From a bacterium (GTDB lineage Bacteria > Arandabacterota > Arandabacteria > Arandabacterales > Arandabacteraceae), in NCBI GenBank assembly GCA_029933125.1, contig JAOZOU010000003.1, positions 62,001 to 126,000 of the forward strand: a DNA stretch of 64,000 nucleotides. Reading direction: 5' to 3'. The stretch's first letter is position 1. Each line of letters starts with the position of its first letter. This document shows, piece by piece, positions 1-64,000 of this stretch. Both the position numbers and the translations under genes were made by a program. The notes under the pieces are model-generated. The model searched no databases and was not told where the DNA came from. It was given only the letters and a program-made list of their open reading frames with translations.

Positions 1-687
1 TGGATCCATGTTATTTTCCTGGCGAGTCCTTTTATTGCTCTTGCCTGCTCAAGCCGTCTGGCTGCCTGGATAGTTTTTGCAGGCCTGCTGGTTATCCTCC
101 TGATTTTTGGAAGATTCAGGGTTTGGCTCGTCTCTTTAGTACTCGCTATCAATGTAGGCGTCTATGCGATTGCTCCATTCGCATGGGAGAATCTGGCGCA
201 ATATCAGCGGGATCGTCTCATAGCCTTTGTCAGGCCCGATAAAGATGTTCTGGGGGCAGGTTTTCAGACAACACAATCAATGATAGCTATCGGTTCAGGT
301 GGCATAGCTGGCAAAGGTCTTTTCAAAGGCACTCAGAAAGCCCTAGGGCTTATTCCTGAACAGCATACAGACTTCATCTTCTCGGTGATCGGTGAAGAAA
401 TGGGTTTCGTTGGGAGTTTGGGAGTTATACTTCTTCTGGGCTTTCTGCTTACGAAGTTCCTTAGGCTTGCCTCTGAACTCAGAGACAAGTTCTCGATCTT
501 CTTCTGCTTTGGCTTTACAACTCTTCTAATTGTTCAGATGTTTATCAACATAGGGATGACACTTCGAATTATGCCAGTCACTGGCCTGCCTTTACCATTG
601 TTAAGCTATGGAGGATCACATATGCTCATGCTGTGGCTAGCATGTGGTATTATCTTTGCAGCCTACAGAACAAGGCTGGAATACTAG
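1..687 (+). CDS. rodA: RodA peptidoglycan polymerase (SEDS), 5' truncated by the window edge
   Basis: The frame is open from base 1, so the N-terminus lies outside the window; 228 codons remain. The visible part has several hydrophobic membrane segments and the conserved extracellular SEDS stretch (QRDRLIAF, then GIAGKG, then HTDFIFSVIGEEMG), followed by the C-terminal LPLPLLSYGG motif. SEDS proteins polymerise glycan strands from lipid II in the inner membrane. RodA works with PBP2 in lateral wall growth, while the second SEDS gene of the window (25212) sits in the dcw cluster and is FtsW. Assignment to RodA rests on this division of labour and on position next to lgt, outside dcw. lgt starts 9 bp after the stop, suggesting one transcript. 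Confidence 0.88.
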   Translation, partial: WIHVIFLASPFIALACSSRLAAWIVFAGLLVILLIFGRFRVWLVSLVLAINVGVYAIAPFAWENLAQYQRDRLIAFVRPDKDVLGAGFQTTQSMIAIGSGGIAGKGLFKGTQKALGLIPEQHTDFIFSVIGEEMGFVGSLGVILLLGFLLTKFLRLASELRDKFSIFFCFGFTTLLIVQMFINIGMTLRIMPVTGLPLPLLSYGGSHMLMLWLACGIIFAAYRTRLEY

Positions 688-696
688 GAGGCAGCG

Positions 697-1476
697 ATGC
701 ATAGAACACTTTTTGATATCGGTCCTTTCAGCATTCACCTTTATGGTGTGATGCTCGCTATAGCTTTCTGGCTGGGTATTGAACTTTCGGCCCGACTTGC
801 CAGGGAGCGTGGTATAGATCCAACCCACATCATAGATCTTGGAATAGTCATTCTCATATCATCGGTGGTGGGGGCACGTCTGCTTTTTGTCTTTACTCAT
901 CTTTCAGACTATGAGAACGATTTCCTCGGTGTTTTCAAGATATGGGAAGGAGGCTTAAGCTTTTACGGTGGCTTAGCAGCTGGAATAGTCTTCGGAATTG
1001 GCTTCATCGTGAAACGCGATCTACCGGTCGGCAAGGTCACCGACATTATAGCACCGCAAATTGCTCTCGGAATATCAATTGCTCGGATAGGTTGCTTCCT
1101 CAACGGATGCTGCTTTGGTAAGGAATGCAATCTGCCATGGGGCTTAACTTTTCCACCGGATTCACAAGCAGGATGGACGATGGGCCATGTGAAGATTCAT
1201 CCAACCCAACTCTATGCCGTCGTTGCCAACTTTGCCATCTTTCTTTTCCTCAGGCATCTCTTGAGGAAAAACTCGGCATCAGGAAGTGTTTTTTACTCTT
1301 TGCTCATACTTTATGGATTATGGCGCCTCAGTGTAGACTTTGTGCGCTACCATGAACCTAACATGTATGTGGGAGCCTTGGGCAACGGCATAACCTGGAC
1401 ACAGCTAATTAGTCTTGTGATTGTGATCATTGGCATTGTGAAACTCTTGAGGTTGAGAAAGCGTGAATCCGAATAG
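697..1476 (+). CDS. lgt: Prolipoprotein diacylglyceryl transferase Lgt
   Basis: A 259-residue integral membrane enzyme that transfers diacylglycerol from phosphatidylglycerol to the lipobox cysteine of prolipoproteins, the first step of lipoprotein maturation. Seen in the sequence: about seven hydrophobic segments, the YGGLAAG stretch near residue 90 (HGG in many homologues), the signature RIGCFLNGCCFG near residue 130, and HPTQLY near residue 168. Length matches the family. The ATG follows a clear GGAGG at ordinary spacing. It overlaps comF by 14 bp, so rodA, lgt and comF look co-transcribed. The TPR protein at 9104, with a lipobox-like sequence, would be a substrate. Confidence 0.95.
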   Translation: MHRTLFDIGPFSIHLYGVMLAIAFWLGIELSARLARERGIDPTHIIDLGIVILISSVVGARLLFVFTHLSDYENDFLGVFKIWEGGLSFYGGLAAGIVFGIGFIVKRDLPVGKVTDIIAPQIALGISIARIGCFLNGCCFGKECNLPWGLTFPPDSQAGWTMGHVKIHPTQLYAVVANFAIFLFLRHLLRKNSASGSVFYSLLILYGLWRLSVDFVRYHEPNMYVGALGNGITWTQLISLVIVIIGIVKLLRLRKRESE

Positions 1477-2152
1477 ATCTCAAAATCTTCCCGGGGTTTA
1501 CCTGTTGAAGGCGATCTATGCTCTCTTCATGCCTCCCTTGTGCATTGGCTGCGGCAACGAGCTATCGCTTAACGAAAAGTGGCTTTGCAGGCGATGTTTG
1601 CAAGAGCTATTTCTTACCTCCCATACGTCTGTAAGATTCTTAAAGGTTGGCTCATGTAACATCGATGTGCATTATGCACTTGACTACACTTATCTTGTCT
1701 CAAGACTGATAGCGACCTTCAAGTATCACGATCGACCAGGTCTTGCTGGATTGCTCGCCAGGATTGTAGTGATGAGACTCAAAGGATTCCTCATGGGCAA
1801 CCTCATTCTTGTATCTGTACCTATGTGTGGGGCAAAACTCAGGGAAAGAGGTTACAATCAAAGCGATCTCTTATGCAGAGAGATAGCAGAGCTCAGTGGG
1901 CTTCGTCAGGTTCCTAATGCGCTCAAGAAGCTCTCTTCTACATCTTCCCAGGCGGGACTGCCTCGAAGTGAAAGGATGAGGAATCTCATGGGGAAAATCA
2001 GGATGAATCCGAATATCTCATTCAAAGATGAGCATGTGGTAATCGTTGACGACGTTGTAACAACTGGATCAACTTTGCGTGAATGTGCAAAAGCACTCCT
2101 AGCCACCGGTGCCAAGAGGGTTTCAGCATGCGTTGTTGCATCATCTCCATAG
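1463..2152 (+). CDS. comF: ComF-type phosphoribosyltransferase-domain protein
   Basis: A 229-residue protein with the ComF layout: an N-terminal zinc-ribbon-like pair of Cys motifs (CIGC near 27 and CRRC near 42), then a phosphoribosyltransferase fold with the PRPP-binding loop VVIVDDVVTTGST around residues 193-205 and the RERGYNQS motif near 133. ComF proteins take part in DNA uptake in competent bacteria and are often kept in non-competent lineages, where their role is less clear. The GTG start lies inside the end of lgt, and the 3' end overlaps the start of the next gene, which points to translational coupling. No other competence genes are in view. Confidence 0.85.
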   Translation: MNPNRSQNLPGVYLLKAIYALFMPPLCIGCGNELSLNEKWLCRRCLQELFLTSHTSVRFLKVGSCNIDVHYALDYTYLVSRLIATFKYHDRPGLAGLLARIVVMRLKGFLMGNLILVSVPMCGAKLRERGYNQSDLLCREIAELSGLRQVPNALKKLSSTSSQAGLPRSERMRNLMGKIRMNPNISFKDEHVVIVDDVVTTGSTLRECAKALLATGAKRVSACVVASSP

Positions 2153-3615
2153 GGCTAGTCCTGCTTGTAGGGCTTCCGGGAAGCAGTCAGGGTCGGCCCA
2201 CTGAACTGACAAGCAGCTGGGTCTATGAGTATTTCTCTGAGCTTAGACTGAGACATCCCCAAGGAAGGTTTTTTGTCAACACCGGACCCTATGAGAGGGA
2301 CCGAATAGCTGCCTATGCAGAAGATCTCAAGCCTCGTGATGAACGCAGCATTTGGTTGCGCAAGATGCTCATGGCTGAGCTCGGGCAAACATTGGAGATT
2401 GATTCAACATCAGCTGTGGTGCGTGGAGAGTTTATGCTCGCATCATTTTTGGAAACCGATGAGAGAGCACGAGCTTCAAGTCTTGTTAGATTGGCTATCC
2501 GTTCGGGGAAGGATATCTCGCTTTGGACTCTTTTCAGAGCAACACTTAATGGTCCGGAACTTCACAAGATTGAGGCGCGGCCTTGGAAACGAAATGCAAG
2601 AGCAAGTATTGAAGCTGGCGGAATGAATTTTCGCCATGGTAGATTCTCAATATTTCTCGGGCGAGATGAAGTGAGTTGGGGAATTGATCGGAGATTTGGT
2701 CTCCTTTTTTCAGGTTCTGCCCATGCTTTTGACATGGTGAAGCTAAACTTCAGGACAGATAGGTTTTTCTATACAACCTTTGCCTCACGCTTAAGAAGAG
2801 GTGAGGATGATTCCTGGGATGAGAGCATGAGACGTTATGTCGCTGCTCATCGTCTTGAATTTGCACCAGCATCGTGGCTCAATCTTGGACTTGCCGAGAC
2901 TGTAATCTATGGAGGTAAGAATCGTCCTTTTGAACTCGCATATCAAAATCCCCTTACCATTCTCTATGCAGAGCAGTGGAACTTGAAGGAGGATGATAAC
3001 ATTCTCATATCAGCGGACATAGCTCTCAACATCCGAGGCAAAATTGAGGCTAAGGCTGAGGTTCTCATAGATGACTTTCAGTACGATTTTAAGAGCAAGG
3101 GTAACAAGATTGGTCTGGGAATTGAATTCACAGCTCTCAATCCGCTTCAACAGGAAGAAGGACTCATAGGATTCTCATATTTTCATATCCGGCCAGGCAC
3201 ATATAGCCACAGGATTGACTACAATCGTTTCACTCAGGAAGCTCTTCCTATCGGCTATCCTGACGGATCCGATTGTGATAGATTCGGTCTCTGGTCTTCT
3301 TTTGCTTGGCGGGAGGATATGCTCCTCACACTGGGTTTCGTGTTGAAGCGTAAAGGCGAGGGAGAGGTCTTCGATTCTGGGGGGACACATCTGGATAGTG
3401 GCTTTCTCCAGGGTACGGTTGAAAGGGATCTAAGAGCGGGGTGCGAGCTTGCCTGGCATCCTTCACAGGTGGCAATGGCTCAGGTCAGGCTAGAATGGTA
3501 CAGGACTACCAACCTTGACAACCTTGAGAATAGAGATGAAAGTGGAATGAGGCTTGGCTTTGAATTTTGCTTAAACACCAAATTCGGCGCTAAGAGTGGA
3601 GTTAGTAGAAGATGA
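2128..3615 (+). CDS. Outer-membrane beta-barrel protein, capsule-assembly Wzi-like
   Basis: 495 residues from the ATG at 2128. This start is preferred over an in-frame upstream one because it gives a short basic N-terminus plus a hydrophobic signal peptide ending near GSSQG. After an alpha-helical N-terminal part (about residues 20-160) come many alternating hydrophobic strands rich in aromatic residues. The stretch LGRDEVSWGIDRRFGLLFSG and the later GKNRPFELAYQNPL resemble the Wzi / capsule-assembly barrel family. In that family the protein sits in the outer membrane and binds surface polysaccharide; here this role is only inferred. The gene overlaps comF by 25 bp and the C25 peptidase gene by 4 bp. 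It could equally be an uncharacterised porin-like barrel. Confidence 0.6.
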   Translation: MRCCIISIGLVLLVGLPGSSQGRPTELTSSWVYEYFSELRLRHPQGRFFVNTGPYERDRIAAYAEDLKPRDERSIWLRKMLMAELGQTLEIDSTSAVVRGEFMLASFLETDERARASSLVRLAIRSGKDISLWTLFRATLNGPELHKIEARPWKRNARASIEAGGMNFRHGRFSIFLGRDEVSWGIDRRFGLLFSGSAHAFDMVKLNFRTDRFFYTTFASRLRRGEDDSWDESMRRYVAAHRLEFAPASWLNLGLAETVIYGGKNRPFELAYQNPLTILYAEQWNLKEDDNILISADIALNIRGKIEAKAEVLIDDFQYDFKSKGNKIGLGIEFTALNPLQQEEGLIGFSYFHIRPGTYSHRIDYNRFTQEALPIGYPDGSDCDRFGLWSSFAWREDMLLTLGFVLKRKGEGEVFDSGGTHLDSGFLQGTVERDLRAGCELAWHPSQVAMAQVRLEWYRTTNLDNLENRDESGMRLGFEFCLNTKFGAKSGVSRR

Positions 3616-6600
3616 AAAAGTGGATTTTCCTCGGAATGCTTCTTGCAAGCTTCCAGGCAGCTTTCGCACTTGAGGTTGATTTTGAGTGGAGTTTACCAGC
3701 CCGATGGCAGCCTGAGACTTTTGAGACAGCTCTTCTGAGGTCATCTTCAGATGTTCCTCGGCAACAAACCTTCTCAAAACTTTTGCTCCTTCCTGATGGT
3801 TATGAGGTTGAAAGCTACAGGATACTTGCTGAGGATTGGCAAACCCTTGAGAAAAATCTTGGGGCGAGGATTGCACCTGTTGATTCCTCAGGTGAGCCTA
3901 TGCTCACCAGGTCTCACGTCAATGTTGCATCGGGTAGGATGATGGGATATGAAGTTGCGCTTGTAACGGTTTACCCCTTTCGAAAAACAGGAGACGCCCT
4001 GGAGATCCTTAAACACTGTTCTCTTAAGCTAAGCCTCGTACCGAATGAATCACACCTGGAAGTGATGCGGAGAAGCTATCGGGCACAGGCTGAGGTCTCA
4101 CGGGCTCTGGAATTGCTCACAGGCGAAGAGCCGGAAGCAAGATGGTCTCTTGAGTTGCCAACCTCGACTGTGACTGAGCAGCCAAGTCCGCATGGAAGTG
4201 TCATTGATTGCGTTATAGTTACACCTGACAGTTTGAGGCAGCAATTCGATCGGATAGCGAACTTCCACAACTCGCTTGGGATTAGAACCATTGTGAAGGA
4301 CATTGATTGGATACTTACCAATTACGACGGCGTTGACGAAGCAGCACGCTTGAGAAATTTTCTGAAAGATGCCTATCAGAGCTGGGGTACTATTTACTTC
4401 TTGTTTGGCGGTGATCCCTCACTTGTCCCCATGCGCCTGCTTGACTATCCCTCAATGCGAAGCCTTATAGGTGTGAGCTCAATCGCAACAGACGTTTACT
4501 ACACTAATCTTGATGGGACATGGAATGCCGATGGCGATGAAACGATTGGTGAATTTGGGCCATCTGAACATGACGAACCAGATCGGTTCCCAGATGTTTT
4601 CGTTGGAAGAGCACCTGTGAAATCACTTGCAGAGGCTCGTGTCTTTGTCGATAAGACACTTCATTACATGAGAGGTGAGAATCCGGGAGTATGGTGTCGA
4701 ACTGTTGTCTCACTGGCCCAGCAGCTCTTCGAATATCTCGATGGTGCCACGTTCTCTGAGCAGCTGCTCGAGGAATTTCCGCAGAACTTCAGAAAGATAA
4801 GAATCTATGAGAATTTTGAGGACTATCCTGGCTCAATCGAAGAAAATGCTACCAATGCACTCGCTTACATCGATAGTGGCTGCAACATTGTGAGCCACAT
4901 AGGTCATGGCGACGAGCTCCGACTCGATCTTGGAACGGAATTTCTTGAGCGTTTCCAGATTGCCAGCCTTTCCAATGACACAGCCTTTTGTTTCATCTAC
5001 ATGATGAATTGTTCATCTTCGGATCCACGAGTTGAAAGTGTAGCCAAAGCCTTTCTCAAGGATCCCGATGGAGGTGCTTTCGCTGTTCAGGGTAACAGTG
5101 CACTTGCATTTCCTTCCACTGGTTTACCCATGGAACAGGACTTTTTCAGACTGATCTTCTCTGAAGGTCGGCCGAGTGTTGGGGTTGTAAGCTCCATTTA
5201 TCGTGTTCCCTACCTCTGGGGAGACGATGTTGTACGCTGGTGGATGTATCTCAACTATATACTCGACGGTGATCCTGTTGTTCGGTTATGGGTGGATGAG
5301 CCTGGGGAGTTTGAGGTGGTTCATGGTGGGAGTTTGAGTGTGGGGGACAGTTTGGTGGTGGTTGAGGTACGAGATGGGGGTGTTGGTGTTGAGGGTGCGG
5401 TAGTGGTATTGGAGGGAGGTTATGGGGAGTATGGAGTGGGTGTTAGTGGAGTTGGAGGTATTGCGGAGGTGGGGTTTAGGCCGTTGGGGGTTGGTGTTGT
5501 GAGGATGTATGTGAGTGGGGATGGATATCGTGTGTATGAGGACAGTTTGGAGGTAGTTGGTGGTGGTAGGTGTTATGTGAGTAGTGTGGAGGTGGATGAT
5601 GGGGATGGGTGGGTAGGCAATGGTGATGGTGTAGCTGGATGGGGGGAGCGTGTGGGGTTGGGAGTAGGGTTAAGGAATGGGGGTGTTGGGGATATTGGGG
5701 GAGTATGGGGTAAGTTGCGTGAGGTTGAGGGGTGTAGTTTATGGGTGTATGTGGAGATAGACAGTGGTGTTGTGGACAGTTTGGTGAATATAGGGAGTGG
5801 GAGTAGGCATCCTGATGGTAATCCGTTTGGTTTGGGTGTTGAGAGGTGGGTGATGGGTAGGGGCTTGGGGGGAGTGGGGGAGGAGGTGGGGTGTTGGATA
5901 TGGTTGGATGGTATGGGTTGGCATGTTCGGTTTGTAGGTGATGGGGGTGAGCATGCGTACAGGTGTAGTTTGGGGGTGTATGGGGGTATGGTGGGTGTTA
6001 GTGGTTATGGTTTGGAGGTTGGTGACAGTTTGGTAGTTGATGTGGGGGTTAGTATAAGTGGTGGGTTGGGTGTAGGAGATTATGAGGATGGGATAGATAT
6101 GGAGGTTGGATTGGGGGGAATGGTGGAGGTATTAGTTGACAGTGTATATTATGGGGTAGTTGGTGGTAGTGAGGAGGTGGGGTGGTATGAGGTAGGGTTT
6201 GACAGTGTGGGTGGAATGGATGGAGTAGGTGTATGGTTTGAGTTGGAGATGGGTGATAGTATAGGTAGTAGGTGGAGTGATTGGGTATGGGTGGAGGTGG
6301 AGGATGGGGAGTTGGTATTGGAGCGGTTGAGGTATGATGGTGGGGGAGACAGTTTGGGGTTATATTGTGGGGTGCGTAATGTAGGTGGGGGAGGTTTGGT
6401 TGGAGTGGAGGGTAGGTTGCGTGGATTGTGGGGAGTTGAGGTATTGGACAGTGTGAGTTGGTATGGGGATATAGGGGGTGGGAGTTATAGTGAGGGTGAT
6501 GGTTATGGTGTTAGGGAGTATGGGGATAGTGTTAGGTATGAGTTGGAGTTAGTGGATGGTTATGGGCGCAGGTGGTTGGACACGTTGGGAGTTCGAGATG

Positions 6601-9101
6601 TGGGTGTGGTGAGTGGGTTGGTTGGAGAGGTAGGGAGTGATTATGTTGATTTGAGTTGGGGGTGTAGTGACAGTTTGGTGGATGGGTATGACATATATCG
6701 TAGTGATGATTATAGTGGTGGATACAGTTTAGTTGGTATGGTGGATGGATATAGGCGGTATAAGGATGTGGGGTTGGTGAGTGAGGAGGATTATTACTAT
6801 TATGTAGAGGGGCGAGATGGTGATGGCAACTTGAGTGAGCCATCGGAGACACTCTGTGTGTGGACTGGCTCCCCACAACTACCAGGATTCCCCATAGAGC
6901 TGAGGGGTGCAGCTTTTCCATCGCCTGTTGCTGGGGATGCAACGCATGATGGTAATAAGGAGATATTTATTGGCTCGAAAGGGCTTGAGGTAAGCGGCTT
7001 CACCAAGGATGGCAAACTTCTTGACGGATTTCCCTATGAGGGCGAATGTGAGATCTGGTCGTCACCCATTCTCGTTGACCTTGATGGTGATGGTACACTT
7101 GAATGCATTTTTGGAGAGGGCAAAGGCAACCACAGACCCAATTGTGCGCGGCTTGTCGCTCTCAACCATGATGGATCTTTTGTCTCGCCAACAAATAATC
7201 CAAGGCTTGCCTCAAGTGCACCGGGTTGGCCGCAGGAGGTCCTTAAGCTCATAAGATCCTCACCGGTTGCGTATGACCTTGATGGCGATGATCATCCAGA
7301 GATAATGATTGGCATCGAGCCCAATCCTCCAGGTGGGGAGACTTATCCCTTTTACATTTTCGCATACGATGGTAGCGGCTATCTGGAAAGTGGTCCTGAA
7401 TTTGGCCAGGTTGAGGGAGGTATCTGGGCGACACCTGCTGTTTGCGACCTTGATAGTGATGGCTCCTGTGAGATAATTGTCTGTGATAAGCGTGGGAATC
7501 TCTATATCTGGAGAGCCACTGGCGAGCCATATCTTGGTGATTCGACAGCAGTGGTAGCACGGACGAATTCTATCTTTCTTGCTTCACCTGCAGTTGGCGA
7601 TATTGACGGCGATGGAAAACCCGAGATCGTATGTGTGAATACTAAGGGTGAGGTTTATGCCTGGAACAACGATGGTTCATCGGTGGGCGGCCAATCCGTC
7701 CTTGTATCTTTTGGCGATTTTACCCAGTCATCGCCTGCGCTTGCCGATTTCGACTCAGATGGATCCCTCGAGATTGTGTTTGGTGTGGGCAGCGATGACG
7801 GCAGCCTCATTCTCATAAGAGGTGATGGGACATCCTATTCAGACAGTTCTAGGATTCTATGCTGGAATTGGCCACTTGGTTCAACTTCGCCAGCAGTCGG
7901 TGATATTGACAACGATGGTTTTCTTGAAATCGTAACCTGCAGCGAGCACGGCGATGTGATTGCGGTTAACGAGGATGGGAGCAGCGTAAACGGATTCCCA
8001 CGCAGGATTGCAAGCTATATTTACTCGAGCCCCATGATAGATGATCTCGATGGTGACGGTGACATTGAAATTGCCGTTGGCGGCTATGATTCACGCTTGC
8101 ACGTTTGGGATCTAAAAGCCCCCTACGATCCATCCAAACTACCTTGGCCAATGTTTCATCATGATAGATGGCATACAGGTTGTTATGGCTTTGAGCCGCC
8201 AGGCGATACGAGAGGACCATCATTTACAATTGCTATGTTTGCTAATCCAGCTGTTGAGAGATCAGTTGACATTTATGTGGTTGCAGACGAGGGTCTGGGC
8301 GGATCACCGCGGATCGAAGCAAAGAAGGGTAGCTCAACAGTGCTTGAGGTGACACAAGTTGTTGAGAAGCCACCCGTCTATAGAGCCCACTACGTTCTGG
8401 CTCAAGCTATGGCTGAAACAATCTATGTTGAGGCAAGCGACATTTATGGCAATCCTGGAAGCGCACAGCGCATAATAACTCACTCCCAGCTTCACGGCAA
8501 TATGCTTGTTGCAACAAGCTGGGACAGTTTGGTGATTGCTAGGGTAGCCCGGAGTGATGCGCTAGATGAGATTGTAATAATGCCGATAGATGTTACATAC
8601 TTTGGCAAATCCCGGGATGTGCAGATGCTTCCTAGCGGCTATAACGTTGCGAAGTTTGGAGAAAATTGCAGGTTGGATTTACTGGTAAAAAATCCTCCTG
8701 GTTACAAACTCTTTCGTTATGAAGGCAAGTGGGAGCCTGTTGAGGATCAGCATCTGGTCTCAGGTTGGTTGGTTGCAGAAACAGAGCCTGGCATCTTTGC
8801 GCTTGGCATGGGTGATGTGTCTTCACATGCACTGGATATGAAACTGGTAGGAAGCAATCCCTTCAGTGATATTTGCCGACTGAGACTTAGTGTGGCGCAA
8901 AAGTCAGAGTTAGATCTTAGGGTTTACGATGTTAGGGGAAGACTTGTCCGCTCCATCTATAGTGGCAAGATAGAAGGTGAGGTCAATCTTGTTTGGGATG
9001 GTAGCGATGATTCTGGACATAGAGTTTCGAGCGGCATCTATTTCATAAGAGGCAAAGCAGGTGAGGAGGCTACAACAGCGAAGGTTATACTTGTGAGGTA
9101 G
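3612..9101 (+). CDS. Secreted C25 (gingipain-type) cysteine peptidase with Ig/CARDB/Fn3 stalk, FG-GAP propeller and FlgD-like C-terminal sorting domain
   Basis: 1829 residues. Domain order: signal peptide (1-20); propeptide-like region (20-190); C25 peptidase core (about 195-560) with probable catalytic His432 (SHIGHGD) and Cys467 (MNCSS); a stalk (553-1095) of Ig-like, CARDB-like and fibronectin-III units (Fn3 about 998-1076) that is the C-depleted repeat copy 1; an FG-GAP/VCBS propeller (about 1095-1510) with repeated DxDGDG calcium loops; and a C-terminal FlgD-like Ig domain (about 1745-1829, YDVRGRLVR, then SGIYFIR). Such a tail is typical of type IX secretion cargo, so cell-surface or extracellular proteolysis is likely. 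A paralogue lies at 10577, and PorU and PorV are at the window end. Codon use inside 5268-6897 is unlike the rest of the gene. Confidence 0.9.
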   Translation: MKKWIFLGMLLASFQAAFALEVDFEWSLPARWQPETFETALLRSSSDVPRQQTFSKLLLLPDGYEVESYRILAEDWQTLEKNLGARIAPVDSSGEPMLTRSHVNVASGRMMGYEVALVTVYPFRKTGDALEILKHCSLKLSLVPNESHLEVMRRSYRAQAEVSRALELLTGEEPEARWSLELPTSTVTEQPSPHGSVIDCVIVTPDSLRQQFDRIANFHNSLGIRTIVKDIDWILTNYDGVDEAARLRNFLKDAYQSWGTIYFLFGGDPSLVPMRLLDYPSMRSLIGVSSIATDVYYTNLDGTWNADGDETIGEFGPSEHDEPDRFPDVFVGRAPVKSLAEARVFVDKTLHYMRGENPGVWCRTVVSLAQQLFEYLDGATFSEQLLEEFPQNFRKIRIYENFEDYPGSIEENATNALAYIDSGCNIVSHIGHGDELRLDLGTEFLERFQIASLSNDTAFCFIYMMNCSSSDPRVESVAKAFLKDPDGGAFAVQGNSALAFPSTGLPMEQDFFRLIFSEGRPSVGVVSSIYRVPYLWGDDVVRWWMYLNYILDGDPVVRLWVDEPGEFEVVHGGSLSVGDSLVVVEVRDGGVGVEGAVVVLEGGYGEYGVGVSGVGGIAEVGFRPLGVGVVRMYVSGDGYRVYEDSLEVVGGGRCYVSSVEVDDGDGWVGNGDGVAGWGERVGLGVGLRNGGVGDIGGVWGKLREVEGCSLWVYVEIDSGVVDSLVNIGSGSRHPDGNPFGLGVERWVMGRGLGGVGEEVGCWIWLDGMGWHVRFVGDGGEHAYRCSLGVYGGMVGVSGYGLEVGDSLVVDVGVSISGGLGVGDYEDGIDMEVGLGGMVEVLVDSVYYGVVGGSEEVGWYEVGFDSVGGMDGVGVWFELEMGDSIGSRWSDWVWVEVEDGELVLERLRYDGGGDSLGLYCGVRNVGGGGLVGVEGRLRGLWGVEVLDSVSWYGDIGGGSYSEGDGYGVREYGDSVRYELELVDGYGRRWLDTLGVRDVGVVSGLVGEVGSDYVDLSWGCSDSLVDGYDIYRSDDYSGGYSLVGMVDGYRRYKDVGLVSEEDYYYYVEGRDGDGNLSEPSETLCVWTGSPQLPGFPIELRGAAFPSPVAGDATHDGNKEIFIGSKGLEVSGFTKDGKLLDGFPYEGECEIWSSPILVDLDGDGTLECIFGEGKGNHRPNCARLVALNHDGSFVSPTNNPRLASSAPGWPQEVLKLIRSSPVAYDLDGDDHPEIMIGIEPNPPGGETYPFYIFAYDGSGYLESGPEFGQVEGGIWATPAVCDLDSDGSCEIIVCDKRGNLYIWRATGEPYLGDSTAVVARTNSIFLASPAVGDIDGDGKPEIVCVNTKGEVYAWNNDGSSVGGQSVLVSFGDFTQSSPALADFDSDGSLEIVFGVGSDDGSLILIRGDGTSYSDSSRILCWNWPLGSTSPAVGDIDNDGFLEIVTCSEHGDVIAVNEDGSSVNGFPRRIASYIYSSPMIDDLDGDGDIEIAVGGYDSRLHVWDLKAPYDPSKLPWPMFHHDRWHTGCYGFEPPGDTRGPSFTIAMFANPAVERSVDIYVVADEGLGGSPRIEAKKGSSTVLEVTQVVEKPPVYRAHYVLAQAMAETIYVEASDIYGNPGSAQRIITHSQLHGNMLVATSWDSLVIARVARSDALDEIVIMPIDVTYFGKSRDVQMLPSGYNVAKFGENCRLDLLVKNPPGYKLFRYEGKWEPVEDQHLVSGWLVAETEPGIFALGMGDVSSHALDMKLVGSNPFSDICRLRLSVAQKSELDLRVYDVRGRLVRSIYSGKIEGEVNLVWDGSDDSGHRVSSGIYFIRGKAGEEATTAKVILVR
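5268..6897 (+). repeat. Cytosine-depleted 1,630-bp repeat, copy 1
   Basis: Same length as, and apparently identical to, 12290-13919 (constant offset 7,022; both borders and many lines compared by eye, translations identical). Just outside the borders the two genes differ. Inside 5281-6840 a hand count gives about 52 C in 1,560 nt; two sampled 60-nt lines had 33 and 30 G, 17 and 16 T, 7 and 14 A, 3 and 0 C. Leu is almost only TTG/TTA, Ser almost only AGT, and Pro, Thr, His, Gln, Lys and Ala codons are rare. The block is in frame, encoding stalk residues 553-1095 of the peptidase. About 20 nt at the 5' edge and 60-70 nt at the 3' edge are of ordinary composition but still identical between copies. 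Confidence 0.97.
5855..5891 (+). other. Dense G-run cluster, predicted G-quadruplex (copy 1)
   Basis: Five runs of 3-6 G (5855-5857, 5860-5863, 5867-5872, 5876-5880, 5888-5891) are separated by loops of 2-7 nt. This satisfies the usual G3+N1-7 quadruplex pattern on the coding, non-template strand. The same motif recurs at 12877-12913. Folding is predicted, not shown. Confidence 0.6.
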
Positions 9102-9103
9102 GT

Positions 9104-9994
9104 ATGAAACGTTTGGTGATTACGATCGTGGCTTTGGGATTGGGGTGTGGTGGGGGTGGTGGCGGCACGCAACCTACTCCCCAACCACCTTCGATCATAA
9201 GTGGTCCAAGTGTTCATAACATAACAGCCACTTCAGCTGAGATAAGGTGGAAAACTGATAAAATATGTGATTCCAAGGTACGCTTCGGGCGCTCAGGCTA
9301 TGAGGATTCAATCTATAGTGCGCAAATGGTGGAAGATCACAGGCTCGCCATCTCGGGTCTTCTAGCGCTCACAACTTATCACTACAATGTGACATCCAAG
9401 GACGCCGGAGGTCTGAGCGTCACATCAGAGGACGGTGTTTTTAAAACCTTAAGCCCTGCCGGTGACTTAGTCGAGGATGGCTGGGACTTTTTCGAATCCG
9501 GATCCTATGATTCCGCTCTGGTGTATTTCGGGATGGCCCTAAGCTATGAGCCTGAGAATCTCGAAGCGCTAAAAGGAAAGGGCTGGGCAAAACTTAAGCT
9601 TTATGCCTTCGATGAGGCTCGCAATACTTTTGAAACAGCTCTCGGACTTTCTTCCTGCATAGATTGTTTGGCAGGCTTGGTATTTTGCTATCTCGGACTC
9701 GAAGCCTATGACGATGTGCTTGAGAAAAGTGAAACATTACTTGAACTTGCTGGTGGGGCATATGTGTTCGAGCATGATACTTCGATCACTGCCAAGGGTA
9801 TAAGGTATGCACGCGTGCTTGCCTTTGTAGCCCAGGGTGATTTCATGGCAGCTCTCGACGAGGTGAAAATCCTTGACCCGACTGTAAGCCTCAATCCTGA
9901 TGATCCATCTACCTGGAATGGTCACCTCACTTTTGAAGAGGCTCTCCTTGCCATCATTGAAGCTATGGGCTCGGAGTTGAGAAGCTGCCTCTGA
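9104..9994 (+). CDS. Probable lipoprotein with fibronectin-III-like domain and TPR repeats
   Basis: 296 residues. The N-terminus is a short signal peptide ending in LGLGC, a usable lipobox with Cys15, followed by a Gly run and a Thr/Pro linker. Residues about 32-115 look like an Fn3 or purple-acid-phosphatase N-terminal domain (ITATSAEIRWKTD, then LTTYHYNV). Residues about 120-290 hold TPR-like helices (YDSALVYFGMALSYEPENLEALKGKGWAKL). No enzyme signature is visible. The role is probably protein-protein scaffolding at the periplasmic face of a membrane. It begins 2 bp after the first C25 peptidase and is likely co-transcribed with it. The following 582 bp are non-coding, so the transcript probably ends here. 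Confidence 0.75.
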   Translation: MKRLVITIVALGLGCGGGGGGTQPTPQPPSIISGPSVHNITATSAEIRWKTDKICDSKVRFGRSGYEDSIYSAQMVEDHRLAISGLLALTTYHYNVTSKDAGGLSVTSEDGVFKTLSPAGDLVEDGWDFFESGSYDSALVYFGMALSYEPENLEALKGKGWAKLKLYAFDEARNTFETALGLSSCIDCLAGLVFCYLGLEAYDDVLEKSETLLELAGGAYVFEHDTSITAKGIRYARVLAFVAQGDFMAALDEVKILDPTVSLNPDDPSTWNGHLTFEEALLAIIEAMGSELRSCL

Positions 9995-10576
9995 CTCTCC
10001 GGCACGCTAGGCGCAGGGGTGGGCTGGGCTTCTTGCCTTTCACAAGATTGTTACTCGGCTCAGGAAGGGAAAATAAGGTGAATATCAGGGTGAGCAGAAT
10101 CTTGCTCAGATCTCGTAACCGCTCAAGACTAAGGATGTTCTCCTGTGCCAGCCTGAGGACATGTCTAACAGCTCGCAATCAGAGTTTGAATCTTCCACCA
10201 GCTTGAGTCTTTTAATTCTCCTCGTCGTCACTGTTCGTGAACGACTGTGCCAAGCCAGCACCACGAGATCTGATCATTGGGCTCCTTAGTAAGTCGGGCA
10301 CCTGTTAGGTAGTGGCCACATTTAGGGCGTTAGGCTGCAGAGACCTCGCTACGGTTTCATGCGGACTTCTAGCTCCGACCCCAAATTGCGCGGTTTCGAG
10401 ATCTTTAGCTCCACCTACAGGGGTGGCATTTGCTTGACGCGGGAGGCCCTGGTGTGGTATAATGGAGCGTCAAAAGGGAAATCAAGTGCCCTTCCCGAAA
10501 GAGCCCGGCGCGACCCCAGGAGGGTAGGCGCAGCCTTGCATGTCGGTGAAGCTCAAACCCTAAGAGGTGTAATCCC
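9995..10576 (+). other. 582-bp intergenic gap upstream of the second C25 peptidase
   Basis: No convincing gene is seen on either strand: short open frames on both strands have no recognisable motifs or ribosome-binding sites. The base composition is more balanced and C-richer than the neighbouring genes. The last 145 bp hold a strong sigma-70-like promoter (10434-10463) and a leader of roughly 105-110 nt. The first 430 bp could be remnant DNA; one minus-strand stretch around 10130-10250 reads as broken, basic peptide fragments that could not be assigned. Confidence 0.6.
10434..10463 (+). promoter_or_regulatory. Sigma-70-type promoter of the second C25 peptidase
   Basis: TTGACG at 10434-10439 and a perfect TATAAT at 10458-10463 are separated by 18 bp. 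Transcription would begin near 10470, leaving a leader of about 107 nt before the ATG at 10577. The leader contains a GGGAA/TTCCC inverted pair (near 10475-10499) and other GC-rich inverted segments, so it may be structured. No known riboswitch class was matched. Confidence 0.75.
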
Positions 10577-13500
10577 ATGAATGCAAAAGGCATCTTTGTT
10601 AGCTTTGCACTGGCTTTTGTGCTTCCCGTCTGCGCTTTCGGTTATACAGTCAATCTCCACTATGGCTGGAAAACGGAAGATGTGCGGATAAGCGAAAAGG
10701 ATGGCTTTGACTATCTTGGAGTCAGGGGAGCAATTTTCTCAGACGGGAGTCTTGGACAAGTCTATGATCTAAAACTCATTCCTGAGGGTTATAAGGTAAG
10801 CCAATTCAGGATCGCAAGACAGGAGTGGCAGGATCTTGCTGGTTCGTTCCGCATAGGAAAGCTCAATGGGAAGGCAATGGCTCTCATGATGGGCGATGAG
10901 GAAGGTGGGCTGGGATACCTTGGGAGTACCAATGCCTTTGGTTTTGCCATTCTCACTGCTGCAGTGAGGCCCTTTAGGTTTGTCGACGGTAAGCTGAGTG
11001 TGCTTAAAGCCATGGATGTTGAAATCGAGTGCGAACCCGATCCTGAAGTTCCTAGACCTTTAAGGCGAAGCCACCTCACAGATTCATATCTTCGAAGAGT
11101 CATGGGAAAACTGCTCGGAACTGATATTACCTCTTATGGTTCCTGGCTTACTCAGGGGTATCGCGACTGGGTTAGCGAGGCTCCGAGCCCTGATGGAAGT
11201 GTTGTCGATTGTGTAATCGTAACATCTGACAGCCTCGCAAGTGTTTTCCAGGAGCTCGCTGCCTGGCATGACAAGCTGGGTGTAAGGACGGTAGTAAGAA
11301 GTGTAGAGTGGATAGAAAGCAATTACAGTGGTGCTGATGGGGCTGAGAAGGTGCGAAACTTTCTGCGGGATGCTTATGAGAATTGGGGCACAATCTATGC
11401 TTTACTTGGTGGCGCACCTGAGATCGTTCCCATGCGCTATATCTGGACCAATTACTACGGTGGGGAGTTCATCCCGACGGATGTTTACTACGGTGACTTG
11501 GCTGGCACGTGGAATGCTGACGGTGACAATATCTATGGTGAGTTTGGGAATAGCCCAGACGATCCTGGCGATGACGTTGCCTTCTATGCACAGCTTTTCA
11601 CTGGAAGAGCACCTGTAAGAAACTCAGTTGAGGCTCAAGCTTTCGTTGACAAGACCATGGCATATGCCGACGAGGCAGATTCGAGCTTTGCAACATCCGC
11701 ACTTTTCTTAGGAGAGGTTATCTTTCCTCAGGACTGGCAGCCTGGCGATCCGATTACCCTGGACGGTGGCGACATCTGCGACAGTGCATCTACCTATTTT
11801 CCAGCCTACTTCGATACGCTGAAGCTCTATCAAAAATGGGGCAACATGACACGTACATCGTGTATGGATGCCTTTGACGTCGGCTACAATTATAACATAA
11901 TTGCTGGACATGGCGATGCTTTCAGAATGTCGGCAGCTGAGGGTGACCCACCCTATATTTATGCCGAGGATTTCGATACTTTGAGTAACTACAACCGTTG
12001 GGGATTCGTCTACGCACTCAATTGTAATAACCTTGCAGTCGATGTCGATTGTGTCTTCAGGCATTTCCTGCTCAATCCTAATGGTGGTGCTTCTGCGGTA
12101 TATGCCACGACGCGTTATGATTTTCCCAATGTGGGCCAGTATTTTCTCGATGAGTTTCTTGACCTCGTGTTTAACGCGGGTATAACGCGTCTTGGTGATG
12201 CCTGCACACTTCACCATATCAAGTTCATCCCAACTGCTCTTGTCCATGAAGGAGCGGTGCGCTGGTCAGTTTTCACCTATCTCCTTGCTGGTGATCCTGT
12301 TGTTCGGTTATGGGTGGATGAGCCTGGGGAGTTTGAGGTGGTTCATGGTGGGAGTTTGAGTGTGGGGGACAGTTTGGTGGTGGTTGAGGTACGAGATGGG
12401 GGTGTTGGTGTTGAGGGTGCGGTAGTGGTATTGGAGGGAGGTTATGGGGAGTATGGAGTGGGTGTTAGTGGAGTTGGAGGTATTGCGGAGGTGGGGTTTA
12501 GGCCGTTGGGGGTTGGTGTTGTGAGGATGTATGTGAGTGGGGATGGATATCGTGTGTATGAGGACAGTTTGGAGGTAGTTGGTGGTGGTAGGTGTTATGT
12601 GAGTAGTGTGGAGGTGGATGATGGGGATGGGTGGGTAGGCAATGGTGATGGTGTAGCTGGATGGGGGGAGCGTGTGGGGTTGGGAGTAGGGTTAAGGAAT
12701 GGGGGTGTTGGGGATATTGGGGGAGTATGGGGTAAGTTGCGTGAGGTTGAGGGGTGTAGTTTATGGGTGTATGTGGAGATAGACAGTGGTGTTGTGGACA
12801 GTTTGGTGAATATAGGGAGTGGGAGTAGGCATCCTGATGGTAATCCGTTTGGTTTGGGTGTTGAGAGGTGGGTGATGGGTAGGGGCTTGGGGGGAGTGGG
12901 GGAGGAGGTGGGGTGTTGGATATGGTTGGATGGTATGGGTTGGCATGTTCGGTTTGTAGGTGATGGGGGTGAGCATGCGTACAGGTGTAGTTTGGGGGTG
13001 TATGGGGGTATGGTGGGTGTTAGTGGTTATGGTTTGGAGGTTGGTGACAGTTTGGTAGTTGATGTGGGGGTTAGTATAAGTGGTGGGTTGGGTGTAGGAG
13101 ATTATGAGGATGGGATAGATATGGAGGTTGGATTGGGGGGAATGGTGGAGGTATTAGTTGACAGTGTATATTATGGGGTAGTTGGTGGTAGTGAGGAGGT
13201 GGGGTGGTATGAGGTAGGGTTTGACAGTGTGGGTGGAATGGATGGAGTAGGTGTATGGTTTGAGTTGGAGATGGGTGATAGTATAGGTAGTAGGTGGAGT
13301 GATTGGGTATGGGTGGAGGTGGAGGATGGGGAGTTGGTATTGGAGCGGTTGAGGTATGATGGTGGGGGAGACAGTTTGGGGTTATATTGTGGGGTGCGTA
13401 ATGTAGGTGGGGGAGGTTTGGTTGGAGTGGAGGGTAGGTTGCGTGGATTGTGGGGAGTTGAGGTATTGGACAGTGTGAGTTGGTATGGGGATATAGGGGG

Positions 13501-15460
13501 TGGGAGTTATAGTGAGGGTGATGGTTATGGTGTTAGGGAGTATGGGGATAGTGTTAGGTATGAGTTGGAGTTAGTGGATGGTTATGGGCGCAGGTGGTTG
13601 GACACGTTGGGAGTTCGAGATGTGGGTGTGGTGAGTGGGTTGGTTGGAGAGGTAGGGAGTGATTATGTTGATTTGAGTTGGGGGTGTAGTGACAGTTTGG
13701 TGGATGGGTATGACATATATCGTAGTGATGATTATAGTGGTGGATACAGTTTAGTTGGTATGGTGGATGGATATAGGCGGTATAAGGATGTGGGGTTGGT
13801 GAGTGAGGAGGATTATTACTATTATGTAGAGGGGCGAGATGGTGATGGCAACTTGAGTGAGCCATCGGAGACACTCTGTGTGTGGACTGGCTCCCCACAA
13901 CTACCAGGATTCCCCATAGCAACCACAAATGTATTCCCATCCTCACCTGTTGTCGCTGACATCGATAAGGATGGCTATAAGGAAATAATAATAGGCAGTA
14001 AGGATAAATGTGTGCATGTTTGGCACTATGATGGGACACCCGTGGCAGGGTGGCCTGGGTGCACAGGCGATGAAGTTTGGTCTACAGCAGCCGTTGCCAA
14101 TCTTGATGATGATCCAGAGCTTGAGATAATCATCAGCTCATACGATGGAGACGTCTATGGCTGGAATGCCGATGGCTCAGGAATAAGAAATCCTGATGGT
14201 GTCTTCAGACATGTAGGTGGTCTGTGTAAGTCCCCCCCAGCGATCGACGATCTTGACGGCGATCTTCAGCTTGAAATTGTGGCTACCAATAGCTATGGTC
14301 AGGTCTATGTATGGCATGAGGATGGGACAGGTTATCTTCAGCCAAACGGCTTCTTCGCGCAGGGTAGTGGCAATATGGCAGGTTCGCCAACGCTTGCCGA
14401 CATAGATGGGGATGATGATTTGGAGATAATAGTTGGCTCAACTGGTGGTGATGTCTATGTATGGCACCACGATGGAACTGGCTACCTCCAGCCAGATGGA
14501 ATCTTCGCCTCATACGGCGGGGTATACGGAGCTCTGGCAGTTGGTGATGTTGACAACAATGGGGATATGGAGCTCGTGATGGTTGGCCTTTACTGGAAAG
14601 CTGTTGCTGTCTTTGATCACGATGGCACATTCCATGGAGGCTGGCCACGCAACGTCGACTGTGGTGCTTATGCTTCTCCGGCGCTTGCGGATCTCGATGG
14701 TGACGGTAGGCTCGACATAATTGTTGGGACCCATCGTGGAAGCACTGATACGACTGCAAGCATGTACGTTTTCTCCGACAATGGCGAGATCAGACCTGGA
14801 TGGCCAATAAGCCTAAGGGCAGATTTCTACTCATCTCCCGCTGTTGGTGATATAGACGGTGATGGTGATCCTGACATCGTTGTGGGTTCAACCGATGGGA
14901 GAATCTATGCGTGGCATAAAGATGGCACACCTGTCGATGGCTGGCCTCGCAATTTTATGTATGCCTTCTACTCCAGCCCAACTCTGACAGATATAGACAA
15001 TGACGGTGATGTCGATATTGTGATCGCTGGCTATGATGGCAAGGTTTATGTTTTTGATCTCAGTGCGCCCTACAACGAATCAACAATGGAATGGCCCAAG
15101 ATCTGTCATGATCTTTTCAATAGCGGTCTCTATCACGGTCCTTCAAAAGCAGGTGTCAACGGCTCTGCACGGTCGCCCCAGAAGTTTATCCTGCAAACAT
15201 ATCCTTTACCCGCAAGAGGCTGCGTCACTATCAAGTTAGGTATTCCCTCACAAGCCTCATCACATGTTGATGTTGACGTTTATGATGTCCGTGGACGCCT
15301 TGTGAGGCAAGTCTATAAGGGAGCTCTTGACCCAGGATATCACAACATAACCTGGGACGGCAAAGATGAGGCTGGTAGCGAAGCTGCTAGCGGCATATAC
15401 TTCATTAAGGCAAATCACATGGGCAAAACACGAAACCGCAAGATCGTACTCGTGAGGTAG
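10577..15460 (+). CDS. Second secreted C25 peptidase sharing the C-depleted stalk module
   Basis: 1627 residues. Order: signal peptide (about 1-22); propeptide-like region; C25 core (about 205-575) with probable catalytic His445 (IAGHGD) and Cys483 (ALNCNN); stalk residues 572-1114, identical to the stalk of the first peptidase; FG-GAP/VCBS propeller (about 1115-1510) with repeated DIDGDGD-type loops; FlgD-like C-terminal domain (about 1538-1627, YDVRGRLVR, SGIYFIK). Outside the stalk the two peptidases are clearly related but strongly diverged. Export by type IX secretion is inferred from the C-terminal domain. The ATG lies about 107 nt downstream of a good promoter, so this gene starts its own transcript, probably continuing into the acyltransferase 3 bp downstream. 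Confidence 0.9.
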   Translation: MNAKGIFVSFALAFVLPVCAFGYTVNLHYGWKTEDVRISEKDGFDYLGVRGAIFSDGSLGQVYDLKLIPEGYKVSQFRIARQEWQDLAGSFRIGKLNGKAMALMMGDEEGGLGYLGSTNAFGFAILTAAVRPFRFVDGKLSVLKAMDVEIECEPDPEVPRPLRRSHLTDSYLRRVMGKLLGTDITSYGSWLTQGYRDWVSEAPSPDGSVVDCVIVTSDSLASVFQELAAWHDKLGVRTVVRSVEWIESNYSGADGAEKVRNFLRDAYENWGTIYALLGGAPEIVPMRYIWTNYYGGEFIPTDVYYGDLAGTWNADGDNIYGEFGNSPDDPGDDVAFYAQLFTGRAPVRNSVEAQAFVDKTMAYADEADSSFATSALFLGEVIFPQDWQPGDPITLDGGDICDSASTYFPAYFDTLKLYQKWGNMTRTSCMDAFDVGYNYNIIAGHGDAFRMSAAEGDPPYIYAEDFDTLSNYNRWGFVYALNCNNLAVDVDCVFRHFLLNPNGGASAVYATTRYDFPNVGQYFLDEFLDLVFNAGITRLGDACTLHHIKFIPTALVHEGAVRWSVFTYLLAGDPVVRLWVDEPGEFEVVHGGSLSVGDSLVVVEVRDGGVGVEGAVVVLEGGYGEYGVGVSGVGGIAEVGFRPLGVGVVRMYVSGDGYRVYEDSLEVVGGGRCYVSSVEVDDGDGWVGNGDGVAGWGERVGLGVGLRNGGVGDIGGVWGKLREVEGCSLWVYVEIDSGVVDSLVNIGSGSRHPDGNPFGLGVERWVMGRGLGGVGEEVGCWIWLDGMGWHVRFVGDGGEHAYRCSLGVYGGMVGVSGYGLEVGDSLVVDVGVSISGGLGVGDYEDGIDMEVGLGGMVEVLVDSVYYGVVGGSEEVGWYEVGFDSVGGMDGVGVWFELEMGDSIGSRWSDWVWVEVEDGELVLERLRYDGGGDSLGLYCGVRNVGGGGLVGVEGRLRGLWGVEVLDSVSWYGDIGGGSYSEGDGYGVREYGDSVRYELELVDGYGRRWLDTLGVRDVGVVSGLVGEVGSDYVDLSWGCSDSLVDGYDIYRSDDYSGGYSLVGMVDGYRRYKDVGLVSEEDYYYYVEGRDGDGNLSEPSETLCVWTGSPQLPGFPIATTNVFPSSPVVADIDKDGYKEIIIGSKDKCVHVWHYDGTPVAGWPGCTGDEVWSTAAVANLDDDPELEIIISSYDGDVYGWNADGSGIRNPDGVFRHVGGLCKSPPAIDDLDGDLQLEIVATNSYGQVYVWHEDGTGYLQPNGFFAQGSGNMAGSPTLADIDGDDDLEIIVGSTGGDVYVWHHDGTGYLQPDGIFASYGGVYGALAVGDVDNNGDMELVMVGLYWKAVAVFDHDGTFHGGWPRNVDCGAYASPALADLDGDGRLDIIVGTHRGSTDTTASMYVFSDNGEIRPGWPISLRADFYSSPAVGDIDGDGDPDIVVGSTDGRIYAWHKDGTPVDGWPRNFMYAFYSSPTLTDIDNDGDVDIVIAGYDGKVYVFDLSAPYNESTMEWPKICHDLFNSGLYHGPSKAGVNGSARSPQKFILQTYPLPARGCVTIKLGIPSQASSHVDVDVYDVRGRLVRQVYKGALDPGYHNITWDGKDEAGSEAASGIYFIKANHMGKTRNRKIVLVR
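12290..13919 (+). repeat. Cytosine-depleted 1,630-bp repeat, copy 2
   Basis: Equal in length and apparently in sequence to 5268-6897, in the same orientation, 7,022 bp downstream. It begins at the codons for the GDP of the conserved GDPVVRLW motif that closes the C25 fold, and ends at the PGFPI motif that opens the propeller. The exchangeable unit is therefore exactly the stalk. Directly outside, the sequences part immediately (GAC|GGT against GCT|GGT on the left; ATAG|AGC against ATAG|CAA on the right). No target-site duplication, inverted termini or integrase/transposase gene flank it. Confidence 0.97.
12877..12913 (+). other. Dense G-run cluster, predicted G-quadruplex (copy 2)
   Basis: Counterpart of 5855-5891 at the constant 7,022-bp offset, with the same five G runs on the coding strand. 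Many further GGG/GGGG runs occur throughout the repeat. Confidence 0.6.
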
Positions 15461-15463
15461 CCT

Positions 15464-15988
15464 GTGAGAGAATTCCGGGCGAGGTCATACGGTAGCGGTA
15501 AAATCAAACCTGAGGATCTGGGCTCGATTGGAGACAATGTTGTCATCGAAGACGGCGCTCTCATCTTAGAGCCAGCGTGGGTTTATATAGGCTCGAATGT
15601 CTATATCGGTCATTATGCAATCCTGCGTGGCTATTCAGGCAAGAGGCTCGAGATAGGTGACAATACCTGGATTGGGCAATTCTGTTACATCAACAGTGCG
15701 GGGGGTGTCAGTATCGGCTCAAATGTGGGTATCGGACCCGGTGTGAAAATAATGTCTTCCCAGCATAGCGAAGAGGGGAGAGAGATACCAGTACTGCTTT
15801 GTGAGCTTGAATTCGCCCCTGTAAGGATTGAGGATGGTTGTGACATCGGCATGGGAGCAATCATCCTACCTGGCCACACAATTGGCAAAGGCTCGATTGT
15901 TGGTGCGGGAGCCGTCATAACGCACGACGTGGAACCCTATTCGATTGTTGCAGGCGTTCCTGCCCGTAAAATAGGGAGTCGCCCTTAG
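15464..15988 (+). CDS. Left-handed beta-helix (hexapeptide repeat) acyltransferase
   Basis: 174 residues with a run of hexapeptide-type turns from about residue 20 to 165 (IGSNVYIGHYAIL, IGDNTWIGQFC, IGSNVGIGPGVKI, IEDGCDIGMGAIIL, IGKGSIVGAGAVI) and the family's closing motif PYSIVAGVPARKIG. The conserved SSQH near 103 is where related maltose/serine/colanic-acid acetyltransferases place the catalytic His. It probably acetylates a sugar or sugar nucleotide; the substrate cannot be read from the sequence. The GTG start is 3 bp after the second peptidase. A role in decorating a surface glycan is possible but inferred only. Confidence 0.85.
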   Translation: MREFRARSYGSGKIKPEDLGSIGDNVVIEDGALILEPAWVYIGSNVYIGHYAILRGYSGKRLEIGDNTWIGQFCYINSAGGVSIGSNVGIGPGVKIMSSQHSEEGREIPVLLCELEFAPVRIEDGCDIGMGAIILPGHTIGKGSIVGAGAVITHDVEPYSIVAGVPARKIGSRP

Positions 15989-16072
15989 TTCACTAAGATG
16001 GACATCATACGTTAAATCTTCCCAAACTTTGCCCTTTTTTGCATTTCTTCTAGAATTCCCTCCAGAAACAGC

Positions 16073-16102
16073 TTGACACGTGGAAGAGAACGATGCTAAA
16101 GT
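16073..16102 (+). promoter_or_regulatory. Promoter of the dcw cluster
   Basis: A perfect TTGACA (16073-16078) is followed after 18 bp by TAAAGT (16097-16102). Transcription would start near 16109, about 40 nt before the mraZ start. The -10 box overlaps the first MraZ box, so repressor binding would block polymerase. Confidence 0.7.
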
Positions 16103-16140
16103 GGAGCGTCGTGGAGTGAAGTGGAACAAAAGGGAGGGCG
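16101..16140 (+). promoter_or_regulatory. MraZ-binding repeats (operator)
   Basis: Three GTGGA pentamers begin exactly 10 bp apart at 16101, 16111 and 16121; a degenerate fourth (AGGGA) is at 16131. MraZ is known to bind tandem direct repeats with a roughly 10-bp period (TGGGN in E. coli, GTG-rich in other bacteria) upstream of its own gene. The helical phasing and the position over the -10 box and start site fit autorepression of the cluster. Confidence 0.8.
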
Positions 16141-16146
16141 AGGTCG

Positions 16147-16623
16147 TTGTCCAATTTCATCGGCAGTTTCAGGTTTAAAGTCAGTCCCAAGGGGCGATTA
16201 AGTATTCCAGCCCCTATCAGGGAAGGACTTGCAAGTGGGGCTGATAAGACCTTCATTATCCTTCCTGGACCTGAAGGCTGCATTGAGGCTTATCCACTTG
16301 ATGAGTGGATTCGAAGGGTGAAGTATCTCAGAAGTTTGCCTAATCGCAAAAAGGCACGCATATATAAGCGTAAGCTTCTAACCCATGCTGTTATATGCAA
16401 GATGGATGCGCAGCATCGCATAATCATACCTGCGGATCTGCTTCGCAGAGCAGGTATTGAAGATGAAGTCCTCATCGTCGGTCAACTCGAGCGACTTGAA
16501 CTCTGGAACCCTCAAACTTTTGAAAAGCGTGAAGCCGAAGACGATATCCCTCTTGAAGATATCCTTGAAGAAATAGAGGACGAGTTTGACAGACGCAGGC
16601 GTGAGGACCGTAGTGAATACTGA
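16147..16623 (+). CDS. mraZ: MraZ, transcriptional regulator of the division/cell-wall cluster
   Basis: 158 residues, slightly longer than the usual about 143-150. Two AbrB-like half-domains are visible: the first with PKGRLSIPAPIR near 13-24, the second with the matching MDAQHRIIIPADLLR near 85-99. Together these are the duplicated DNA-binding fold that assembles into a ring. It should bind the phased repeats at 16101-16140 and control the operon. The start is TTG at 16147, with GAGG (16140-16143) three bases upstream and a stronger AGGGAGG further away; no ATG is available. The acidic C-terminal tail (EDDIPLEDILEEIEDEF) is an extension. Confidence 0.93.
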   Translation: MSNFIGSFRFKVSPKGRLSIPAPIREGLASGADKTFIILPGPEGCIEAYPLDEWIRRVKYLRSLPNRKKARIYKRKLLTHAVICKMDAQHRIIIPADLLRRAGIEDEVLIVGQLERLELWNPQTFEKREAEDDIPLEDILEEIEDEFDRRRREDRSEY

Positions 16624-17560
16624 CCGAACTGACCAATGGGAGCACCGAAATTGGCACGTACCTGTTATGGCAGACAAGATAACACAACTTCTGATAAGAC
16701 CGTCTACACACATAGTTGTCGACTGTACAGTTGGGACGGGCGGACATTCGCTCGCCATACTCGAGGCGGCCGGGAAGCAAACCATACTGGTGGGGATCGA
16801 CATGGACGAAAATGCACTTGCAATTGCACGTGAGAGGCTCAAGCCACTCGGAAGGCGTGTGATCCTTAAGAGAGGCAATTATGGAAAGATCACAGAGCTT
16901 TTGAAAGATTACTTGGGCAGAGTCGATTCCCTTCTGATTGACTGCGGTATATCTAGATTGCAGATCACTAACTCTGACAGGGGATTCAGCTTCGACCATG
17001 AAGGTCCTCTCGATATGAGATTCGATAACGCAGCAAGCATGACAGCTGAGAAGTTGCTTAAGGGCATTTCCTTTGAGGAGCTCAGAAGCTTGCTTTCGCA
17101 TTTCGGTGAACCTCGTGCCTCATCTATTGCGAAAGCGATTCTTGAGCGCAGGGACAGTGGAAAACTCTCAACCACCTTGGATCTTGCTGGAGCTGTTAAG
17201 GCAGTGGTGAAGAGGAAACAAGCAAAGTCGCTTGCAAGGGTGTTTCTCGCAATCCGAGCTTGCGTGAATAATGAACTGGAAAATCTCAAGTCCGCACTCG
17301 AATCACTCAAGAATGTGCTAGGCAAAGGTGGGAGGGCGTGCGTTATCACCTATCACTCGGCTGAAGACACTATCGTCAAGCAGGCGTTCAGAAAGTATTC
17401 AGGCAAGTGCATTTGTCCTCCTGGCAGTATCACGTGTAGGTGCGGGAGGATAGGGATCTTCAGGCAACTAACTCGAAAACCTTTGGTACCCAGTGCTGAT
17501 GAGATTCGAGGCAATCCATCCGCACGCAGTGCCAAGATCAGGGTGGTAGAGAAGATGTAG
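16613..17560 (+). CDS. rsmH: 16S rRNA (cytosine-1402-N4)-methyltransferase RsmH
   Basis: About 315 residues. SAM-dependent methyltransferase that modifies C1402 in the ribosomal P site; it follows mraZ in most dcw clusters. Visible motifs: HVPVM near the N-terminus, SAM loop DCTVGTGGHS, LLIDCGIS, the RGFSFDHEGPLDMRFD motif, and CVITYHSAEDTIVKQ near the C-terminus. The GTG at 16613 is chosen because GAGG lies 7 bp upstream and it overlaps the mraZ stop by 11 bp. An earlier in-frame TTG (16586) and GTG (16601) add residues not conserved in the family. The usual SLED is SAED here. Confidence 0.94.
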   Translation: MNTDRTDQWEHRNWHVPVMADKITQLLIRPSTHIVVDCTVGTGGHSLAILEAAGKQTILVGIDMDENALAIARERLKPLGRRVILKRGNYGKITELLKDYLGRVDSLLIDCGISRLQITNSDRGFSFDHEGPLDMRFDNAASMTAEKLLKGISFEELRSLLSHFGEPRASSIAKAILERRDSGKLSTTLDLAGAVKAVVKRKQAKSLARVFLAIRACVNNELENLKSALESLKNVLGKGGRACVITYHSAEDTIVKQAFRKYSGKCICPPGSITCRCGRIGIFRQLTRKPLVPSADEIRGNPSARSAKIRVVEKM

Positions 17561-17618
17561 TTTCACATTCTAACCCAGGGGTGCAGGGCGACCGGCTCTT
17601 GTGCGTAGGAATCCAATA

Positions 17619-17969
17619 ATGCAAGCGCCGCTTCGAAAGGGCAAAAAAAAAGAGACACTGGGCAGGGCAAAAGGAGTCAAGCGCACAGGTCGGTCGCTCC
17701 TGTTTGCAATAACGCTGGTAGCTATCATCGTTGGCTCCAGCTTAATTTATACATCTGAGCGACTCCTTGCGGAGGCAATGGCGCAACATAACCATGTCTT
17801 AAAGAAACGCTTGGAGGCAATTCAGAAACGCACTGATTGGCTGACATACGAGGTTACAAAACTTGAGGCTTTTGATCGTCTTACTAAAGGGGCAGCTGAG
17901 CTGGGCTTGACGCCTATCGATTGGGAAAGTGTGTATGTCATAAAGAGCCGAGGGGATGAGAAGAGGTGA
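17619..17969 (+). CDS. ftsL: FtsL-like divisome protein
   Basis: 116 residues from the ATG at 17619, chosen because AGGA lies 8 bp upstream; an in-frame GTG at 17601 would add six residues. Layout: basic cytoplasmic tail, one membrane segment (about LLFAITLVAIIVGSSLIY), then a periplasmic leucine-zipper-like helix (KKRLEAIQKRTDWLTYEVTKLE). This is the bitopic coiled-coil architecture of FtsL, which links FtsQ and FtsB to FtsWI. Sequence conservation in the family is low, so the call rests mainly on architecture and position between rsmH and ftsI. It overlaps ftsI by 4 bp. Confidence 0.85.
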   Translation: MQAPLRKGKKKETLGRAKGVKRTGRSLLFAITLVAIIVGSSLIYTSERLLAEAMAQHNHVLKKRLEAIQKRTDWLTYEVTKLEAFDRLTKGAAELGLTPIDWESVYVIKSRGDEKR

Positions 17970-19882
17970 AACCGAGTAGCATAAAGCTGTTCAGTTTTTT
18001 CGCAGGTTTTCTAGCAATCTGTGTGCTCATCGGTGGCTACCTTTTCAAACTTCAACTTCTTGAACATAGCTTCTACAGCAAGGAAGCCGCACGGATGCAT
18101 ATTTTTGTTAGAGAGATAAATGGCAGGCGAGGTGCAATTTATGATCGCAATCTAATGCCTGTGGCTTTGACTCTGCCATGCTATCGCGTTTGGGCTGACC
18201 CGTGCCTTCTCGATAACCCCAGAGATGTTGCAGCCAAGCTTGCACCACTTCTTGGGTTGAGAGTAAATAAGGTGGCGCGAGTGTTGGCTGATACTTCAGC
18301 ACGCTACCGCATATTGAGGCAAAGCGTCGATCCCGAAGATATTGGAGCGGTCGCAAACCTTGGGATAAGAGGCATAGTCTGTCAGCCAGCAGGCAAGCGT
18401 GTGAGGCCACTTGGTGATTTTGCTTCAAACGTGATTGGAGCGACTTCCCCAGACGGGGTCGCATTGAGCGGCATTGAACTTTTCGCTGATGAAGTTCTCC
18501 GTGGTAAGCCCGGTAAGGAGATTTTTCTCAGAGATGCCCTTGGCCAGATTCGCCCATGTGCAAACTCGACGGTCCAACCACCTTCTCCTGGTAATTCCCT
18601 TGTCCTCACAATTGATGCAGAACTCCAATATGTTGCTGAGCAAGCTCTGGAAGAAGCCATCCGCATCAACAAAGCCAAAGCTGGGGGAGTGGTAGTTGTC
18701 GACCCATGGACTGGTGAGATACTCGCAATGGCAAGTTTCCCACGTCGTCCCAACTTCCCAGTTGAAGTAACCTTTGAACCTGGCTCTGCTCTGAAGATTT
18801 GCACATATTCAGCTGCTCTTGAGACCAACAAGCTCAAGCTCGATGAGATCTTCCACACAAACAATGGAGTTCTTAAGGTAAGCGGTGGCTACATAAGGGA
18901 TGACCATCCGAAGGATCCTGTGACAACTACTGAAGCTTTCGCCCGCTCAAGCAATGTCGTTGCTGCAACAATAGCTAGACGTCTAGGGCAGCAAACACTT
19001 TATCGCTATCTTGTTGCCTTCGGTTTCGGACGTCGCACCGGCATCGAGCTCAAGGGTGAAGCGTATGGCATTCTCAGACCACCTGATAAGTGGTCGAAGC
19101 GTTCGCTTGAAACAATAGCCTTTGGTCAGGAGGTAGGTGTGACCGCCGTTCAGCTGGCGATGGCCTTTGCAACAATAGCCAATGGAGGTCAACTTCTCCG
19201 GCCGAGGCTGGTCAAGGCAATCATCAAAGATGGTTGGGCTGTCTGTCTTACAAAACCACAGGTGGTAAGAAGGGTAATAAGAAAAGAGACGGCAGCCAAG
19301 CTGACACACCTTATGGAAGCTGTTGTCTCAAGTGGCACAGGTGTTCCCGCTCAGATCGACGGAATCCGCGTGGCTGGCAAGACGGGCACGGGGCAGAAGG
19401 CTCAAGGTGGTCAGTATCTGAAGGGTAAGTGTTTTGCTGTTTTCGGTGGTTTTGTCCCTGCTGACAATCCTCGTTATGTGTGTACTGTTGTCATCGAGGA
19501 TCCATCAGGCTGGACATCATATGGCGGACCGGTCTGCGGTCCTGTCTTTAAGAAGATAATGGAATATGCTCTGAGACGCGCAAGAAAGGTAATTCCATCA
19601 ACAGCAACTGAGTTGGCAGAACTCCCGCTGGACGGGTCTTATCAAGCTTCAACCGAAGCAGCTGATGAGTTTGATCTGGCCTCTACACTCACGCCCGGAC
19701 GCCAGGAAACCTATCCCTCCGTTTTGGGACTCACTCTCCGTGAGGCTGCTAAGGTATTGGAGCACTGCGGGATCAAATGGCGGGCGACAGGTTCAGGTCT
19801 TGTCGTCCGCCAGGACCCGTCGCCTGGGAAGCCCATTGACGGTGAGAAGGTTTGTAAACTCGTAATGGAAACAATTCAATGA
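17966..19882 (+). CDS. ftsI: Septal penicillin-binding protein FtsI (PBP3) with C-terminal PASTA domain
   Basis: 638 residues. N-terminal membrane anchor (about 10-28), PBP dimerisation domain, then the transpeptidase domain with all three active-site motifs: S274-A-L-K277, S328-S-N330 and K472-T-G. Residues about 575-636 form a PASTA domain (YPSVLGLTLREAAKVL, then DPSPGKPI), a module that binds wall fragments or beta-lactams; E. coli FtsI lacks it, but it is common in Gram-positive and some deep-branching lineages. The enzyme cross-links septal peptidoglycan together with FtsW. The GTG start overlaps ftsL, and the stop overlaps the ATG of murE. Confidence 0.94.
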   Translation: MKPSSIKLFSFFAGFLAICVLIGGYLFKLQLLEHSFYSKEAARMHIFVREINGRRGAIYDRNLMPVALTLPCYRVWADPCLLDNPRDVAAKLAPLLGLRVNKVARVLADTSARYRILRQSVDPEDIGAVANLGIRGIVCQPAGKRVRPLGDFASNVIGATSPDGVALSGIELFADEVLRGKPGKEIFLRDALGQIRPCANSTVQPPSPGNSLVLTIDAELQYVAEQALEEAIRINKAKAGGVVVVDPWTGEILAMASFPRRPNFPVEVTFEPGSALKICTYSAALETNKLKLDEIFHTNNGVLKVSGGYIRDDHPKDPVTTTEAFARSSNVVAATIARRLGQQTLYRYLVAFGFGRRTGIELKGEAYGILRPPDKWSKRSLETIAFGQEVGVTAVQLAMAFATIANGGQLLRPRLVKAIIKDGWAVCLTKPQVVRRVIRKETAAKLTHLMEAVVSSGTGVPAQIDGIRVAGKTGTGQKAQGGQYLKGKCFAVFGGFVPADNPRYVCTVVIEDPSGWTSYGGPVCGPVFKKIMEYALRRARKVIPSTATELAELPLDGSYQASTEAADEFDLASTLTPGRQETYPSVLGLTLREAAKVLEHCGIKWRATGSGLVVRQDPSPGKPIDGEKVCKLVMETIQ

Positions 19883-21357
19883 AGCTCGATAGGATGCTTG
19901 AAAATTTGCCAATGCAGGAAATCGTCGGGAGTATGGATAAGGAGGTCAAAGGCATATCTCTGGATTCAAGAAGGATAGGTCATGGAGATCTCTTTGCCTG
20001 TCTTAGAGGAGCCAGCTACGATGGGCATGATTTTGCTCAAGATGCCGTCGCGAGAGGAGCTAGCGTAGTGCTCTGTGATCATAGACTTGAAATCAGCGAG
20101 GCTACGCAGGTGATCGCTAGCGATGTTCGAAAGGTGCTTGCTAGGATAGCAGCACGCTTCTACGGAAAGCCATCACATGATCTCAAAGTTGTGGGTGTGA
20201 CAGGCACGAATGGTAAGACAACAACTGTTCATCTGGTTCGATCAATTCTCATTAGGAGCGGAATAGCTGTAGGCATCATGGGTACACTTGGCCACTGGAT
20301 AAGCGATGAACCCGAGCGTGATGTCTTTACGACACCTGAGGCTCCTCATCTTCAAAGATATATGAGCAAGATGGTCAAGAAAGGCATGACCCATTGTGTA
20401 ATGGAGGTTTCCTCCCATGCGATTGCCCTCCGAAGGGTTGATTGTGTCGATTTTGATGTCGTTGCCTTCACCAACCTCAGCCATGATCACCTTGATTTCC
20501 ACGGCGACTTCGAGACCTATCGTAAGACCAAGATGAGGCTTTTTGGCATTGACGAAGATGACAATGACTACGGCGAAGAGAGAGTTGCAGTTGTCAATGT
20601 TACGAACAAAGATGGCAGACAAATCTGTGAGGAAACACCCCTTGAAAAGCTCACATTTGCACTTGGGGAGGAAGCCGCCGTAAAGGGTGAAATAAGCGAG
20701 CTGGACTGGCACGGAACACGCATGAAGATCTCTAGCGATGGCAAAACCTTTGAAGTCACCTCCAAGCTGCGTGGAAGGTCAAATGCGGAAAACATCGTTG
20801 CAGCATTTGCAATAGCTAGAGCCCTCGGTATCGAGCATGGAACGATTGTGGAGGGTATAGCCTCAATGGAAATCGTTCCCGGTAGAATGGAGATGATCTC
20901 GGCGATGGGGAGAGTTGCAATTGTTGATTATGCCCACACACCTGATGCCCTACGCAGGCTCCTCACTGACATCAGATCCTTCGCGCCAAAGCGCATCATC
21001 TGCGTCTTTGGTTGCGGCGGTGATCGTGATAGAGGAAAGCGCCCGGAGATGGGAAGGATAGCTTCAGAGCTTTCAGATCTTACAATCATCACATCTGATA
21101 ATCCGCGGACAGAAAATCCCCATCGTATAATACAAGACATTCTTGAGGGAGTTGTTCCGGGTAAGAATCACTTTGTTGAACCTGATAGAGCTCAAGCCAT
21201 CAGACGAGCCGTCGAAATGAGCAAACCAGGTGACGTCGTTGTCGTGGCTGGCAAGGGTCATGAAGATTACCAGATCATAGGAAATACCAGGATTCCCTTC
21301 GACGATCGCGAAGCTGTAAGGAGTGCATTCGGGGTCAAAGCCAATGCTGAATCTTAG
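19879..21357 (+). CDS. murE: UDP-MurNAc-tripeptide synthetase MurE (meso-DAP-adding type)
   Basis: 492 residues. ATP-dependent ligase adding the third amino acid to UDP-MurNAc-L-Ala-D-Glu in the cytoplasm. Visible: N-terminal substrate domain with SLDSRRIGHGDLF, P-loop GVTGTNGKTTT near 113, the TTPEAPHLQRYM segment, and the DNPR motif (TSDNPRTENP), which in characterised MurE enzymes marks meso-diaminopimelate rather than lysine specificity. This agrees with a DapL-type aminotransferase at 41649. Its ATG overlaps the ftsI stop (ATGA arrangement), implying translational coupling. Confidence 0.96.
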   Translation: MKLDRMLENLPMQEIVGSMDKEVKGISLDSRRIGHGDLFACLRGASYDGHDFAQDAVARGASVVLCDHRLEISEATQVIASDVRKVLARIAARFYGKPSHDLKVVGVTGTNGKTTTVHLVRSILIRSGIAVGIMGTLGHWISDEPERDVFTTPEAPHLQRYMSKMVKKGMTHCVMEVSSHAIALRRVDCVDFDVVAFTNLSHDHLDFHGDFETYRKTKMRLFGIDEDDNDYGEERVAVVNVTNKDGRQICEETPLEKLTFALGEEAAVKGEISELDWHGTRMKISSDGKTFEVTSKLRGRSNAENIVAAFAIARALGIEHGTIVEGIASMEIVPGRMEMISAMGRVAIVDYAHTPDALRRLLTDIRSFAPKRIICVFGCGGDRDRGKRPEMGRIASELSDLTIITSDNPRTENPHRIIQDILEGVVPGKNHFVEPDRAQAIRRAVEMSKPGDVVVVAGKGHEDYQIIGNTRIPFDDREAVRSAFGVKANAES

Positions 21358-22726
21358 GTTGAAAGACATTGTTGAAATACTCGGAGGTAAGACCGAGTCC
21401 AAGGGTGAAGCTCTCGAGCGTGTAGTAACAGGCTATACATTCGATAGCAGAAAAACCCTGCCTGGCAATCTCTTCTTTGCTCTCAAAGGTGAAAAGCGTA
21501 ACGGGCACCAATTCGTGGGGGATGCTCGCAGTAAGGGAGCAATTGGTGCAGTTGTTGAGCATGAGATTGAAGGTCTACCAGAAGATTTTGTCCAAGTAGT
21601 TGTCACTTCGTCTTTAGCCTCTATGCAGAGCCTTGCTGCCTATGTCCGTGATGCAATGACATTTCGAGTTGTTGCCGTAACCGGTTCCAATGGCAAGACC
21701 ACAACCAAAGAGATGCTTGCAGTTATCCTTTCACAGACATTCAGGGTAAGCAAGAGCCCTGGCAATTTTAACAACCACATCGGAGTACCAATTTCCATTC
21801 TTTCAATGGAGTCCGATGATGAAATTCTTGTACTTGAGATCGCAAGTAATCACAGAGGTGAGATAGCTCACCTCGCACGCATTGCCAAGCCTGATGTAGC
21901 AATAGTGACGAATGTTGGGCGAGCTCACATCGGGAACTTCGGTTCACTTGAAGCCGTCGCCGCTGAGAAAAGCGATCTTCTCAGGTCGCTCGAAACAGAT
22001 GGTGTAGGTGTTGTCAATGCTGATGATGCCGTGCTTATGGGATCGATCGCAGACGTTAAGGCAACAATGGTGAAGTTTGGACTCCATAACCCAGTGGACT
22101 TTCAAGCCAGGGATATCTCTGTGGATAATGCTGGCATCACAAGATTTGAAATCTCGGGAACGAGGTTCGAGCTTACCTGTTCCGGTTTGCATAACATCTA
22201 CAATTCGCTTGCAGCTGTTGCAGCTTCGTCTGTTTTTGGGATCAAGCTTGAAGAAACCGCAAAAGCCTTAAGGCATTTTGAGCCGATTCGCATGAAGAAG
22301 ATGCTTGCCGGTGAGTGGACTATCATCGATGATTCTTACAATTCAAATCCTGATTCAGTAAGGGCTGCCCTCGAATCCCTCTCGGCTGCTCAAGCCGCCA
22401 GGAAGGTCTTTATTATGGGTGAGATGCTTGAGCTTGGCGAGACGGCTGAGGCCCTGCATGCAGAGATTGGGAAGCTAATACCAGATATGGGCTTTAGCGT
22501 CCTTATCGGTATTGGCAGATTGACTCATTTTGCTTGTGAGCAAGCAAGGGATGCCGGGCTTGCTCCATCTGACATTCACTTCTTTGAAACCAAAGAGGAA
22601 GCCAAGCTTCACCTATTTGAAATCCTTGAACCTGGTGACCTTGTTCTCATAAAGGGTTCGAGACTTGCGGGTCTCGAAGAAATCACAAACCTAATAAAGA
22701 TGGTCGGGGTGGAGGAAAAGAGCTAG
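21344..22726 (+). CDS. murF: UDP-MurNAc-tripeptide:D-Ala-D-Ala ligase MurF
   Basis: About 460 residues. Adds D-Ala-D-Ala to the UDP-MurNAc-tripeptide. Motifs: YTFDSRKTLPGNLFFALKG in the N-terminal domain, P-loop VTGSNGKTTTKEM, FNNHIGVP, EIASNHRGEI, and the DDSYNSNPDSVRAAL motif typical of MurF. The ATG at 21344 overlaps the end of murE by 14 bp; an alternative GTG at 21323 would add seven residues. No ddl gene is present in this cluster, so D-Ala-D-Ala must be supplied by a ligase encoded elsewhere. Confidence 0.95.
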   Translation: MLNLRLKDIVEILGGKTESKGEALERVVTGYTFDSRKTLPGNLFFALKGEKRNGHQFVGDARSKGAIGAVVEHEIEGLPEDFVQVVVTSSLASMQSLAAYVRDAMTFRVVAVTGSNGKTTTKEMLAVILSQTFRVSKSPGNFNNHIGVPISILSMESDDEILVLEIASNHRGEIAHLARIAKPDVAIVTNVGRAHIGNFGSLEAVAAEKSDLLRSLETDGVGVVNADDAVLMGSIADVKATMVKFGLHNPVDFQARDISVDNAGITRFEISGTRFELTCSGLHNIYNSLAAVAASSVFGIKLEETAKALRHFEPIRMKKMLAGEWTIIDDSYNSNPDSVRAALESLSAAQAARKVFIMGEMLELGETAEALHAEIGKLIPDMGFSVLIGIGRLTHFACEQARDAGLAPSDIHFFETKEEAKLHLFEILEPGDLVLIKGSRLAGLEEITNLIKMVGVEEKS

Positions 22727-22727
22727 C

Positions 22728-23813
22728 ATGTTCTATCACCTGCTTTATCCTTTGAGGGATCACATATCGGTATTCAATGTTTTCAGATACATAACCTTCC
22801 GTACAGCCTATGCCACTGTGACCTCACTTGCAATATGCTTCATCTTCGGTCCAGCCATCATACGTGCACTGAGAGAACACAATGTTCTGAATGGAGTGAG
22901 AGCCAATACACCTCAACATCATGTGAGCAAGAAGGGAACTCCAACGATGGGGGGCTTGATGATCCTCCTGGCTGTGATAGTTCCTACATTGCTTTGGGCA
23001 AATCTTACCAACAAGTATGTACTGCTATGTTTACTCTCAACGTGCTGGCTTGGGGCTATGGGTTTCATCGATGACTACCTGAGAGTTGTTAAGAAGAAAC
23101 CATCCGGGCTTGTCGGAAGATATAAGATTGCGGGTCAGGCTTTGCTTGGTCTTGTGATAGGAATTGTTTTGCTTCTCTACCCTGACGATCCAGCCTTAGC
23201 AACCAAAACAACAGTTCCCTTCTTCAAGAGTGTGTTTCCCGACCTCGGCATTTTCTACATACCCTTTGTTATCCTTGTGATAACAGGCGCTTCGAATGCT
23301 GTGAATCTTGCAGATGGTCTTGATGGACTTGCAATTGGCATGTTTGTTTTTGCAGCTGGTGCTTTTGCCGGCATTACCTATGTAACTGGACATTCAAAGT
23401 TCTCAAGTTATCTCAATATTCTTTACCTGAGGCAAGCAGGGGAACTCACTATATTTTGCGGCTCACTTGTCGGAGCTTCCCTTGGCTTTCTCTGGTTCAA
23501 TGCCCATCCAGCTGATGTATTTATGGGCGATACAGGTTCGCTCGCTCTCGGCGGTGCACTTGCCACCGTAGCCATTCTCATCAAGAAAGAGATCCTCTTG
23601 GCAATTGTCTGCGGGATTTTCGTTGTTGAAGCTATTTCAGTGATCATACAGGTTGTTGCATTGAGGCTAACGGGCAGAAGGGTTTTCAAAATGGCACCTC
23701 TGCATCACCATTTTGAACTCATGAGTTGGTCAGAATCCAAGCTTGTGGTGCGATTCTGGATCCTTTCTGCCTTATTGGCATTGGTGACATTGAGTACTCT
23801 GAAGCTCAGATGA
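22728..23813 (+). CDS. mraY: Phospho-MurNAc-pentapeptide translocase MraY
   Basis: 361 residues, about ten membrane segments. Transfers phospho-MurNAc-pentapeptide to undecaprenyl phosphate, forming lipid I. Catalytic and signature motifs are intact: GTPTMGGL near 70, FIDDYLR with the conserved Asp pair, NAVNLADGLDGLA, FMGDTGSLALGG and the HHHFEL motif near the C-terminus. The ATG is 1 bp after the murF stop, and the stop overlaps the murD ATG. Confidence 0.97.
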   Translation: MFYHLLYPLRDHISVFNVFRYITFRTAYATVTSLAICFIFGPAIIRALREHNVLNGVRANTPQHHVSKKGTPTMGGLMILLAVIVPTLLWANLTNKYVLLCLLSTCWLGAMGFIDDYLRVVKKKPSGLVGRYKIAGQALLGLVIGIVLLLYPDDPALATKTTVPFFKSVFPDLGIFYIPFVILVITGASNAVNLADGLDGLAIGMFVFAAGAFAGITYVTGHSKFSSYLNILYLRQAGELTIFCGSLVGASLGFLWFNAHPADVFMGDTGSLALGGALATVAILIKKEILLAIVCGIFVVEAISVIIQVVALRLTGRRVFKMAPLHHHFELMSWSESKLVVRFWILSALLALVTLSTLKLR

Positions 23814-25207
23814 TCGAAAAACTTATGGAGGCGCAAACCAAGATCTATAGTCCATCGAGACTCAAGCACATGAAGGTGCTTGTTGTCGGGCTTGCCCGTA
23901 GCGGAGTTGCTGCATGCAGGGTGCTGAGGCAGTTAGGCTCTATTGTTAAGGCTACAGATATCAAACCCGCCGAGGCACTTGGAAGTATCCCTGAGAAGCT
24001 CGACGAGCTTGGTGTGGCTATGCAGCTTGGCGAGCACGGGGTTGAATTCGCCAGCGATTGCGATCTCATAGTTGTAAGCCCTGGAGTTCCTCTTGACATT
24101 CCTCTCCTTAAATGGGCGGAGGGAAGCGGCATTCCAATCATAGGGGAAGTTGAGCTTGCCTGGTGTTTGAGTGATGCGAGATTCATTGCTGTAACGGGAA
24201 CCAATGGAAAGAGCACGACTGTGAGTTTAATCGGGGACATTCTTAGGCTCTCAACTCCTAAGGTTCGAGTTGGTGGCAACATTGGAAATCCCATTTCAGC
24301 AATTGCCGCTGGGCTCGGCAGAGATTGGATTGTCGTTGCCGAGGTTTCAAGTTTCCAACTCGACACGTGTATTACCTTTAGGCCTACTGTCTCGGTTCTT
24401 CTTAACATAACGCCTGATCACCTGGACAGATATGCTTCGTTTGATGCCTATTTCCAATCCAAGGCGAGGATCTTTGCTAACCAGACACAGGGCGACATAG
24501 CAATTGTAAATCTTGATGATCCAAGATGCACTGAGGCTGCTCACGGGGCTAAGTGCAGTAATCTCTTTTTCAGTACTACCCGAGAGGCAGAGGAAGGAGC
24601 CTTCATTAAGGATGATACTGTGGTCGTCAGGGTGGCAGATATTGAAAGAGAGATCTTCTCAATTAGGGACTTGAGGATTAGAGGCCCGCATAACCTTGCC
24701 AACAGTCTTGCAGCTACCCTGGCGACCATCGTTCTGGATACCGAAGCCTCCCTCGTGAGGAAAGCAATAAGGGAGTTCCGTGGTCTAGAGCACAGGATGG
24801 AATTCGTTTGTGAGATAGACGGTGTTGAATTCATCAATGACTCGAAGGCAACAAATCCTGAGGCCGTCAGATTTGCCATCGAGGGCACAGATCGGCCAGT
24901 CGTCTTGATAGCAGGGGGTAAGGACAAAGGCTCTGACTTCTCAATCCTGATTGAACCTATAAGAGCCAATGTGAAAGCGGCGGTCCTCATTGGTGAAGCA
25001 AGAGCCAAGATGAGGCAAGTTCTCGAAGGCGAATGTAAAATCTATGAGGCAAGGGATATGGTCGAGGCGGTAAGGAAAGCCTACGACCTTGCTCGACCCT
25101 TCGGAACTGTACTGCTATCCCCTGCCTGTGCAAGCTTTGATATGTTCGATGACTTTGAACACAGAGGGAAAGTATTCAAGCAAGCCGTTGAAGGCTTGAA
25201 GAGGTGA
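23810..25207 (+). CDS. murD: UDP-MurNAc-L-alanine:D-glutamate ligase MurD
   Basis: About 465 residues from the ATG at 23810, which overlaps the mraY stop (ATGA); the frame stays open further upstream, but that part shadows mraY. MurD adds D-Glu to UDP-MurNAc-L-Ala. Visible: N-terminal Rossmann-like UDP-binding domain (KVLVVGLARSGVA), VSPGVPLDIPLL, P-loop VTGTNGKSTT, NITPDHLDRY, and the DSKATNPEA motif of the C-terminal domain. A roughly 20-residue extension precedes the Rossmann start, longer than in most MurD proteins, so translation from an internal ATG is also possible. Confidence 0.95.
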   Translation: MIEKLMEAQTKIYSPSRLKHMKVLVVGLARSGVAACRVLRQLGSIVKATDIKPAEALGSIPEKLDELGVAMQLGEHGVEFASDCDLIVVSPGVPLDIPLLKWAEGSGIPIIGEVELAWCLSDARFIAVTGTNGKSTTVSLIGDILRLSTPKVRVGGNIGNPISAIAAGLGRDWIVVAEVSSFQLDTCITFRPTVSVLLNITPDHLDRYASFDAYFQSKARIFANQTQGDIAIVNLDDPRCTEAAHGAKCSNLFFSTTREAEEGAFIKDDTVVVRVADIEREIFSIRDLRIRGPHNLANSLAATLATIVLDTEASLVRKAIREFRGLEHRMEFVCEIDGVEFINDSKATNPEAVRFAIEGTDRPVVLIAGGKDKGSDFSILIEPIRANVKAAVLIGEARAKMRQVLEGECKIYEARDMVEAVRKAYDLARPFGTVLLSPACASFDMFDDFEHRGKVFKQAVEGLKR

Positions 25208-25211
25208 AGCT

Positions 25212-26342
25212 GTGAAGATGTGGAGTGAAGAGGCAGGAGGCGATCGGATCCTCCTTTTTGCAATCATCGCTCTCACGCTTTTTGGTTTGGTTGTCGTCTA
25301 TAGCTCGAGCTATGTGATTGCTACTCAAATAGCTGGTTCTGATAGTCCAAGTTTCTTCCTTAGACGTCACATCACAAGGCTAATTCTAGGCTTCTTTCTT
25401 CTGCTGATCTTCATGCGCATAAATGAGTACACACTGAGAGCAATGGCGAGGCCTCTTGTTCTTGTCTGCCTGGCTCTTCTTGCACTGACGCTGCTTCCAA
25501 CGGGACTAAGAGTATGCGTCAGAGGCGCCTACCGCTGGCTGCGTATTGGCCACTTAACATTTCAACCATCGGAGATCGCGAAGATCGCAATTATGCTCTA
25601 TCTTGCAGATTTCATAGCTCGCAAGGGTGAGAGCATCAGGAGTTTCAAGCGAGGTTTTCTGCCTGGAGCTGTTGTTATAGCGCTTACGGCCGTACTCATC
25701 GGGCTCGAGCCAAATCTTGGGACAGCAACAATGCTGGTTCTTATTGGAGTCGTCATGCTTTTTGCTGGTGGTGCCAGGATTTCCCATGTTGCGGCAACAG
25801 CCCTTGTTGCGATTGGTTGCATACTTGCTGTCATCATACTTACGGGATACAACTTGAATCGTCTGAGGCCCCTCAGCAACTACCATGTAGCTCAGGCGCG
25901 CATAGCTATCGGATCCGGAGGCTGGCATGGCGTCGGAATTGCTAACGGCAACCAGAAGTACCTTTTCGTTCCAGATGCTCATACTGACTTTGTCTTTGCA
26001 ATTGTTGGGGAGGAGATGGGTCTTATCGGAACACTGGGAATAATGGCTCTGTTCGTGATCTTTGTGTGGAGGGGCTTGAAGGTTGCAGCAAAGGCATCAA
26101 GCGTATTCTCCTCTGTGCTCGCTACTGGTATCACTATGGGGGTTGCTGGCTATTTCTGCGTTAGCGCATGTGTCTGTCTTGGACTTTTTCCCACTACTGG
26201 GCTTCCCATGCCCTTCATCAGTTATGGAGGAACCTCCTCGATGATGTTGCTTGCAGCATGTGGCATGCTCCTGGGCGCATCAAGACGGAAACCTGAATTC
26301 ACAAGTTTTGGGGAAGCACGCTGGGAGGCATTGGCAAAATGA
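25212..26342 (+). CDS. ftsW: Septal peptidoglycan polymerase FtsW (SEDS)
   Basis: 376 residues with about ten hydrophobic segments. SEDS glycosyltransferase that polymerises septal glycan from lipid II with FtsI. Motifs: VYSSSYV near the first segment, GAYRWLRIGHLTFQPSE, the large loop ending GNQKYLFVPDAHTDFVFAIVGEE (shown as separate recognisable blocks), and TTGLPMPFISYGGTS near the C-terminus. GTG at 25212 is 4 bp after murD; an in-frame ATG at 25218 is an alternative. Placement between murD and murG is the textbook dcw order and separates it from the RodA copy at the window start. Confidence 0.94.
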   Translation: MKMWSEEAGGDRILLFAIIALTLFGLVVVYSSSYVIATQIAGSDSPSFFLRRHITRLILGFFLLLIFMRINEYTLRAMARPLVLVCLALLALTLLPTGLRVCVRGAYRWLRIGHLTFQPSEIAKIAIMLYLADFIARKGESIRSFKRGFLPGAVVIALTAVLIGLEPNLGTATMLVLIGVVMLFAGGARISHVAATALVAIGCILAVIILTGYNLNRLRPLSNYHVAQARIAIGSGGWHGVGIANGNQKYLFVPDAHTDFVFAIVGEEMGLIGTLGIMALFVIFVWRGLKVAAKASSVFSSVLATGITMGVAGYFCVSACVCLGLFPTTGLPMPFISYGGTSSMMLLAACGMLLGASRRKPEFTSFGEARWEALAK

Positions 26343-27487
26343 AAATCGTGATAGCAGGTGGAGGTACTGGTGGCCACATCTTCCCAGCTGCTGCAGTTGT
26401 GGAGTACCTTAAGGCAAGTGGGTATGAAATTGAGGTAAGCCTCGTTGGTACCCGCAAAGGACTTGAGAGACAAATTGCGCCCAGGATTGGCTACACTCCG
26501 ATGTTCATTCTAGCGAAAGCTCTTCCGAGAAAGCTCGGCCCCGGAATATTGGTATCGTTGCTTGTGACCTTTATTGGTTTCCTTCAGTCGTTGGTGATTC
26601 TGGCTGTACATCGTCCCAATGTAATCGTCGCCACCGGTGGTTATGCAAGTGCACCCTGCATTCTTGCAGGCAAGCTCCTGGGCACGCCCATCATCATGAT
26701 GGAGCCAAATGTCATACCTGGCAGAACAACTCGGCTGCTTGCAGGCTTTGTTGATGAAGTAGCTCTTGGATTTAGCGAAGCAGTTAAGTATTTCAAAAAA
26801 GGCACCAATCTGCGTGTAACTGGCATACCAACAAGACTCAGCCTTTTTGACGAGGAGCGCCAAGGTGCAATTGCTGAGCTAGGTCTTGAGTTTAGTCGCA
26901 GGACTGTCTTCATATTCGGCGGAAGCCGAGGCGCATCAAGCATAAATGAAGCCTTCCTTGAGGCAGCAAGTCATTTTGAGTACAGGGATGATGTACAGTT
27001 CATCGTTCAGACTGGCGAGGCTGACTATGGGCGTATCTCGAGGGAAATTCAATCGAGGAAGATTGTTGCAAAGATCTTCGCTTTCATAGATGACATCGGC
27101 AAGGCTTACGCAATGAGTGATATTGTTGTATCCCGCGCTGGAGCTGCCACTATTGCAGAGATAACAGCCCTGGGTTTGCCTTCAATTCTAATACCTTATC
27201 CTCACGCGGTCGCTGGGCACCAGCAAGCCAATGCCGATGTGCTTGCAAAGCATGGTGCAGCGATAGTCATACCTGATCGTGAGCTCACAGGAAAACGTCT
27301 GGCTTCTGCTATTGAACACCTTTTGAACAATCCATATGAGTTACAACAAATGGCGCAAAGAGCAAGTGACTTCGGAAATCGTGACGCTGCACGGGAAGTT
27401 GCAGAGGATATTTTGAGCCTGGTCAAACACAAGGGGAGGCTTTCACGATTGGCAGCCATAATAGGTGAGATATGTTCGGTAAGATAA
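26339..27487 (+). CDS. murG: UDP-GlcNAc:lipid I GlcNAc transferase MurG
   Basis: 382 residues, GT28 fold. Converts lipid I to lipid II at the inner face of the membrane. Visible: the N-terminal glycine-rich loop AGGGTGGHIFPA, the second loop FIFGGSRGASSIN, and the nucleotide-sugar site VVSRAGAATIAEITALGLPSILIPYP with the conserved HQQANA. Its ATG overlaps the ftsW stop (ATGA), and its end overlaps murC by 16 bp. Confidence 0.96.
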   Translation: MKIVIAGGGTGGHIFPAAAVVEYLKASGYEIEVSLVGTRKGLERQIAPRIGYTPMFILAKALPRKLGPGILVSLLVTFIGFLQSLVILAVHRPNVIVATGGYASAPCILAGKLLGTPIIMMEPNVIPGRTTRLLAGFVDEVALGFSEAVKYFKKGTNLRVTGIPTRLSLFDEERQGAIAELGLEFSRRTVFIFGGSRGASSINEAFLEAASHFEYRDDVQFIVQTGEADYGRISREIQSRKIVAKIFAFIDDIGKAYAMSDIVVSRAGAATIAEITALGLPSILIPYPHAVAGHQQANADVLAKHGAAIVIPDRELTGKRLASAIEHLLNNPYELQQMAQRASDFGNRDAAREVAEDILSLVKHKGRLSRLAAIIGEICSVR

Positions 27488-28845
27488 AGCATATTCATCT
27501 GGTTGGAATCGGTGGGACAGGCATGAGTGGTATTGCTGAACTCCTTCTCAACCTGGGATATAAGGTTAGTGGATCAGACATTGCTACCTCAGAGGTGACC
27601 CAAAGACTTGTTGCACTTGGTGGAAAGGTGACCAAGGGACATGATGCTTCGAATGTGACTGAGGCAGATGTAGTCGTCTACTCATCTGCAGTAAAACCTG
27701 ACAATGTTGAGCTGGTTGAGGCAAGAAAAAGAGGCATACCTGTCATTCCTAGGGCTGAGATGCTTGCAGAGCTTATGCGGATGAAGCACGGAATAGCTGT
27801 TGGCGGAGCCCATGGTAAAACAACTACAACATGGCTTATTGGGCTGGTCATGGCAGCTGCTGGCCTTGATCCGACGATAATTGTGGGTGGGAGGCTTAAG
27901 GCTCTAGGAACAAATGCGAAGCTTGGAGGCGGGCCTTACCTTGTTGCCGAAGCGGACGAAAGCGATGGCTCATTTCTTAGGCTTTCTCCAAATGTTGCGG
28001 TCGTTACGACAATCGATGAGGAGCATCTTGACCACTATCGAGATCTTGATGCTATCAAGGCATCATTCGTCGAATTCCTGAACCGCGTTCCTTTCTATGG
28101 TGCTGCCGTAGTCTGCCTTGATGAACCCAATATTCAAGCGATAATACCGCGCATCATAAGGCGCGTTGTGACATACGGATTCTCACAGCAGGCTGACATA
28201 AGGGCGACTGAGGTTTCACCCGATGGTCTCAACGTTACTTTCAATGTCCGGTTGCGCGAGAGCAAGTTGGGAAGTGTTCTCTTGAGAATGCCGGGAAAGC
28301 ATAACATCGCCAATGCGCTTGCTGCCGTTGCTGTGGGTCTGGAGCTGGATATTCCCTTCCCAGCCATAAGTGAGGGTATCTCACAGTTCACAGGTATAGC
28401 TCGACGCCTTGAAGTAAGAGGGGAGGTCAATGAAATAGTATTCATAGATGATTATGCCCATCATCCAACGGAGATCTCTGCAACTCTTGAAACAATAAAG
28501 AGCATGTGGCAGAAGCGGATTTTAGCGGTTTTCCAACCGCATCGATATACCCGCACCAAAGCTCTCTGGGATAGGCTTGGAAGGAGCTTCTACGATGCTG
28601 ATATGGTTATTGTCATGCCTATATATGCAGCTGGTGAGGAAGTCATTCCTGGTGTCACATCGGAACTTGTTGCTGAGGCTGCAACCAAGAGCGGACATCG
28701 TAATGTCGTCTGCCTAGACGGAACTGATGAAGTCATTGATCACCTTTTGAAGATCTTGCGGCCCGGGGATGCTGTGGTGACCCTCGGTGCAGGGGATGTC
28801 TGGAAGCTTGGTAAGAAGATCATGGAGAGATTGCAGGGTGAATGA
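27472..28845 (+). CDS. murC: UDP-MurNAc:L-alanine ligase MurC
   Basis: 457 residues. First amino-acid ligase of the cytoplasmic peptidoglycan pathway. Motifs: N-terminal HLVGIGGTGMSGIAE, P-loop GVGGAHGKTTTTW near 110, EADESDGSFLRLSP, and DDYAHHPTEI, then FQPHRYTR in the C-terminal domain. The ATG has AGGTGAG just upstream. The 3' end overlaps murB by 8 bp. In the cluster order murG-murC-murB it is canonical. Confidence 0.96.
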   Translation: MFGKIKHIHLVGIGGTGMSGIAELLLNLGYKVSGSDIATSEVTQRLVALGGKVTKGHDASNVTEADVVVYSSAVKPDNVELVEARKRGIPVIPRAEMLAELMRMKHGIAVGGAHGKTTTTWLIGLVMAAAGLDPTIIVGGRLKALGTNAKLGGGPYLVAEADESDGSFLRLSPNVAVVTTIDEEHLDHYRDLDAIKASFVEFLNRVPFYGAAVVCLDEPNIQAIIPRIIRRVVTYGFSQQADIRATEVSPDGLNVTFNVRLRESKLGSVLLRMPGKHNIANALAAVAVGLELDIPFPAISEGISQFTGIARRLEVRGEVNEIVFIDDYAHHPTEISATLETIKSMWQKRILAVFQPHRYTRTKALWDRLGRSFYDADMVIVMPIYAAGEEVIPGVTSELVAEAATKSGHRNVVCLDGTDEVIDHLLKILRPGDAVVTLGAGDVWKLGKKIMERLQGE

Positions 28846-29740
28846 TCTTATTGATGAAATGGAGAAAATACCGGGTGTTGCTCTAAGAAGGGATGAGCTT
28901 ATGTCTCTTCACACAACGCTTGGTGTTGGTGGACCATGCGACTTCATGGTCTGGGTTTCAACAAAACAGGCTCTCAGATCTGTTCTGGAGCTTGCCACGA
29001 AGGCTGCGCTACCAATAAGGGTTCTTGGCAGGGGTTCAAATGTGCTCGTGAGGGATGGCGGCATCCCTGGTATTGTCCTGCGCCTGGCTGATGACCTCAA
29101 CGAGATCATTGTCGAAGGAATTGAAATGCATGCAGGTGCTGGTGCCACTCTTGCTGAAGTTGTCAATCGCGCAACGGCAGCTGGCATCGGAGGACTGGAA
29201 TTTCTTGCTGGCATTCCCGGCACTGTCGGTGGCGCGGTTGTTACCAATGCTGGTGCAAAGGACACGTGGATTTCAGATCGCTTGAAATCATTTTCAGTCA
29301 TGACCGAAGACCTTGATGAGATTACCTATGAACCTGACGATGTTCAGTTCGCATACCGCTCTTCAGGCCTTGTGGAGGGATGGATTGTAACAGATGCCAT
29401 CCTTCGTGGATATGCATGCGGAGTTGATGAAGCAAGGAAGAAGGTTGAGGAGTATCTCACAATGCGAAGACAGAGCCAGCCAACGGGTGAAAAGACAGCT
29501 GGATGTATCTTCAAGAATCCACCAGGTGATGCAGCTGGGAGACTGATTGAACTGGCTGGCTTCAAAGGCTATCGCAAGGGTGGAGCTGAGGTTTCAACAA
29601 TTCATGCCAACTGGATCGTTAACACCGGTGGGGCAACCGCCAGAGAGATCATAGCACTCATAGAGGAGATAAGAAATAAGGTAAAGGAGCTTTTTGATGT
29701 GGAGCTTGAACTCGAGATCGAGATCGTAGGGAGAGATTGA
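28838..29740 (+). CDS. murB: UDP-N-acetylenolpyruvoylglucosamine reductase MurB
   Basis: About 300 residues from GTG at 28838 (GGAGAG about 8 bp upstream, overlapping murC by 8 bp). FAD-dependent reductase making UDP-MurNAc. Visible: HTTLGVGGPCDFM, FAD-binding VLGRGSNVLVRDGG, GIPGTVGGAVVTNAGA, and TAGCIFKNPPGDAAGRLIE near residue 225. The proton donor is Ser in E. coli MurB; here the equivalent residue appears to be Cys (AGCIFKNP), a variant found in many type II MurB enzymes. The C-terminus ends soon after the VELELEIEIVG strand, as in type II. Confidence 0.94.
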   Translation: MNDLIDEMEKIPGVALRRDELMSLHTTLGVGGPCDFMVWVSTKQALRSVLELATKAALPIRVLGRGSNVLVRDGGIPGIVLRLADDLNEIIVEGIEMHAGAGATLAEVVNRATAAGIGGLEFLAGIPGTVGGAVVTNAGAKDTWISDRLKSFSVMTEDLDEITYEPDDVQFAYRSSGLVEGWIVTDAILRGYACGVDEARKKVEEYLTMRRQSQPTGEKTAGCIFKNPPGDAAGRLIELAGFKGYRKGGAEVSTIHANWIVNTGGATAREIIALIEEIRNKVKELFDVELELEIEIVGRD

Positions 29741-29745
29741 AGTAG

Positions 29746-30375
29746 ATGAGCGGAACTAAGCAGCCAGCCATACTTGTAGTGATTGGGGCTTTGATACTTA
29801 CCTGGAACGCCTCACCTCCAGTGCATGAGACTGTCAATGGATATGCTGTGGAAATCAGGAACGCACTCGGCAAGCGCCTCAGTCCGATTTTGGATCTTTT
29901 TGTTGAAGCCTCACCGTCTGGCGATATAGCACCTGCTGGGGAAGCATGGGCACTTGTAGCGACCGGGAGCCTCCTGGTAGCAATAGATTCAACAGGAAGG
30001 ATTGTCTCTAAGGATGCCGCAGGTGGCACGTGTGAACTTCCGATCTTGACACACTGTGGCATCGCAAGCCCGGGCAAAGATGAGACTCTCGATTCGCCTG
30101 AAGTCATTCTCGGCCTTGCGCTCGTCAGCGCACTCAAAGGTATGCCCATAGTTTTTGATCTTGTCTCGGAGATAAATGTTGGGAATATTGCCAACCCTAG
30201 GCTGATCCTTTGCGGCGGTGTGGTAGTGGAAGTGGGAAGAGGTGATTACACAAACAAGTTCAGGAGGCTGGCACAGGTCTGGCTCCAATGCTCAAGGCTT
30301 GGTGTAGAGGCCAGACGAATTGACTTGAGATTCTCAGCACAGGTTATAGTGGAACCTGCTACCAAGACGACTTGA
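29746..30375 (+). CDS. ftsQ: FtsQ-like divisome protein, apparently without a full POTRA domain
   Basis: 209 residues, shorter than the usual 250-280. A single hydrophobic segment sits at the very N-terminus (AILVVIGALILTW). The C-terminal part (about 175-205: YTNKFRRLAQVWLQCSRLGVEARRIDLRF in two recognisable blocks, then VIVEP) matches the FtsQ beta-domain end, including the IDLRF motif. Between them, only about 50 residues precede the ALVATGSLLVAIDSTGRIV strand region, and the POTRA signature (v.GN...s..ei) is not visible. Position between murB and ftsA is the standard ftsQ slot. Identification is by position plus the C-terminal motif. Confidence 0.75.
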   Translation: MSGTKQPAILVVIGALILTWNASPPVHETVNGYAVEIRNALGKRLSPILDLFVEASPSGDIAPAGEAWALVATGSLLVAIDSTGRIVSKDAAGGTCELPILTHCGIASPGKDETLDSPEVILGLALVSALKGMPIVFDLVSEINVGNIANPRLILCGGVVVEVGRGDYTNKFRRLAQVWLQCSRLGVEARRIDLRFSAQVIVEPATKTT

Positions 30376-30386
30376 CAGATGGGGGG

Positions 30387-30392
30387 TATAAT
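30387..30392 (+). promoter_or_regulatory. Perfect TATAAT just upstream of ftsA, possible leaderless start
   Basis: TATAAT ends 8 bp before the ATG at 30401, so a transcript from it would begin at or within a few bases of the start codon. No good -35 lies 16-18 bp upstream; a TTGACA at 30372-30377 is only 9 bp away and cannot pair with it in the normal way. The box falls just past the ftsQ stop. A six-base match can arise by chance. Confidence 0.35.
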
Positions 30393-30400
30393 CTTTGGCT

Positions 30401-31627
30401 ATGCCTGAAAGAATAATGGGGTTGGATCTCGGAACAACCAAAGTCAGTGCGATCGTTGCAGAGGTTGATAAGAGTGGTGAGCCGACAATCATAGGTGTTG
30501 GCAGTTGTCAGTGTGAGGGCATTCGACGCGGGGTCATTGTTGACATTGAAAAGACAGTTTCGGCGATAGAAAGGGCAATTCGTGAAGCCGAGCTTATGAC
30601 AGATCATGTCGCACGGGCAGCTTTCGTTAGCATCTCAGGAGATCACATCAAGGGGATGAACAGCACAGGATTGGTCGCTGTTTCGCGACCTGATAAGGAG
30701 ATCACAGAAAGTGACGTCCATCGAGTTGTGGAGGCTGCCCGTGCTATCTCAATTCCTGACGATAGGTATCTGCTCCATGTTATTCCTCAAGAGTTTGTGG
30801 TCGACAATCAACGTGGAATTGAACTACCTCTAGGTATGTCTGGAATAAGGCTTGAGGTTCAAGCGTACATAGTCACCTGCTCGAAGACAAGTGCCCAGAA
30901 TGTTGTGAGGACTGTCAGAAGAGCCGGTATAGATGTGGCAGGCCTCGTCCTTCAACCACTTGCAACGGGACTTGCTGTGCTTACTCGCGAGGAAATGCAG
31001 CTAGGTGTAGCTGTTATTGACATCGGCGGTGGAACAACTGACATATCGATTTTCAAGGATGGTGCCATAAGGTATACGTCAGTTGTCGCCCTTGGTGGGA
31101 ACAATATCACCAACGACCTCGTAATCGGACTTCGCACACCTTTTAGTCAGGCTGAAAACATAAAAACCAGATTCGGTCGTGTCCTTGATTCCTCGAACCT
31201 CGATGACACTATCGAGGTCCCCGGGGTTCATGGACGCAGACCACGTAGAGAATCCCTAAGACGGGTTAGCCGCATAATCGAGGCTCGCCTTGAAGAGATT
31301 CTCTATCTTGTTGGCAAGCAGCTCTTGAAAAGCGAATATCACAATCTTCTTGGCGCAGGAGTTGTGCTCACGGGTGGAACTTCGCTCCTTAACGGCGTTG
31401 AGGATCTCGCAGAAGAGGTTCTTTCGATGCCAGCGAGGGTGGGCCAACCCGAAAATGTAAATGGTTTGAGTGAGTATGTGAGTGATCCAAGAATGTCAAC
31501 TGGTGTTGGGCTCATCTACTACGCCGCCAATGCAGTAGCGAAAGGGGGTGTCACTCCCGTTGATAGACAGGGACGTATAGGCAATGTCTTCTCAAAGGTC
31601 AAGCATTGGGTCAGTACCTTCTTTTAG
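30401..31627 (+). CDS. ftsA: FtsA, actin-like Z-ring membrane tether
   Basis: 408 residues. Actin-fold ATPase that anchors FtsZ to the membrane and recruits the divisome. Visible: phosphate-1 loop MGLDLGTTKVSAIVAE at the N-terminus, the SHS2 (1C) domain around 85-165, phosphate-2 VIDIGGGTTDISIF near 205, VALGGNNITNDL, and GVVLTGGTSLLNGV near 325. The C-terminal end (GNVFSKVKHWVSTFF) is an amphipathic helix suited to membrane binding. The ATG at 30401 has no clear Shine-Dalgarno sequence, but a TATAAT lies directly upstream. ftsZ follows 14 bp later. Confidence 0.95.
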   Translation: MPERIMGLDLGTTKVSAIVAEVDKSGEPTIIGVGSCQCEGIRRGVIVDIEKTVSAIERAIREAELMTDHVARAAFVSISGDHIKGMNSTGLVAVSRPDKEITESDVHRVVEAARAISIPDDRYLLHVIPQEFVVDNQRGIELPLGMSGIRLEVQAYIVTCSKTSAQNVVRTVRRAGIDVAGLVLQPLATGLAVLTREEMQLGVAVIDIGGGTTDISIFKDGAIRYTSVVALGGNNITNDLVIGLRTPFSQAENIKTRFGRVLDSSNLDDTIEVPGVHGRRPRRESLRRVSRIIEARLEEILYLVGKQLLKSEYHNLLGAGVVLTGGTSLLNGVEDLAEEVLSMPARVGQPENVNGLSEYVSDPRMSTGVGLIYYAANAVAKGGVTPVDRQGRIGNVFSKVKHWVSTFF

Positions 31628-31641
31628 AGAGGTGAGGAAAA

Positions 31642-32784
31642 ATGATTCAGTTCGAGATTGAGAATGTTGGCAGTGCAAAAATGAAAGTTGTGGGGGTCGG
31701 CGGGGCTGGTGGCAACGCAGTCAATCGCATGATCTTTGCGAATCTCGAAGGTGTTGAGTTCATTGCTGTAAATACAGATTGCCAGGCACTTTCACGGTCA
31801 TGCGCGGCAACAAAAGTTCAGATAGGAAGCCGCATAACCAAAGGCCTGGGTTCAGGTGGTGATCCCGAAATTGGAAAGCGAGCGGCGGAGGAAGATAAGG
31901 AGGTGCTTGCAGAAATAATTGAAGGAGCCGACATGATCTTTATCACCGCTGGCATGGGTGGGGGAACAGGGACGGGTGCTAGCCCTATTGTTGCAGAGCT
32001 GGCAAAGAGCTCGGGTGCCTTGACAGTTGCAATAGTTACCAAGCCATTTCTCTTCGAGGGCAAAAGAAGGATGCAACAGGCAGAGGAGGGCATCGAAGAG
32101 CTCAGGCGTCAGGTTGATACCGTGATCGCAATTCCCAACCAGAAGCTGCTCCAGATCGCTCCCAAAGATACACCTTTGCTTGATGCCTTTGCAATGGCAG
32201 ACGAAGTTTTGCTTAAAGCGACAAGGGGAATCTCAGATTTAATTACGAAGCCAGGTGAGATAAATCTGGATTTCGCAGATGTGAGGACGATAATGTCAGA
32301 GATGGGTGATGCTCTCATGGGAACCGGTTGTGCCTCTGGCGAAGGCAGAGCCAGAGAAGCTGCGACCCGAGCTCTACGCAGTCCTTTACTGGATGACGTT
32401 AGCATTGCCGGAGCGAAAGGGCTTCTCATCAATGTAACCGGTGGAACGGGAATGACACTCGCCGAAGTGGCTGATGCCGCCAATACCATTTTTGAAGCCG
32501 CTGGGGCTGATGCAAATGTAATATTCGGCACCGCAATCGACGAAGGCCTAACTGATGAGGTTCGTGTAACCGTGATTGCCACAGGCATCGGTAAGGGCAA
32601 GCCCCAAAGCCAAGGCCGTATGGTAGCATCTGAGAGGAAGCCAATCGAGGAGGCAAATCCTCTTCAGCAGGTCATAAGGAGGCAGGAGGTACCAAAAATC
32701 AATCTCCAGAACAGGCTTTCGCTCAATCCAGGTATAGACGGGGACATCGATACGCCAGCATTCATGAGGAGGCATTGTGACTAG
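31642..32784 (+). CDS. ftsZ: FtsZ, tubulin-like division GTPase
   Basis: 380 residues. Forms the cytokinetic Z ring. GTP-binding tubulin signature GGGTGTG lies at residues 106-112, with [11 protein letters not shown] near 20 and NLDFADVR near 207 containing the catalytic loop. The C-terminal linker (about 318-370) is short and ends in [11 protein letters not shown], the conserved peptide that binds FtsA. A good GAGAGGTGAGG ribosome-binding region precedes the ATG. It closes the dcw cluster; a TPR gene follows 9 bp later. Confidence 0.97.
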
Positions 32785-32793
32785 GGGGTAGTC

Positions 32794-34461
32794 ATGTCTC
32801 TCCTTGATCGGGTATTTGGAGGAATAAAGAACGATCATTACTCCAAGGGTATGGAATACTATAGCTCTGGCAGGTACGAAGAAGCCATAGCTGAGTTTGA
32901 GGAGGTTATCAAATCGACTCGTGATGAGAAAAATCCCTACTATAATCTGGGTGTCTTCTATGCCGCCAGAGCTCGTGCCAACATCGGCTTGCTCCACTAT
33001 AAGAAAGGTGAGTACGAGCGAGCACTCGGAGAATTTGTAAAGGCTCTTGAGGTTAATCCAGAATATCCTGACCTGCATTATTATCTTGGAATGGTATATG
33101 AGAATCTCGGTCGTTACGGTGAAGCTGTGAGTGAGTTGAGAGAGGCCATCCGCATAAATCCCGAATATGTTGAAGCACGCTGCCATCTAGCTATTTGCCT
33201 CCATGAATTGGGTGAACAGACGGAAGCAAGGACACAGCTGAGGAAGGCTATTGACCAGGGATTGGAAGTTGGAAATCTCCCTTCTCATCCGGTTTCAGGT
33301 AGATACCATGTCCAGAGCCTGGAGTCGCTTCTTGATAATCTCAAAGGTATAATGGAAGAGCGACGGATAACCAATGAGCATACGGATCGCGGCGTTGAGG
33401 CTTACAACAGGGGTGACCTCAAAGCGGCCATAGCGGAGTTTGAGGAGGCAAAAAGGCATAAGCCTTCATGGGCGGATGTCAGGGTGAAGCTGGCGATTGT
33501 ATATCTTGAAAGTGGTAGGGTGGATGATGCAATTGCTGAGCTCTATACAGCTCTCGATATAAATCCCGAATATGTGGATGCTCTCTTTTATCTCGGGAAT
33601 GCCTATATGCTCAAAGGGCGCTACGTCGAAGCTGTTGAGCAATTTGATAAGGCGTTGGATCTAGCCTCTTACTATCCGGACATCCATTGTTGTAAAGGGC
33701 TTGCCCTCTTTAAGATGGGCAAGATGGAAGAAGCCCTTTCCTCGTTTAGGCATGCTCTTGAGATTCTACCGGACTATGCAAAGGCAAAGTACTACAGTGC
33801 TGTTTGCCTCTATTTCCTTGATCAGGTTGACAGAGCAAGAAACGAGCTTATGGGAGCCATATCGCTCGATTCGGATCTTGAAAAGGAGATGGGTCTTGCC
33901 GGCCATCTTCTCATCGGTCTTGGTGATTACGACGCTGCTGTTGAGATACTTGAACGCTCGGATTACGGAGGTGAACCGAGTGCATCAGTCTATACAACTC
34001 TTGGAGTCGCCTATCTGAGAAAAGGTGACTATGACAAAGCATATGAACTTCTACAAAAGGCGCTTGACATCGAGCCTCGTTATGTACCTGCAATGCTTGA
34101 TCTTGCTGAGCTCTCAAAAAAACGAGGGGATCTTACTTCTGCAGAGCAATATCTCCAAAGAGCCAAAGCCCATTCACCTGGCTTTGCTGATGTTCACTTC
34201 AGACTCGGTGAGATACTGCTTGCAATGAACCGCCTAGAGGAAGCAATCGATGAGCTTCAAGAAGCAGTTAAGATAAATCCCAACTTTGTGGATGCCCATC
34301 TTGCTCTGAGTTTCGCGCTCAGACAAAAGGGAGAGGAACAAGAGGCTAAAAGACATCTTGATGAGGTCTTGCGAATAGATCCTCAAAATGTTGTGGCATT
34401 AGCTGAGAAGAAATCGATTACGATGGATAAGCCATCAACAGGCAAGCAGGGTGCCAAGTAG
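32794..34461 (+). CDS. Tetratricopeptide-repeat protein
   Basis: 555 residues made almost wholly of TPR motifs: about a dozen 34-residue units, recognisable by repeated YEEAIAEFEEVI, YERALGEFVKALEVNPEYPDLHYYLG and LEEAIDELQEAVKINPNFVDAHLALS. No signal peptide or membrane segment is seen, so it is probably cytoplasmic. TPR solenoids bind protein partners; which one is unknown. It starts right behind ftsZ with GGGGGTA upstream and overlaps the radical SAM gene by 11 bp, so it may be translated from the end of the dcw transcript. A link to division is only positional. Confidence 0.85.
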   Translation: MSLLDRVFGGIKNDHYSKGMEYYSSGRYEEAIAEFEEVIKSTRDEKNPYYNLGVFYAARARANIGLLHYKKGEYERALGEFVKALEVNPEYPDLHYYLGMVYENLGRYGEAVSELREAIRINPEYVEARCHLAICLHELGEQTEARTQLRKAIDQGLEVGNLPSHPVSGRYHVQSLESLLDNLKGIMEERRITNEHTDRGVEAYNRGDLKAAIAEFEEAKRHKPSWADVRVKLAIVYLESGRVDDAIAELYTALDINPEYVDALFYLGNAYMLKGRYVEAVEQFDKALDLASYYPDIHCCKGLALFKMGKMEEALSSFRHALEILPDYAKAKYYSAVCLYFLDQVDRARNELMGAISLDSDLEKEMGLAGHLLIGLGDYDAAVEILERSDYGGEPSASVYTTLGVAYLRKGDYDKAYELLQKALDIEPRYVPAMLDLAELSKKRGDLTSAEQYLQRAKAHSPGFADVHFRLGEILLAMNRLEEAIDELQEAVKINPNFVDAHLALSFALRQKGEEQEAKRHLDEVLRIDPQNVVALAEKKSITMDKPSTGKQGAK

Positions 34462-35971
34462 TCGATCTAAACCACCTTTCGATCTTTCTTCAGTACTCAT
34501 CTATCCCAATACTGAAGAGGTTGCCTTCGCAAGTCTAGGATTCCTGAAGGTTCTCAACATGCTTGCGACGAGAACCATCCTTGCGGATTTCTGCCATCTG
34601 CCCGCTACTAGAGATTCAGGGATTGCTCTCTCAAGAAAGCACCTTCTCACTGGCATATCAACCCATAGACCTGTGCGCTCATTTGACTTCGTTGGCTTCT
34701 CACTTTCATATGAGAATGATTTCGCTGCAATACCCAACTTGTTATATGCTGCCGGCATAGAGCCACTGGCCGTGGAGAGGGAAGAGGTCTTTCCCTTTGT
34801 TACCTTTGGGGGATTCACTATGGCTTCGAATCCTTTGCCTGTAGCTGATTTTGCAGACGCTATCATAATGGGGGAGGCTGAAGGTATCTTAGAGGAGGTC
34901 CTCTCAGTACTTGAAAAAGCCAAGCAGGAGGGTTGGCAGAAGAAGGAGGTTCTCGAGAGGTTTAGATATCTTGATGGAATCTTTGTGCCCGCTTTTGGTG
35001 AGTATCGTGTTAGAAGAAGATATGCACCGGTTGAAGACATTGGCTTTAGCATAACGACTCCTGGGAGATCCCACTTTAAGGACATGCTACTTGTGGAGGT
35101 TGGAAGAGGATGTGGTAGAGGTTGCCTTTTCTGTTCAGCGGGGAGACTCTATCGGCCTGTACGCTTTAGATGCACTGAGGATCTCGTGGCCGCCGCCACC
35201 GGCAGCAAGCGCATAGGGCTTGTGGGCACAGCAATAGGAGATCACCCAGGGCTTACGCATTTGCTTGAGACAATAGTAAATGAGGGCAAGCGAGCTAGCC
35301 TCTCATCCTTAAGGCCTGACCAGATAGAACCACACCTGGCTGAGCTTCTTTTTGAAAGTGGTATGAAAAGTATAGCTATAGCGCCTGAGACAGGTGATGA
35401 TGATCTGAGAGCTCGCATTGGTAAGCCCATAAGAAGGCAGCGCATACTCGATAGCGTTGCAATGCTTGCTGAGGCTGGCATGGCAACAATCAAGCTTTAC
35501 TTCATGATGGGGCTTCCGGGTGAGCAAGATAGTCATGCTGAAGCCATTGTTGATCTAGTTGACGCTATCGGGAAAGTCAGGGGCAAGGCACGGCTTGTTG
35601 TGACAGTCTCCCCATTTGTACCCAAGCCACATACGCCTTTTCAATGGGTGGGCTTTGCTGATCGGTACTCGCTGAGGAAGCGGCTTGCTATACTGAGAGG
35701 CATAAACAAGATTAAGGGATGTTCGCTCAGGCCCGTATCAGTAAATCAAGCGTGGATAGAAGCCTCTCTTTCCAGAGGTGAGAGATGGCTCTCAAGGCTT
35801 CTCCTTGAAGCCTCGCAATCGCAGCACAATCTGAGGATTTGCCTTGAGAAAAGCGGTGTTGATCCCACCAAAGAGCTTGATATCTCAAAGCCCCTTCCCT
35901 GGGATTTCATCAAGAACACCATCCCGAAGAAGAGGCTCGTCAAGATGTATGAGCGCTATATGAGCGTTTAG
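34451..35971 (+). CDS. Radical SAM protein of the uncharacterised TIGR03960-like group
   Basis: 506 residues. The 4Fe-4S/SAM-binding motif is C-GRG-C-LF-C near residue 222 (VGRGCGRGCLFCS). Downstream are the conserved Glu/Pro-rich SAM-site strands (SLRPDQIEP, SIAIAPETG) and GLPGEQ. The first about 190 residues resemble a B12-binding-like Rossmann domain (DFVGFSLSYENDF, GGFTMASNP, IIMGEAEG). This architecture is shared with uncharacterised radical SAM proteins often coupled to a DUF2344 protein; that partner is not next to it here. The substrate is unknown. It ends tail-to-tail with rpmB, overlapping by 4 bp. Confidence 0.8.
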   Translation: MPSSRSKPPFDLSSVLIYPNTEEVAFASLGFLKVLNMLATRTILADFCHLPATRDSGIALSRKHLLTGISTHRPVRSFDFVGFSLSYENDFAAIPNLLYAAGIEPLAVEREEVFPFVTFGGFTMASNPLPVADFADAIIMGEAEGILEEVLSVLEKAKQEGWQKKEVLERFRYLDGIFVPAFGEYRVRRRYAPVEDIGFSITTPGRSHFKDMLLVEVGRGCGRGCLFCSAGRLYRPVRFRCTEDLVAAATGSKRIGLVGTAIGDHPGLTHLLETIVNEGKRASLSSLRPDQIEPHLAELLFESGMKSIAIAPETGDDDLRARIGKPIRRQRILDSVAMLAEAGMATIKLYFMMGLPGEQDSHAEAIVDLVDAIGKVRGKARLVVTVSPFVPKPHTPFQWVGFADRYSLRKRLAILRGINKIKGCSLRPVSVNQAWIEASLSRGERWLSRLLLEASQSQHNLRICLEKSGVDPTKELDISKPLPWDFIKNTIPKKRLVKMYERYMSV

Positions 35972-36159
35972 GGCGCCTTCTCAACCGCTCCTGACTTCAG
36001 GCATCTCGTACAAACGTAAAGCTTCTTGATTTTGTTGCCTACCCTTACCCTGACTCTCTGGAGATTGGGGTTCCATCTCCTATTAGTAACGTTGTGGGCA
36101 TGGCTTATGCGGCTACCAAACAGAGGTCCTTTGCCACAGATATCACATCTTTTGGCCAT
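35968..36159 (-). CDS. rpmB: Ribosomal protein bL28, zinc-binding form
   Basis: 63 residues on the reverse strand, beginning MAKRCDICGKGP and ending LKSGAVEKAP. Two Cys pairs (CDIC and CTRC) make it the zinc-binding C+ form of bL28. The ATG (36159-36157) is preceded by AAAGGAG at good spacing; the frame stays open upstream but the extra 50 codons have no family support. The protein is a component of the 50S subunit. It is alone on this strand, convergent with the radical SAM gene and divergent from the DUF1858 gene. Confidence 0.95.
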   Translation of the reverse strand: MAKRCDICGKGPLFGSRISHAHNVTNRRWNPNLQRVRVRVGNKIKKLYVCTRCLKSGAVEKAP

Positions 36160-36247
36160 GCTAGTCACTCCTTTTTTTGGATTCCTCTCAAAACTACCAT
36201 GCGGCCTTCCCAAAAGCAAGTTCTTATCGTGAATTGGGATTTTTCGG

Positions 36248-36276
36248 ATCCTAGCGAGACCCCCAGCATGTGCCAG
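36248..36276 (-). promoter_or_regulatory. Likely rpmB promoter
   Basis: On the reverse strand, CTGGCA (36276-36271) and TAGGAT (36253-36248) are separated by 17 bp, each matching four of six consensus bases. This leaves a leader of about 85 nt before rpmB. Confidence 0.4.
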
Positions 36277-36290
36277 TACGGCCCTCTTTG

Positions 36291-36319
36291 TTGACAATGA
36301 AGCGCGCACTTGCTATTGT
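36291..36319 (+). promoter_or_regulatory. Promoter of the DUF1858-recG-HD transcript
   Basis: A perfect TTGACA (36291-36296) and TATTGT (36314-36319) have the ideal 17-bp spacer. Transcription would start near 36326, about 27 nt before the ATG at 36353, which has ATGGAGG upstream. All plus-strand genes down to tatA could be read from here. Confidence 0.75.
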
Positions 36320-36352
36320 GCAATAGGAAAAGATAGCTATGGAGGTTGCGTT

Positions 36353-36568
36353 ATGAGAGTTACCAAGGACACGATCATTGAGGACGTGCTTAAAGCTCAC
36401 CCCAGAGCGATCGAGATTCTTATGAAACACAACCTGGGTTGCATTGCCTGCATGGGTGCGACTCAGGAGTCGATAGAGATGGGTGCCAGAATGCATGGTA
36501 TCGATCCGGAGCCTATTGTAAAGGAGCTCAATGAGCTCTTCGGTGAGGAAAAGCCGCGAGAAGACTGA
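36353..36568 (+). CDS. DUF1858-domain small protein
   Basis: 71 residues with the DUF1858 / hybrid-cluster-protein-associated disulfide pattern: TIIEDVLKAHPRAIEILMKH, then GCIACMGATQESIEMGARMHG, with the CxxC (C-I-A-C) at residues about 30-33. Family members are predicted to act in redox or iron-sulfur contexts (ScdA/RIC N-terminal-like), but function is not established. It lies directly behind a strong promoter and overlaps recG by 38 bp, so it may serve as the leader cistron for recG. Confidence 0.85.
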   Translation: MRVTKDTIIEDVLKAHPRAIEILMKHNLGCIACMGATQESIEMGARMHGIDPEPIVKELNELFGEEKPRED

Positions 36569-38606
36569 GGCTCGTTTATCGCTTGCCTCGGGCCTAACTA
36601 TCCTGCCAGGCATTGGAGCACGGAGAGCAGATCTTCTTGGCAAGATGGGGATTGATACGATAGGCGATCTGCTCCTCCATGCACCGCGTCGGTATATTGA
36701 CCGAAGTGCTTTCTCCAGAATTGCCGATCTCAAGGTGAATTCCACGCAGACTGTTGTGGGTAGAGTCGTTCGGGTTGAGACAAAGCTTGCAAAGCAAAAG
36801 CATCTGACCATAGCCCACCTTGACGATGCCTCGTCAAGATTGGCTTGTATTTGGTTTAACCAGCCGTATCTTGCAAGGACTTTGAAGGTTGGGACCATCT
36901 ATGTTGTGAGTGGAAGCGTTAGTTTGAGTCGATTTGGTCCCACAATGTTTCACCCTGAGTATGAGCCTTATGGTGACGAGCTGCTTCATACAGGAAGACT
37001 TGTGCCTGTGTATCCGGTCAGACCTGGAATCAGCCAGAAGCAGATGCGCAAGCTCACGAAGATAGCTCTTGATCGATTTGGAAGCCTCGTCAAAGATCTT
37101 GTTCCCAATTCCATAAGGAGAAAATTGAACCTGCCAGGGCTTGATAGGGCTCTTTACGAAGTTCACTATCCTGCCAGTCCAAGTGATGCTGAGCAGGCGA
37201 GGCGACGCCTAGCGTTCGATGAGGTGCTTCTGCTCCAGACGATCTTTGCCATCTCCAGAGCTCAAAGGCAAGTGAAGAGGCAAGCGCGGCAGCATGACCT
37301 TGGAATTGCTCGCATGACCACCTTCCTGCCATTTACCCTGACATCTTCCCAGCAAAGGGCGCTCGAGCTGATAATTGAAGATCTCAGGGGAAACTTCCCG
37401 ATGCGAAGGTTGCTCCTTGGAGATGTTGGATGTGGTAAGACGGTGGTAGCTTCCCTTGCTGCCGCCTGGGTATGCCTGAATGGAGGACAGGTTGCTCTAA
37501 TGTGCCCAACTGAGATCCTTGCCGAGCAGCACCTTGAAGCTCTGAGCAGATATCTTTTCCCTTTTGGCATAAGTGTTGCTTTGCTAACTGGGAGTATGAT
37601 GGCAGAAGAGAGGCAAACCGTCAAAAAGGCTCTCGCTACTGGCAAAATCAAGGCTGTCGTTGGAACTCATGCCTTGCTTGGGGAGAGCATAGATTTCCAT
37701 GATCTGAGGCTCGTTGTGGTTGATGAGGAACAGCGTTTTGGAGTAATTCAGCGGAGCAAACTGATAGAGAAGCGGCCGGAGGCAGATCTTCTTGTTCTGA
37801 CAGCAACCCCAATTCCAAGAACTATGGCACTCGCCGTCTACGACGATCTTGATGTAACCCTGATCGATGAGAAGCCACCGGGTGGGGGAAACCATACGAC
37901 AAGAGTAGTCTCTGAGAGGGAGCGCTCAAGGGTTATTGATGAGATTGTTGCAAGAATCAAGGCGGGGGAGCAGGGATTTTTCATATGCCCAGCACTTGAG
38001 GAAGGAAGTTATGGGCTTAGAAATGTACGAAATGTTGCCGCTGAGATGGGAAAACTCATTGGAAAGGATGCCCTGGGAATTCTCACAGGTCAAACCCAAA
38101 GGGACACAAGGGCTGAGGTACTCGAGAGATTTGCCTCAGGTAAGATCCGCCTGATTGTTGCAACGTCAGTCATAGAAGTTGGGATGGACATTGAAAGTGC
38201 AACTTTCCTTGTTGTCGATCAGGCTGAGCGCTTTGGTCTCAGTCAGTTGCATCAGATGCGAGGCCGTGTTGCCAGGGGAAACAAAGACTCGGTACCCTAT
38301 TTTGTAGTATCGGATTCAGCCTCGGAGATTGGAAGGCAAAGGGTCAAGATACTTGAGACGACCTCAGATGGATTTGAGGTTGCTGAATGTGATCTAGCGT
38401 TGCGAGGGCCGGGTGATCTTATAGGCAAAAGACAGCATGGTATACCCGACCTGAGGTTTGCCAGATTGCCAGATGACACCGATCTCATGCTTGTAGCCAA
38501 GGAAGAAGCCTTCACAAGGATCCTTGGTGGAGATTCCTCCGAGGAATGGAGACTCTGGACCGAGGCTGTGCGAGAGTATGTTAAAGGCAACATCGTGATT
38601 GTGTAG
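36531..38606 (+). CDS. recG: ATP-dependent DNA helicase RecG
   Basis: 691 residues. Branch-migrates stalled forks and recombination intermediates. N-terminal wedge with an OB fold (about 20-200, beginning LPGIGARRADLL), then SF2 helicase domains: Walker A GDVGCGKTVV near 300, DEEQ box (VVDEEQRFGVIQR) near 400, TATPIPRT, and the C-terminal motifs ATSVIEVGMD and QMRGRVARG. The Walker A loop reads GCGKT where E. coli has GSGKT, which should not affect function. The ATG at 36531 lies inside the DUF1858 gene. RecG is a relevant candidate when considering recombination between the two repeats of this window. Confidence 0.95.
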   Translation: MSSSVRKSREKTEARLSLASGLTILPGIGARRADLLGKMGIDTIGDLLLHAPRRYIDRSAFSRIADLKVNSTQTVVGRVVRVETKLAKQKHLTIAHLDDASSRLACIWFNQPYLARTLKVGTIYVVSGSVSLSRFGPTMFHPEYEPYGDELLHTGRLVPVYPVRPGISQKQMRKLTKIALDRFGSLVKDLVPNSIRRKLNLPGLDRALYEVHYPASPSDAEQARRRLAFDEVLLLQTIFAISRAQRQVKRQARQHDLGIARMTTFLPFTLTSSQQRALELIIEDLRGNFPMRRLLLGDVGCGKTVVASLAAAWVCLNGGQVALMCPTEILAEQHLEALSRYLFPFGISVALLTGSMMAEERQTVKKALATGKIKAVVGTHALLGESIDFHDLRLVVVDEEQRFGVIQRSKLIEKRPEADLLVLTATPIPRTMALAVYDDLDVTLIDEKPPGGGNHTTRVVSERERSRVIDEIVARIKAGEQGFFICPALEEGSYGLRNVRNVAAEMGKLIGKDALGILTGQTQRDTRAEVLERFASGKIRLIVATSVIEVGMDIESATFLVVDQAERFGLSQLHQMRGRVARGNKDSVPYFVVSDSASEIGRQRVKILETTSDGFEVAECDLALRGPGDLIGKRQHGIPDLRFARLPDDTDLMLVAKEEAFTRILGGDSSEEWRLWTEAVREYVKGNIVIV

Positions 38607-38620
38607 AAAGGAGGTTCGCA

Positions 38621-39166
38621 GTGGAGCGCAACGAGGCACTTGAGCTTATAAGAAAACGCGTCGGCAATGAGCGCCTGATAAAACACATGTTGGCTGTGGA
38701 AGCGGTTATGAAGGCCTTGGCTAAGCACCTTGGCGAAGATGAGCAGAAGTGGGGTCTAGCAGGCCTTGTCCATGACATCGACTATGATGAGACCTCCAAA
38801 GATCCCGAAAGGCATGGGAAGCTTGGTGCCTCCTATCTGCGTGAGCTCGGCTATGACGAGGAGATAACAAGAGCGGTTGAATCCCATGCTGGTCATCTTC
38901 CTCGTGAGACCCGGCTTGACAAGGCTCTTTTTGCGACTGATCCATTGACGGGGCTGATTGTTGCTGCTGCGCTCATGCATCCAAGCAAATCCCTCAAAGA
39001 TGTGACTGTTGAATTTGTGTTGAACCGCTTCAAGGAAAAGCGCTTTGCAGCTGGCGCTGATCGTGATCAGATAAGAACATGCGAGGACCTCGGCTTAAGC
39101 CTCGAGGAATTCATCTCTATAGCCCTCAAGGCGATGCAGGATATCTCCCTTGATCTTGGACTCTAA
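38621..39166 (+). CDS. HD-domain (HDIG-type) phosphohydrolase-like protein
   Basis: 181 residues. The HD superfamily signature is present: RLIKHMLAVEAVM near 20 (first His), LVHDIDYDE near 50 (the HD pair), and ESHAGH near 87 with a further metal-binding His. HDIG proteins are metal-dependent phosphohydrolases; the substrate here is unknown. GTG start with a strong AAAGGAGG upstream. It follows recG by 14 bp and precedes the FmdE-like gene by 16 bp. Confidence 0.85.
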   Translation: MERNEALELIRKRVGNERLIKHMLAVEAVMKALAKHLGEDEQKWGLAGLVHDIDYDETSKDPERHGKLGASYLRELGYDEEITRAVESHAGHLPRETRLDKALFATDPLTGLIVAAALMHPSKSLKDVTVEFVLNRFKEKRFAAGADRDQIRTCEDLGLSLEEFISIALKAMQDISLDLGL

Positions 39167-39182
39167 TCCTAAGGAGGATAAT

Positions 39183-39599
39183 ATGGAACCCAATCGCTTG
39201 CTCATTGCTGCCGGCAGATTTCATGGCCACATAGGGCCTTTTCTCGCAATAGGTTTGAGGATGGGGCTAGTGGCAAATGAGATCCTTGGAAGAAGCCCGC
39301 TTGATGTCAAAGCAAGCGTCGATGTTAAGCCCAATCCACCAAGGTCATGTGTGCTGGATGGCATTCAGTACACGACCGGTTGCACACTTGGCAAAGCCAA
39401 CATTATTGTAAACCCTAAGGAAGATGGCATTGTTGCTACCTTCACTCATGGTGAGAAGAGAGTCAGGATAGACCTTCGCGAAGACTTTCTCAAGAGGATG
39501 GAAAAGCAGCTCACGGGCAAATCTGAAAAAGCAGTCGTTGACTACGCTTTCCAAATCATGGATACTCCAGAAGGGCAACTCTTTGAGGTATTCCAATGA
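39183..39599 (+). CDS. FmdE-like (formylmethanofuran dehydrogenase subunit E) domain protein
   Basis: 138 residues from the ATG at 39183, chosen because a textbook AAGGAGG lies 5-6 bp upstream. The FmdE domain shows FHGHIGPFLAIGLRMG at the N-terminus and a TGCTLGKANI motif near 65, with Cys/His residues that could bind a metal. The C-terminal zinc-ribbon found in longer members is absent. Despite the family name, such proteins are widespread in bacteria without methanofuran, and the role is unknown. It overlaps the next gene by 4 bp. Confidence 0.8.
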   Translation: MEPNRLLIAAGRFHGHIGPFLAIGLRMGLVANEILGRSPLDVKASVDVKPNPPRSCVLDGIQYTTGCTLGKANIIVNPKEDGIVATFTHGEKRVRIDLREDFLKRMEKQLTGKSEKAVVDYAFQIMDTPEGQLFEVFQ

Positions 39600-40879
39600 A
39601 GACCCTTTTCATCGCACTGGTTTTCGCTGCCATTGCGGCTCATGCATGGTCGCAACCCGAGGTCTATGTTGCCAGGGTTGAAGGACCTATCGGTCCTGTC
39701 GCTGCAAGATATATAAAGGATGCCATCGAGACAGCAGAGGATGCCAATGCATCATGTCTTGTAATAGAGATAGATACACCCGGAGGCCTTGATACATCGA
39801 TGCGAACAATAATCCAGAGCATTCTTGCATCGAGAATTCCGGTTGCTCTCTATGTCTCTCCCAGTGGGGCGAGATGTGCCTCAGCTGGTGTTTTCATTGC
39901 GATGAGTGCAGATGTCGTTGGGATGAGTCCGGGCACTTCAATCGGTGCTGCTCATCCGGTTACTATCGGGGGTGAGCAAGTTGACGAAGAAACGATGAAG
40001 AAGCTCGTCAACGATAGCGCCTCTTACATGAAAAGCCTTGCTGCAAAGCGAGGGAGAAATCAGGAGTGGGCGGAGAAGGCTGTGCGTGAAAGTGAAACAG
40101 CAACGGCTGAGGAAGCCCTCGAGCTCGGTGTTATAGACGTTGTTGCCTCTGATCTCGAGGATTTCCTCAACCGTATAGATGGAATGAAGGTTGATGAGCT
40201 CAAAGGCGGGGAGCTTCATGCGAAGGATGCCGTAATAAGAAGGATTGAGATGGGATTCCGCTACAAGCTCCTTGGAGTCCTGAGCAATCCCAATGTTGCT
40301 TATCTGCTGTTGATACTAGGATTCTATGGCCTGTTTTTTGAGCTCTCCAATCCGGGCTCTGTTTTCCCTGGGGTGATTGGTGCAATCTTCCTGGTACTGG
40401 CTTTCTTCTCTTTTCAGATGCTTCCCATAAACTATGCGGGAGTGCTTCTCATCCTCCTGGGAATTGCCTTCTTTCTAGCGGAAATCTGGGTCACAAGTGG
40501 AGGTATGCTCACAGTGGGAGGTGTTATATCTCTTTTCCTGGGGTCGCTGATGCTTATAGAATCACCAGGACCTTTTCTTAGAATATCCTTCAAGGTTATA
40601 ATCCCATCCGTCATCCTGACTGCAGCTTTCTTCATCTTCATCGTTGGAGCGGGTCTCAAAGCTCAGCGCAGAAAAGTCGTAACTGGCAGAGAGGGTCTTA
40701 TTGGTGAGAAAGGTGTTGCGACAACGGATATAGATGGTACGGGACAGGCTTTCATCCACGGTGAGCTCTGGACGGTCGCCAGCTCAGAGAAAATAGCAAA
40801 AGGCGAGGAAATCGAGGTCATCTCAGTTGAGGGACTCCGACCTCGCGTTAAGAAAGCCGGCTCCAGCGAGGAGTCGTGA
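39596..40879 (+). CDS. NfeD-type membrane serine protease (ClpP-class, long form)
   Basis: 427 residues. Signal peptide (1-19), ClpP/crotonase-like protease domain (about 22-215) with PGGLDTSMR, the catalytic serine in GARCASAG near 100, and a likely catalytic lysine in [11 protein letters not shown] near 145, as in archaeal 1510-N stomatin protease. Four to five membrane segments follow (about 225-350), then an NfeD OB-fold domain ([15 protein letters not shown]) at the C-terminus. Members cleave stomatin-family partners, and an SPFH gene lies directly downstream, the usual nfeD-SPFH pairing in membrane microdomain function. Confidence 0.9.
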
Positions 40880-40892
40880 AGGAGGGAGTTTT

Positions 40893-41642
40893 ATGGCATT
40901 TATAGCACTGGCTTTCGTTATCATCTTCCTTCTGAGCAACATGATAAGAATTCTAAGGGAGTATGAGCGTGGCGTGATCTTCAGGCTTGGTAGGTTGATA
41001 GGAGCTAAAGGTCCAGGTCTAATCATACTCTTTCCTTTTGTCGATCGCATGGTAAAGGTCAGCCTCAGAGTTGTTGTCATGGATGTGCCCCCGCAGGATG
41101 TCATCACAAAAGATAATGTCTCTGTGAAGGTCAATGCGGTTGTCTATTTCCGCGTTATGGATCCAAACAAAGCTGTCACCGAGGTTGAAGACTATATGTA
41201 CGCCACTTCCCAGCTTGCTCAAACCACCTTGCGGAGTGTTCTGGGTGAGGCCGAGCTTGATGATCTGCTTGCCAACCGCGAAAAGATCAATACCGAGCTC
41301 CAGCAGATTCTTGACAAGCATACCGATCCCTGGGGAATTAAGGTTTCGACTGTTGAGGTCAAGCATGTAGATCTGCCTGTCGAGATGCAGCGTGCCATGG
41401 CAAGACAGGCAGAGGCTGAGCGTGAAAGAAGGGCAAAGGTGATTAATGCACTCGGTGAGCTTCAAGCTTCAGAAAAGCTCTCCCAAGCTGCTGAGATCAT
41501 TGGAAAGCATCCTGTTGCTCTTCAGCTGAGATATCTACAGACCTTGATCGATATTGCTGCTGAGAACAATTCGACGACGCTTTTCCCGATTCCTATCGAC
41601 CTGTTCAGGATCTTTGCTGAAAAGTACCAGAAGGAAGGTTAA
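40893..41642 (+). CDS. SPFH/band-7 (stomatin-like) membrane protein
   Basis: 249 residues from the ATG at 40893, with AAGGAGGGAG upstream. One N-terminal membrane segment ([16 protein letters not shown]), then the SPFH domain (about 20-185; [31 protein letters not shown]) and a coiled-coil rich in Ala/Glu/Arg (about 180-215). Stomatins oligomerise at the membrane and organise lipid microdomains. The partner protease NfeD is encoded just upstream. Length fits the family. Confidence 0.92.
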
Positions 41643-41648
41643 GCCTGA

Positions 41649-42830
41649 GTGGAATCGACGGATAGGAGTTTGAGCTCGAAGCGCCTCGAAGCATTACCAG
41701 TTTACCTTTTCGAAGATCTCGTTGCCAAGCGGATTGCCAAGGAATCCCAAGGTTACGAGATCATAGACCTTTCGATTGGTAATCCCGATCTAGGCGCGCC
41801 AGCGGTGGCTGTCGAGTGCCTTAAGAGACATGCGAGCGATAGTAGCCTTCATGGTTACACACCCGAGCGAGTCATACGCCACTTTAGCGAGCAGGCGAGT
41901 GCCTGGATGGTGAGGCGCTTTGGTGTAAGGCTTGATCCTGATCACGAAGTTTTTCCTGTTATCGGGACTAAAGAAGGCCTTGGCCACCTTCCCCTGGCGA
42001 TTGTCGATCCCAACGATGCTGTGCTTGTCCCTGATCCAGCCTATCCTGTCTATGCAAGTAGTGTTGCTCTTGCTGGTGGAAGAAGTGTTACAATGCCCTT
42101 GATCGCAGGCAATTCATACCTTCCTGTCCTTGAGGATTTCAAATGTGAGCAGCCCAAGCTCATCTTTCTCAACTATCCCAATAATCCGACCTCAGCAATT
42201 GCAGCAGAGGATTTCTTCTCACAAGCGATTGAATTCGCAAGAACGGCTGGGGCGATTGTCGTCAATGACGCCGCATATTCTGAGATCGTTTTTGATGGCT
42301 ATGTCTCACCCAGTATTCTTTCAGTGGATGGAGCTACAGAGGTCGCTGTTGAGTTTCATTCGTTTTCAAAAACCTTCAGTATGGCTGGCTGGAGAATTGG
42401 CTTTATCGCCGGCTCACGCGAGGTCATTAAGGCACTATCTAAGCTGAAATCCAACCTTGACTCAGGTGTATTTGCCCCCATTCTTCTGGCAGCCTCCGCG
42501 GTAATTGAATCTGGTTGGGATGATTACATTGTTATGCTTGAGGAATATGCAAGGCGTAGGAGAATGCTTGTTGAGTCGCTTCGATTGTGTGGTCTCACTT
42601 ACCATGAGTCGCCTGCCACTCTCTACATCTGGGTGAAGACACCTGGGAATTACTCTTCCTTGGAGTTCGCAGAACTTCTGCTTGAGGCGGCAGGCCTACT
42701 TGTTGCACCTGGCAGAGGATTTGGTAGGTTTGGTGAGGGTTATTTCAGAATATCTCTCACATGCCCAACTGAAAAGGTGGAGATAGCTTGCAAGCAGCTC
42801 TGTGAGGTCAGTGAGCTTTGGCAGAAATAG
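41649..42830 (+). CDS. dapL: Class I/II PLP aminotransferase, LL-diaminopimelate aminotransferase-like
   Basis: 393 residues, fold type I. The PLP lysine is in FHSFSKTFSMAGWRIGF near 243; further signatures are GTKEGLGHLPLAI near 100, PDPAYPVYASSV near 127, and NYPNNPTSA near 175. This block pattern is like DapL-type and related aspartate aminotransferases. DapL converts tetrahydrodipicolinate directly to LL-diaminopimelate, feeding the meso-DAP that MurE of this window is predicted to use. An aspartate or other amino acid aminotransferase is the alternative. GTG start 6 bp after the SPFH gene; overlaps folB by 13 bp. Confidence 0.8.
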   Translation: MESTDRSLSSKRLEALPVYLFEDLVAKRIAKESQGYEIIDLSIGNPDLGAPAVAVECLKRHASDSSLHGYTPERVIRHFSEQASAWMVRRFGVRLDPDHEVFPVIGTKEGLGHLPLAIVDPNDAVLVPDPAYPVYASSVALAGGRSVTMPLIAGNSYLPVLEDFKCEQPKLIFLNYPNNPTSAIAAEDFFSQAIEFARTAGAIVVNDAAYSEIVFDGYVSPSILSVDGATEVAVEFHSFSKTFSMAGWRIGFIAGSREVIKALSKLKSNLDSGVFAPILLAASAVIESGWDDYIVMLEEYARRRRMLVESLRLCGLTYHESPATLYIWVKTPGNYSSLEFAELLLEAAGLLVAPGRGFGRFGEGYFRISLTCPTEKVEIACKQLCEVSELWQK

Positions 42831-43198
42831 ACGATCTTGACAGGATTGCTATAAGAGGGATCAATGTTCTGGGCCATCATGGGGTTGACAAGGCAGAACG
42901 CCAAGTAGGACAACGCCTTGTCATTGATGTAGATCTCTATCAAAATCTAGAGCCAGCCATAGCTAATGATGATATTCGCAAGACTATAAACTACGAGGCT
43001 GTCTGTACCCTTGTTGAGAGGGTTGCTGGGCAGGAGGAATTCCTTTTGCTAGAAAGTCTTGCATCTGAAATAGCAAATAGGATTCTCGAGACCTTCAAGC
43101 CCGAAGCTGTAACTGTTCGCGTCAGGAAGATGAATATCCCCATCTCAACAAGGGTCGGCTCTGTTGAAGTTGAGATAAAACGAAGTCGACGAGGATAG
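42818..43198 (+). CDS. folB: Dihydroneopterin aldolase FolB
   Basis: 126 residues. Converts 7,8-dihydroneopterin to 6-hydroxymethyl-dihydropterin in folate synthesis. Signatures: IAIRGINVLGHHGV near the N-terminus, INYEAVCTLVERVA near 55, LLESLASEIANRIL near 78 with the catalytic Glu-Ser region, and VRVRKMNIPI near 105. The TTG start lies inside the end of the aminotransferase gene; no better start keeps the conserved N-terminus. folK follows 4 bp later, making a two-step folate pair. Confidence 0.92.
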   Translation: MAEIDDLDRIAIRGINVLGHHGVDKAERQVGQRLVIDVDLYQNLEPAIANDDIRKTINYEAVCTLVERVAGQEEFLLLESLASEIANRILETFKPEAVTVRVRKMNIPISTRVGSVEVEIKRSRRG

Positions 43199-43202
43199 AG
43201 AC

Positions 43203-43697
43203 TTGAAGACGTGCTATCTTGGTCTTGGTAGTAACCTTGCAGATAGAATAGGCATGATCTCAAGAGCGCTTTGCTGTCTTACGGGAAGTGGTGCATTGGT
43301 TCTAAGAAGGGTTTCCAGATTCTATCTTAGTGAGCCTTGGGGCTACCGTGACCAGCCGGATTTCATTAACGCCGTGGTTGAGATTGAGACTCACCTTGAA
43401 CCCCTCGAGCTCTTGGAGGTTGCCAAGAACACGGAGGTCATAGTCGGAAGGAGACGTCGCCACCGGTGGGGACCAAGGGAGGTCGACATAGACATACTTC
43501 TTTATGGCAATGAAATCGTGAAGATCGACGGTCTTGAGATTCCGCATCCGAGGATGTGCGAGAGGGGTTTTGTCCTTGCACCCCTTGTGGAGATCAATTC
43601 GCAGCTTGAGCATCCAGCGACGGGTCGCAAATTCACTAGCCATCTTGCCGAGCTTGAAGCTAAGGGAGAAAGGAAATGGCAAAACCTCATTATATAG
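43203..43697 (+). CDS. folK: 6-Hydroxymethyl-dihydropterin pyrophosphokinase FolK
   Basis: 164 residues, the next enzyme after FolB. Family motifs: YLGLGSNLADR at the N-terminus, YLSEPWGYRDQPDFINAVVEIET near 40-63, GRRRRHRWGPREVDIDILLYG near 80-100 with the DxD metal pair, and IPHPRMCERGFVLAPL. The TTG start follows folB directly. Its 3' end overlaps the deoxynucleoside kinase gene by 22 bp. folP is not in the window. Confidence 0.94.
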   Translation: MKTCYLGLGSNLADRIGMISRALCCLTGSGALVLRRVSRFYLSEPWGYRDQPDFINAVVEIETHLEPLELLEVAKNTEVIVGRRRRHRWGPREVDIDILLYGNEIVKIDGLEIPHPRMCERGFVLAPLVEINSQLEHPATGRKFTSHLAELEAKGERKWQNLII

Positions 43698-44314
43698 GGA
43701 TTGATGGTGTTATTGGAGTTGGCAAAACCACGCTTGCAACCATCCTTGCTGAGAGGCTCCATGCCGATCTCAGGCTTGAGGAAGTGGAAGAGAATCCCTT
43801 CCTTTCCAAATTCTACAGTGATATGCGGGCATACGCATTTCAGACACAGTTGTTCTTCCTACTTTCGCGCTATCGTCAGCAATCCGAGCTTACGCAGAGA
43901 AGCCTTTTCGCTGAGAAGGTCGTGAGTGACTACATTTTTGCAAAGGACAGGATATTCGCCTACATAAATCTCAACGATGATGAACTGATGCTTTATGAGA
44001 AGATTGTTGAGATTCTTGAGAAGAATATCATCTCGCCTGACATCGTTATCTATTTGCAGGCGAGCACGGATGTCTTGATGGAAAGGATCCACAAGCGTGG
44101 TAGGCCCTTTGAGAAGAACATGCCTAGAGACTACATTGACACACTCAATCGGGCTTACAATCACTTCTTCTTTCACTATGACGATACGCCCCTGATAATT
44201 GTCAATACCGACTCCCTGGATCTTCCACGTTCTGAGGGCGACATAGAGAAGCTTATCGAAATGCTCGAGACCCATACCAAGGGGACCATCTACTATAGCG
44301 GAGGGATTGGATAA
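43676..44314 (+). CDS. Deoxynucleoside kinase (dAK/dGK-type)
   Basis: 212 residues. P-loop GVIGVGKTTLA near 10, the ERSLF-like base-specificity stretch QRSLFAEKVVSDYIFAKDR near 75-95 with a DR pair, and the LID arginines (MERIHKRGRPFEK) near 135. This matches the deoxyadenosine/deoxyguanosine kinase family of nucleoside salvage. The substrate base cannot be told from sequence by eye. Its ATG lies inside folK and its stop abuts panB, a folate/pantothenate setting in which such kinases occur in several bacterial lineages. Confidence 0.9.
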   Translation: MAKPHYIGIDGVIGVGKTTLATILAERLHADLRLEEVEENPFLSKFYSDMRAYAFQTQLFFLLSRYRQQSELTQRSLFAEKVVSDYIFAKDRIFAYINLNDDELMLYEKIVEILEKNIISPDIVIYLQASTDVLMERIHKRGRPFEKNMPRDYIDTLNRAYNHFFFHYDDTPLIIVNTDSLDLPRSEGDIEKLIEMLETHTKGTIYYSGGIG

Positions 44315-45154
44315 GTGGAACGCAGGAAGGTCACCGTTCCCAGAATAATCCGAATGAAGCATAAGGCTCAGAAGATTGTTATGCTCAGCACTTATGATTT
44401 CCCCCTTGCCAGGCTTGCTGATGAAGCCGGCGTAGATATCATACTGGTTGGTGACACACTTGGCATGGTCGTGCTTGGCTACGAGACTACACTGCCGGTG
44501 ACTATGGATGAGATGCTGATCCATCTTAAAGCTGTCACCAGAGCTAAGCCAAAAGCATTGGTTGTAGGGGATATGCCATTCATGTCTTTCCAGGCTTCCC
44601 ATTCCCAGGCGGTTGTCAATGCAGGAAGAATGGTAAAGGAGGGTGGTGCTGACGCAGTCAAGATAGAGGGTGGCCGGTGTATGGCTGCAACCGCAAGGGC
44701 GATAGTCGAGGCGAAGATCCCGGTGATGGGACATATCGGATTGACCCCTCAGGCTGTAAGGGTTTTCGGGGGCTATCGTGTGCAGGGGAAAAATGAGACC
44801 GCCAAGAACGCCTTGATTGAGGATGCTTTAACTTTAGAAGATGCTGGTTGTTTTGCAATCGTTCTGGAAGCTATTCCCTGGAAGCTCGCTAAGGAGATAA
44901 CCGAGAAGGTCAAGATACCGACGATTGGTATAGGTGCAGGGCCCTATTGTGATGGCCAGGTATTGGTTTCCCATGACCTACTTGGGCTTTTTGAGCACGT
45001 TCCCAGGTATGTGCGCCGCTATGCCAACCTGGCGGAGACGATAAGGGATGCCTTTAGTGCCTATGCGAGGGATGTCCGAAGCGGAGAATTCCCGAAGTTA
45101 GAGGAGAGCTATGAAGACCCCGATAATAGTAAAGACAATCAAAGATCTTCGTAG
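44315..45154 (+). CDS. panB: Ketopantoate hydroxymethyltransferase PanB
   Basis: 279 residues. Uses 5,10-methylene-THF to convert alpha-ketoisovalerate to ketopantoate, first step to pantothenate. Motifs: MLSTYDFPLARLADEAG near 25, ILVGDTLGMVVLGY near 45, VVGDMPFMSF near 88, AVKIEGG near 113, VMGHIGLTPQAV near 135, and IGIGAGPYCDGQVLV near 205. The GTG directly follows the kinase stop. Overlaps panC by 44 bp. Its folate co-substrate links it to the folB-folK genes upstream. Confidence 0.95.
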   Translation: MERRKVTVPRIIRMKHKAQKIVMLSTYDFPLARLADEAGVDIILVGDTLGMVVLGYETTLPVTMDEMLIHLKAVTRAKPKALVVGDMPFMSFQASHSQAVVNAGRMVKEGGADAVKIEGGRCMAATARAIVEAKIPVMGHIGLTPQAVRVFGGYRVQGKNETAKNALIEDALTLEDAGCFAIVLEAIPWKLAKEITEKVKIPTIGIGAGPYCDGQVLVSHDLLGLFEHVPRYVRRYANLAETIRDAFSAYARDVRSGEFPKLEESYEDPDNSKDNQRSS

Positions 45155-46781
45155 GGAGATAAAGAGGGCAAGGAGAGCCAGAAAAAGAGTTGGCTTTGTA
45201 CCTACAATGGGCTATCTCCATGATGGGCATCTTGAGCTCGTTCGTAGATGCCGTAAGACCTGTGATACTGTTGTTGTGAGCATATTCGTCAATCCCAAAC
45301 AATTTGGCCCTGGCGAAGATCTCGACAGATATCCGAGAGACCTCAAACGCGATACCAAACTGCTTACCGAGGTTGGGTGCGACGTTGTCTTTGTACCCTC
45401 TGTTGAGGAGATGTATCCTGAGGGCTTCACAACAAAAGTAAGCGTTGAGGGTTTGAAGGATAAGCTCTGTGGGCAATTTCGACCGGGTCATTTCGATGGT
45501 GTCTGTTTAGTTGTCCTTAAGCTCTTACTGGCCGTGATGCCTGATGTTGCTCTCTTCGGTGAGAAAGACTATCAGCAGCTTGTGATAATAAGAAGGATGG
45601 TTCGGGATCTTGCCCTACCGCTTGATGTTGTAGGTGTCCCGACGGTAAGAGAAAAAGATGGTCTTGCAATGAGTTCCCGCAATCTCTATCTCAGTCCCGA
45701 GGAACGAGCTATTGCAACTGCTCTTTATAAGTCACTTGAGCTCGCCCGTTTGATGATACTCGCAGGTGAGACAAGAGCAACGACAATCAAGAATCGCATG
45801 ATGAGGTTGCTTGTTGATAGTGGTGTATCAAAAGTTGACTACGTCGCTATAGTCGCGCCTGAAACCCTGGAGGAGGTTAAATACGCAGACCGTAGGGTGA
45901 GAGTGGCTGTTGCTGCGTGGGTTGGCGGTGCGCGTTTGATTGATAATATAGAGGTGGATCCTGGTGAGGTCGAGGTCAAAAGGTATCGTAGCGGAAACGT
46001 TTGTGTGATTCTTGCTGCAGGTGAGGGCAAACGCATGAAGTCGAGCAAGCCCAAAGTGCTTCAAAGCGTTGGCGGCAGGCCAATGATTGAGCATGTTGTC
46101 AGTGCTGCAAGACAGGCTGGGCTTGAAGGAATAATTGCAGTTGTGGGGCACGGTAGGCATCGCGTGGAGCCTTTACTACGAAACCTTGGTGTTGACACTG
46201 TTGTTCAGGAAGTTCAAAGGGGCACAGGACATGCTGTTATGCGGACCTATCCGTATCTATCGAAGTTGAACGGCAATGTAGTTGTCGTCTCCGGAGACAC
46301 ACCACTTATCAGGGGGCAGACCATTCGTCACCTTCTGGATTTGCATACGAAACATTCGAATGCGATAACATTTGCAACCGCTATAGTCGCAAATCCACAA
46401 GGATATGGAAGAGTTGTGAGAGATTCCAGCGGGAAGTTTGTACGCATAGTTGAGGAGAAGGATGCAAGCGAAGAGGAGAAGGCAATAAGAGAGATAAATG
46501 CAGGCATCTATTGCTTCAAATCAAGACTTCTTTTCGACGCTCTCCTTCTGGTGGATGCCAGAAATGTGCAGATGGAATATTACTTGCCTGATGCTATTGG
46601 AAAGATAATAGCCAGGGGTGGCAGAGTTGAGCCAGTTGTGATAGAGGATCAAACTGAGGTTGTCGGTGTGAATACTCCTCTGGAGCTTGCGGCCGTGAGA
46701 AGGCTCTATGCCAGGAGGCGAAGGCTTGAGAATACTAAGTGCGGGTTGGAGAATGGAATACATCCAAAAGGGCGAAAGTAA
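45111..46781 (+). CDS. panC: PanC-GlmU(N) fusion: pantothenate synthetase joined to a UDP-GlcNAc pyrophosphorylase domain
   Basis: 556 residues in one uninterrupted frame. Residues 1-285 are pantothenate synthetase (PTMGYLHDGHLELVR with the HxGH site, FVNPKQFGPGEDLDRYPRD in blocks, FGEKDYQQL, MSSRNLYL). After a linker of only about ten residues, residues about 297-540 are a GlmU-type nucleotidyltransferase (VILAAGEGKRMKSSKPK, RGTGHAVMRT, VSGDTPLI, NAGIYCF, GVNTPLELA). The left-handed beta-helix acetyltransferase half of GlmU is missing, so GlcN-1-P acetylation must come from another protein. Expected products are pantothenate and UDP-GlcNAc. Fusion is seen directly; that both halves are active is inferred from intact motifs. 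Confidence 0.9.
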   Translation: MKTPIIVKTIKDLRREIKRARRARKRVGFVPTMGYLHDGHLELVRRCRKTCDTVVVSIFVNPKQFGPGEDLDRYPRDLKRDTKLLTEVGCDVVFVPSVEEMYPEGFTTKVSVEGLKDKLCGQFRPGHFDGVCLVVLKLLLAVMPDVALFGEKDYQQLVIIRRMVRDLALPLDVVGVPTVREKDGLAMSSRNLYLSPEERAIATALYKSLELARLMILAGETRATTIKNRMMRLLVDSGVSKVDYVAIVAPETLEEVKYADRRVRVAVAAWVGGARLIDNIEVDPGEVEVKRYRSGNVCVILAAGEGKRMKSSKPKVLQSVGGRPMIEHVVSAARQAGLEGIIAVVGHGRHRVEPLLRNLGVDTVVQEVQRGTGHAVMRTYPYLSKLNGNVVVVSGDTPLIRGQTIRHLLDLHTKHSNAITFATAIVANPQGYGRVVRDSSGKFVRIVEEKDASEEEKAIREINAGIYCFKSRLLFDALLLVDARNVQMEYYLPDAIGKIIARGGRVEPVVIEDQTEVVGVNTPLELAAVRRLYARRRRLENTKCGLENGIHPKGRK

Positions 46782-47214
46782 AGGCTGCATATTTTGCGAG
46801 AAACCCACAAGGCCTGATGAGGACAGTTTGATAGTTAAACGCGGAGAGCATGCATTCATTGTTATGAATCTTTATCCCTATACTACTGGACACCTTATGA
46901 TCGCTCCTTATCGGCATGTGGGTAAGATATCCAGCCTAAACTTTGAGGAATTATGTGAGATTATGCAACTCGCTGCCTGGGCGGAGAAGGTTCTGACAAA
47001 AGCTCTTAAGCCCCATGGATTCAATGTGGGGATGAATGTTGGCAAGTGTGCTGGTGCGGGTTACCCTGACCACGTTCACCTCCACATAGTGCCACGCTGG
47101 GAAGGGGATACCAATTTCATGCCCGTTGTTGGTGAGACAAAGGTTTTGCCCGAGGTCCTCACGGATACCTATAAGAGGATAATTGATGCCAAAAGGGAGC
47201 TAGAAGCTGAGTGA
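46753..47214 (+). CDS. HIT-family hydrolase/phosphorylase (Ap4A-type)
   Basis: 153 residues from the ATG at 46753; the frame extends upstream but only as a shadow of glmU. Signatures: GCIFCEKP zinc-type Cys pair at the N-terminus, YPYTTGHLMIAPYRHV near 50, and the histidine triad HVHLHIVPRW near 110. HIT proteins hydrolyse or transfer nucleotides from dinucleoside polyphosphates and nucleotide adducts. The Cys pair and length resemble the bacterial/archaeal Ap4A-phosphorylase-like branch. It overlaps the fusion gene by 29 bp and the next gene by 4 bp. Confidence 0.88.
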   Translation: MEYIQKGESKGCIFCEKPTRPDEDSLIVKRGEHAFIVMNLYPYTTGHLMIAPYRHVGKISSLNFEELCEIMQLAAWAEKVLTKALKPHGFNVGMNVGKCAGAGYPDHVHLHIVPRWEGDTNFMPVVGETKVLPEVLTDTYKRIIDAKRELEAE

Positions 47215-47621
47215 GAATCAGCATCTTAGCCAGATCTCTTTTGCTGAGTGTGATTCTCGTGCTAGGCACATGGTTTACCTTTGTCTTTGTGTCTTTAGAG
47301 AAGATTCCCCAATGTGAGGCGACAGTCGTGATTGAGGTTCTCAATGGCTGTGGTATAGAAGGAGCGGCTGAGAAAGCTGCTTCATGGCTGACTAAGAGAG
47401 GCTTTGATGTCTTCTTCATCGGTAACGCAGATGACTACGGATACGATTTCACCATTATCGTCGACCGATGCGAGGATCAGAGCAAGATAGATCACCTTGC
47501 CAATGCTATTGGCACTGACAGGATTGTGCGCCAGGTGACATCCTCGGCATTTGTCGATGCTACAGTGATAGTGGGCAGGGATTTCAAGCGATGGACTGTG
47601 ATAGGGCAGTCCGAATTGTGA
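47211..47621 (+). CDS. Membrane-anchored LytR_C-domain protein
   Basis: 136 residues. One N-terminal membrane segment (about 8-27, LLLSVILVLGTWFTFVFV), then a single LytR_C domain (about 38-130) with the hallmark VIEVLNGCGIEGAAEKAASWLTKRGFDV region (read in blocks) and TVIVGRDF near the end. In LytR-CpsA-Psr proteins this domain accompanies the wall-polymer ligase domain, but it also stands alone in many Gram-negatives, where the role is unknown. The GTG start overlaps the HIT stop; tatA follows 3 bp later. Confidence 0.8.
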   Translation: MRISILARSLLLSVILVLGTWFTFVFVSLEKIPQCEATVVIEVLNGCGIEGAAEKAASWLTKRGFDVFFIGNADDYGYDFTIIVDRCEDQSKIDHLANAIGTDRIVRQVTSSAFVDATVIVGRDFKRWTVIGQSEL

Positions 47622-47624
47622 GCT

Positions 47625-47825
47625 ATGTTTAGTGGAATAGGTGGTTCTGAGATAATTGTTATCCTGTTTTTTGTGCTTTTGCTGTTTGGCTCTAAGCGCA
47701 TACCTGAGTTCTCACGCGCTATCGGTAAGGCTGTGCATGCTGTGCGTAAGGCTATTGATGAGATACGCGATGAGATTGATCACCCAGATGGCCCCCCCAG
47801 ACAGGGCTCGGACAAAGCTGGCTAG
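47625..47825 (+). CDS. tatA: Twin-arginine translocase subunit TatA/E
   Basis: 66 residues with the TatA plan: short periplasmic start, one membrane helix (SEIIVILFFVLLLFG), the hinge FGSKRIPEFSRAIGKA, and an amphipathic charged helix (VRKAIDEIRDEIDH). TatA oligomers form the passage for folded proteins. The conserved Gly-Ser-Lys-Arg-Ile-Pro hinge is clear. tatC is not in the window. The gene ends tail-to-tail with the reverse-strand chaperone gene, overlapping by 4 bp. Confidence 0.92.
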   Translation: MFSGIGGSEIIVILFFVLLLFGSKRIPEFSRAIGKAVHAVRKAIDEIRDEIDHPDGPPRQGSDKAG

Positions 47826-49612
47826 TAGGCAGAGCCGAAGGTACGATAGTCCTCTATTTTTGCACGCTTCTTTAGTCTATCATACCAGCGCGATATGTAT
47901 ATCTGCTGCTTTGTGTTAAGTAAGGAAAACTTGTACTTCTGCATGTTGGATTCAAAGTCCTGCTCATCCATTGGCTGCTTGTCATCGACTCTTATAATGT
48001 AAAACTTGTTAGCTTGTTCAATGATACCGCTGATTTGCCCTTTGTCGAGAGCAAATGCTGTTGCTATCACCGTATTAGCCGATCCGATTCCTGGTACCAT
48101 CGAATGCCTTCGAAACGGTTCGGTTCGCTTTACCTCAAGACCGTGCATTCTTGCAGCTGCTTCAAGGCTACTACCCTTGCCTATTCGCTGATGAATGTCC
48201 TGAGCTATCGAGCGAGCTATCTCTCTTCGCTGCTCATACTTGTAGCGGCGGATCACGGAATCCTTTATCTCCTCAAGGGGTGGGATTGTCGAAGGAATCT
48301 TCTCAATGACCTCAACCACATAGAAAGCTTTGGTACCCTCGAAGGGTCCCCCGACTTTGCCCTGCTGAATTTCAAAGATCTTATCGGCATCGCTTTGGCT
48401 GAATCCATATGTTGGGCTTAGCAAACTCTTTGGAATGGGATCGGATTCTGAAAGGCTATAGCCTAGCTCATCAGCTGCAACTTTGAGACCCCTCTTCTTT
48501 GCAACAGCAACAAGGTCGCCTGCCTTTGTTCTTATTTCATCAAGCGTCAAGGGACTGGGTTCAACTCGGGAGAAAATATATGAAACGCGAGCCTCCTCAA
48601 CACCATCACGCTTGCGGCGCTCCTCGACTCGGAACACATGGAAACCTGTTTCAGTCCTCACAATATCGCTCATGCTGCCAGGCGAAAGGCTGAAGACCAC
48701 TGAGTCAAGTTTAGCCTCAAGGAAACCCTTCTTGACCCAGCCCATATCCCCTCCGCTGGATGCTGTCTTCTCATCATCGGAATATTCCTGAGCTATTTCG
48801 TCGAATGGTTCACCAGCCTCAATCAAATCATGTGCTTCTTCAATCCTCTGGCGTGCATAATCCACATCCTCGGGACTTGGTTCCTTTGGGAGGGCGCAAA
48901 GGCGCAGACGCAATTTCTCAGGCACTCGAAAGTCCTCCCTGTGCTCTTCATAGAAAGCAGCGAGCTGCTCCTGCGAAGGATCAGGTATATCTTGCTTAAC
49001 ATTCATCGGATCTACTACCACATACGAGATTGATACCATTTCTTGAAATATTGCTATTGCTCTTCTCGTCTCCTCGGTTGTCGTACGAACGCATGCCCCA
49101 ACATACTCACTGATCTTCTGGATAGGAAGATTCTTCCTGAAGTAGGATTCCATCTGGATTGCGAATCTTGGATTCTGAAGCGCTGCCAGATACTTCTGAT
49201 GATCATATGAGCTATCGGTCTGCAGGTAAGGATTTGATCTGATAAAAGATGGGGGTTGTGTACGTATGGCATTAACCAACTCTTGATCTGTGGGAAAGAG
49301 ATGTCGCTTTTCTGCCTCTTGCCAAAGGAGGTTGCGCTGAACTATATTTTCCCAAGCGCGCCTGGCGATCTCACGCTCAGTCTGGCTATCGATGTGGCGA
49401 TTCTGGTTCTGGTATGCTGCCCTGAGATTGTAGAGTTCAGTCCTGTATTCATCAAGAGTTATGCGGTGCTTGCCGACTCTGCCAACAACACCTGCCTCAG
49501 GTCCACCACGGCTCTTCAAATTCATGCCCCAAACAAAAACCATGAGTCCAACAAATGTCACAATGACTATCCAAAGAATGGTCTTAGTTTGCTGTCTGAG
49601 CTGGGCAAGCAT
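47822..49612 (-). CDS. PpiD/SurA-like peptidyl-prolyl isomerase chaperone
   Basis: 596 residues from the ATG at 49612, which has GGAGGGG just upstream; the frame is open 14 codons further. An N-terminal membrane anchor (ILWIVIVTFVGLMVFVWGM) is followed by a SurA_N-type chaperone domain (about 30-190) and a parvulin rotamase (about 215-330: EYSDDEKTASSGGDMGWVKKG, TGFHVFRVEERR). A second, degenerate parvulin-like region follows (about 400-560). Such proteins assist folding of outer-membrane and secreted proteins in the periplasm, which suits the barrels and giant secreted peptidases of this window. Confidence 0.88.
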   Translation of the reverse strand: MLAQLRQQTKTILWIVIVTFVGLMVFVWGMNLKSRGGPEAGVVGRVGKHRITLDEYRTELYNLRAAYQNQNRHIDSQTEREIARRAWENIVQRNLLWQEAEKRHLFPTDQELVNAIRTQPPSFIRSNPYLQTDSSYDHQKYLAALQNPRFAIQMESYFRKNLPIQKISEYVGACVRTTTEETRRAIAIFQEMVSISYVVVDPMNVKQDIPDPSQEQLAAFYEEHREDFRVPEKLRLRLCALPKEPSPEDVDYARQRIEEAHDLIEAGEPFDEIAQEYSDDEKTASSGGDMGWVKKGFLEAKLDSVVFSLSPGSMSDIVRTETGFHVFRVEERRKRDGVEEARVSYIFSRVEPSPLTLDEIRTKAGDLVAVAKKRGLKVAADELGYSLSESDPIPKSLLSPTYGFSQSDADKIFEIQQGKVGGPFEGTKAFYVVEVIEKIPSTIPPLEEIKDSVIRRYKYEQRREIARSIAQDIHQRIGKGSSLEAAARMHGLEVKRTEPFRRHSMVPGIGSANTVIATAFALDKGQISGIIEQANKFYIIRVDDKQPMDEQDFESNMQKYKFSLLNTKQQIYISRWYDRLKKRAKIEDYRTFGSAY

Positions 49613-49644
49613 AAATCCCCTCCACAAGTGTATTTTTCTCAGAG

Positions 49645-49673
49645 ATACTAACAACTGGGAAATCTCATAACAA
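49645..49673 (-). promoter_or_regulatory. Possible promoter of the PpiD-like gene
   Basis: On the reverse strand, TTGTTA (49673-49668) and TAGTAT (49650-49645) are 17 bp apart, each with four of six consensus matches, about 33 bp upstream of the start codon. Confidence 0.4.
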
Positions 49674-49842
49674 GGGATTTTTCACCTTTGGCCTTGACCC
49701 CATTCTCATCCAAGGTGTAGCATGTCTTTGGTTCTTGGAGGGGATCAAGCGTAGATGGGAATTCCATCTGGCTTTTTTGCGCAACAGGCTTTAGAATCGA
49801 AAAAGATGTGGAGGACTCTCACTGCCCGCCAACATTGTTTTC

Positions 49843-50590
49843 GTGCCCAGGCCGGAGGTAGGTACTCCTAAACCGTTTCTCTATGTTACGGAGCTTTATG
49901 GTTCCATCAAGGTTTTGACAGGAGAGGGTTCGCTTTACGGTTTCGCTGAAAACGTGCTCAACTGTGAGCCTGACTACAAGATGCCTAGAACGGCTGAGCC
50001 AGGTGGTTCTTGCATCGATGCTCTACAGAGAGGATGGCACGTTCATGAGCAAGGTGGTTCTGAAGATGAATCTTGATGGGTCCATACTGGTAGACAATCC
50101 CAATCCCAAAAGCTACATCTTTGTGGAAGATCTTAGAAATCCTTTCGGATCAGCATGGCGCCCTTCGGACGATTTGCTGTATGTATCAGACAATGGACCA
50201 GCAGTTGATGATCGAATTGCTAAGATACTGCCGGGTGAGAACTCTGGCTGGCCTCGATCGATGAGAACCAATTCTATGTTCATCTGGTGGTATACTCAGG
50301 GACCAACAGGTATTGTGATTGCCGCGAATCAGTTTGGGTCTCAACATGAAGATGATCTCTTCGGGCAAGCCTACTTTGAGGGATCATCTAGAGGATCGTG
50401 GAGATGGCTGTCGATGCTCGTGACAATGTCATTTATCTAAAGGACTTTGTAAGATACATTGGCAAAGGACCGGTAAGTGTGTGTGGGTTAGCATTTGGTC
50501 TAGAGGGATTTTACTTCACCGATTTGCATGGTGAGGCTGGTTTCAAGAGGCTGAAGAAGTCCTACGGAAACATCTGGAAGATAACCAGGG
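49843..50590 (+). pseudogene. Broken glucose/sorbosone dehydrogenase-type (PQQ-dependent propeller) gene
   Basis: Three overlapping reading frames together read as one degraded sugar dehydrogenase. 49843-about 49985 gives FLYVTELYGSIKVLTGEG. A frame change then leads to about 50050-50395 with MNLDGSILVDNP, LRNPFGSAWRPSDDLLYVSDNGP and ILPGENSGWP, blocks typical of the GSDH family. A second frame change near 50395 leads to a last piece ending SYGNIWKIT, the usual C-terminus. About 250 codons remain against 350-450 in intact members, so there is an internal deletion as well as frameshifts. No signal peptide is left. The 230 bp upstream (49613-49842) hold no recognisable gene apart from the reverse promoter. 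Confidence 0.8.
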
Positions 50591-50605
50591 TGAAAGGAGA
50601 AGAAA

Positions 50606-50831
50606 ATGGCCAAGGTTGTTGATAGCCAAGAAAGTCTAAGAAAATGTATTTGTGGTGGTTGTCCGACTCATAATCAATGTATGAAAGACAAAATGGAGGG
50701 GGCTCTTCTACGCTCGAGGTAAATCTTCATGTCAACTCACGCGCAGCGGCTGTCTTTGTGGTTCATGTCCCGTTGCATCAGATTATGGCCTTGAGAAAAT
50801 GTACTATTGCGAAATCGGAGCCGCTGAATAA
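50606..50831 (+). pseudogene. Frameshifted DUF2769-like cysteine-rich protein gene
   Basis: From the ATG at 50606 the frame reads a Cys-rich start (CICGGCPTHNQCMKD) and stops at 50720-50722. In the +1 frame from about 50709 it continues as YARGKSSCQL, then GCLCGSCPVASDYGL, then MYYCEIG, ending at 50831. Joined, these give the full DUF2769 pattern of repeated CxCxxCP and RGKSxC motifs in about 74 residues. One base indel near 50705-50709 explains the break. The family is known mainly from archaea and anaerobic bacteria and has no assigned function. A programmed frameshift is possible but no slippery site stands out. Confidence 0.75.
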
Positions 50832-50897
50832 CCAGGCTGAGCCTGGCTCGAAAGCGATTCAAAGAAAAAACTTCGTCCGTTGATCTTCACTGACGCT

Positions 50898-53096
50898 ATG
50901 CGCCAATGGCTTAAAATAGTCTTGCTTTCATGCTTAGCAGGAGGCTTTCTTGGCTCGAAGCCTCAGGGCAAAGCCCTAAAGGCTCCGCTTGCAGGCAGCA
51001 TTTGTCCAACATCGAGCTTCGGTAGCTGGAGACCTGGCCACCTCCATGCTGGCCTTGACCTTTCGACCTTCGGAAGGACAGGCATACCCGTTGTTGCAGT
51101 TGACTCTTGTTGGCTCTGGCGCATAAGGATCTGGAATGGGGGATACGGGAAAGCCCTCTACCTTCGACTGCCTAATGGAATGGTTGCTGTCTATGGTCAT
51201 CTCTCGAGATTCATACCTGAGATCGAGGCTACAGTAGAAGCCGAACAGGATTCACTCTGCAAACATGAGATCGAGCTCTACTTTGAGCCTTGGCGCTTCA
51301 GATTTGCTCCTGGTGATACGGTTGCTTACAGTGGTGATACGGGTTCAGGACCTCCTCATCTTCATTTTGAGCTCCGTTCGGATGTCTCTTCAAGGCTGAG
51401 AATCAATCCCCTTGACGGCTATCTGGATCTCAGGGAATCTCATCGTCCGAGAATCGCTAGCATCTTGCTGGAACCTCTTGGCCCAACCTCTTCGATCAAT
51501 GGCAATTACAAGCCGATCGAGTTTGATATGGAAGGCATATGTGATACAGTCAGAATCAGTGGGGGTTTTGGTTTAGCGGTTGATGCCTATGATACAACTC
51601 TTTGCGAGCGTCTTGTTGGCATTGATTCATATCGGGTGGAGATAGATGGTAATCCAATTTGGAGTTTCAATCTCGATTTTTTCCCATCACCTAAGGCGCA
51701 TTTTGTTGACGCAATCTATGAGGTTTTCGCTGGCAAAAGATTCGTGAGACTATATGCTGAGCCAGGTCTTGATCTTGAGGGATTCGCATGCTATTCGCAA
51801 ACAATCTCAAGTGATTTTGATCTTCTCCCTGGCCATCACAGATTGGTTATTCGGGCACTGGATGCATGGGGAAATGCAGATTCGGCTGAGATAGATTTAC
51901 AGTGCGGAATGTCTCCTGTTATCCTGGCCTATAGGCTTGCTCGCGACACCTTAGGAACAGCCGCAGTCATCCAAGCAAGATATGCTACTTCAATTCGCTT
52001 GGGCTTCGCTCAAGGTTTGGATCAAAGCATGGCATCTGGTTCAGGGCCTAAGAAAGCCTGGCAGTGGTTGGACAAAGATCTTGCTCGAGAGGGTTTGCAA
52101 CGTGTGGTTCTACCTGTCAGCTCTCCAGCAGAGGTTGCCTGTCGCATTACTGGCATAGGAGGGATCAGTTGCGAAGGTGTGCTCTCAACTTTGCCTCGCA
52201 GTTCTGATGATATGTGCAAGGTGGATTTTGAAGCTCACCAATCATGGATTGAAGCCACTGCCTCATGTGATGTAGCTCCTCTTTCGCTTCCGGTGATGGT
52301 ATGGTCCCATTGCGATACAGCAGTAAATACACTTCTTCAGCCGATAGGACGGGGGAGATTCAGGGGGATAATTCCTCTTTCCTCGTGTGATACATTGCTC
52401 CAACCTAGCGTCGAGTTTGATTACACAGATGGCAGCATAAAGGTGTCCGAAACATTGAGAATTCTTGCAGTTCTTCCAGGGGGTACAACATGGTTCAGCG
52501 ATGATGGGATTCTACTGGCACTACACAGTTCAGAGGCCAATCCTCTGAGATTCTTCAAAGTTTCGAGCGATTCAAGTGAACCTTACAGAGGGTTTGCAGG
52601 CAGGGGACTACTGATTGAATTTGAGCCGAGGAATGTTTTCTTCCCAGATAGGCTAGGGATCGACTTGAATCTGAGATTACCTGTATCCAACTCGGGAGTC
52701 TTTGCGCTCAGGGGCTCCAGACCAGCTTTTCTTGCTTGCCTTGATGAGCAGGGCTCATGCCATCTGACTCTCACCACGCTTGTGCCTGTTGCGATTCTCA
52801 AAGATGTCGAACCCCCAAGCATAAGATGGAAAGGAGGCATAGAGGTACGTGATTCTGATAGGAGGGTATTTATCAAGGCTATTGCTAGGGATGAAGGCTC
52901 AGGGATTGATGCTGGTTCAATAAAAGCAAGCATTGACAATGAATGTGCGGTAGTAAGCTATGACCCCGATAACGGCACAGTTGAGATCCGCAGCAGAAAG
53001 CGCTTGCGATATGGCGACCATCGAATTAGGCTTGAAGCTAGAGATAGAGTTGGAAATCTATCAGCGATTGAGCGGCTGATTCATATAGGTAGGTAG
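50898..53096 (+). CDS. Secreted M23 (LytM-type) metallopeptidase with long C-terminal extension
   Basis: 732 residues from the ATG at 50898, which gives a clean signal peptide (MRQWLKIVLLSCLAGG); an in-frame TTG at 50880 adds six residues. The LytM domain is at about 25-180 and has H50-A-G-L-D54 and H154-L-H156-F as zinc ligands, so it is probably an active peptidoglycan endopeptidase in the periplasm. The remaining 550 residues are beta-rich, with Ig-like parts near the end (PSIRWKGGIEVRDSDRRVFIKAIARDEGSGI in blocks) and no further motif recognised. The catalytic domain being N-terminal, with a long tail, is less usual than the reverse. dnaE follows 6 bp later. Confidence 0.88.
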   Translation: MRQWLKIVLLSCLAGGFLGSKPQGKALKAPLAGSICPTSSFGSWRPGHLHAGLDLSTFGRTGIPVVAVDSCWLWRIRIWNGGYGKALYLRLPNGMVAVYGHLSRFIPEIEATVEAEQDSLCKHEIELYFEPWRFRFAPGDTVAYSGDTGSGPPHLHFELRSDVSSRLRINPLDGYLDLRESHRPRIASILLEPLGPTSSINGNYKPIEFDMEGICDTVRISGGFGLAVDAYDTTLCERLVGIDSYRVEIDGNPIWSFNLDFFPSPKAHFVDAIYEVFAGKRFVRLYAEPGLDLEGFACYSQTISSDFDLLPGHHRLVIRALDAWGNADSAEIDLQCGMSPVILAYRLARDTLGTAAVIQARYATSIRLGFAQGLDQSMASGSGPKKAWQWLDKDLAREGLQRVVLPVSSPAEVACRITGIGGISCEGVLSTLPRSSDDMCKVDFEAHQSWIEATASCDVAPLSLPVMVWSHCDTAVNTLLQPIGRGRFRGIIPLSSCDTLLQPSVEFDYTDGSIKVSETLRILAVLPGGTTWFSDDGILLALHSSEANPLRFFKVSSDSSEPYRGFAGRGLLIEFEPRNVFFPDRLGIDLNLRLPVSNSGVFALRGSRPAFLACLDEQGSCHLTLTTLVPVAILKDVEPPSIRWKGGIEVRDSDRRVFIKAIARDEGSGIDAGSIKASIDNECAVVSYDPDNGTVEIRSRKRLRYGDHRIRLEARDRVGNLSAIERLIHIGR

Positions 53097-53102
53097 CTTG
53101 CC

Positions 53103-56100
53103 TTGAAATACGCCAACTTTGTCCACTTGCATGTGCATTCCGACTATAGCCTCCTTGATGGTGCGGGTAGAATAGGTGATTACATCAAGCGTGCGCTTGA
53201 ATTAAGAATGCCAGCTCTCGCTCTCACCGATCATGGTTGCATGTTCGGTGCGATAGCCTTTTACAAACAGGCACTTAAGAGTGGGATAAAACCTATCATT
53301 GGGTGTGAGCTATATGTTGCTCCGACTAGCCGCTTTGAGAAGAAGGCAGCACCCGGTGGCGTTTGGGATGGATCCAATCATATAATCCTGCTTGCGAAGA
53401 ATCTTACGGGCTATCATAATCTCATGAAGCTTTCCTCGAAGGGCTATACTGAGGGTTTCTATTACCGCCCTCGAGTTGATCTCGAACTCCTCTCCCAGCA
53501 TTCTGAAGGACTCATCGCTCTTACAGCGTGTCTCAAGGGCGTTGTCAGCGAAGATTTAGCTCGCAGCAATTTCGAAGAAGCTACACGCAAGGCAACTCAT
53601 CTTCTTGATATCTTTGGCAAGGGGAATGTCTATCTCGAGATTCAGCGCCATGGTCTCGATGAGGAAGAACGCATCATAACTGAAGCTCTTAAGCTCAGCA
53701 AGCAGCTTGGAATCGGAATGGTTGCGACCAATGATTGCCATTACATCAATAGGGAGGATGCGAAAGCTCAAGATATTCTGCTTTGTATCCAGACAGGAAG
53801 GGATTACGATGATCCCAATCGCCTGAGATTTGCAAACGATCAATTCTATTTCAAAACTCCTGAGGAGATGAAAGCTCTTTTTCCTGAAGCTCCTGAGGCT
53901 ATAACAACGACTGTTGAAGTTGCTGAGAAATGCAATCTTGACTTGGAACTTGGCAAGATCCACCTTCCCGACTTTCCTATCCCCGAAGGTTTTCGTGATG
54001 CTGACCACTATCTTGAATTTCTTGCTCGTGAGGGGCTGAAGAGACGCTATCCTGGGAATCCACCTAAGGCCGTTGAGAGACTTGAATATGAGCTTCGAAT
54101 CATTGAGCAGATGAGATATTCGAGCTATTTTCTCATCATCAAAGATCTTGTCGACGCAGCTCGCACCATGGGGATACCTGTTGGACCTGGCAGAGGATCT
54201 GCTGCTGGTAGCATTGTCGCCTATTGTCTTGGCATAACCGATATCGATCCTCTCAAGTTTGGTCTGCTTTTTGAAAGGTTCCTCAACCCTGAAAGAATAA
54301 GCATGCCTGACATTGATATCGATTTCTGTGATAAGCGTCGTCAGGAGGTTATCGACTATGTAATCAAGAAGTATGGTAAGGAAAGTGTCTCCCAGATAAT
54401 CACTTTCGGAACACTCGCCGCTCGAGCTGCTATCCGAGATGTTGGAAGGGTTCTGAGGATACCTGCTGAGGATGTCGATCGCATAGCCAAGATGGTTCCA
54501 GCTGAACCGGGTGTAACAATTGATTCGGCTCTTGAGAGAGTACCTGAGCTGCAAGCAGCGGCATCGAGTGAGCGTTTCAGGGAGCTCATTGAGATGGCGA
54601 GGAGACTCGAAGGGCTGGCCCGCCATGCTTCTACCCATGCGGCAGGTGTCTTGATAGCTCCGGGCAATCTTACGGACTATGTGCCGCTTTATAGGGGAAC
54701 AAAGGGAGAAATCGTGACCCAGTACGACATGAATTCCATCGAGGCGATTGGGTTGCTCAAGATGGATTTCCTTGGTCTTACCACGCTTAGCATAGTCCAT
54801 GATACACTTTCCATGATAAAGGAGCGCCATGGAATCAACCTCGACATCGACAGCATCCCCCTCGATGATGAGGATGTCTATAAGATGTTGAGCAGCAGTC
54901 GCACTGTCGGTATCTTCCAGCTCGAAAGCAGTGGTATGCGCGATCTTCTGCGAAGGCTTTGCCCTGAAAGATTTGAAGACATAATTGCCATAAATGCCCT
55001 ATATCGCCCTGGTCCACTTGGGAGTGAGATGGTTGAGCTTTTCGTAAAGCGAAAGCGAGGAGCTCAAGAGATAGATTATGAGCATCCATTGCTTGAGCCA
55101 ATTCTAAGGGACACCTATGGAGTGATTCTTTACCAGGAGCAGGTGATAGAGATCGCTAGCCGCTTGGCGGGCTTCACGAGAGGTCAGGCTGATGTTTTGA
55201 GACGGGCTATGGGCAAGAAGGAACCTGAGGTGATGGACCGTCAGCGGCGTAACTTCATAAAGGGAGCGATGGAGAGAGGGATTCCAGAGGCGGTTGCTGA
55301 AAGAATTTTTAGCAAGATGGCTTACTTCGCAGGTTATGGCTTCAACAAGTCACATAGTGCTGCCTATGCATTGCTTTCCTATCAGACTGCTTATCTTAAG
55401 GCCAAGTATCCGATGGAGTTTATGGCAGCATGCCTCTCAAGTGAAATCGGTAATACTGAGAGGATTGTCACCTTGCTCGACGAATGCAGGCGTATGGGTA
55501 TAGAGGTTCTGCCTCCAGATATAAACGAAAGTGAGGCTGATTTCAAAGTCACTGACAAGGGGATAAGATTTGGGCTCGCTGCTATCAAGAATGTTGGCAA
55601 GACTGCAATTGACAATGTGGTTGAGGCTCGCAAGAAGGGAGGACGCTTCAAAACAATTTTCGATCTCTGCGAGCGAGTCGATCTCAGAAGCCTTAACAAG
55701 AGAGTTCTGGAGAGCCTTGTCTTCAGTGGTGCTCTCGATTCCCTCGAAGGGCACCGTGCTCAGCTTGTTGCTGCAATAGAGTCTGCTATGGCAGTTGCCC
55801 AGAAAGTTCAGAGGGACAGGAGGGCTGGTCAGACCTCTTTGCTAAAGATACTGGAGACCAAGGGCGAGGATGAGGCAATAGCAAGGAGGCTTCCCTTTGT
55901 CGAGGAATGGACACTTATGGAGAAGCTTGGTCGTGAACGTGAGGTACTTGGGTTTTACTGCTCGGATCACCCTCTTACAAGGTATCGCCGGGAGGTAGAT
56001 GCCTTTACGACGACATCAATTGCCGAGGCAAGAAATATGGAGGAAGGAGCCAGGGTCGTTGTTGCAGGAATACTTGGCTCACGGCGGGTCATAATCACCA

Positions 56101-56576
56101 GGGACGGGAAGAAAATTGCCTTTGTTCAAGTTGAAGATATGACGGGTCAAATTGAGGCAATTTTCTTCGATGAACTCTTCCGAGCCAATGAGAGCCGTCT
56201 TGTCTCAGGAAACCTCATCCTTATACTGGGAACCATATCCCGCAGAAATGATGACCAGGCAAAGATAAGGGTGAATGATTTCGTTGAGCTTGACCAGGCC
56301 ATTGAGCACCTTACTGAGGCGGTGGAGGTTGACATCGATCCTCAGAAAATGAATGAAAGTGGGCTTGAGGTTCTGAGAGGGGTGCTTGAATCATCACCTG
56401 GCCAGGTCCCTGTCTCCTTTATTGTGCATAGCGCCAATGTTGGGGCTGTTGTCCTTGAGATCCCCAAGGCAAAGATAAAACCAACGCGGGATGTGGTTGC
56501 CATGATTGATGCTGTTGAGGGTGTTGCAAATGTTCAATTGCTCTGGAGAATGCGCAATCGAAGAAGATTGCGCTAA
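53103..56576 (+). CDS. dnaE: DNA polymerase III subunit alpha
   Basis: 1157 residues, the replicative C-family polymerase. PHP domain at the N-terminus (VHLHVHSDYSLLDG, ALTDHG), then the palm with D403-I-D405 in PDIDIDFCD and the third catalytic Asp555 in KMDFLGL; these numbers are almost the same as in E. coli DnaE. Further: GPGRGSAAGS, RHASTHAAGV, GYGFNKSHSAAYA, a helix-hairpin-helix region near 800-850, and an OB fold near 975-1050 (VVVAGILGSRR). TTG start at 53103 with no nearby ATG that keeps the PHP start. It follows the M23 gene by 6 bp; a joint transcript is possible. Confidence 0.97.
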   Translation: MKYANFVHLHVHSDYSLLDGAGRIGDYIKRALELRMPALALTDHGCMFGAIAFYKQALKSGIKPIIGCELYVAPTSRFEKKAAPGGVWDGSNHIILLAKNLTGYHNLMKLSSKGYTEGFYYRPRVDLELLSQHSEGLIALTACLKGVVSEDLARSNFEEATRKATHLLDIFGKGNVYLEIQRHGLDEEERIITEALKLSKQLGIGMVATNDCHYINREDAKAQDILLCIQTGRDYDDPNRLRFANDQFYFKTPEEMKALFPEAPEAITTTVEVAEKCNLDLELGKIHLPDFPIPEGFRDADHYLEFLAREGLKRRYPGNPPKAVERLEYELRIIEQMRYSSYFLIIKDLVDAARTMGIPVGPGRGSAAGSIVAYCLGITDIDPLKFGLLFERFLNPERISMPDIDIDFCDKRRQEVIDYVIKKYGKESVSQIITFGTLAARAAIRDVGRVLRIPAEDVDRIAKMVPAEPGVTIDSALERVPELQAAASSERFRELIEMARRLEGLARHASTHAAGVLIAPGNLTDYVPLYRGTKGEIVTQYDMNSIEAIGLLKMDFLGLTTLSIVHDTLSMIKERHGINLDIDSIPLDDEDVYKMLSSSRTVGIFQLESSGMRDLLRRLCPERFEDIIAINALYRPGPLGSEMVELFVKRKRGAQEIDYEHPLLEPILRDTYGVILYQEQVIEIASRLAGFTRGQADVLRRAMGKKEPEVMDRQRRNFIKGAMERGIPEAVAERIFSKMAYFAGYGFNKSHSAAYALLSYQTAYLKAKYPMEFMAACLSSEIGNTERIVTLLDECRRMGIEVLPPDINESEADFKVTDKGIRFGLAAIKNVGKTAIDNVVEARKKGGRFKTIFDLCERVDLRSLNKRVLESLVFSGALDSLEGHRAQLVAAIESAMAVAQKVQRDRRAGQTSLLKILETKGEDEAIARRLPFVEEWTLMEKLGREREVLGFYCSDHPLTRYRREVDAFTTTSIAEARNMEEGARVVVAGILGSRRVIITRDGKKIAFVQVEDMTGQIEAIFFDELFRANESRLVSGNLILILGTISRRNDDQAKIRVNDFVELDQAIEHLTEAVEVDIDPQKMNESGLEVLRGVLESSPGQVPVSFIVHSANVGAVVLEIPKAKIKPTRDVVAMIDAVEGVANVQLLWRMRNRRRLR

Positions 56577-56636
56577 GTGTTGACGCCTAAAGAGCATTCT
56601 GGTAGCTTGAGCGGTGTATGGTTCAGGGGGGCAAAA

Positions 56637-57440
56637 ATGAGAGTTTTCGTGGCTATTGTTGTCATTCTTTCCGCTGCAGCCCTTTGGGCTGATGAGTATA
56701 GTCCATCTCAGGTTCCTGTTCAGCCGCTCGAGGTTGTCGATGTGCCTACTGCTGGGCTCCTTCCGAGGGGTGGATTCAGAATAGAAGCTGACATCTATGC
56801 CGAAGGGGGGGTGCTTGTAAGCCTCGATGTAGGATTTGCCCGCTATTTCACCTTTGGTATCTCCTACGGTGGTGCCAATATCATCGGCAGTGATGATCCA
56901 GAGATGAATCCCGAACCAGCGGTCAATCTTAAGGTGAGGATCTTTGAGGAATCTATTCTCCTGCCTGCCGTTGCTCTTGGATTCAATTCCCAGGGCTACG
57001 GAAAGTATCTCAGTGACAAGGAGACCTATGGAGAGGAACGCTACCTTGTAAAGTCACGTGGTATCTATGCGGTTGCAAGCAAGAACTGGGATATACTTGG
57101 ACCATGCTCACTTCACGGAGGCATCAGCTATTCCCTTGAAAACAAGCTCGATAAGGATCCAACAGTTTTCGTAGGCTTGATCAAGTCTTTTGGGAGCGTC
57201 ATCGATTTGAGAATGGAATACGACTTTGGCTATAACGACAATGAGGGCAAGTGTTCTCTCGTCGAAAATAGAGGTTACATGAATGCTTCTCTTGTCTGGC
57301 ACTTGAATGAAAACTTCTCACTTGCTATCGAAGCCAGGGACATTATGACAAAGGATCGCGACGTGTGTGGTGAACAGAAAGTCGAGGATCTGAGGAAGTG
57401 GAATCGCGGAATATCGATTGTCTATCACGATTTTCTTTAG
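56637..57440 (+). CDS. Exported outer-membrane-type beta-barrel protein, unknown function
   Basis: 267 residues from the ATG at 56637, chosen for the signal peptide MRVFVAIVVILSAAALWAD; a GGGGGGC stretch is upstream. The mature part has alternating strands with aromatic ends (VGFARYFTFGISYGGANIIG, LPAVALGFNSQGYG, RGIYAVASKNWDIL), as in small barrels of the YjbH-like or DUF-type group often seen in FCB genomes. No enzymatic motif. It sits between dnaE (60 bp) and accA (3 bp), so is probably co-transcribed with accA although no functional link is obvious. Confidence 0.65.
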   Translation: MRVFVAIVVILSAAALWADEYSPSQVPVQPLEVVDVPTAGLLPRGGFRIEADIYAEGGVLVSLDVGFARYFTFGISYGGANIIGSDDPEMNPEPAVNLKVRIFEESILLPAVALGFNSQGYGKYLSDKETYGEERYLVKSRGIYAVASKNWDILGPCSLHGGISYSLENKLDKDPTVFVGLIKSFGSVIDLRMEYDFGYNDNEGKCSLVENRGYMNASLVWHLNENFSLAIEARDIMTKDRDVCGEQKVEDLRKWNRGISIVYHDFL

Positions 57441-57443
57441 AGG

Positions 57444-58406
57444 GTGGTTGGATTGGAGTCCTGGTTAGATTTTGAGAAGCCGTTGCTTGAACTTGAGAAA
57501 AAGATCAAAGATCTAAAGGCATTAGCGGATGCTGGCCATCCTGATATTTTGCACGAGGTTGAGAAGCTCGAGCGCTTTGCTGAAAAGAAGCGAAGGGAAA
57601 CCTATGAGAAACTCACACGCTGGGAAAGGGTTCAGCTTGCCCGCCACCCTTTGCGTCCCTATACCAACGATTACATCAAGATGATAGCTTCATGGTTCTG
57701 CGAGCTCCACGGTGACAGACTTTTTGCTGAGGACAAGGCTATTGTTGGTGGTCTGGCAACCATAGGCGATTACAGAGTTGTTGTGATCGGTCAGCAGAAG
57801 GGCAGAGACACAAAGGAAAATCTTGCCAGGAATTTCGGAATGCCTCATCCAGAGGGTTATCGTAAGGCATTGCGGCTGTTCAGGCTGGCTGCAAAGTTTG
57901 ATAAACCTGTTGTTACCTTAGTTGATACTCCAGGAGCCTTTCCAGGCATTGGAGCCGAGGAGCGTGGTCAGGCTGAGGCGATTGCACGCAACCTTTTTGA
58001 GATGGCAAGGCTGCCTGTTCCAATTCTTGTTATCGTAATAGGTGAGGGCGGCAGCGGTGGGGCACTCGGGATAGGGGTAGGCGACGTTGTCCTCATGATG
58101 GAGTATGCGATTTATTCTGTGATTTCACCTGAGGGCTGTGCTGCCATTCTGTGGGGGGACAGGTCAAAGGCTCAGCAGGCAGCTGAGGCTCTCAAGCTCA
58201 CCGCTCCTGATCTGCTACAGCTGGGTGTGATTGATGGCATAGTACCCGAACCGACGGGTGGAGCTCACAGGGATCCGAAGACGGCTGCTGAGAACCTCAA
58301 GCGGTCGATTATTGAGAATCTTGGGCATCTCACGAGAACGCCAATTGAGACACTCCTAGAGCGGCGCCTCGAGAAATATTCCCGGATGGGAGTATACAAG
58401 GAGTAA
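57444..58406 (+). CDS. accA: Acetyl-CoA carboxylase carboxyltransferase subunit alpha
   Basis: 320 residues, the normal AccA length. With AccD it transfers the carboxyl group from biotin to acetyl-CoA, starting fatty-acid synthesis. Motifs: [15 protein letters not shown] at the start, [46 protein letters not shown] in blocks, [21 protein letters not shown], and [18 protein letters not shown] at 57444 or TTG at 57453 could start it. The partner accD and the biotin carrier genes are not in the window. A 138-bp gap follows. Confidence 0.95.
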
Positions 58407-58497
58407 TTTGACTTGACCGTTCGGGGTTTATCATATACATTTAAATCGGTTCCGATCCCTTGCCTCCGCTTTGAGAGGAGGCTATAGAATTGACCAA

Positions 58498-58526
58498 CCG
58501 GGCTATAGGCTGTGCCCGGCATTTTT
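58498..58526 (+). terminator. Possible intrinsic terminator after accA
   Basis: CCGGGC (58498-58503) pairs with GCCCGG (58514-58519) around a 10-nt loop, followed by CATTTTTG. It lies just 19 bp before the Trm112-like gene, so it could act as an attenuator or merely sequester its leader. A second hairpin, GCCTCC/GGAGGC, lies at 58462-58482. The gap also holds overlapping TTGACT/TTGACC boxes near 58408-58418 and TATCAT/TATACA boxes near 58429-58439, a possible weak promoter. Confidence 0.4.
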
Positions 58527-58544
58527 GTAATCGGGAGGATTGGT

Positions 58545-58718
58545 ATGGCACTTGATGAAAAGCTGCTCAAGATTCTCGCCTGTCCCAAGTGCAAGGGTGA
58601 CCTGGAATACGACGCGGAAGGCTCGCGTCTGTTGTGTCATGCGTGCAAGCTGGCTTATCCTGTAAAGGACGACATTCCAGTAATGCTGATTGAAGAGGCT
58701 GAGAGGATAGAAGGCTAA
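58545..58718 (+). CDS. Trm112-like / UPF0434 (YcaR) zinc-ribbon protein
   Basis: 57 residues from the ATG at 58545, with GGGAGG 6 bp upstream. Pattern of the family: [23 protein letters not shown], then [20 protein letters not shown]. The two Cys pairs CPKC and CHAC form a zinc knuckle. Bacterial relatives are small and of unsettled function; the eukaryotic and archaeal Trm112 activates methyltransferases. It abuts the next gene (1-bp overlap). Confidence 0.9.
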
Positions 58719-59140
58719 TGTGTTCGGTAACACATGTGGCTGCTGGAGCACTGCTGGGAAGCCTTGGGGAAGGGAGATTGGTGGCTTTCTTGATAGGATT
58801 CGGATCCCACATACCGCTTGATATGCTCCCCCACATAGACTTTGAGGATTTTCGTTTTGACGCAGCCGTATCGGTTGTCCTGCTTGCAGGGATCTATGCC
58901 TTTTCTGGATTTTCACCAGTACTTTGGGGTGCTCTTGGAGCTGTTGCTCCTGATTTTGAGAATCTTCTTTGGAAGGTGGGCGTGATAAGGGAGGAAGGGA
59001 AGATTTTTCCGACCCATTCAGGTTTGATAAAGCACGGCAAAGCCGGGAATGCTGGCAGTCTTCAGACTGAGATTGCTATGTCGCTCGTGTCTGCTGGTCT
59101 TGTCGCAGTCGCACTTCTTATCGGGGGAAGTTCCAATTGA
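58718..59140 (+). CDS. Small membrane protein resembling the YdjM/DUF457 group
   Basis: 140 residues. It begins [14 protein letters not shown] and carries GSHIPLDMLPHID near 30-42 and VAPDFENLLW near 75-85: His/Asp motifs in hydrophobic context that resemble the metal-dependent-hydrolase-like YdjM / DUF457 membrane family, though much shorter than typical members. Two or three membrane segments, the last at the C-terminus (MSLVSAGLVAVALLIGG). Function unknown. It overlaps the porU start by 4 bp. Confidence 0.55.
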   Translation: MCSVTHVAAGALLGSLGEGRLVAFLIGFGSHIPLDMLPHIDFEDFRFDAAVSVVLLAGIYAFSGFSPVLWGALGAVAPDFENLLWKVGVIREEGKIFPTHSGLIKHGKAGNAGSLQTEIAMSLVSAGLVAVALLIGGSSN

Positions 59141-62100
59141 GAGTTTCAGTGTTACTCACATCTCTTGTTTGTCTTATCTTTATCTGGGTAGGTAGTACCT
59201 CTGGCGGCATAAAAGTGGAGAATACGAGTAGCGACGGGCTCGACATGGTCGTTAGTCTCGATGGCATCTCGAATGTTGAAAACAATGATGGGCAATGGGC
59301 AGGAATCCGTCTCCCAGGGTTTTTACCGCTTGTGTCGGAGAGCCTTGGCGTAGCCATTCCTGTTAGGAGTGTTCTCGTTGGCGCACCCCCCAATAGTGAA
59401 GTAACATATGATATAACAGACGTAACTTCTTATGATATCGATAGATACACGAGCAAAAGATTGCTAGAAAAGTTGGGAGATGTGCTCCAGGTTCTGCCAA
59501 CAAAGCCAGCTGAGATTATGCGCGATGGATATTATCGCCACCGCCGCTTGCTCGGGGTGAGGATCACACCACTCATACTCGACGAGGGGAGGGGAATCTT
59601 GCAAGTCTGCAGGGGATTTCGGATAAGGATTCGATTTGCTCATGATGGGACTAAATCCTACGCCTTGGGTTCTTACCTCCCTTCAAGTGGAGCCTTGAGA
59701 GGTGCGATGCTCAACTCACAGCAAGCAAGCAACTGGCTTGTACCCTGGAAGCCTCTTCGTCAGGAAGATGATTACTTCACCAGTTCCCCCAACTGGATCA
59801 AGATAAAGGTCGATTCAACTGGAATCTATGCCCTGACAGGAGATGATCTTGAGAATGCTGGTATCGATATCTCCCAGATCGAAGTTTCTTCTCTTCGGCT
59901 TTATAGCGGAGGAGGTTTGCCCCTCAGTGAAAGTCTGGCTGACACCAATGCCTCGTGGATGCATCAAGTAGCTCTTAAGGTATGCGATGGTGGTGATGGT
60001 GTTTTTGACAGGGCTGATAGCCTCATCTTCTATGGACTGGGCTGGCGAGATTGGGCTGACCTATATGATCCCCATCTAAGTCACACCTCTTTTTACAAAA
60101 GCTTCTACTGCTCCTATAATTGCTATTGGCTTACTTGGGGTGGTAGTTTTGGTGAGCCAGCCAACAGAATGCTGTCACGTAGACTCCCTGAGTGTTCGGG
60201 TTGCTCCTATTTTGAACCCCAGGTATTTGAGGAGCGCATACACAGGGAGCGTGATCTTTTTGAGATGTTCAGTGTGCGTGCCGAGGATGGGTGGTACTGG
60301 TACTACTTGCGTCCCGGTAGCCCATTTACCGATACCTTCAGAATACCTTCACCTGACGTCGGCTTTCCAGCAAGGCTCAGGATAAGGGTGGCGAGCTGGG
60401 CTCAAAATCAGTGCAGTGGCGACTACTTCAGAGTCCAATGTCATCTTAATGGAACAAGAGTCATGGATGTATCATGGTCTGCACCTCTCATCGATAGAAA
60501 CATAAAGGACCTTGATACACTCATCACACTTTCGAGCTCAGGGCAGCAACAGATTGTAATTGAGAACAGGCAGAGTATGGGGCCTCCCTACGGTCATTTA
60601 GGTATTTGCGATAGATTGATTCTCGCCTGGTATGAAATTTTCTACATGCGCAGGTTCGAGGCTGACAATGGAAGCCTTTACTTCGATGCACCTGATACAG
60701 CTGGCTATGTGAAATATCATTTAAGTGGATTTACTGTGCCCATATATCTTTTTGATGTTACCGACCAGTTCGATGTCGAAGAGCTTACCGGCTTCGAGGC
60801 CGACCCGGGGTCTTTTGAAGTTACATTTTTCGATACTTTGAGTGGTTACAGGCGACGCTACGCTGCAGTCACCTCATCCGCAATGCTTAAGCCTATGGAA
60901 ATAGAGAAGGTTCTTATCACTAACATTCGTTACAGTCCAACTAAAGCCTATTGTGTCGTTACACACCGTGACTTGATCGATGCTGCAAGAACTATTGCTG
61001 ATTTCAGGGATGGTGAAGTGGTTAGTCTTGATGAGATTTACAATGAGTTTGGTTGGGGATTGCCAGATGCAACTGCGATCAGGGATTTTCTGCGGTGGCG
61101 CTATTGGCATGGTCCTTTGAGCTGGGTGTTGCTCCTGGGTGATGCAACCTGGGATCTTAAAGGGCGAAGGGGGCAGGCAACATATAAGAACTATGTTCCT
61201 TCCTATGAGCGAAGATATCTACCGCCAGTTGGAGACACCTACAATACAGATGACTGGTTTGCCTATCTTGAACCGAGCTGGCGAGAGAGCCTCGCAGATT
61301 TTCCAACTGTCGCTCTATCGCGGTTACCAGCAATATCGCCTGAGGATGCTCAGGCTCTAGTTGAGCGGACCCTTGCCTACGAGGCAAATCCTGAGCCCGG
61401 TATGTGGCAGGCTACGGTCATACTCGTTGCTGACGATGACCGCGTCGGTTCAAGCTGTGATGGCATACGTCACACTGATTACGCTGAGGAGCTCGCCGAT
61501 AAGGGAATGCCACTCCTTTTCAGACAGGTGAAGATCTACCTCACAGAGTATGAACCTGAAGCAACTGGCGATAAGACAGCTGCCAAGAATGATTTCATTG
61601 CGAATCTTAACCGTGGTGCTCTTATCACTAACTTCGTCGGCCATGGTGATCCCTCCCGTCTTGCCCAAGAGAGAGTCTTTGAGTCGAGAGACATCGATCT
61701 TGTCAAGACTGGCAGACGCCGGACTTTCTTCATAGCCGCTAGCTGCAATGTGAGTAGATTTGATGATCTAGCCAGAATATCAATGGCTGAAGATCTCATC
61801 CACCGGACAGAAGGTGGGACAATTGGATCTCTTGCCTCAACCCATCTTTGTAAGGCAGAGCCTAATCAGGCTCTCAACCTAAACTTTCTTCAGCAGCTTT
61901 TCCATGATGATTTCCTTGAGTCACCTGTTACCATAGGGGATGCAGTTGCAATCGGTAAGTTCCTTACGGTTGCCTCAGCTCGCAATCACGATCTCTACTG
62001 GAGAAACAGTGAAATGTATGCCCTCTTTGGTGACCCGGCTCTCACACTTGCCTACCCACGCTATGGGGTTTCGTTTGTGCAGGGGCTCCCTGACACGCTC

Positions 62101-63090
62101 AAGCGCAAGGGTACATACAGCATTCAGGCGGTCATAACCTCATCCGGGCAGAGGGTGAATGACTTCGGCGGCGAAGCCGAGATTTTCGTTCGTGAAGCAG
62201 AGGATACTTCCGGTTACATTGCTTGCGATGGCCACTTCTTCGACTACGAGCTGCCTGGAGAGGAAATCTTTAGAGGCCAAACTCGTGCCATCGGAGGTGA
62301 GATGGGATTCCGCTTCCTTGTCTCTTCGCCGGCACGCCGTGGACCGGGGGCGACTGTGAGATGTTTCGTCACAGATGGCAAGCGTTCTGCGCTTGGGCTC
62401 ATAGATAGTCTCACAATAGCCGGGGATGCAGAGCTCAGCGATGAACAAGGCCCTGAGATTGAACTCGTTCTTGATGGTCGCACCATTTCTTCTGGTGATA
62501 CATTGCTTTCAGGAAAAAGCGTTGAGATCCACTTATCTGATAGTAGCGGGATTGCTATCAAGAGTCTTTCACAGATTTATCCGATTTCGGTTGCATTCGA
62601 TGATGCTGAGAGAGTGAATCTTGCTGATAGTGCCTTTGCGCTTGGCGGCGACTTCACTACGTGGGTTGCCAGTTTTATTGTTCCGCCGCTTAGCCCCGGG
62701 TTGCACAAGCTTAGTGTATCGGCTTTTGACAATCTGAGTAATCCTACAACAAGGAACTACGAGATTTTTGTTGGCGAAACCGCCTCTAAGCCTTCTAATT
62801 TAGTATATGTGTTTCCCAATCCAGCACGGGATTTCTGCAATTTCATCTGGGAGTACGATACTAACGACGAAGTAGAGATAGAGGTAACAATTATGACGAT
62901 TTCAGGTAGGAAGATCTGGACGGGTAAAACAAGTGGCTTCGGTCCCTACCTTGAGTTGGTCTGGGATTGTAATGATAGCGAGGGAGATCGTGTATCAAAT
63001 GGAACTTACGTAGCCTTGGTTAAGGCAAGGTCTTTGGACGGTAGAGGAATAAGGACAACTGATAAACTTGTTGTTACGGTTATGAAGTAG
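59137..63090 (+). CDS. porU: PorU-like C25-family type IX secretion sortase
   Basis: 1317 residues. Signal peptide (1-23), a long beta-rich N-terminal region (about 25-590), then a C25 peptidase domain (about 596-965) with probable catalytic His836 (NFVGHGDPSR) and Cys870 (AASCNVSRFD), ending in the ALFGDPAL motif. Ig-like parts follow, then a C-terminal FlgD-like domain (about 1218-1317, FPNPARDFCNF, ISGRKIW, SNGTYVA). PorU is the surface sortase that removes cargo C-terminal domains and attaches cargo to lipid. Identification as PorU rather than another cargo peptidase rests on domain order and on porV lying 11 bp downstream. TTG start. Confidence 0.85.
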   Translation: MRVSVLLTSLVCLIFIWVGSTSGGIKVENTSSDGLDMVVSLDGISNVENNDGQWAGIRLPGFLPLVSESLGVAIPVRSVLVGAPPNSEVTYDITDVTSYDIDRYTSKRLLEKLGDVLQVLPTKPAEIMRDGYYRHRRLLGVRITPLILDEGRGILQVCRGFRIRIRFAHDGTKSYALGSYLPSSGALRGAMLNSQQASNWLVPWKPLRQEDDYFTSSPNWIKIKVDSTGIYALTGDDLENAGIDISQIEVSSLRLYSGGGLPLSESLADTNASWMHQVALKVCDGGDGVFDRADSLIFYGLGWRDWADLYDPHLSHTSFYKSFYCSYNCYWLTWGGSFGEPANRMLSRRLPECSGCSYFEPQVFEERIHRERDLFEMFSVRAEDGWYWYYLRPGSPFTDTFRIPSPDVGFPARLRIRVASWAQNQCSGDYFRVQCHLNGTRVMDVSWSAPLIDRNIKDLDTLITLSSSGQQQIVIENRQSMGPPYGHLGICDRLILAWYEIFYMRRFEADNGSLYFDAPDTAGYVKYHLSGFTVPIYLFDVTDQFDVEELTGFEADPGSFEVTFFDTLSGYRRRYAAVTSSAMLKPMEIEKVLITNIRYSPTKAYCVVTHRDLIDAARTIADFRDGEVVSLDEIYNEFGWGLPDATAIRDFLRWRYWHGPLSWVLLLGDATWDLKGRRGQATYKNYVPSYERRYLPPVGDTYNTDDWFAYLEPSWRESLADFPTVALSRLPAISPEDAQALVERTLAYEANPEPGMWQATVILVADDDRVGSSCDGIRHTDYAEELADKGMPLLFRQVKIYLTEYEPEATGDKTAAKNDFIANLNRGALITNFVGHGDPSRLAQERVFESRDIDLVKTGRRRTFFIAASCNVSRFDDLARISMAEDLIHRTEGGTIGSLASTHLCKAEPNQALNLNFLQQLFHDDFLESPVTIGDAVAIGKFLTVASARNHDLYWRNSEMYALFGDPALTLAYPRYGVSFVQGLPDTLKRKGTYSIQAVITSSGQRVNDFGGEAEIFVREAEDTSGYIACDGHFFDYELPGEEIFRGQTRAIGGEMGFRFLVSSPARRGPGATVRCFVTDGKRSALGLIDSLTIAGDAELSDEQGPEIELVLDGRTISSGDTLLSGKSVEIHLSDSSGIAIKSLSQIYPISVAFDDAERVNLADSAFALGGDFTTWVASFIVPPLSPGLHKLSVSAFDNLSNPTTRNYEIFVGETASKPSNLVYVFPNPARDFCNFIWEYDTNDEVEIEVTIMTISGRKIWTGKTSGFGPYLELVWDCNDSEGDRVSNGTYVALVKARSLDGRGIRTTDKLVVTVMK

Positions 63091-63101
63091 GGGGGTTAAG
63101 T

Positions 63102-64000
63102 ATGTTACGAAGTTCACTGATTATCGGATGCCTTCTGATCTTGGTTAGTTTTTCTCAGGCACTTGCTGTCGGCGAGGCAGCTGCACCTTCCCTTATCATT
63201 TCACCATCAGCGCGTGCCTGGGGGCTGGGGCAGTCATATGTTGCTGTCGCAGATGATGCTACGGCAATCTACTGGAATCCAGGTGGTATGGCTTTCCTTA
63301 AGGGGGTAAACATATCGCTCACCCACAGTCAGCTTATACCGATGTTGGCGAGTGATGTTTACTTTGAATCAGCAAATGTTACCTGGTCTGTACCAAGAAT
63401 CGGTACCTTTGGCTTTACGGCAATCTATCTCACCTATGGCAAGTGGTGGGAAACGACTCCAGCGGGGGAGCAGGTTGAGGAGCATACGAGCTATGAGTTT
63501 GCTCTCGGAGGTTATTATGCTTTCCGCCTTAGTCAGAGGACGGCCTTTGGTCTGGGGCTTAAGGTCTCGCGTGTCTATCTTGCTCCAGCAACTGAGGCTA
63601 CGGGTTTTGTCGAGGGAGCAGGGTGGAGCTTTGCTGCAGACTTTGGACTCCTTGGCAAGATTGGTGATCGTTTCTCCTATGGTGTTGCCCTTCAAAACCT
63701 TGGTCCTGATATGAGTTTCGTCAGTAAGGACGAATCTGCACCTTTGCCTAGAACCCTAAGGGGTGGGATTGCCTTCAAACCCTTTGTTGGAGAAACGTAT
63801 TCAACCCTCGTTTCGATTGAGGCGACCAAGGCACTAATTGGCCTTGATGAGATCTTCACCAAGGGGAAATTTAGCGAGATGAGTCGTGATGCAACTCTCA
63901 ACGGAGGAGTAGAGCTCACTGTTGCTAATTTTGTCTCGCCTAGGGTTGGATACATCTACGATCATGATGGCAAGATAGAAGGCTTTACATTTGGTTTCGG
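63102..64000 (+). CDS. porV: PorV-like outer-membrane protein, 3' end beyond the window
   Basis: 299 codons from the ATG at 63102 (GGGGGG upstream), open to the window edge. Signal peptide MLRSSLIIGCLLILVSFSQALA, then the PorV/UPF0164 hallmark: SPSARAWGLGQSYVAVADDATAIYWNPGGMAFL in blocks, followed by FadL-like barrel strands (FALGGYYAFRLSQRTAFGLGLKVSR, FAADFGLLGKIGDRFSYGVALQNLG). PorV shuttles cargo from the translocon to PorU, and in many FCB genomes the two genes are adjacent, as here. The missing part should hold the last strands. Confidence 0.88.
   Translation, partial: MLRSSLIIGCLLILVSFSQALAVGEAAAPSLIISPSARAWGLGQSYVAVADDATAIYWNPGGMAFLKGVNISLTHSQLIPMLASDVYFESANVTWSVPRIGTFGFTAIYLTYGKWWETTPAGEQVEEHTSYEFALGGYYAFRLSQRTAFGLGLKVSRVYLAPATEATGFVEGAGWSFAADFGLLGKIGDRFSYGVALQNLGPDMSFVSKDESAPLPRTLRGGIAFKPFVGETYSTLVSIEATKALIGLDEIFTKGKFSEMSRDATLNGGVELTVANFVSPRVGYIYDHDGKIEGFTFGF

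Follow-up and report, generated by a model that had tools for sequence, protein, structure and literature searches.

The 64,000-nucleotide window analysed here carries two neighbouring C25 peptidase genes on the forward strand (3612..9101 and 10577..15460), whose Pfam C25 domains score 187 and 173 bits against a cut-off of 23, placing both proteins in the family. Domain searches showed peptidase 1 to consist of the C25 domain, a C-poor stalk, FG-GAP repeats and a FlgD_ig/Por_Secre_tail-like C terminus. Peptidase 2 follows the same plan and, by sequence comparison, has diverged from peptidase 1 outside a single block. This block, an Ig-like/Fn3-type stalk, lies at 5268..6897 (+) in peptidase 1 and at 12290..13919 (+) in peptidase 2, and the two copies are exactly 1,630 bp each, offset by 7,022 bp and without a single mismatch, as originally predicted. 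A third C25 peptidase in the window (59137-63090, 1,317 aa) lacks the stalk block and has ordinary composition.

On the coding strand each block contains 73 C, 765 G, 496 T and 296 A, and the probability of 73 or fewer C in 1,630 nt is approximately 2e-94 given the genomic coding C rate of 0.228. The original prediction had described the module as cytosine-free; the near-absence stands, and the hand count of 52 in 1,560 nt behind it is close to the computed value, but with 4.5% C overall (and 47% G) the term is too strong. Most 50-bp bins of the block hold 0-6% C, the least depleted stretch being its final 50-80 bp. In the left flank of copy 1 (5208..5267, +), which is unique relative to copy 2, composition switches to C-poor right at the homology border, and towards the equally unique right flank (6898..6957, +) ordinary composition is back about 50 bp inside the border. 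No 300-bp stretch outside the blocks had less than 12% of C, G, A or T in a scan of the 64-kb window, and the flanking parts of both peptidase genes are ordinary in the composition profile, as had been claimed. The bias reaches synonymous sites, where GTN codons end in G 42 times, T 31 times, A 23 times and never in C, and serine is encoded by AGT 40 times versus no AGC. It also reaches amino-acid choice, with 23% Gly, 18% Val and less than 1% each of Ala, Thr and Gln, and the reading frame is uninterrupted across both blocks; codon counts, Gly/Val excess and open frame all bear out the earlier description. Third-position C remains at 25 sites of the module, 10 of them in GACAG (GAC AGT, Asp-Ser), a share far above that in the rest of the genome and absent as a pattern from other C-poor blocks.

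Relatives were searched with the module protein. The window genome is referred to here as G000, a sister species of the same genus as G001, and members of other genera as G003 and G004. In G001 (MAG Meg22_1214_Bin_137, JALGWB01, a separate assembly) the module was found in a 12.6-kb contig at 72% protein identity, compared with 100% identity between the copies inside G000, and its coding strand holds 1-4% C. A chimera or base-calling error, the outcome that could have undone the original prediction, is thus contradicted by a C-poor module in an independently assembled sister species. Near its end the G001 module (L165, after about 7431, G001:C216) appears to have lost a short piece and to change frame, either in reality or through an assembly collapse. 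In other members of the family, order and class the module has an ordinary C content of 23-29%. The contigs of G003 and G004 break at the module borders on either side of an approximately 5.3-kb spacer, which is what a short-read assembly would be expected to do at two near-identical copies.

An AlphaFold model of the module with seven homologs as input is a predicted all-beta chain (mean pLDDT 80), its top Foldseek matches are tandem Ig/Fn3 proteins, and weak Pfam matches to fn3 and CarboxypepD_reg were obtained in relatives only. Since the predicted structure is of this type and relatives carry the module with ordinary composition, the fold appears preserved in the genus of the window, and it is the composition that changed. 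The module protein probably keeps its fold and drifts toward Gly, Val, Asp, Glu, Ser and Tyr. The bias works on nucleotides rather than on the protein, as had been proposed, and the same signature is present in EF-Tu and an HD-GYP domain.

These two cases emerged beyond the window, where open frames were called in 1.94 Mb of the 3.23-Mb genome (about 60%) and each 300-nt coding window was set against its best paralogous match. Third-position C and G were 6.3% and 45% in windows with a partner at least 99% identical (n = 24), compared with 25.7% and 23.6% in windows without a paralogous match (n = 4,991). C was below 13% in 17 of the 24 near-identical windows versus 7 of 5,071 other coding windows, and two of these seven belong to an Fn3 repeat contig. 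The repeat families at this identity are few (five, with windows of one family not independent, besides about ten tandem arrays), and four of the five are C-depleted: the C25 module, tuf, an HD-GYP domain pair and a 306-bp tandem repeat in another C25 peptidase. The two tuf genes, which were found through a scan for C-free runs, lie 15 kb apart and are identical over 1,225 bp, and their coding C falls to 6-9% centrally. The C-poor HD-GYP domain is common to two neighbouring sensor kinases. For the module and the HD-GYP pair the composition shifts within about 60 bp of the homology borders. The fifth family, the L086/L215 repeat, showed no C depletion at an identity of at least 99%; presumably it arose by recent duplication or reflects an assembly variant. 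On average, depletion was also missing from pairs at 85-95% identity. Near-identical paralogous segments of G000 are stripped of C on the leading-strand-sense strand, which is the parental lagging-strand template. Low C is restricted, not the genome-wide property that the original prediction had allowed for. Nor is the signature a special stalk cassette of secreted peptidases, as first thought, since EF-Tu, the HD-GYP domain, Fn3 repeats and beta-helix repeats share it and the relatives' stalk is ordinary. The suspected link to a process that copies these segments is upheld, the signature being present wherever segments are kept near-identical.

Several further patches of unusual composition were recorded. 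L064 and L065 (G000:C53, C149) share 3.2 kb exactly, look like two assemblies of one locus and carry C-poor Fn3 repeats. An atypical patch at L103:9683-12027 (G000:C120:275683-278027) has a DNA methyltransferase-like frame, 2-7% third-position C and no repeat partner, and is possibly acquired DNA. Adjoining JAB-like and ThiF/E1-like genes at L066/L007:99-1677 (G000:C25) contain a C-free run and by eye resemble ubiquitin-like defence operons. The upstream part of a C25 gene in another relative (L036:1-700, G006:C92:2032-2732) has up to 51% G and 14-19% C, and an IS256/Mutator-like transposase, judged by eye, at L215:7066-8341 (G000:C42:487066-488341) has 12-21% C, third-position G of up to 46% and near-identical partner fragments elsewhere.

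Depletion could be related to the degree of homogenisation in the HD-GYP pair, which is present in G003 and G004 in the same 2.5-kb arrangement. In G000 the copies are 99.4% identical and third-position C is 5-6%. In G003 and G004 the copies are 88% and 84% identical within the genome, compared with 71-73% to orthologs (71% between G003a and G004a). Paralogs being closer to each other than to orthologs, the pair evolves in concert there too, and third-position C in the block is 22-26% versus 34-36% elsewhere in these genes. For G006, in which one copy was found, the block has 44% and the remainder 46%. In this one domain pair, C depletion thus grows with the degree of homogenisation over three genera.

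The direction of change was read for the module from an ancestral base agreed by at least three of four outgroup sequences. By this definition 84% of the ancestral C is gone from G000 (replaced by T in 128 cases, by G in 88 and by A in 43), against 9 C gained, and G001 has lost 90% and gained 6; over both genomes G and T losses were 12-16% and A losses 27-32%, and a stricter ancestor definition gave the same outcome. The HD-GYP domain kept 36/61 ancestral C, compared with 62/66 A, 111/123 G and 67/71 T. In tuf, compared between G000 and G002 and therefore unpolarised, 63 C>T, 35 C>G and 31 C>A differences are opposed by 6, 6 and 9 in the reverse sense. The FG-GAP part of the same C25 gene served as control and, again unpolarised from G002 to G000, showed 51% of C lost, 31-41% of the other bases lost and 85 C gained. 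Relative to this control C>G was not enriched over C>T. An alignment of the upstream C25 part, which was one base out of frame, was left out of the comparison.

The strongest blocks are all in genes on the leading strand, where the coding strand is also the leading-sense one. The leading strand was inferred from third-position skew, taken from genes in both orientations; this skew agrees within each long contig but is weak. The blocks have the sign of this ordinary leading/lagging GC skew, with a C-poor leading strand, but reach about 0.8, the genome-wide effect being about 0.06. Genes on the lagging strand show the inverse pattern. The strong mirror-image case is one beta-helix gene, L108, in which a 78-bp tandem array (L108:1655-2114, G000:C162) has G at 6/153 (4%) and C at 90/153 (59%) third positions, the gene outside the array being balanced with a skew of about 0. 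The HVVWYDNRDGN... repeat family is G-skewed at third positions in leading-strand L109 (+0.29) and C-skewed in lagging-strand L121/L122 (-0.30 to -0.44), and a shift toward G on the leading sense strand is seen in 8 of the 9 tandem arrays that have at least 75% matches. An IS-like transposase departs from this polarity, but is mobile. The inversion indicates, from few families, that polarity tracks replication rather than transcription.

Taken with the sharp homology borders, the dose response ties the effect to conversion. We consider it slightly more probable than its opposite that the C-poor blocks record ectopic gene conversion that has long been running between paralogous segments, with a bias set by replication strand. 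Single-stranded DNA of one copy would pair with the exposed lagging-strand template of the other, giving a heteroduplex of fixed strand polarity. Template-C mismatches (chiefly C.C, less so C.A and C.T) may slip past mismatch repair and admit the non-C allele, and the reciprocal mismatches with G on the incoming strand (G.G, G.T, G.A) would be rejected. Over many cycles C would leave and could not return, and the stalk may have been caught in such a ratchet because two neighbouring C25 genes share it as a homologous segment. At replication forks single-stranded DNA is known to pair preferentially with the lagging-strand template, and when annealed there C-C mispairs go uncorrected and G-G is well repaired (PMC5021808). 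A MutS is encoded in G000 (PF01624 at G000:C120:344853). For the Salmonella tuf pair, the cited sections of PMC5485169 describe a rise in conversion rates of some 200-1,000-fold upon loss of mutS, a favouring of conversion by poorly recognised mismatches, and tract shapes that mirror the mismatches MutS misses. The same sections give A/C and G/T mismatches as both recognised with high efficiency in enterics. With C>T the commonest change, a C.C blind spot is therefore not sufficient alone. The mild loss of A also speaks against biased conversion, and E. coli tufA shows no such depletion (C3 33% versus 29% in fusA), so that the mismatch-repair rule cannot hold everywhere. The conversion-bias account is weakest on the dominance of C>T, which keeps both damage to exposed cytosines and a RecA preference for GT alive as rivals.

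Damage coupled to recombination is possible, if doubtful. Cytosines of the single-stranded lagging template would be deaminated to give C>T, or lost to give C>G and C>A via abasic sites, and conversion would spread the changes, much as in AID-type mutation joined to conversion or in fungal RIP limited to one strand. The ranking C>T > C>G > C>A and the near-absence of C gain, the loss of C from the very strand exposed on the lagging template and the restriction of change to repeats all fit this explanation. It does not account for the loss of A, and it finds no C/T excess among unshared differences: partly homogenised copies in other genera (fewer than 100 sites) have 41 {C,T} versus 45 {A,G} differences, and L112/L069 has 22 versus 18. 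This strand symmetry, in small numbers, favours bias at the conversion step over mutation input.

Rather improbable in our estimation is a drive by RecA preference, in which the GT-rich strand forms the stabler filament, so that conversion favours alleles richer in G and T and step by step removes C and A. The stability of RecA filaments is highest on TGG and lowest on CCA repeats (PMC3763553), the homogenised blocks are 63-78% G+T, and the retention order G,T > A > C is what such a drive would give. Under such a drive, however, initial composition would decide the strand, whereas one protein repeat is oppositely skewed in L109 and L121/L122. TGG is moreover only modestly above base-composition expectation in most blocks, and the invading strand in gap repair is often the recipient, giving the opposite sign.

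It is improbable, too, that a dedicated or semi-dedicated system acts at the fork, where it would detect duplicated DNA and strip cytosine from its lagging-strand template, a one-strand, conversion-coupled counterpart of RIP or AID that would reshape genes, essential ones included. RIP in filamentous fungi depletes duplicated DNA of C as far as the duplication borders, on both strands and by C>T only, and the copies diverge. The blocks resemble RIP in the loss of C from duplicated DNA and in its edges, but differ in being affected on one strand, by C>T/G/A, with identical copies and open reading frames. AID-driven somatic hypermutation is linked with Ig gene conversion (PMC2625440), and in it C>T/G/A changes accompany conversion, as here. 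AID acts on transcribed Ig genes, however, whereas here polarity follows replication.

A transcription- or RNA-linked origin, whether by R-loop mutation of the non-template strand, mutagenic reverse transcription of mRNA or selection on codons or mRNA structure, is very unlikely. The C-poor strand is the coding strand in the window blocks, tuf and HD-GYP, as it would require, but in lagging-strand genes (L108, L121/L122) it is the template strand, a contradiction unless replication direction is misassigned. The effect also ends at homology borders inside single genes, and no match to a reverse transcriptase domain (PF00078) was found in G000 or G001, both incomplete, whereas relatives and control genomes match. 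An assembly chimera, base-calling artefact or foreign DNA has next to no likelihood, for although the window genome is a MAG-like draft in which exact 1.6-kb repeats are hard to assemble, the separate G001 MAG has the module at 72% protein identity with 1-4% C, reading frames are unbroken and both tuf genes show the signature among their usual fusA/rplC-type and nusG-type neighbours.

Other candidates were rejected. Reverse-transcriptase-driven copying or a diversity-generating retroelement has no enzyme match in the incomplete genomes G000 and G001, and a retroelement of this kind would change A>N, not C>N. G-quadruplex-driven conversion as in pilE is not matched by 3 G4 motifs in the module, 1 in HD-GYP and none in the other blocks, with GGG at or below composition expectation. 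Codon usage of highly expressed genes does not explain shifts within single genes, as in the HD-GYP and C25 blocks, R-loop polarity is contradicted by the lagging-strand arrays, and a RIP-like two-strand C>T process by a single affected strand on which 84% of G is kept. Strand-symmetric GC-biased gene conversion is incompatible with C losses of 84-90% and fewer than 10 C gains.

Among known systems, the concerted evolution of Salmonella tufA/tufB is close to the favoured conversion account, with duplicates kept identical by conversion and mismatch repair deciding which mismatches survive, but strand-specific loss of a single base does not feature in the cited sections of that study (PMC5485169). 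GC-biased conversion in mammalian X palindromes likewise shifts the composition of repeats, but through symmetric gain of G and C (PMC8981503), whereas the present repeats lose C but retain G and T, and do so on one replication strand. In G028, from another phylum, a tuf gene at a contig end (L180, G028:C16) has 8% third-position C and 57% G versus 22% and 37% in fusA, and some relatives of G028 have weaker C-poor, G-rich tuf third positions; two tuf genes of G017, 99.3% identical, show no C-poor signal. The G028 gene hints at wider occurrence, although tuf alone is confounded by codon bias.

No prior description of strand-specific elimination of one base in converted repeats was found in the open-licence literature. 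Concerted evolution is already known; replication-strand-specific cytosine elimination by conversion is, to our knowledge, seemingly undescribed. Conversion bias is usually framed as a strand-symmetric GC bias, and here homogenised repeats show a very strong substitution bias that is strand-polarised, removes one base and has altered the amino-acid make-up of a 543-residue module. The case also warns against always putting C-poor repeats in MAGs down to misassembly, for they can be biology. If the conversion account is true, the composition of paralogs would be a readout of conversion sites, of the heteroduplex strand and of the mismatches that repair misses, in uncultured organisms.
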